Virus record (IMG/VR): IMGVR_UViG_3300033571_028173
Location: 1-22,132 of that record
Origin: a virus
Length of the DNA stretch: 22,132 nucleotides
Strand: one strand, 5' to 3'
Position numbers and translations under genes: made by a program. The notes beneath the pieces were generated by a model. That model searched no databases. It was not told the origin of the DNA and saw only the letters and a list, made by a program, of their open reading frames with translations. Positions 1 through 22,132 of the stretch are shown here, piece after piece. Positions within the stretch are counted from its first letter, which is position 1. Every line of letters starts with the position of its first letter.

Positions 1-55
1 TGCCTGAACGGGGTTCGGTGGGGACCTGGCAACAGAATCCCACCACTTTCATCAA
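1..55 (+). ncRNA. Possible 3' part of a structured RNA
   Basis: The first bases are GC-rich compared with the rest of the window and fold well. Bases 17-23 pair with 38-44 (GGTGGGG with TCCCACC, one G-U pair). Inside this stem, CTG and CAG (26-28 with 33-35) close a GCAA tetraloop of the GNRA type, leaving a small AC/AA internal loop. Just upstream, GAAC and GTTC (6-9 with 13-16) could form a second small stem. No reading frame or tRNA cloverleaf fits. The hairpin reminds me of conserved elements in bacterial structured RNAs such as alphaproteobacterial tmRNA or 6S RNA, but that is memory, not a search. The 5' part would lie outside the window. It could also be only a hairpin in the leader of the next gene. 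Confidence 0.3.
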
Positions 56-70
56 TCGTAGGAGGTATCG

Positions 71-259
71 ATGAGTGAAGTATCTTGTTATGTTATGAAA
101 CCCCTTTCTTATGCAACCGATAACGAATGCACGTTCAAGAATTTGCGTTCGGTTGATTTGAAACGAGCAAAGAAGCATCGTGGAGTATATAAGCTTTCGT
201 ATGGACAATACGGAAGTTCCAATCATGTTTCTTATGTGGCAACACGAGATTTCGACTGA
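71..259 (+). CDS. Unknown small basic protein (62 aa)
   Basis: I do not recognise this protein. It is short and basic in its middle (K/R-rich around residues 31-37, RAKKHR), followed by a Tyr/Ser/Gly-rich end, with no membrane segment and no clear motif. Its reality as a gene is supported by a perfect Shine-Dalgarno sequence AGGAGGT at 60-66, four bases before the ATG, and by its stop codon overlapping the next start (TGATG), which suggests translational coupling with the cell-wall hydrolase gene downstream. It is the first complete gene of a tightly packed rightward cluster leading to gp33, gp59 and gp32. Confidence 0.6.
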   Translation: MSEVSCYVMKPLSYATDNECTFKNLRSVDLKRAKKHRGVYKLSYGQYGSSNHVSYVATRDFD

Positions 260-870
260 TGTATAAAACTCTGATGGCAGGATTATTCCTACTCATCGGG
301 TTCTTTGGTGCAAGACTGTATCCATATGATACAACAACAAATGCTGTAGCGCAAATTCCTGGATATGAAAGGATTTACGAATACGAGCATTTGTTGCTAT
401 CATTTGTTCCAGATGAACCATTGCCCGATGAACAGGAGACAAAAGTAGTCAACGTCGATCCTAAAGAGAGGGAGTGTCTAGCCAAAGCCATATATTGGGA
501 GGCTCGCAATCAATCTCTTGATGGAAAAGTCGCTGTAGGATACGTTGTAATCAATCGTGTCAATGCTGGTCTGTGGAAAGACTCCATCTGTGGTGTTGTC
601 TTTCAAGGTTGTCAATTCTCTTGGGTCTGTGAAGGTAAGGGTAAAAGAAACCTCTACAAGCTAACGAACGAGAACGAAAAAATTGCATGGGCTGAGGCGA
701 TTGCTCTTGCAAATGAACTTCTCATAGAGTATAATGACATTGAAGATATAACGAAGGGTGCAGTCTTCTTTCATGCTCATTATGTGAGACCTGATTGGTC
801 AAAGTGGAAGAAAGTTGAACGCACCGTTCGTATTGATGATCATATATTCTATCGTTTGAGGTCCATGTAA
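259..870 (+). CDS. SleB-type cell-wall hydrolase, membrane-anchored
   Basis: The 203-aa product has a hydrophobic N-terminal segment (about residues 4-20, LMAGLFLLIGFFGARL) that could be a signal anchor or signal peptide, then a linker, then a domain of the cell wall hydrolase / SleB family (Hydrolase_2) from about residue 68 to the end. Family marks include ECLAKAIYWEAR with the likely catalytic Glu81, the GKVAVGYVVINRV segment, CQFSWVC near 118-124, and GAVFFHAHYVRPDW near 167-180. This family cleaves peptidoglycan. A secreted or anchored form in a phage could act in host lysis or in cell-wall remodelling, and it may be the endolysin or an accessory lysin. The start overlaps the stop of the 62-aa gene, and its own stop overlaps gp33 (TAATG). 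In T4 the genes upstream of gp33 are dsbA and rnh, so a hydrolase here is a different arrangement. Confidence 0.85.
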   Translation: MYKTLMAGLFLLIGFFGARLYPYDTTTNAVAQIPGYERIYEYEHLLLSFVPDEPLPDEQETKVVNVDPKERECLAKAIYWEARNQSLDGKVAVGYVVINRVNAGLWKDSICGVVFQGCQFSWVCEGKGKRNLYKLTNENEKIAWAEAIALANELLIEYNDIEDITKGAVFFHAHYVRPDWSKWKKVERTVRIDDHIFYRLRSM

Positions 871-1091
871 TGCCAACAAAAGATGAAATGCTATCCTTTG
901 CCAAGACTATTGAGCAAATAGTCAAGGAAAAGGATCTAAACTATATTGATGCTGTGACGCATTTTTGCGAGATCAATTCTTTGGAGATTGAGTCAGTTAC
1001 AAATCTGATCAATCATTCATTGAAGGCCAAAATTGCATATGATGCGTCACAGCTCAATCTTTTACCCAAAAGCAATACATTGCCAGTATGA
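870..1091 (+). CDS. 33: gp33-like late transcription co-activator
   Basis: This 73-aa protein matches the T4 gp33 type. gp33 bridges the host RNA polymerase, carrying the gp55 sigma factor, and the sliding clamp gp45 to activate late promoters. The visible marks are a helical body with LNYIDAVTHFCEINSLEIESV (about 24-44) and the segment LKAKIAYDASQLNLLPKSNT near the C-terminus, which resembles the end of the family. It is shorter than T4 gp33 (112 aa), as seems usual in diverged T4-like phages. Order also supports it: gp33, gp59, gp32 is the T4 order. Start and stop overlap both neighbours (TAATG upstream, ATGA downstream), so the three proteins are probably translated in a coupled way. Confidence 0.8.
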   Translation: MPTKDEMLSFAKTIEQIVKEKDLNYIDAVTHFCEINSLEIESVTNLINHSLKAKIAYDASQLNLLPKSNTLPV

Positions 1092-1696
1092 AAATTGTTG
1101 CTCTAGAAGCATACAAGCTATTTCATTCGATCAAGCTTCACTTTACTCGTCAGTCATTTGACTTTTTCAAGAGTAGAGTAAAGATTTCGGAGAAAGCTTT
1201 TCTTTCTCGTCGCGATAGATTTGCATTTTATCGATTGGCGAAAGAGTATGATCGTGATCAATTTATCTCCCTGACTCTGGCGAACATTCTCAAGAATGAT
1301 TCGTTGTGGTCAATGAATTTGCTTGAGCCAGAAGCTGCAGATAATCTAGTCGAATACCAAAAGAGACTGGAGTCGCTCACATATAATTTCAAGCAGGACT
1401 TGAAAAAGCTTTTGGATTGGTCGCACGAACACGGTGTTTTTTTGGATCGTGCTTTTGTCCCTGGCGATTCTTATCCTCCGTTACTGACAATGGTCATGAG
1501 AAATGAAATTTCCATGGAGACATTTGTCATTCTAAATGGTGTCATCGATTTTCTTCCCATGTGGAAAAGAAAAATAAATGATGAGATCATTTGGCCAAAG
1601 TTTGCAATCAAGTGCGAGAAATATGCTCCATTTGTTTTGCAGCGAGTTGATTTGAAGAACATGAAAAAGATTCTGAAAAGCGAGTTTTTTCCTTGA
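1088..1696 (+). CDS. 59: gp59-like loader of the gp41 replicative helicase
   Basis: The 202-aa product aligns by eye along its length with T4 gp59 (217 aa), which loads the replicative helicase gp41 onto gp32-coated DNA at forks and recombination intermediates. Shared landmarks are an N-terminal SVYKLY-like segment (here EAYKLFHSIKLHF), RRDRFAFYRLAKEYDRDQFISLTLANIL (about 41-68, T4: RRDKYFFQKLSEKYKLKELALIFISNL), EISMETFVILNGVIDFL (about 138-154, T4: ISFETFILLDSFLNII) and the C-terminal W-x(2)-FAIKCEKYAP region. The gene overlaps gp33 by ATGA and sits just upstream of gp32, its physical partner. The promoter of gp32 overlaps its stop codon. Confidence 0.88.
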   Translation: MKIVALEAYKLFHSIKLHFTRQSFDFFKSRVKISEKAFLSRRDRFAFYRLAKEYDRDQFISLTLANILKNDSLWSMNLLEPEAADNLVEYQKRLESLTYNFKQDLKKLLDWSHEHGVFLDRAFVPGDSYPPLLTMVMRNEISMETFVILNGVIDFLPMWKRKINDEIIWPKFAIKCEKYAPFVLQRVDLKNMKKILKSEFFP

Positions 1697-1741
1697 CTTC
1701 GAATCAACGCATGATATATAATAGTGAATATTATGCATCAT
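1693..1741 (+). promoter_or_regulatory. sigma70-type promoter within a palindrome, upstream of gp32
   Basis: TTGACT (1693-1698) and TATAAT (1717-1722) are separated by 18 bp, a near-consensus host-type promoter. The -35 box overlaps the gp59 stop codon. Bases 1711-1723 and 1729-1741 form an inverted repeat matching at 11 of 13 positions around a 5-base centre. It covers the -10 box and the expected start near 1729. This would let gp32 be made apart from the upstream operon. The palindrome looks like an operator for a dimeric repressor, but no repressor is identified. A second TATAAT occurs at 1752-1757 without a good -35. Confidence 0.7.
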
Positions 1742-1790
1742 GTGAACAAGATATAATACGAAACATACAACGCATACGAAAGGAAATACA
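1742..1790 (+). promoter_or_regulatory. gp32 mRNA leader: A-rich, unstructured, with ribosome site
   Basis: The leader before the gp32 ATG is rich in A and poor in pairing potential, and ends with the ribosome binding sequence AGGAA (1781-1785), five bases before the start. In T4, gp32 represses its own translation by binding cooperatively to such an unstructured leader next to a pseudoknot. The same kind of autoregulation is plausible here from base composition and position, but I see no clear pseudoknot. Confidence 0.45.
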
Positions 1791-2663
1791 ATGTCTTTTG
1801 CATCACTAAAAAAGGCCAGCGGTTCTATTGAAAAGCTGGCGCGCGAGCTAGAAAAGCTTAATACACCTGCAACCAATTCATCGGAAGATACTCGTTTCTG
1901 GAAGCCAGAACTTGACAAGGCTGGTAACGGCTTTGCTACGATTCGTTTCCTTGCAGCGCCTGCTGCTGATGGTGACGATGCTCTTCCTTGGGTTCGCGTC
2001 TTTGATCATGGCTTTCAAGGACCTGGTGGTTGGTACATTGAGAACTCCCTGACTACTCTAGGCCAGAAGGATCCTGTCTCAGAGTACAATTCGATTCTGT
2101 GGAATTCTGGAATCGAAGCTAACAAGGAGATTGCTCGTAAGCAAAAGCGTCGCTTGAAGTATATCTCCAACATTCTTGTTGTTAGCGATCCGAAGAATCC
2201 TGACAACGAGGGTAAGGTCTTTTTGTTCAAGTACGGCAAGAAGATCTTTGACAAGATCACCGAAGCAATGAATCCGGAGTTTGACGACGAGGAAGGCATC
2301 AATCCATTTGATTTCTGGGCTGGCGCAAACTTCAAGCTTAAGATTCGCAAGTTTGAAGGTTATCCGAACTATGACAAGTCTGAGTTCGACAAGCCTTCTG
2401 CACTTTATGATGGTGATGATGCGAAGCTGGAGAAGCTTTGGAAGTCTGAGTATTCACTCAAGGATTTCCTTGATCCAAAGCACTTCAAGAGCTATGATGA
2501 GCTGAAGACCAAGCTGAATCGTGTTCTTGGTCTTGACGGAGCACCAGCTGCCTCAAAGAGCAAGGCATCGGATGAGAAGCCGGCATCAAAGGAGACACCT
2601 CCTTGGACTGACGACGAAGACGATGACATGAAGTTGTTTGAGAAGTTGGCTCGCGAGGACTAA
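1791..2663 (+). CDS. 32: gp32 single-stranded DNA-binding protein
   Basis: This 290-aa protein is the T4 gp32 type, which coats single-stranded DNA in replication, recombination and repair. It has a basic N-terminus for cooperativity (LKKAS near 6-10), the OB-fold core from about 28 to 240 with AGNGFATIRFLAAP (44-57), HGFQGPGGWYIE (73-84), NILVVSDPKNPDNEGKVFLFKYGKKIFDKI and FWAGANFKLKIRKFEGYPNYDKSEFD, and an acidic C-terminal tail (WTDDEDDDMKLFEKLARED) that in T4 binds partners such as gp59. The T4 zinc site (His64, Cys77, Cys87, Cys90) is not kept: only the His remains (His73) and the whole protein has no cysteine. The segment SLTTLGQKDPVSEYN that replaces it is, as I recall, shared with cyanophage gp32. 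The gene has its own promoter and terminator. Confidence 0.95.
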   Translation: MSFASLKKASGSIEKLARELEKLNTPATNSSEDTRFWKPELDKAGNGFATIRFLAAPAADGDDALPWVRVFDHGFQGPGGWYIENSLTTLGQKDPVSEYNSILWNSGIEANKEIARKQKRRLKYISNILVVSDPKNPDNEGKVFLFKYGKKIFDKITEAMNPEFDDEEGINPFDFWAGANFKLKIRKFEGYPNYDKSEFDKPSALYDGDDAKLEKLWKSEYSLKDFLDPKHFKSYDELKTKLNRVLGLDGAPAASKSKASDEKPASKETPPWTDDEDDDMKLFEKLARED

Positions 2664-2680
2664 GTACTGAGCGAGTAGCG

Positions 2681-2711
2681 AAAGAGGGGAGTGAAAGCTC
2701 CCCTCTTTTTT
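2681..2711 (+). terminator. Intrinsic terminator after gp32
   Basis: A stem of at least 9 bp, AGAGGGGAG (2683-2691) with CTCCCCTCT (2698-2706), encloses a 6-base loop and is followed by a run of T. It lies between convergent genes: gp32 ends at 2663 and the leftward 666-aa gene ends at 2710. The left flank also has A residues, so it may slow leftward transcription too, but the T run on that strand is short. Confidence 0.88.
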
Positions 2712-4710
2712 ATGATAATGCTCCTGCTGCCATCATATTCTGCATTCTTATAATGGTGTTTTCTTCATTTCTTATTGAAGCTGCTTGTTGGGATCCACCA
2801 CCACCTCCAGCAGAGGTGTTATTTGTGGTATTGTTGTTTATTATTGTGGGAGCCCCGCCTCCGGTTTCTTGTTGTTCTTTTGTTGTTTGTAAGTTTGATC
2901 CCATAGCTTGAATTATGTTTCCTGTTTCTCTCGGCTGTGGTATTAAATCTGTACTTGCATTTGCAAACAATGCAGCGTTTTGTGTAACTTTATCTAGATT
3001 TTCTTTTCCTAGATAACCTTGTCCTGGAGTAATCGCTCTTCCTGCAATTTGGCTAGTTGCAAGCAAATTTGCCTGGTCTTGGGTTAACTTGCTGGTATCT
3101 ATTCCCAATCTTTGGGCCATATTTTCTTGGCCGCTTTTCATATACCAAGCTGAAGCCTTTGCGGCAATTTCCGGGTCATTTAATAGATCTGGGTTTTTCA
3201 CTAATCTATCATCCCCAAACAACGCCTGTGATGCATTAGAATAATTAGTTTTTCCTGTCATTTGAATGAAGCCGCGACCTCGATACTTATAGCCTTCTCC
3301 CGCTTCAGTATTCCCCATCTTTCTTCCAAGATCGGTATCGGCACCGTACATCAATTCTCCCATTTTTTCTGGATCGCCCTTTATGGCATCTAGTTCTGCA
3401 TTTGTATATTTTGCAGCTCTGTCGCCAAAGATACTTCTAATTCTTTCATTTGATGATCCGCCATAATTCATTCTTTCGGATATACTTTCTCCACCAGATT
3501 CTTTCATTATGTTTCCCTTAACGGCGGCGATGTAATTCGGATCAGTAATTCCTTGTTCTCTTAAAGCGTTTTCGACCAAATTCATATTTTGTTGTACTTT
3601 TTCACTTATTCTTCCTGTTGGCACTGCTGACTGCTGTTGTGGTTTTGGTTCAGTTTCAGCTTTTCCTGTTATTGGATATTTCGTGTAATCAAATGACATA
3701 TCATCGCCGGTATTTGTGGTATCCGGAACATTTCTTTGTGCAAATTCTTCATTCAATCGCTGAATGTCGGCGTTCATTCCACCACCACCATTTGTCATCA
3801 TTCTATTCAAATTTTCTACCGCTCTATTGTTGAAATATTGCGACTCGGATCTAACTCGACTTGCGCGTGCCGCCCTAGACATATTGCTTAATCCTATGAA
3901 TTCTCCAATATTTTCTATACCCCGAGCAGACCCAGACTGTATTCTTTCAAGTATTCCCATTTTTTTCCAATTTTCTTCATCTGCCTCTTCATCAATTTCC
4001 TCGTCTCCTACTCCAAATCCTCCGGCAATTGTATCTATACCAAGTCCGGCTAGATATGAAGGTAGTCTTGCTCCTGTACCCAAAGCACTAATTGCACGAC
4101 TTCCTAAGGATGCAGCACTTCTCGCGACACCACCTGCTGCTCTTGCGGCTCCGCTAGCCGCTCTTGCGATTCCTCCTGCGGCTGCTCCTCCTAAAGCTCC
4201 TGCAGCAGTTGACGAAATTAAATCGTTGTCGGATCCACCATTTCCTAAACTAGAATCAGCAAGGGATTGATTTATTTTTTCTAGTTTTGCATTTGTTTCC
4301 GTTGAACTTTTTTTCAATTCCGACAAGTCTTTTGCCGACTGTGATGTTCTTGAAAATTTTACAGCTAATGTATTTTCGCTTTCGAGTTTAGTTCTAATTC
4401 TTTCAAGTTCTCCAGACATTTTTGATAGAAAACTTAAAACTTGTTTAGAATCTAAAGAATTCGTTTGCTGAGAAATGAATGATGATTGTTGAACAGCTTT
4501 TTGAGAAGATATGTTTTGTTGTTTGTCTGACCCGTAGGAAATGGGCGATTGTCTTAGTCTTGACATATTGTCCATTAATCTATTCATTTGAAATTGAGAA
4601 GTATTTTTGACAAATTTGCCCGAGTTTACATTTGCAGAATTTGTTAATCTTCTTGCTGATGGAGAAACTTTCGCTACTTTTGTAGCAAGCTCCATTAGTG
4701 GCGCTATCAT
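2710..4710 (-). CDS. Tape-measure candidate with GH19-type peptidoglycan hydrolase domain
   Basis: The 666-aa product starts at an ATG with AGGAG nine bases upstream. Residues 1-155 are polar and likely helical, with coiled-coil-like stretches (about 95-150). Residues 165-235 are Ala/Gly-rich and hydrophobic (AAGALGGAAAGGIARAASG...), followed by an acidic stretch DEEIDEEADEE. Residues about 365-580 match phage GH19 chitinase/endolysin domains: IAAVKGNIMKESGG with the likely catalytic Glu404, SERMNYG, and YRGRGFIQMTGKTNY (476-490), then VKNPDLL and AAKASAWYMKS. The C-terminus is Asn/Thr/Gly-rich (PTIINNNTTNNTSAGGGGG). It sits directly downstream of the gp26/gp51 frameshift pair, the usual place of a tape measure gene. 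I infer a tail tape measure or hub protein (gp29 position; T4 gp29 is 590 aa) with a built-in wall-degrading domain. The hydrolase domain is firm; the tape-measure role is inference. Confidence 0.7.
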   Translation of the reverse strand: MIAPLMELATKVAKVSPSARRLTNSANVNSGKFVKNTSQFQMNRLMDNMSRLRQSPISYGSDKQQNISSQKAVQQSSFISQQTNSLDSKQVLSFLSKMSGELERIRTKLESENTLAVKFSRTSQSAKDLSELKKSSTETNAKLEKINQSLADSSLGNGGSDNDLISSTAAGALGGAAAGGIARAASGAARAAGGVARSAASLGSRAISALGTGARLPSYLAGLGIDTIAGGFGVGDEEIDEEADEENWKKMGILERIQSGSARGIENIGEFIGLSNMSRAARASRVRSESQYFNNRAVENLNRMMTNGGGGMNADIQRLNEEFAQRNVPDTTNTGDDMSFDYTKYPITGKAETEPKPQQQSAVPTGRISEKVQQNMNLVENALREQGITDPNYIAAVKGNIMKESGGESISERMNYGGSSNERIRSIFGDRAAKYTNAELDAIKGDPEKMGELMYGADTDLGRKMGNTEAGEGYKYRGRGFIQMTGKTNYSNASQALFGDDRLVKNPDLLNDPEIAAKASAWYMKSGQENMAQRLGIDTSKLTQDQANLLATSQIAGRAITPGQGYLGKENLDKVTQNAALFANASTDLIPQPRETGNIIQAMGSNLQTTKEQQETGGGAPTIINNNTTNNTSAGGGGGSQQAASIRNEENTIIRMQNMMAAGALS

Positions 4711-4753
4711 TTACTTACTCCTAAATTTCTTTTATTTTGCCTAGAACTTTTTT

Positions 4754-4960
4754 TTATCTTTTCTTTGCGTTCATTAAGTCTTTTATTCTTTGATTTTCAC
4801 GCTCTATATGTTGAACGAGAAGTACGATGTAAACATCTCTTTCCCAAGGTAGCATATTTTCTAATTCAGTCAAGCTATACTTGTGATGTTGCATCATTGC
4901 AAAGTTTGTAGAATAATAATTGGCAAGATTTTCCTGTCCTAGGCTTATACGAAAAAATTT
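4754..4960 (-). CDS. 51: -1 frame extension of gp26 (gp51-like baseplate hub assembly chaperone part)
   Basis: After the gp26 slippery site the -1 frame encodes 66 residues (FRISLGQENLANYYSTNFAM...) ending at 4754. It contains YSLTELENMLPWERDVYIVLLVQHIEREN, a sequence type I recall from small conserved proteins at this place in T4-like phages. There is no usable start: the frame upstream is closed by TGA near 4980, the first ATG pair (AUGAUG in TNFAMM) has no Shine-Dalgarno and would cut off conserved residues. The expected product is therefore a gp26-gp51-like fusion of about 310 aa made by -1 frameshifting. The name gp51 rests on gene order and is the least certain part. The 43 bases between its stop and the next gene hold only that gene's ribosome site. 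Confidence 0.72.
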   Translation of the reverse strand, partial: KFFRISLGQENLANYYSTNFAMMQHHKYSLTELENMLPWERDVYIVLLVQHIERENQRIKDLMNAKKR

Positions 4961-5685
4961 GTCAAGCCCTCCACAGGTATTTCATGTTCAAATTCGCATT
5001 TTTCACACTTGTGTTTTACTATAGATTTGACTTGCGGCATCGTATCAAAGAATTTTTCCATTTTATCAAAACTTGTTTTTGGTATATTTTCAATGTACTC
5101 CATTATTTCTTCTTTTTTCATTTCTTTTGCGTAAAAGATACTATCCTTTTCAAAGAAATAGTCTATACAATCCACGACCAATTCTAGGGCATTTTCTACG
5201 GATGTTTTGTTCTCTTTTGAGCCCTGCATCAATGATTCCGTTGTTTTGAAACTTGGATATTTCATTACAACGCCAATATCCTTTGTAAAAAATATTGTTG
5301 TTTTGTGTTCGGGATTTTTTTCTATTTTTGCATTTGATAAATCGTACTCAAATTTCATCACATTATTGCATTCTTCATTTTCTGAAATTGCATTTTTGCA
5401 TGTGAATGACAAATTTATTTTTTCTCCAACAGATCTCATTCTCAATTGTATGAAAAAATATTCAAGATCAAAGGAAGACATCTCGTTAACATCGAAGTTG
5501 TTTTCTATGACACAGTTAGAAACAATTTGCTTTATCGCGTTTATTGAGTCTATTTCTTTTTTCGATTCTAATGCCATTAAAAGAATTTTTTGTTCTTTGA
5601 CAAGAAACGGTCTAAAGCGAATGGTTTTTCCTGTAGAAGGAAGTTGAAAATCGTATGTTGGCAAATCAATCTTTGGCAATTTCAT
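4945..5685 (-). CDS. 26: gp26-like baseplate hub assembly protein
   Basis: The 246-aa product belongs to the T4 gp26 / T4_baseplate family of hub assembly proteins. The N-terminal LPTYDFQLPSTGKTIRFRPFLVKEQKILLMALES (8-41) and FDLEYFFIQLRMRSVGE (72-88) are typical. Four cysteines, Cys96, Cys106, Cys227 and Cys230 (HKCEKCEF), look like a zinc site holding a small beta domain. The ATG at 5685 is preferred over a TTG one codon earlier, because AAGGG (5697-5693) is 7 bases from the ATG. T4 gp26 is 208 aa. The gene lies between the gp54-like gene and the tape-measure candidate, and its last codons carry the frameshift site. By position it may act like lambda gpG, as a chaperone for the tape measure. 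Confidence 0.82.
   Translation of the reverse strand: MKLPKIDLPTYDFQLPSTGKTIRFRPFLVKEQKILLMALESKKEIDSINAIKQIVSNCVIENNFDVNEMSSFDLEYFFIQLRMRSVGEKINLSFTCKNAISENEECNNVMKFEYDLSNAKIEKNPEHKTTIFFTKDIGVVMKYPSFKTTESLMQGSKENKTSVENALELVVDCIDYFFEKDSIFYAKEMKKEEIMEYIENIPKTSFDKMEKFFDTMPQVKSIVKHKCEKCEFEHEIPVEGLTNFFV
4951..4972 (-). promoter_or_regulatory. Probable programmed -1 ribosomal frameshift site
   Basis: In the gp26 frame the last codons are ACA AAT TTT TTC GTA TAA. Two overlapping slippery heptamers fit X XXY YYZ in the correct frame: A AAT TTT (4960-4954) and T TTT TTC (4957-4951). Either slip gives the same peptide N-F-F-R. A Shine-Dalgarno-like GGAGGG (4972-4967) lies 6 and 9 bases upstream of the two heptamers, as in the dnaX-type stimulator. 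The zero-frame stop follows two codons later. I see no strong downstream stem-loop. Position and layout match the frameshift sites of tail assembly chaperone genes such as lambda G/GT. Confidence 0.78.
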
Positions 5686-5705
5686 CAATATTCCCTTTCA
5701 TATAA

Positions 5706-6473
5706 TCAATCATTTGCTAGATTGCCGTTTGGAGTTACTGTTGTCGAACCTCCGCCAATAACTCCTCCACTTTCAGGAAAGAAATCCTGCACTTCAACTG
5801 CTCTTGGTGTTGGTGGAGAAGGTGCTTGTTGTCTTGGCGGATTTGTGCTTTGTATCAATGTACCTGTTTCTGGATCGCAATCACATTGATTTGTAAATCT
5901 AAAGAAATCGTATGTGAATGTAACTGGAACTCTGGCTACTTCTTCGCTAGCCCATGTCATTGGCACTTGACCAACAGATGTGGGGAAGGCTCTTTCAAAG
6001 TCCATTCTATACGAAGGTGTCTCTTTTTCATCGGTGCCATAACATATGATATAAATGTCAGCAACGTATTGATTTTTATATCTAAAATTATGATATGGAT
6101 AATCTTGCGATCTACTTGATGTTGACGGATATGTGTTAATGTAATTCATCCAGTTTTCAAATGTTGTTTTTTCCTCCATACCCGTATAGCGAAAGCTTTC
6201 TCTTTTTGATTTATTTGAGGAGCAAATAAAGTTTAGAGTTATTTCGCCGAAAAAAGTTTGAGTTGGATATTTAACGACAGGACCATACGTTCTATGATCA
6301 TAGGTGTTCAAAATTCTTCCTGGTAGATCTACGGATTCGCATCTTAGACTCAAATCTGCCAAATTGGGACAACAACCTGGGATTTTGTCAAAAAACACTT
6401 TAAATCTACTTTGTCTTTGCAAATCATGATATCGGTTTATGCTCGCAAGCATTGTTGATACTGATGCTGTCAT
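5706..6473 (-). CDS. 54: gp54-like tail tube initiator (tail-tube fold)
   Basis: The 255-aa product looks like a member of the T4 tail-tube superfamily (gp19, gp48, gp54). Residues about 20-55 (SRFKVFFDKIPGCCPNLADLSLRCESVDLPGR) are the usual tube-protein start, with the LPG turn. Residues about 150-195 (YRMDFERAFPTSVGQVPMTWASEEVARVPVTFTYDFFRF) are the conserved end of the fold. gp54 sits on top of the baseplate hub and starts tube polymerisation. The C-terminal 65 residues are a Pro/Gly/Thr-rich tail not expected in the tube fold. T4 gp54 is 320 aa. The start overlaps the upstream gene's stop (ATGA). It could instead be a diverged second gp48 or gp19; gp48 is assigned to 7531. Confidence 0.7.
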   Translation of the reverse strand: MTASVSTMLASINRYHDLQRQSRFKVFFDKIPGCCPNLADLSLRCESVDLPGRILNTYDHRTYGPVVKYPTQTFFGEITLNFICSSNKSKRESFRYTGMEEKTTFENWMNYINTYPSTSSRSQDYPYHNFRYKNQYVADIYIICYGTDEKETPSYRMDFERAFPTSVGQVPMTWASEEVARVPVTFTYDFFRFTNQCDCDPETGTLIQSTNPPRQQAPSPPTPRAVEVQDFFPESGGVIGGGSTTVTPNGNLAND

Positions 6474-7051
6474 TGATATTTCTTTCTAGAGTCTGAAAAC
6501 ACTTTTTGTTTTGATGCTCCAATAAAACTTTCTACAGGTAAAAATATAGCTATGTCCCATTCCGAAGCTTCTATTCGTAAAAATCTAGACCTTACATGCT
6601 GAGTCAAGTATCTTTTCACACATGGACGAAATAATTCACTACTAGACATACCCTTTAAAGTTTGATATGATGCAGCAATTCTTGTCTTTTCATCAAATTT
6701 TTTATTTTGAGCAAAATTGCTTAGTTCATCTAGCAATTTTGCTCTTGGAATGGGTGCAAGATAATGCAAGTTTAGACCCAAAAACCCGTCTGAATATGTT
6801 TCAATTGGAATAACTAAAGGAAAAAGATCATAAAATGGAAGATCATTTTGTAGTTTTGGATTGTATACAAAGAAATACATTGCACCCAAATCGAAAGTTG
6901 TTTCTTTACGCTTTCTATCGCGCATGATCGTTTCTGGTCTAAGACTACTCAAATCTTTGACTTTATTTCGGATCCATTGTCTAGCTTTGTTTGAACTTGT
7001 TGCTAGATTTTGTCTCTGAAGTTCTTTTTGCAGTTTATCTATTATTGCCAT
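6470..7051 (-). CDS. Conserved phage structural protein, possibly gp2-like DNA end protector
   Basis: The 193-aa product has a basic helical start (residues 1-50), then a compact conserved-looking domain: DLGAMYFFVYNPKLQNDLPFYDLFPLVIPIETYSDGFLGLNLHYLAPIPRAKLLDEL (about 54-110), and LFRPCVKRYLTQHVRSRFLRIEASEWDIAIFLPVESFIGA near the end. I recall such proteins in T4-like cyanophages and pelagiphages near gp4, sometimes annotated as DNA end protector gp2. In T4 the order is gp2-gp4, and here gp4 is the neighbour on the same strand. I cannot confirm the name. The start at 7051 is chosen because upstream residues overlap the end of gp4 in another frame. No good Shine-Dalgarno is seen. Confidence 0.6.
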   Translation of the reverse strand: MAIIDKLQKELQRQNLATSSNKARQWIRNKVKDLSSLRPETIMRDRKRKETTFDLGAMYFFVYNPKLQNDLPFYDLFPLVIPIETYSDGFLGLNLHYLAPIPRAKLLDELSNFAQNKKFDEKTRIAASYQTLKGMSSSELFRPCVKRYLTQHVRSRFLRIEASEWDIAIFLPVESFIGASKQKVFSDSRKKYQ

Positions 7052-7059
7052 AGTGATAT

Positions 7060-7497
7060 TTATTTGATTCCCAAATCTTCTTCCGTAAGAACTTTGAACT
7101 GCCAATTTCTGTCTAGACAATATTCTTGAGCTGCTTTCCATTTGGCTTCATTAACACCCCAAGTTACAACCTCCGAAATATATTTTTGTGTTATTCGCGA
7201 TCTTTTTTGTGGTGCCGTTGATTCCTTTTTAGGCTTTATTTCCCATATCATTTCGCGAATCTTTCCCGTTTTGTCTTTGACCTTAACGTAGAAATCTGGG
7301 AAATACCGATGAATTTTACGATCAATTGGTGAATAATATGGTATGACTATTTCTTCAGATGACCACTGAATTACTGAAGGATTGGTATCAAGAAATACCA
7401 TAACTCTACGCTCCCACAAACTACGATATATGATTTGTGTGGGATCTCCTCGATATTTGCTACTATTTTGTGGTATGAATCTACCTTTGTAAGACAT
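7060..7497 (-). CDS. 4: gp4 head completion protein (PD-(D/E)XK nuclease-like)
   Basis: The 145-aa product matches T4 gp4 (also called gp50, 150 aa), which finishes the filled head before tail joining. Shared features are the start MSYKGRFIPQNSSKYRGDPTQIIYRSLWERR, WSSEEIVIPYYSPIDRKIHRYFPDFYVK and MIWEIKPKKE. The residues Glu29 (WER), Asp68 (FPDF) and Glu86-x-Lys88 (WEIKPK) have the spacing of a PD-(D/E)XK nuclease core, so it may trim or cut DNA at the portal. The ATG at 7497 is preferred over an upstream start at 7557, because the family begins at MSYKG and the longer form would run into gp48 on the other strand. It is the first gene of the leftward late operon. Confidence 0.9.
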   Translation of the reverse strand: MSYKGRFIPQNSSKYRGDPTQIIYRSLWERRVMVFLDTNPSVIQWSSEEIVIPYYSPIDRKIHRYFPDFYVKVKDKTGKIREMIWEIKPKKESTAPQKRSRITQKYISEVVTWGVNEAKWKAAQEYCLDRNWQFKVLTEEDLGIK

Positions 7498-7505
7498 GAT
7501 AAATA
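7498..7505 (+). promoter_or_regulatory. Late-type promoter box for the rightward operon
   Basis: GATAAATA differs in one base from the T4 late promoter box TATAAATA recognised by gp55 with gp33 and gp45. It lies 25 bases before the gp48 start, so transcription would begin near 7512, leaving a leader of about 19 bases. It overlaps the start codon region of gp4 on the other strand. Confidence 0.5.
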
Positions 7506-7523
7506 TAGTAAAAGTTACGGAAT

Positions 7524-7531
7524 TATTTAGA
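7524..7531 (-). promoter_or_regulatory. Late-type promoter box for the leftward operon
   Basis: Read on the minus strand, 7531-7524 is TCTAAATA, one base from TATAAATA. It lies 26 bases before the gp4 start at 7497, so the transcript would begin near 7517. It overlaps the gp48 start codon. Together with the plus-strand box it would make a very compact pair of promoters for the two late operons. Confidence 0.45.
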
Positions 7532-8577
7532 TGACTATAGAAGAACCTAGAAGACAAACTATAAGAGAAGACGATAAAAGCGGAAAAACAGGAGCGGCCC
7601 CTCTTGCAAGCCTAACTAACAATCCTTATAGATTTTCTTCATTCAACTATCCATCAGACATAGAAAATCTATCTCATGCAATGCTATTTAACATCAATGT
7701 GCATGAAAGTTCGAATGATTTGGTGACAAAAAGAGAACAGTTGACTGAAGGTGAATTTAAAATTGATCAAAGTAGACAAAAAAGATTGACCAAAGGTCAA
7801 ATAGGCTTAACAAGAAGATATAAAAGAGTAAAAAGAGCAATATCATTATATGTTCCGGATACTTTAGTTTTTGATGATAGGCAAAAGTACGAAACACCAA
7901 GTTTACTTGAAAAACTTGGATTGGCTGGAACTGGGGCTGCAACTTTAGCGTCTTCAGCACAAGACAAAATTGGGAATGCCGGCGCGACGGCAGGATCTTT
8001 AGGAGCATTGCTTTCTGGTGTAGTTGCTCTTGGTGCAGCAACAGCCCCAGCCGGAGCTGGTGCATTAGCAATACTTGGAGCGGGATATGCCGGATTAAGA
8101 GCCGCTCAAGCGTTTGATAGAAAATTTGTCACGCCCGCGGCAAGAGAACTTACACAGCTTGCTGGATTTGCAATGAATCCTGTAATTGAAGTTCTATACT
8201 CTTCACCGCAGCTTAGAAAATTCAATTTTGATTTTGTTTTTGCTCCTAGAGATCAAAAAGAAGCTGATCTTGTTTGGTCAATAATCTATGAATTTAGAAG
8301 ACATTCGGCCCCAGAGCTATTTGCCGGTGGTCTTCTTTTTGTTCCTCCGTCAGAATTTGAAATTACTTTACTAAGAAAAACGTCAAATGGGTCATTCGTG
8401 GAAAACACTAACATTCCACGAATGTCAACTTGTGTTCTAGAAAACGTTCAAACTGATTATGCCTCTGCGGGAACATTTGCTACATTTGAAGATGGTATGC
8501 CAATACAAATAAGAATGAGACTAGTTTTCCAAGAACTAAACATCATCACTAGAGATGCTGTAGATAGAGGATACTGA
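7531..8577 (+). CDS. 48: gp48-like baseplate tail-tube cap protein
   Basis: The 348-aa product is close in length to T4 gp48 (364 aa), the ring between hub and tail tube. The N-terminus has FNYPSDIENLSHAMLFNINVHES (about 38-59), as in gp48 homologues. The C-terminal half (about 215-348) is a tail-tube-like domain, FNFDFVFAPRDQKEADLVWSIIYEFRRHSAPE, ending LVFQELNIITRDAVDRGY, a characteristic end. Residues about 130-192 are a long Ala/Gly-rich hydrophobic stretch (GAATLASS...AGAGALAILGAGYAGL) which I would not expect in the tube fold. It is the first gene of the rightward operon and overlaps gp53 (TGATG). Confidence 0.82.
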   Translation: MTIEEPRRQTIREDDKSGKTGAAPLASLTNNPYRFSSFNYPSDIENLSHAMLFNINVHESSNDLVTKREQLTEGEFKIDQSRQKRLTKGQIGLTRRYKRVKRAISLYVPDTLVFDDRQKYETPSLLEKLGLAGTGAATLASSAQDKIGNAGATAGSLGALLSGVVALGAATAPAGAGALAILGAGYAGLRAAQAFDRKFVTPAARELTQLAGFAMNPVIEVLYSSPQLRKFNFDFVFAPRDQKEADLVWSIIYEFRRHSAPELFAGGLLFVPPSEFEITLLRKTSNGSFVENTNIPRMSTCVLENVQTDYASAGTFATFEDGMPIQIRMRLVFQELNIITRDAVDRGY

Positions 8578-9200
8578 TGGCTTATTTTGAAAAATTTCCC
8601 TTAACTGGATATGATCTTGTAAGCGAAAATCAATCAAACATAAGAATTGTTACTGATATATTTTTACGCGCAAGAATGCTTCAAAGCATTCAGGATCAAA
8701 CGTTAGTGTACTATGAATACGATATTGTTGACGGAGATACGCCTGAAATTTTAGCATCAAAATATTATGATAATCCAAATCGACATTGGATTATTTTATT
8801 CATCAACAATATTGTTGATCCAGTTTATGATTGGCCATTAAAATATGAAAACTTTGTTTCATACATAGAAGACAAATATGGTTCAATCTCTACATCAAAA
8901 ACAACCATACATCATTATGAAAAAGTGATTACTAAAACTGATTCTGTTACGTCAACGATTACAGTTAACAAATATCAACTTGATTACAATACATATGCAA
9001 ATTTGGCATCTAGCAGCACTGAAACTATTAATCTAAAAGACGGAAATACTGTAACAATAACAACTACTAAAAATGCAATATCTTTTTATGACTACGAAGA
9101 TGAATTGAATGAATCAAAAAGACAAATAAAGATATTGGATAAAAATTATGTTTCCGCTGTAGAGTCTGAACTAATGGCAATATTGAATAATAATGTTTGA
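8577..9200 (+). CDS. 53: gp53-like baseplate wedge subunit
   Basis: The 207-aa product matches T4 gp53 (196 aa), the last wedge protein, which holds wedges together around the hub. The N-terminal half is diagnostic: YFEKFPLTGYDL (3-14), then TDIFLRARML, and the LysM-like segment YEYDIVDGDTPEILASKYYDNPNRHWIILFINNIVDPVYDWP (about 46-87). The C-terminal half is more variable and Thr-rich. The start overlaps the gp48 stop, and its end overlaps the start of the next gene by 8 bases, pointing to coupled translation. Confidence 0.9.
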   Translation: MAYFEKFPLTGYDLVSENQSNIRIVTDIFLRARMLQSIQDQTLVYYEYDIVDGDTPEILASKYYDNPNRHWIILFINNIVDPVYDWPLKYENFVSYIEDKYGSISTSKTTIHHYEKVITKTDSVTSTITVNKYQLDYNTYANLASSSTETINLKDGNTVTITTTKNAISFYDYEDELNESKRQIKILDKNYVSAVESELMAILNNNV

Positions 9201-10566
9201 AAACAATTACACATCTGAAAAATCATACGTTTTACAACGTTTAATTATAACTAGCACGAATGGTGAATCCATAGATATATATCCTCAATTTATAGAATTA
9301 TCCATATTTGAAGATATATACAATTCTACCATATCGGGACAAGTTCTGATGTCAGATTCTCAGGACCTGTTAAATAGAATTCCTCTTTCTGGATTTGAGT
9401 TCATATCTATAACTGTAGGTAAACCCGGATCTCAGAGAGAAGTGATTTTTGACAAAGTCTTTAGAATTTACAAATTTTCCTCAGACTCAATTAAGTCTTC
9501 TACAACATCAAACCAAACTTATATTCTTCATTTTTGTTCAGAAGAAAATATAATTTCGAATTCTCGAAGAATTTCAAAATCCTATAAGGGCAAAAGAACT
9601 TCGGACATAGTTAAAGACATACTTGTAAATCAACTACTAGTATCGTCAACCAAAGTTCTTCCGCAAAACATAGAAAATAGTGCTGGATTGCAGGACATTA
9701 TAATTCCATACATGAATCCTCTTGCCGCATTAACATGGTTGGCTGCGAGAACAGTTTCAGCTAGTCAAAAAAGTTCTGGGGCAAATTTCATGTTCTATGA
9801 AAATACCAGAGGATATAATTTTAAATCACTAGAGACTCTTTTTCAACAGCCAACAAAAGCAAAATACACATACAAGGTCAAAAACTTAGATTCACCAGAC
9901 GCCACATCTTCGGAACAAATACAAGATGTCATAACCTATGAGTTAATGAACACTTTTGATATTTTATCTGCCATTAACTCAGGTATGTTTTCAAGCGTAT
10001 TGAAAGCCGTCGATCTTGTCAAACTTCAAGTCAATGATAGTGTGATGAATTACAACGATTTTTTCAACAATTCCTCACACATAGAAAGAAAAAATCCTCA
10101 TCAATTTCAAAACGAAAATGATGATAGATTGGGAAATAAGATTTACAAAAACTATTATTCTCTAATGAGAATGTATCCAACAAATCGAAATCATGACGTT
10201 GATAAAGTTATATCTTCAAAACAGCCATCAATAAAACAGAATCTCGTAGAAAATTGGTTGTTGCAAAGAATTACTCAAATAAATCAGTTAAACTATTTTA
10301 AACTAAAACTTGTCATACCTGGAGACACGTTTATTACTGTTGGTGATATTATTGAATTTAATCTTCCTTTGGCGTCAAGTAAAAACCCAGGCGAACCTAA
10401 TATAAATCCTTTTTATAGCGGTAGATACTTGATCACAGCAATTAGACATAAGATGGATCTTCAAAGTTATGAGATGATTGTTGAGGCGACAAGAGATTGT
10501 TTGTCGGCAAAATATCCCGATGCAAAAAATAGTGATCGTCTAGTTAAAGAGATAAAGAAACAATGA
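9193..10566 (+). CDS. 27: gp27-like baseplate hub subunit
   Basis: The 457-aa product starts with strand-rich sequence typical of tail hub proteins of the gp27/gpD type: ESIDIYPQFIELSIFEDIYNSTISGQVLMSD (about 24-54) and the tower-like part TYILHFCSEENIISNSRRISKSYKGKRTSDIVKDIL (about 110-145). MNPLAALTWLAARTVS and GANFMFYENTRGYNFKSLETLF (about 174-215) follow, which is a common hub pattern. The end, LVIPGDTFITVGDIIEFNLP...YSGRYLITAIRHKMDLQSYEMIVEATRD, also fits a hub protein. gp27 forms the trimeric hub that carries the gp5 spike. Placement right before gp5 (ATGA overlap) supports this. T4 gp27 is 391 aa and lies elsewhere in T4, so this is an assignment by pattern and context. Confidence 0.75.
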   Translation: MFENNYTSEKSYVLQRLIITSTNGESIDIYPQFIELSIFEDIYNSTISGQVLMSDSQDLLNRIPLSGFEFISITVGKPGSQREVIFDKVFRIYKFSSDSIKSSTTSNQTYILHFCSEENIISNSRRISKSYKGKRTSDIVKDILVNQLLVSSTKVLPQNIENSAGLQDIIIPYMNPLAALTWLAARTVSASQKSSGANFMFYENTRGYNFKSLETLFQQPTKAKYTYKVKNLDSPDATSSEQIQDVITYELMNTFDILSAINSGMFSSVLKAVDLVKLQVNDSVMNYNDFFNNSSHIERKNPHQFQNENDDRLGNKIYKNYYSLMRMYPTNRNHDVDKVISSKQPSIKQNLVENWLLQRITQINQLNYFKLKLVIPGDTFITVGDIIEFNLPLASSKNPGEPNINPFYSGRYLITAIRHKMDLQSYEMIVEATRDCLSAKYPDAKNSDRLVKEIKKQ

Positions 10567-12224
10567 TAAATCGCACAAATTTCATGGGTCTTGATGGCTT
10601 TGCATGGTGGTTTGGTATAGTAGAAAATCGTAAAGATCCATTAACTTTAGGTAGATGTCAAGTTCGTATCTTTGGTTGGCATACTGAAGATAAGACGCAA
10701 ATACCCTCAAGAGATCTTCCTTGGGCGCATCCAATATTACCGATAAGCACGAATACTGCAGCTGTTATTTCAGCAAAAGAAGGTGATATGGTTTTTGGTT
10801 TTTTTCTGGATTCTGACGATGGTCAATTTCCTGTGATGATGGGAATAGTTCCTGGAATTCCAGAATTTACCCCAAGAATTGATAAAGGATTTTCTGATCA
10901 GAGAGACCCTACAGCACTATCAGCTTCTCCGCGAACAATACAAACAAAAACATATAATACTGATAGTTCTGGAGTTTCATTTGTTGAAGGACAGCCGCAA
11001 AGATATCCTACAATAGTAAACGAACCTACAACAAGTAGACTTGCCAGAAATGAAAATGTAGATCAAACAATTGTTGGTGAGAAACAGCAAACTGTAGTGA
11101 AAAATGTTTTGGGCGCATCGGAAAATTATTGGTCCGAACCTCAAACAAAATATGCGGCAGTCTATCCCTATAATCGTGTTTATGAATCTGAATCTGGTCA
11201 CGTTATGGAAATAGATGACACTCCAGGTGCAGAAAGAATTCATGTCGCGCATCGCACAGGCACTTTTGACGAGATGCATCCAGATGGAACTCGTGTTACC
11301 AAAATAGTCAAAGACAAATATGAGATAGTATTATCCGACAATAATGTTCTTGTTTATGGAGATTGCAATATTACTATAAACGGAAGAGGTTCTATTTTCG
11401 TTAGGGGTGATGCGGATTTAAAAGTTGGTGGAAACATGACAACTTCAGTTCAAGGTTCATATGAAGTAGTTTCTACAGGAAATATGAAGTTTGTTGCTCC
11501 AAGAATTGATTTTAATCCTCCGGGAGAGGCGCCAGTTTACATAGAACAGACCTATGATCCTAAATTAGCTGTGGTTGAAAAAAGACAAGTTCCAGGAGGA
11601 ACGGGCACTTTTGTTTTTGCTGGTGTTACCTTGGATGTGGATCCGGATTATGCATCAAAGTCAAAAGACTATGTTTCATTTGACGCACCAAAAGATACAT
11701 CACCAGAGCCCGCAAATACCACACCCTCTCCACCAGTAACATGTGGAGATTTCTCAGAACCTTTGACTGAATTAGACTATAACAAGAATCTAAGTGCAAA
11801 TTATAAATTAAGAGATTATTCTATCGCTTGTCTTTTTCCTTATAGAATAAACGCTCAAAAGGGACTAAAAGAATCTGAAATTGCATGTAATCTGCAAGCA
11901 CTTTCAGAGAATTGCATTGAACCTCTACGTCAAAAATATCCTGGACTTAGAATCAATAGTGGTTATCGCGTGGGCGAAAATCAATCTCAACACGGAACTG
12001 GTCAAGCAGCAGATATTCAATGGCCAGGAATAAGTAAGACAGAATTATTTGAGAGATGCAAATGGGCGGCTGAAAATCTGCCTTTTGATAGAATCATCTA
12101 TGAAGCACCACAAAACTCATCTTCTGGTTGGATGCACATAAGTTTCAATCGTAATGGGAATTTAAAAATTACCTTAAGTTGGTTTGGTTTAGACTATAAA
12201 AAAGGACTTGTTTCAGTAGCGTAG
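10563..12224 (+). CDS. 5: gp5-like central spike with C-terminal M15 peptidase
   Basis: The 553-aa product has the gp5 N-terminal OB-fold (about 10-105; FAWWFGIVENRKDPLTLGRCQVRIFGWH, then DLPWAHPILPIS and VMMGIVPG). A spike region with repeating short strands follows (about 205-320; SGHVMEIDDTPGAERIHVAHRTGTFDEMHPDGTRV, then INGRGSIFVRGDADLKVGGNMTTSVQG), the beta-helix needle. After a Pro-rich linker (about 365-395) comes a peptidase M15 domain (about 410-553): RINSGYRV, QHGTGQAADIQW with His477 and Asp484, and GWMHIS with His525, the three zinc ligands of D-Ala-D-Ala carboxypeptidase or L-Ala-D-Glu endopeptidase types. T4 gp5 instead has a lysozyme between OB-fold and needle; none is seen here. 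The protein would pierce and locally cut the cell wall during injection. The linker and domain lie after the needle, an unusual position. Confidence 0.88.
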   Translation: MINRTNFMGLDGFAWWFGIVENRKDPLTLGRCQVRIFGWHTEDKTQIPSRDLPWAHPILPISTNTAAVISAKEGDMVFGFFLDSDDGQFPVMMGIVPGIPEFTPRIDKGFSDQRDPTALSASPRTIQTKTYNTDSSGVSFVEGQPQRYPTIVNEPTTSRLARNENVDQTIVGEKQQTVVKNVLGASENYWSEPQTKYAAVYPYNRVYESESGHVMEIDDTPGAERIHVAHRTGTFDEMHPDGTRVTKIVKDKYEIVLSDNNVLVYGDCNITINGRGSIFVRGDADLKVGGNMTTSVQGSYEVVSTGNMKFVAPRIDFNPPGEAPVYIEQTYDPKLAVVEKRQVPGGTGTFVFAGVTLDVDPDYASKSKDYVSFDAPKDTSPEPANTTPSPPVTCGDFSEPLTELDYNKNLSANYKLRDYSIACLFPYRINAQKGLKESEIACNLQALSENCIEPLRQKYPGLRINSGYRVGENQSQHGTGQAADIQWPGISKTELFERCKWAAENLPFDRIIYEAPQNSSSGWMHISFNRNGNLKITLSWFGLDYKKGLVSVA

Positions 12225-12238
12225 AAATCATAAAAAAA

Positions 12239-12523
12239 ATGCCAGGAATTGCAAGATTAAATAGCATGTGTACAGGACACGACTGTCATCCGCCAAGGAT
12301 AAACGATACGGCGAGTCCTAATGTTTTTGTCGAGGGTCTAGGAGTTCATAGACAAAGCGATCATTGGACAACACATTGCTGTGATGATTCTTGTCATGAT
12401 AGCATTCTTGCTTCTGGGTCCGGATCTGTATATATCAATGGACTACAGTGTGGTAGAATTGGGGACCCAATTGCTTGTGGATCTATGATAATGACAGGAG
12501 CGGAGACATGCTTTTCGGGATAA
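12239..12523 (+). CDS. 5.4: PAAR-domain spike tip protein (gp5.4-like)
   Basis: The 94-aa product is a PAAR-repeat protein, the size of T4 gp5.4 (97 aa), which sharpens the end of the gp5 needle. It begins MPGIARLNSMCTGHDCHPPR. It has many possible metal ligands: Cys11, His14, Cys16, His17, His37, His42, His46, Cys47, Cys48, Cys52 and His53. The turns VEGLGVHRQSD, GSGSVYINGLQCGRIGDPIACGS and ETCFSG fit the PAAR pattern. The gene is just after gp5, 14 bases downstream. No Shine-Dalgarno is evident, only an A-rich leader. Confidence 0.88.
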   Translation: MPGIARLNSMCTGHDCHPPRINDTASPNVFVEGLGVHRQSDHWTTHCCDDSCHDSILASGSGSVYINGLQCGRIGDPIACGSMIMTGAETCFSG

Positions 12524-12570
12524 CAACTGCGATCTTAATGTAAAATCAATAGCTTATCAAGAGAAAAATT

Positions 12571-13332
12571 ATGCCAATATCATTAAACCCAAGTTCAATC
12601 GTAACTTTCCCAAATGAGGCGATATATCCCGGCGGATCTACGCAAGTGGTCCAAACCACACCAACACAAAAAAGTATCTTTACCTCAATTGTCGAAGATG
12701 GACAATCTTCTCTTTTTCAAAACCCAGTTGGTGATTCAATAGCGGGATTAACTTCTAGTGTCAATTCTCTAGTCTTTGCCATTGATAATAATTCCTGTAG
12801 TTATGATTCAGGATCTTTGAGTAATCTTAGATCCGCTTTAACAGGATCTGGCGGACTTAGCGAAGGAATATCTTCATTTACATCGCATGTTGAAACTTTG
12901 GCTGGTGTTATAGCGGGCAGCACAAATAATGCAACACCAGGATTAGAAAGAATTCTTTCTGTCGGTAGATCACTTAACGATTTAGCCAATACGCTCGATG
13001 GAATAACAGGATGCATAAATTTGTTGGGAAATATGAGCGGTTTGTTTGCAAATGAGCAACTCAACGGCTACTCCAACGAATTGAATGACATGATATCGCA
13101 GATAAACAATTGTTTGGCGGACATTACAGATATGATCATTCGTGTAAACGAGATTAGAGATCAAATCCAAAGTATTATAAACGCAGACCGAAACTTTTTT
13201 AATGATGCTTTGGAAAGATTGAGACAAGCTTCTTTAGCTTCTTTATTGGAATACATGTACGGCGACCCGTGCGGAAGATTTATACTTGAAAGCAAGATTG
13301 GTCAAAGCAAACTCCTATCCAAGTTTACATAA
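12571..13332 (+). CDS. Unknown virion-associated protein (253 aa)
   Basis: I do not assign a function. The N-terminal 45 residues are polar and extended. The rest looks helical: residues about 55-125 with Ser/Gly-rich linkers, and about 150-220 a long amphipathic helix pattern (ELNDMISQINNCLADITDMIIRVNEIRDQIQSIINADRNFFNDALERL) that suggests a coiled coil. The ending has GDPCGRFIL. It has Cys77, Cys157 and others but no enzyme motif. It lies between the spike tip and gp25, where I recall an uncharacterised protein in T4-like cyanophages. A baseplate or hub assembly role is a guess from position. The upstream 47-base gap holds an AGAG-type weak ribosome site only. Confidence 0.7.
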   Translation: MPISLNPSSIVTFPNEAIYPGGSTQVVQTTPTQKSIFTSIVEDGQSSLFQNPVGDSIAGLTSSVNSLVFAIDNNSCSYDSGSLSNLRSALTGSGGLSEGISSFTSHVETLAGVIAGSTNNATPGLERILSVGRSLNDLANTLDGITGCINLLGNMSGLFANEQLNGYSNELNDMISQINNCLADITDMIIRVNEIRDQIQSIINADRNFFNDALERLRQASLASLLEYMYGDPCGRFILESKIGQSKLLSKFT

Positions 13333-13340
13333 ATAAACAC

Positions 13341-13739
13341 ATGGCTATAAACACAACCGTTAGAACATTTAGAGATCTTGATCTTAATTTTACACGACAT
13401 CCTGCAACAAATGATGTCGCGTCTCGCGTTGGAGATCAAGCAATTATTAGATCGGTTAGAAACCTAATCAACATGTCAAATTACGACAAGCCATTTCATC
13501 CCGAAATTGGGGGCTTGGTTCGTCAAATTTTGTTTGAGAATATCTCATCTTTAACTGCGCAACATCTAAAACGAGCAATACAAGATATTATTGTTAATTT
13601 TGAGCCAAGGGTTAAATTGAGAGACGTTGTGGTTCAAGCAAGAGAAGATTCGAATTCATTTGACGTATCTATATCTTTTTATATTGTAAATCAGGCAACG
13701 CCCACTACAATAAATGTATTTCTAGAAAGAGTAAGATAA
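13341..13739 (+). CDS. 25: gp25-like baseplate wedge subunit
   Basis: The 132-aa product has the same length as T4 gp25 and its features: a start with FRDLDLNFTRHP (10-21), a middle with PFHPEIGGLVRQILFE (51-66), and the EPR motif at 88-90 (NFEPRVKL), the signature of the gp25/TssE family. gp25 joins the inner ring of the wedge with gp6 and gp53 and helps trigger sheath contraction. The start is close behind the previous stop and lacks a clear Shine-Dalgarno. gp6 starts one base after its stop. Confidence 0.95.
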   Translation: MAINTTVRTFRDLDLNFTRHPATNDVASRVGDQAIIRSVRNLINMSNYDKPFHPEIGGLVRQILFENISSLTAQHLKRAIQDIIVNFEPRVKLRDVVVQAREDSNSFDVSISFYIVNQATPTTINVFLERVR

Positions 13740-13740
13740 T

Positions 13741-15822
13741 ATGGCAGCATCAAATACCGTTCTTAGAATTGCCGAGCTAGATTTCGATACAATAAAAACA
13801 AATCTACGAGATTATTTAAGAAGTCAAAGTCAATTTACAGACTACGACTTTGAGGGATCTGGTTTGAATATTCTTCTAGATGTTCTTGCATACAATACCC
13901 ACTACATGGGATACTACTTGAACATGGTTGGTAATGAAATGTTCTTGGATAGTGCTATTTTGAGAAGTTCGGTTGTTTCTCACTCAAAACATATAAATTA
14001 TGTTCCAACTTCAATGAGAGGTGCTACTGCAAAAATCAATATCGTTGTCGCCGATACATCTCCTACAAGTGGACTCTCTTCGATTACACTTCCTGCATAC
14101 TCTCAGTTTCAATCGGAGCAGATAGATGGTGTAAACTATACATTTGTAAATCTAGATTCTTATGTCGCAAGCAAAAACATTACATCTAATACATACACTT
14201 TTAATGATGTTTCAATTGTCCAGGGAGAAAAAATTTCTTATAATGTTGTGGTTGATCCCTCAAATACAAGAAGACGTTTCTTGATTCCCGAGGCAAATAT
14301 TGACACTTCTACTTTGCTAATTTCAGTTCAAAACTCAACTACCGATAGTATTATTCAAACATACATTTTGGCTGATGACATTACGTCACTAAATTCAAAT
14401 TCAAAAGTATATTTCTTGGAAGAATCTGATGGAAATCAATACACATTGTATTTTGGAGATGGTTATATAGGTAAAAATTTGAATGATGGAAATATTGTTC
14501 AAATGACATATCTATCTACTAATGGTGATGCTTCAAACAAGGCAAATTCGTTTACGTTGACAACTTCTATTGGTAATTTTTCTAATGTTGTAGTCAATTC
14601 AATTTCTGCAGCTGCCGGCGGAGCACAGAGAGATACTATTGATAGAATAAAGTTTTTGGCTCCTAAATTCTATACGGCACAAAATAGAGCAGTCACAAAA
14701 GATGATTATGGAACATTGCTTCTCAAAGATTATCCAAACGTAGAAACAATTTCTGTGTGGGGTGGGGAAGAAAATGATCCTGTGGTTTATGGAAAGATAT
14801 TCATTTCGATGAAGCCAAAGTCTGGTTATGTGATTACAAATATTGAAAAAGATAGAATCATTAGTGAACTAGTTACAAATAGAAATATATTGACAGTTAC
14901 TCCAGAAATTGTTGATCCGGAATATCTTTATCTAAAATTAGAAATAAAAGTAAACTATGATTCAAATCAGACAACAAATGATGAAAATCAATTAAAAAAT
15001 ATTGTGACAAATACGATAACGACTTATAATGATACTGATTTAGAAAAATTTAATTCTACATATCGTTCGTCAAAATTACAAAACTTGATAACTCTTTCAG
15101 AAAATTCATTTTTAGGAACTGACGTTTCAACTATTGTTCAAAAAAGATTCCAGCCATCCACTACTCAACAAAAAAACTATGAAATAAATTTCAACGTTCC
15201 TTTAAGTCGCGGACTTTATAGTGAAAAACTTTATTCTTATCCAACCTTTAAGATTTATGATGGATTTGGTGTCGAAAGAGATGCTCTTATAGAAGAGACA
15301 CCCCTATCTTTTACAGGCGTCGACAGTGTTTCAGTAACAAATTCTGGATCTGGATATTCAGACAGCCCCACAGTCACAATAACTGGCGATGGTGTGGGGG
15401 CTACAGGAAAAGCAGTCGTTGTAAACGGTAAAATAATTTCAGTAGAAATTATTAATAAAGGATCCGATTATTCTGGAGCAACAATCGCGATTACTGATTC
15501 TACAGGTTCTGGCGCCGTAGCAATACCTATTCTTTCAGAGGAAGTAGGAACTCTTAGAACCTACTACATTGCTTCAACAACTGGAGAAAAAGTGATATTG
15601 AATAGTAATTTTGGCGATATAAATTACAGAACAGGTAGAATAAACATATACAATTTTAAACCAATTTCAATTACAACTAATCCTAATTATGATTTGGGCA
15701 TTTTAACTTTAAATGCCTATCCTCTTCAAAAAACATTGCAACCGTTGAGAAATAGACTACTTTCAATTGATTCTGAAGATTCAACAGCAATCCAGATTGT
15801 CATGGAGAATGAAATCGAATGA
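13741..15822 (+). CDS. 6: gp6-like baseplate wedge protein
   Basis: The 693-aa product is close to T4 gp6 (660 aa), whose dimers form the inner baseplate ring. Typical features: the start LRIAELDFDTIKTNLRDYLRSQSQFTDYDFEGSGLNILLDVLAYNTHYMGYYLNMVGNEMFLDSA (about 7-71), and a core with YTLYFGDGYIGKNL and AVTKDDYGTLLLKDYPNVETISVWGGEENDPVVYGKIFISMKP (about 317-360), shared with J-type baseplate proteins. Residues about 527-600 hold a Gly-rich repeat (SGSGYSDSPTVTITGDGVGATGKAVVVNGKIISVEIINKGSDYSGATI) which is an insertion compared with T4 and recurs in the next two genes. Its stop overlaps the start of gp7 (ATGA). Confidence 0.93.
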   Translation: MAASNTVLRIAELDFDTIKTNLRDYLRSQSQFTDYDFEGSGLNILLDVLAYNTHYMGYYLNMVGNEMFLDSAILRSSVVSHSKHINYVPTSMRGATAKINIVVADTSPTSGLSSITLPAYSQFQSEQIDGVNYTFVNLDSYVASKNITSNTYTFNDVSIVQGEKISYNVVVDPSNTRRRFLIPEANIDTSTLLISVQNSTTDSIIQTYILADDITSLNSNSKVYFLEESDGNQYTLYFGDGYIGKNLNDGNIVQMTYLSTNGDASNKANSFTLTTSIGNFSNVVVNSISAAAGGAQRDTIDRIKFLAPKFYTAQNRAVTKDDYGTLLLKDYPNVETISVWGGEENDPVVYGKIFISMKPKSGYVITNIEKDRIISELVTNRNILTVTPEIVDPEYLYLKLEIKVNYDSNQTTNDENQLKNIVTNTITTYNDTDLEKFNSTYRSSKLQNLITLSENSFLGTDVSTIVQKRFQPSTTQQKNYEINFNVPLSRGLYSEKLYSYPTFKIYDGFGVERDALIEETPLSFTGVDSVSVTNSGSGYSDSPTVTITGDGVGATGKAVVVNGKIISVEIINKGSDYSGATIAITDSTGSGAVAIPILSEEVGTLRTYYIASTTGEKVILNSNFGDINYRTGRINIYNFKPISITTNPNYDLGILTLNAYPLQKTLQPLRNRLLSIDSEDSTAIQIVMENEIE

Positions 15823-18800
15823 CAACAAACAACAAGATTTCTACTGTTGTAAGTAGTCAATTACCCGAATTTGTTCGTTCAGATCATCCCACTTTCATAG
15901 CATTTGTGAAAGCATATTATGAATATCTTGAACAGTCAAATACTATTTTATCATACGGAAAAACAGTTGAAAGAGCAAAAAATCTTACAAAATATTTTGA
16001 TACAGATAAAATTACAGATACTGGATTAACTGAATTTAATGATCATTTATACAATGAATTTTTAACTCTAATACCAAAAGAAGTATCTTCTGATAAATCA
16101 AAATTACTAAAAAATATAAAAGATTTTTATAGAGCTAAAGGTACTGAAAAATCATATAATTTTTTCTTTAGATTATTATTCAACGAAGATCCAGAATTAT
16201 ATTATCCAAAAAATGATATTCTAATAGCATCTTCTGGAAAATGGCTTGTTGAGCAATCCATTCGTTTGTCTAATATTGAAATAAATGAAATTGTAGACGA
16301 TTCTATTATTAATTTAAAAAAGTTTGAAAGCACGAAAGTAGTTGGAAACACATCACAAGCATTAGCTTTTGTTGAAAGAATTTTTGTTTCATATGAAAGC
16401 GGAACGAAAATAAATGAATTTTTCATTTCTAATAAAAATGGCGATTTTATTTCAGGAGAACAAGTTTTCATAAAAAATGCTAATAATGAAACGCTATCGG
16501 CAGATATTCTAAGTGGATTTATTTCAAGTGTAGCACTAACAAATGGTGGTTCAGGCTATACAATAGGAACTTCAATACCAGTTGTGGGTGGTGGTGGTTC
16601 TGGTGGTTCCGTAATTGTATCTGATATTTCTTCAGGAAATATTTCAAATGTTTCGGTTATATCAGGGGGTGCAGGATTTAGAGTCTCAGATTTTATTTTG
16701 TTTTCGGGCGGTGGCGGCGTAGGAGCAAATGCAAATGTAATTCAAGTTCTTACTGATAATAGTGTTCATCCAAATACTTACAATATAAATTCTGATGTTA
16801 TAAACACTTATAATTTGACAGCGATTGGCGCTTATAGCAATTCTTCTGGCGGAAATGCAAATACTGCTCTAATTAATACTTTGACTTTTTTTGCTTATTC
16901 AAATACCGGTCCTGTAGTAGCTATTAGAGTTTCTAGTGGAGGAAATAATTACACATCATTACCGACAGCCTCCATAGAAGCAAATACAAGAATAAAAAAT
17001 CTAGGTATTATTGGTAGATTAAAGATCAATGACGGCGGAACCGGCTATTCGAATGGGGCAACATTAATATTTACGAATATTCCTGGTGGGTTTGGATATG
17101 GTGCAAATGGAAATGTAGTAACAAATGCCACAGGAACAATTATCGGTACAAATTTGACTCTTTTGGGTCCCGGTCATTTGATAGGTGGTGCTGGATATAG
17201 CATGACACATCTTCCAAATGTATCAATTAGCGGATCTGGCTCGGGTGCTAATATAGTTGTTTCTGCACTTCTTGGATTTGGCGATGAACTTACTTCTAAT
17301 ACAGGATCTATCGGAGTAATTGAAGAATTAACAATTACAAATAGAGGGGTGGGTTATGTTACTCCGCCAACTCTTGATTTTACAAATAGCGGAGACGGTC
17401 TTGCAACAGCAAATGTTACACTAACGGTAGGAACATATACTTATCCGGGAAGATTTAAAGACGATACGGGATTGTTGAGTAGTTCAAACTATCTTGAAAA
17501 TAGAGATTATTATCAGAATTTTAGTTATGTTATAAAAGTAAAAAGAGCGTTGAATGAATATAAGCAATATGCGTTGAATTATATTCATCCTGCAGGATTG
17601 AAGCTATTTGGTGAATATCTTTATATTTCAGAACCAGTAGTTGATGATACAATAAATGTTGGCTTATCTAACACAAGCAGTTATATTCCTTACGTCACAA
17701 ATTCAATTGATTTTAATGGTTCAAATTCCATTTTGTATAAAACTGAAGCATTGGGAAATACATCAAATGGTTCAACCGGAACAATAAGCTTTTGGTTTAG
17801 ACCAACTAGTTTTGCAAATGACCAAACAATATTCTCTATTTCAAACAACTCGAATTCACAGACATCACAAAGATTCTCTGTATCGTTGACAAAAAGAGCA
17901 AATACATTATTAGGAAAAATTGCCGATCTTGTTGTTATCTCTGGTGGTGCCGGATTTAGAAAATTTCCAAATGATACGATAGTCATATCTGGAACAGGAA
18001 CTTCTGCAAATGCAACAATTGTGCAAGTTCTAGATGATGGAAGTGTTCATCCAAATACTTACAATATAAATTCTGATGTTATAAACACTTATAATTTGAC
18101 TGCAATTGGTGCTTATAGCAATTCTTCTGGTGGAAATGCAAATACATCGTTGTTAACAACTTTGACCTATTTCGAATATGCGAATACAGGTCCAATTTAT
18201 CTAGTTGCATTGAATGATCCTGGAGCTGGATACAATATTCTATCGACAACAGCAGAAGCTTCTGGCAATTCAATGATAAAGGCTCTTGGTATAATCGGTC
18301 GATTGAAAATTAATTCTGCGGGATCCGGTTATTCAAATAATGCAAAAATAATATTCACAAACGTTGTTGGTGGATATGGCTTTGGTGCAAATGCAAAAGC
18401 AATTGTAAATGCTTCTGGTTCTATTATCAGAACAGAACTAACTCCATATACAATAGATTCCGGTCATATTGTTGGTGGATTTGGTTATGATGCGAATGCA
18501 TTTCCAATTTTATCAATAGAGGGTGCTGGGATAAATGCTAATATAACAGTAGAAGCTTTGTTGGGCGATGGCGATGTTCTTGCCCCTCTTGCATATCCAA
18601 TTACACAAAATACAGACGGTGATATAATAAGAATTACCGCGAGAAATGCAGCAAATCTTCCTCTTCTAGAACTAACGACAAATACGTCAACTTTGATATT
18701 TAAAAATACATGGAATCATTTTGTTGCAACATGGGATTTATCTTCAAATTCAGCATGTAAAGTCTATCTAAATGATATCAATTCAACTAGACTAGATTTA

Positions 18801-19151
18801 ATAAATTTTGGCCAGATAGACTATACTGGAAGCAATGTTTCTATAGGATCTGAACCAAATCTTACACGTTCATATCGTGGTTGCTTATCTGAATTTTGGT
18901 TTTCAAATAATTATGTAGATATTGCAAATACAACAATCAGAACTTTCTTTATTGGTGCTAATGGAGTTCTATTACCAAGCAACATGCAAGCCTCAAATGG
19001 TTATATGGGAAGAGTTAATTTGAATATAACACCTTCAATTTATCTAAAGAGCAATGGCCTGTTTGCAAACACAAATAGTGGCATAGCCAACAACTTCACA
19101 TTTGCAAACAACATAACTAATTGTTCAAATACTTCAAGTGAACCTGCATAA
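15819..19151 (+). CDS. 7: gp7-position baseplate wedge protein with LamG-like domain and internal duplication
   Basis: The 1110-aa product lies between gp6 and gp8, as gp7 does in T4 (1032 aa); it is called gp7 mainly by position. Residues 1-200 are a conserved-looking helical start (LPEFVRSDHPTFIAFVKAYYEYLEQS..., FYRAKGTEKSYNFFFRLLF). Residues 230-540 are Gly-rich beta repeats (NGGSGYT type). Residues 545-605 have YYQNFSYVIKVKRALNEYKQYALNYIHPAGLKLFGEYLYIS, which in other phage wedge proteins comes near the end. After it, a LamG/concanavalin-like domain is split: about 626-700 (SIDFNGSNS...GTISFWFRPTSF) and about 930-1030 (WNHFVATWDLS...KVYLNDI...GCLSEFWFSNNYVD). Between the halves sits residues 705-922, a copy of residues 280-491. 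The LamG part may bind host glycans. Confidence 0.75.
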   Translation: MTTNNKISTVVSSQLPEFVRSDHPTFIAFVKAYYEYLEQSNTILSYGKTVERAKNLTKYFDTDKITDTGLTEFNDHLYNEFLTLIPKEVSSDKSKLLKNIKDFYRAKGTEKSYNFFFRLLFNEDPELYYPKNDILIASSGKWLVEQSIRLSNIEINEIVDDSIINLKKFESTKVVGNTSQALAFVERIFVSYESGTKINEFFISNKNGDFISGEQVFIKNANNETLSADILSGFISSVALTNGGSGYTIGTSIPVVGGGGSGGSVIVSDISSGNISNVSVISGGAGFRVSDFILFSGGGGVGANANVIQVLTDNSVHPNTYNINSDVINTYNLTAIGAYSNSSGGNANTALINTLTFFAYSNTGPVVAIRVSSGGNNYTSLPTASIEANTRIKNLGIIGRLKINDGGTGYSNGATLIFTNIPGGFGYGANGNVVTNATGTIIGTNLTLLGPGHLIGGAGYSMTHLPNVSISGSGSGANIVVSALLGFGDELTSNTGSIGVIEELTITNRGVGYVTPPTLDFTNSGDGLATANVTLTVGTYTYPGRFKDDTGLLSSSNYLENRDYYQNFSYVIKVKRALNEYKQYALNYIHPAGLKLFGEYLYISEPVVDDTINVGLSNTSSYIPYVTNSIDFNGSNSILYKTEALGNTSNGSTGTISFWFRPTSFANDQTIFSISNNSNSQTSQRFSVSLTKRANTLLGKIADLVVISGGAGFRKFPNDTIVISGTGTSANATIVQVLDDGSVHPNTYNINSDVINTYNLTAIGAYSNSSGGNANTSLLTTLTYFEYANTGPIYLVALNDPGAGYNILSTTAEASGNSMIKALGIIGRLKINSAGSGYSNNAKIIFTNVVGGYGFGANAKAIVNASGSIIRTELTPYTIDSGHIVGGFGYDANAFPILSIEGAGINANITVEALLGDGDVLAPLAYPITQNTDGDIIRITARNAANLPLLELTTNTSTLIFKNTWNHFVATWDLSSNSACKVYLNDINSTRLDLINFGQIDYTGSNVSIGSEPNLTRSYRGCLSEFWFSNNYVDIANTTIRTFFIGANGVLLPSNMQASNGYMGRVNLNITPSIYLKSNGLFANTNSGIANNFTFANNITNCSNTSSEPA
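16656..17291 (+). repeat. Copy 1 of an internal ~215-aa duplication in gp7
   Basis: Residues about 280-491 of the gp7-like protein, running from VISGGAGF to ALLGFGDEL. Bases 16761-16819 are identical over 59 bp to 18042-18100. The protein stretch from SVHPNT to GGNANT (35 residues, 315-349) is identical in both copies, while the flanks have diverged strongly. Confidence 0.9.
17694..18908 (+). other. Split LamG/concanavalin-like region in gp7
   Basis: The two halves, 17694-17918 and about 18606-18908, together give the usual order of a LamG-like jelly roll: an F-x-G-S start, GTISFWFRP, then RFSVSL in the first half, and LELTTN, WNHFVATWD, VYLND, GSEPN and GCLSEFWF in the second. The duplicated 654-bp unit lies between them. 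The domain comes after the segment that looks like the original end of the wedge protein, so it seems an added adhesin-like extension. Confidence 0.7.
17931..18584 (+). repeat. Copy 2 of the gp7 internal duplication, inside the LamG-like domain
   Basis: Residues about 705-922, from VISGGAGF to ALLGDGD. The offset to copy 1 at the identical stretch is exactly 1281 bp, or 427 codons, in frame. Further shared segments are LGIIGRLKIN, GYSN, GFGAN-type turns and GHIVGG/GHLIGG. It interrupts the LamG-like domain between two strands. Confidence 0.9.
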
Positions 19152-19154
19152 ATA
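19147..19154 (+). promoter_or_regulatory. Late-type promoter box before gp8
   Basis: CATAAATA, one base from the T4 late box TATAAATA, overlaps the gp7 stop codon and lies 24 bases before the gp8 ATG. Initiation near 19161 would leave a leader of about 18 bases. The distance fits the pair at 7498-7531, which makes chance less likely. Confidence 0.45.
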
Positions 19155-19178
19155 CAAATTACAATAGAGTTTTTCTAT

Positions 19179-20501
19179 ATGACAGCTATAACTACAAAAA
19201 ATCTTAGAATTAATTCCGCAGAACAGCTTCTGGAATCAGTTTCAGAGCCTGCTGCAACTATACTGTACATAGGATATGGTAAAAATACTCCATGGGCAAA
19301 CGACTCTTTACCTAATACAGCAGTAGATTCTGTAAGTGATCGAGATGATGTTTGGAGAAATTTGATTGGTGGAAAAAAAATAACTGGAAATGATATATCG
19401 TTAGCCATTCCTAGAAAAAATTGGACAACAAACACGGTGTATCAAAACTATGATGATACATCTAGCACTTTGTTTGATGCAAATACAAATTTTTACGTCA
19501 TAACTGATGAATATAATGTCTATAAATGTCTTTATAATAACAATTCTGCAAATTCAACGGCGAAGCCAACATACGTTATTTCAAATTTTGCTAGTACAGA
19601 AGCTGATGGTTATGTTTGGAAATATATGTACACGTTAAATACGAAAGAAAGACAGAAGTTTTTAACTGATGAATGGATGCCAGTCAAAACACTAACACTA
19701 GACGATGCCTCACAACAGTACGCAGTGCAAACGGCGGCAGTTGATGGTGCCATTGATATCATTTTAGTTTCAAACGGCGGTTCAAATTATACAAATACAT
19801 CAAACATTACTGTTTCTATTTCGGGAGATGGTTTAGACGCCACAGCAGTCGCTTACGTTAATACCACAAGCAACACAATAGCAAATGTGATTGTAACGAC
19901 AAGAGGAACGAACTACACTACGGCAAATGTTACAATTTCAGGCGGTGGGGGTTCTGGTGCAGTTGCTCGCGCAATAATTGGTCCTCCTGGCGGTCATGGA
20001 AAAAATCCAGTTTATGAACTTGGCGGCTCAAATATTATAATGAGTGTAAGGGTAGATGGTGATGAAGATGGTGTTTTGATTGCAAATAATGATTATAGAC
20101 AAGTGAGTATTATAAAAGATCCTTTGATATACGGTTCTTCAAACGCTTTTACAAATACTGTATTTTCTCAAACGCTAACATTAGCAATTGCTGGAGCAGG
20201 GCCTGATTATGTTTCTGACGAATATGTGTATCAAGGATCATCTTTAGATTTAGCAACTTTTAGTGCTCGTGTTTTATCGTGGAATACATCAACGAATATA
20301 ATGAAAGTCAGTGAATATACTGGAACACCAACAACCACAACTTTAAATGGACAAACATCCGGAGCAAACCGATTTATTACATCGATAATAAATCCCGAAT
20401 TAAAAAATCGCTCTGGGCATGTCATATACATAGACAATATAACACCTATATCCAGAACGGATGATCAGGCAGAATTAATGAAAATAGTCATAAAGTACTA
20501 A
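19179..20501 (+). CDS. 8: gp8-like baseplate wedge protein
   Basis: The 440-aa product resembles T4 gp8 (334 aa), which forms dimers in the wedge and binds gp7 and gp10. Marks are the start TKNLRINSAEQLLESVSEP with LYIGYGKNTPWAND (about 6-42), WRNLIGGKKITGNDISLAIPRKNW (about 59-82), EADGYVWKYMYTLNTKERQKFLTDEWMPV (about 140-168), and GPPGGHGKNPVYELGGSNIIMSVRVDGDE (about 269-297). Residues about 193-268 are an insertion compared with T4, made of the same Gly-rich beta repeats as in gp6 and gp7 (NGGSNYTNTSNITVSISGDGLDATAVAYV and TRGTNYTTANVTISGGGGSGAVARA). A late-type promoter box lies just upstream. Confidence 0.88.
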   Translation: MTAITTKNLRINSAEQLLESVSEPAATILYIGYGKNTPWANDSLPNTAVDSVSDRDDVWRNLIGGKKITGNDISLAIPRKNWTTNTVYQNYDDTSSTLFDANTNFYVITDEYNVYKCLYNNNSANSTAKPTYVISNFASTEADGYVWKYMYTLNTKERQKFLTDEWMPVKTLTLDDASQQYAVQTAAVDGAIDIILVSNGGSNYTNTSNITVSISGDGLDATAVAYVNTTSNTIANVIVTTRGTNYTTANVTISGGGGSGAVARAIIGPPGGHGKNPVYELGGSNIIMSVRVDGDEDGVLIANNDYRQVSIIKDPLIYGSSNAFTNTVFSQTLTLAIAGAGPDYVSDEYVYQGSSLDLATFSARVLSWNTSTNIMKVSEYTGTPTTTTLNGQTSGANRFITSIINPELKNRSGHVIYIDNITPISRTDDQAELMKIVIKY

Positions 20502-20510
20502 GGATAAAAG

Positions 20511-22132
20511 ATGGTAGATAAGATTGTACCCACAGAAGCAGTAGATTCTCCATACTATAATGACTACGATGAGACAAAGGATTTCTATAATATCCTGTTT
20601 CGTCCGGGTTATGCTGTTCAGGCTCGCGAATTAACCCAGCTACAAACAATTCTTCAAAAACAGGTTCAACGTTTTGGAGATCACGTTTTCAAGAATGGAA
20701 GTATTGTAACTGGAGCACAGATTTCAACATCAAAAGCAACGGCTCTAAATCTATCATCCCAATATAGTGGTTCAGATATCACAATTGCAAATTTTGATCG
20801 CAAGTATGTTAATAATACAACAAACACAGCAACAACTCAAGCAACAGCGTTTGTGTTAACATATGAAACCGGTTCATCTCCAGTATTGATGGTCAATTAT
20901 ATTTCTGGAGACACTTTCGCAAATGATACGATCAAGGCATCAAACACATCAGACTTTGCAGTAATTTCTGGACCAGAAGGTCTAGGAACAGTTGCAAGTA
21001 TTTCTGAAGGTGTAATGTTTGTCGATGGATATTTTTCAAGAGTTGAAGCACAAACGATCATTCTCGACAAGTATTCAACATCTCCATCATATCGTGTCGG
21101 ATTAGAAATAGACAAAAGCATTGTTCTTCCAACATCAGATACATCTCTTCTTGATCCTGCATTAGAAGCATCAAATTATCAGGCTCCAGGCGCTTCTCGC
21201 TACAAGATAACTCTAACTCTTGCTAAACGCACACTTGATAGTACCGACGATAGCCAGTTCATTGAACTTCTTCGTGTTGAAGATGGATACATCACAAATA
21301 TTATCAAGTATCCAATTTATTCTGAATTGGAAAAAACATTAGCAAGAAGAACAAATGACGAGTCGGGTAGCTACACAGTCAGACCATTCACAATTCGATT
21401 GAGAGATCATGCAAACACAACTCCAAATGCGGAGCTATTTACTGCAACATTAAGTCCTGGAAAAGCTTATGTTCAAGGATTTGAATATGAAACATATAGT
21501 TCATTCAATCTAAATGTCGAAAGATCAAGACAATCTTCAAATGTAAATAATTATCCACTATCGTTGAATTATGGAAATTATGTTATTGCGACAAATGCAA
21601 ATTCTACTGGCGGCGCAACATCAACCGGATTTTTCAAAATAGATGATTCTGGGATTGGTCCGCAGCTTGTTGATTTGCATTCGGTTGTTCGCGGTCAAAT
21701 TAATACAGTAAATCCAACCTCATACGCAGCGACTAAAGTTGGAACAGCAAGAATAATAAATGTTGACTATGATAGTGCTGGAAATACAGCAAATTCATAT
21801 TCATACAAATATAGAGTTTATTTGAATGATTTTTCATTCTCAAATGTAACCGGAACAATATTTGCAAATACATCAAATGATAAAATTGTACTAGCAAATG
21901 TGTCAAATGAAACATCGGCACAAACTGTAGCAAACGTTGCAAACGCATATCTAGGTTCGGTCATAAGAATTGCAAATGGTGCATTGTCGGGAGTGACCAG
22001 AACAATCGTAAGCTATGATGGAACTACGAGAACAGCAACTCTTGACTCAAATATTGCCATATCAACAGCTCAAGCAAACGCTGATCGTTGGTCAATAGAT
22101 TTCTCATCTAGAGATATCAAGAGCATGGCAAA
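20511..22132 (+). CDS. Large structural protein of the DUF4815 type (partial, runs off window)
   Basis: An open frame starts at ATG 20511, with AAGGA about six bases upstream, and stays open to the window end (540 codons so far). The start VDKIVPTEAVDSPYYNDYDETKDFYNILFRPGYAVQARELTQLQTILQKQVQRFGDHVFKNGSIVTGAQIS (about 2-72) is the family signature I recall for DUF4815 proteins of T4-like marine phages. Other parts are VMFVDGYFSRVEAQTIILDKYSTSPSYRVGLEI and PGASRYKITLTLAKRTLDSTDDSQFIELLRVEDG (about 225-262), then Thr/Asn-rich sequence. It follows gp8, where T4 has gp9 and gp10, so a role at the outer baseplate or fibre attachment site is likely by position. Exact function is unknown. Confidence 0.82.
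   Translation, partial: MVDKIVPTEAVDSPYYNDYDETKDFYNILFRPGYAVQARELTQLQTILQKQVQRFGDHVFKNGSIVTGAQISTSKATALNLSSQYSGSDITIANFDRKYVNNTTNTATTQATAFVLTYETGSSPVLMVNYISGDTFANDTIKASNTSDFAVISGPEGLGTVASISEGVMFVDGYFSRVEAQTIILDKYSTSPSYRVGLEIDKSIVLPTSDTSLLDPALEASNYQAPGASRYKITLTLAKRTLDSTDDSQFIELLRVEDGYITNIIKYPIYSELEKTLARRTNDESGSYTVRPFTIRLRDHANTTPNAELFTATLSPGKAYVQGFEYETYSSFNLNVERSRQSSNVNNYPLSLNYGNYVIATNANSTGGATSTGFFKIDDSGIGPQLVDLHSVVRGQINTVNPTSYAATKVGTARIINVDYDSAGNTANSYSYKYRVYLNDFSFSNVTGTIFANTSNDKIVLANVSNETSAQTVANVANAYLGSVIRIANGALSGVTRTIVSYDGTTRTATLDSNIAISTAQANADRWSIDFSSRDIKSMA

Follow-up and report, generated by a model that had tools for sequence, protein, structure and literature searches.

A probable programmed -1 frameshift joining gp26 to a gp51-like extension in an uncultured lineage of T4-like phages

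In bacteriophage lambda, tail assembly is described by a model in which many short and few frameshifted long chaperones bind the tape-measure protein, the C-terminal part of the long form recruits the tail tube protein, and both forms then leave (PMC5009743). The tail assembly chaperones of T4-like phages were identified by Vladimirov, Gautam and Davidson (Virology 2022, doi 10.1016/j.virol.2021.11.003), and later papers quote this study for T4-like phages with a short and a fused long gene (the PRFect paper, PMC10885494) and for poly-T slippery sequences in T4-like TAC-N genes (the Adele paper, PMC12846349). T4 gp51 is needed for assembly and absent from the particle, and it is listed together with gp26 as a hub assembly chaperone; genetic studies also place T4 gp26 in the hub itself, which counts against the chaperone reading (PMC3004832). 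Aeh1 was reported as the only T4-like phage of the set compared that is without gp51 (Sullivan et al., 2010, PMC3037559).

The locus considered here is situated on the minus strand of a 22,132-base stretch of the virus record IMGVR_UViG_3300033571_028173 (“the window”), which carries a T4-like tail and baseplate gene cluster. Genes for head closure (gp4-like), DNA end protection (gp2-like) and the tail tube are followed by a gp26 homologue, an extension in its -1 frame and a 666-aa ORF. The tail tube gene (5706..6473; phrog_45 E=1.3e-28, PF23849 E=2e-6) lies upstream of the gp26 homologue (4945..5685), a putative short tail assembly chaperone (TAC-N) of 246 aa plus stop with its start ATG at 5685-5683 and its stop TAA at 4947-4945. 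This protein matches PF12322 (E=7.7e-56; 189.6 bits against a curated cut-off of 24.5) and phrog_150 (E=1.7e-61). The 3' end of its gene reads ACA AAT TTT TTC GTA TAA and contains two overlapping heptamers in the gp26 frame, T TTT TTC (4951..4957) and A AAT TTT (4954..4960). The sequence GGAGGG (4967..4972) ends 9 nt before the former and 6 nt before the latter, as described in the initial annotation made from the sequence alone. From position 4957, the -1 frame is open to a TAA at 4756-4754 and constitutes the C-terminal extension (TAC-C or gp51-like; 4754..4957), which has no start codon of its own. A continuation of 66 residues had been counted at this point; the long -1 frame is real, but it comprises 67 codons plus stop, including two Phe codons with 65 codons after them. 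The predicted fusion of gp26 and extension has 310 aa, the length that had been estimated. Elsewhere in the window, a 253-aa ORF inside the baseplate cluster (12571-13332, plus strand) is without a PHROG match.

A scan of viral contigs recovered 80 relatives, 79 of them with a visible gp26 stop. All 79 exhibit T TTT TTN in frame, 7-13 nt upstream of this stop, together with an open -1 frame encoding the same protein. For further comparison, relatives from the scan and six isolate genomes were combined and near-duplicates were taken out, giving 45 non-redundant homologues, most of which are at least 36% identical. The conservation of the heptamer in related gp26 ends had been named beforehand as a test, and T TTT TTN is found at this place in 45 of 45 homologues (35 TTTTTTC, 8 TTTTTTT and 2 TTTTTTA). 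Elsewhere in the same genes, the motif occurs in frame at 18 of 10,979 codons, and its chance of appearing at the gp26 end is about 1% per ORF. Codon choice is likewise biased: TTT is used for the first Phe in 45/45 cases at the site versus 33/74 at other Phe-Phe pairs (p=1e-11, a value that, like the others given below, is overstated because homologues are taken as independent, though their divergence is large). The presence of T TTT TTN at the end of gp26 is far beyond chance. Both heptamers had been put forward in the initial annotation and both are present in the window, but conservation is confined to T TTT TTN: A AAT TTT exists in only about half of the relatives, the others carrying AGT, GAT, TCT or GCT in front of TTT TTC. 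A AAT TTT was consequently rejected as a conserved slip site, leaving U UUU UUC as the likely one.

An SD-like motif precedes the heptamer in 39 of the 45 homologues, in agreement with the conservation anticipated for it, and mostly starts 13-15 nt upstream (GGAGG in 17, GAGG in 10, AAGGA in 9 and GAAGG in 3 cases). Matched intervals elsewhere are without an SD-like motif in 94% of cases and contain GGAGG in 0.3%. The motif is encoded by a conserved Glu-Gly pair, whose Glu codon is GAG in 25 of 35 instances at the site versus 4 of 30 elsewhere (p=3.5e-6); GGAGG itself is found in 17/35 Glu-Gly pairs at the site and in 0/30 elsewhere (p=2.5e-6). Judged by this fixed spacing and biased codon choice, the upstream element is under selection. 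SD-like stimulators are known from bacterial -1 frameshifting, for example in dnaX, and their spacing fits that seen here. Pairing of GGAGGG with the anti-SD sequence of 16S rRNA is assumed. A search for a stimulatory 3' structure in the 70 nt downstream of the heptamer gave no general signal among the homologues (mean z -1.0; window -0.2). Stable RNA with z below -3.7 was predicted in these 70 nt for four relatives, L026, L039, P-SSM2 and ValKK3.

The extension aligns nearly without gaps over the 45 sequences, following the pattern FFR.......L.NYY.TNF..MQHHKYSLTELE.M.PWERD. Its pN/pS of 0.27 across these sequences and the strongest variation at third positions of the -1 frame indicate that this frame is protein-coding and under purifying selection. 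In the window, the extension matches phrog_634 (E=2.9e-27), the “baseplate hub assembly catalyst” family of T4 gp51, and also the C-terminal end of phrog_150 (positions 231-277, E=3.5e-5).

Both parts of the locus have counterparts in T4, where genes 26 (208 aa) and 51 (249 aa) are located on opposite strands and both products match PF12322. T4 gp51 spans positions 13-280 of the 282 in phrog_150 as well as most of phrog_634, and T4 gp26 ends at phrog_150 position 235, where other phages carry the heptamer. A BLASTP alignment of T4 gp51 to the predicted fusion runs through the junction (E=7e-7). A single PF12322 copy is present in 19/19 isolate genomes with a single gp26/extension locus, and T TTT TTN is present in 17 of these (the exceptions are Ag3 and Cygsa01). 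T4, Thanatos-2, Aes508 and POP12 possess two copies, one short and one long. On the simplest reading, duplication may have replaced the frameshift, or the reverse. In Aeh1, a gp51-like extension is found in the -1 frame after TTTTTTC (positions 3260-3460 of locus L104).

A programmed -1 frameshift at the gp26 end is considered very likely on comparative grounds: the heptamer is conserved, the SD-like element is selected, the -1 frame codes for protein but lacks a start, and there is homology to T4 gp26 and gp51. GenBank records offer another view, in which the -1 frame stands as a small gene of its own (“gp51” in cyanophage records) and is translated without any fusion, either coupled to termination at the gp26 stop or initiated at an internal ATG. 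Such a separate gp51, starting at or past the gp26 stop, is often annotated, and several relatives do have an ATG overlapping or following this stop. However, the start placement differs among phages: it lies at least 50 nt past the gp26 stop in HTVC008M and Melnitz-2, and gp51 is unannotated in the records of ACG-2014d, ACG-2014j, S-WAM1, AS-szw, S-MbCM6 and Aeh1. The annotators of the Ag3 record described the downstream frame as having “no identifiable ribosome-binding site”. Relatives with a good start and ribosome site would have spoken for a separate gene, and none was found: ahead of the conserved block, none of the 45 homologues has an ATG, GTG or TTG in its -1 frame that follows an SD-like motif. 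Thirteen of them, the window included, have no -1 frame start codon of any kind before the NYYxTNF block. The lack of a usable start stated in the initial annotation is thereby borne out: ATG, GTG and TTG are absent from the -1 frame of the window ahead of the conserved part, and the earliest ATGs are the internal ATG ATG of ...NFAMMQHH..., whose Met is not conserved among homologues. An independent gene would also leave the conserved T TTT TTN and the SD-like element unexplained, and in T4 gp51 and its relatives the two parts are fused in frame; we regard an independent gene as improbable.

Slightly less probable still is that the -1 product arises from stuttering of the polymerase on the six T's and not from ribosomal slippage. 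Such slippage on runs of T has precedents in other systems, and a run of at least six T's exists in all relatives, but six T's are short for efficient transcriptional slippage in bacteria, and in 37/45 homologues the seventh base is a C or A, which terminates the run. The in-register heptamer accompanied by an SD-like element fits ribosomal slippage better. As the frame break divides parts that form one protein in T4, one might also suspect a sequencing error, or the decay of a long gene like that of T4 gp51; yet 45/45 divergent relatives, assembled independently, carry the break at the corresponding position, as do 17 of the 19 single-gene isolate genomes, and the extension evolves under purifying selection. 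These comparative data refute an assembly error or decayed gene, whose probability is negligible.

The order of tail tube gene, gp26/extension and large ORF matches that of tail assembly chaperone genes, and HTVC008M, Cr30 and LIS04 have a tape-measure annotation on the large downstream ORF. In the window, the 666-aa ORF (2710..4710) follows the extension, so that the pair indeed lies directly upstream of the tape-measure candidate, which is identified as such by its position. This ORF carries a GH19/endolysin-like domain (PF00182 E=1.2e-7, phrog_181 E=3.2e-30) and is homologous to the downstream ORF of neighbours including L003 and L007. With L007, it is 52% identical over its C-terminal half; other relatives share only short stretches near both of its ends, as if the middle had been exchanged. 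A confident AlphaFold2 model of gp26 reached a pLDDT of 89. The top match of this model in a fold search of the PDB, the HK97 tail assembly chaperone 2ob9, was below significance (E=1.9, prob 0.35), its matches among viral predicted structures were other gp26 proteins, and a sequence search of gp26 against the PDB returned nothing useful. Gene order and homology together point to a chaperone role like that in the lambda model for this phage as well, from which binding to the tape measure would be expected.

With a probability of roughly 0.93, the gp26 gene gives rise to a short chaperone and a 310-aa frameshifted long form with G/GT-like roles in tail assembly. This equivalence had been suggested in the initial annotation and draws support from the heptamer, the SD-like element, the -1 frame and its missing start, the gp51 homology, the gene order and the alternation of one and two gene copies. 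According to the proposed mechanism, the gene would encode the short chaperone, and a minority of ribosomes, assisted by pairing of GGAGGG to 16S rRNA, would move back by a single base on U UUU UUC, close to the 3' end of the gene. The slipped ribosomes would read on in the -1 frame and produce the long form, gp26 with a gp51-like domain at its C-terminus. If lambda gpG/gpGT is a guide, the tape-measure protein would be coated by many short chaperones and joined to tail tube subunits by a few long forms while the tail polymerises, and neither form would remain in the virion. Slippage, its efficiency and a chaperone role towards the tape measure are what we infer from the comparison.

Several relatives show other gp26 ends. 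Ag3, A221 and Cygsa01 exhibit ATT TTC AYY TAA and Vibrio K475 exhibits CTT TTT GCG TAA, all without T TTT TTN, and a homologous extension is still located in the -1 frame of all four. These cases seem to rely on another slip site or mechanism. In the Listeria phage LIS04, extension-like sequence (TWTDTESMAVFERTELYSRL, near position 3202 of locus L110) is found in the +1 frame of the gp26 homologue, within an unannotated gap ahead of the tape-measure gene, which suggests a +1 shift. It may be, and we would put the odds at about even, that the gp26 locus was ancestrally a frameshifting one, with a selected SD-like stimulator some 14 nt ahead of U UUU UUN, and that its mode of recoding was replaced repeatedly among T4-related phages: by duplicated short and long genes in T4 and its kin, by the divergent slip site ATT TTC AYY in Ackermannviridae and Cygsa01, and possibly by a +1 shift in LIS04.

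The initial annotation was right to recast gp26 and gp51 as tape-measure chaperones, but this reading was already in the literature with Vladimirov et al. (2022), as cited in PMC10885494 and PMC12846349. Since the chaperone frameshift of T4-like phages was published there, the finding is correct and, as far as those citations convey the study, of a kind already known. What the window adds is an uncultured T4-like lineage, and the analysis adds evidence for an SD-like stimulator. A frameshift would explain why the gp51 of cyanophages seemed shortened to about 20% and that of Aeh1 “missing” (PMC3037559). It would likewise account for the many GenBank records with an oddly started gp51 or none, and it supports the reading of “baseplate hub” annotations as tail assembly chaperones. 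The locus also shows neatly how a single recoding gene can alternate with a pair of paralogues.

With lambda gpG/gpGT, the locus shares a predicted -1 frameshift late in the short frame, a C-terminal extension without a start and a place between tail tube and tape measure. It differs in its putative slip site, U UUU UUC, and in having an SD-like stimulator, the slip site of lambda being G GGA AAG; the likeness considered here is one of arrangement. T4 gp26 is homologous to the short form of the window and T4 gp51 to its long fusion, but T4 has two separate paralogous genes on opposite strands and no frameshift, whereas the window has one locus. According to the abstract of the 2022 study, frameshifting is reportedly conserved in several T4-like groups, T4 itself using genes 26 and 51. 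As far as the TAC-N/TAC-NC pair of Vladimirov et al. (2022) is portrayed in its abstract and in later papers, it resembles the present locus in its gp26-family short form, its -1 extension homologous to the gp51 C-terminus and its poly-T slip site; relative to that account, the phage lineage is new, and the present analysis contributes the SD-like element and the codon-choice test.
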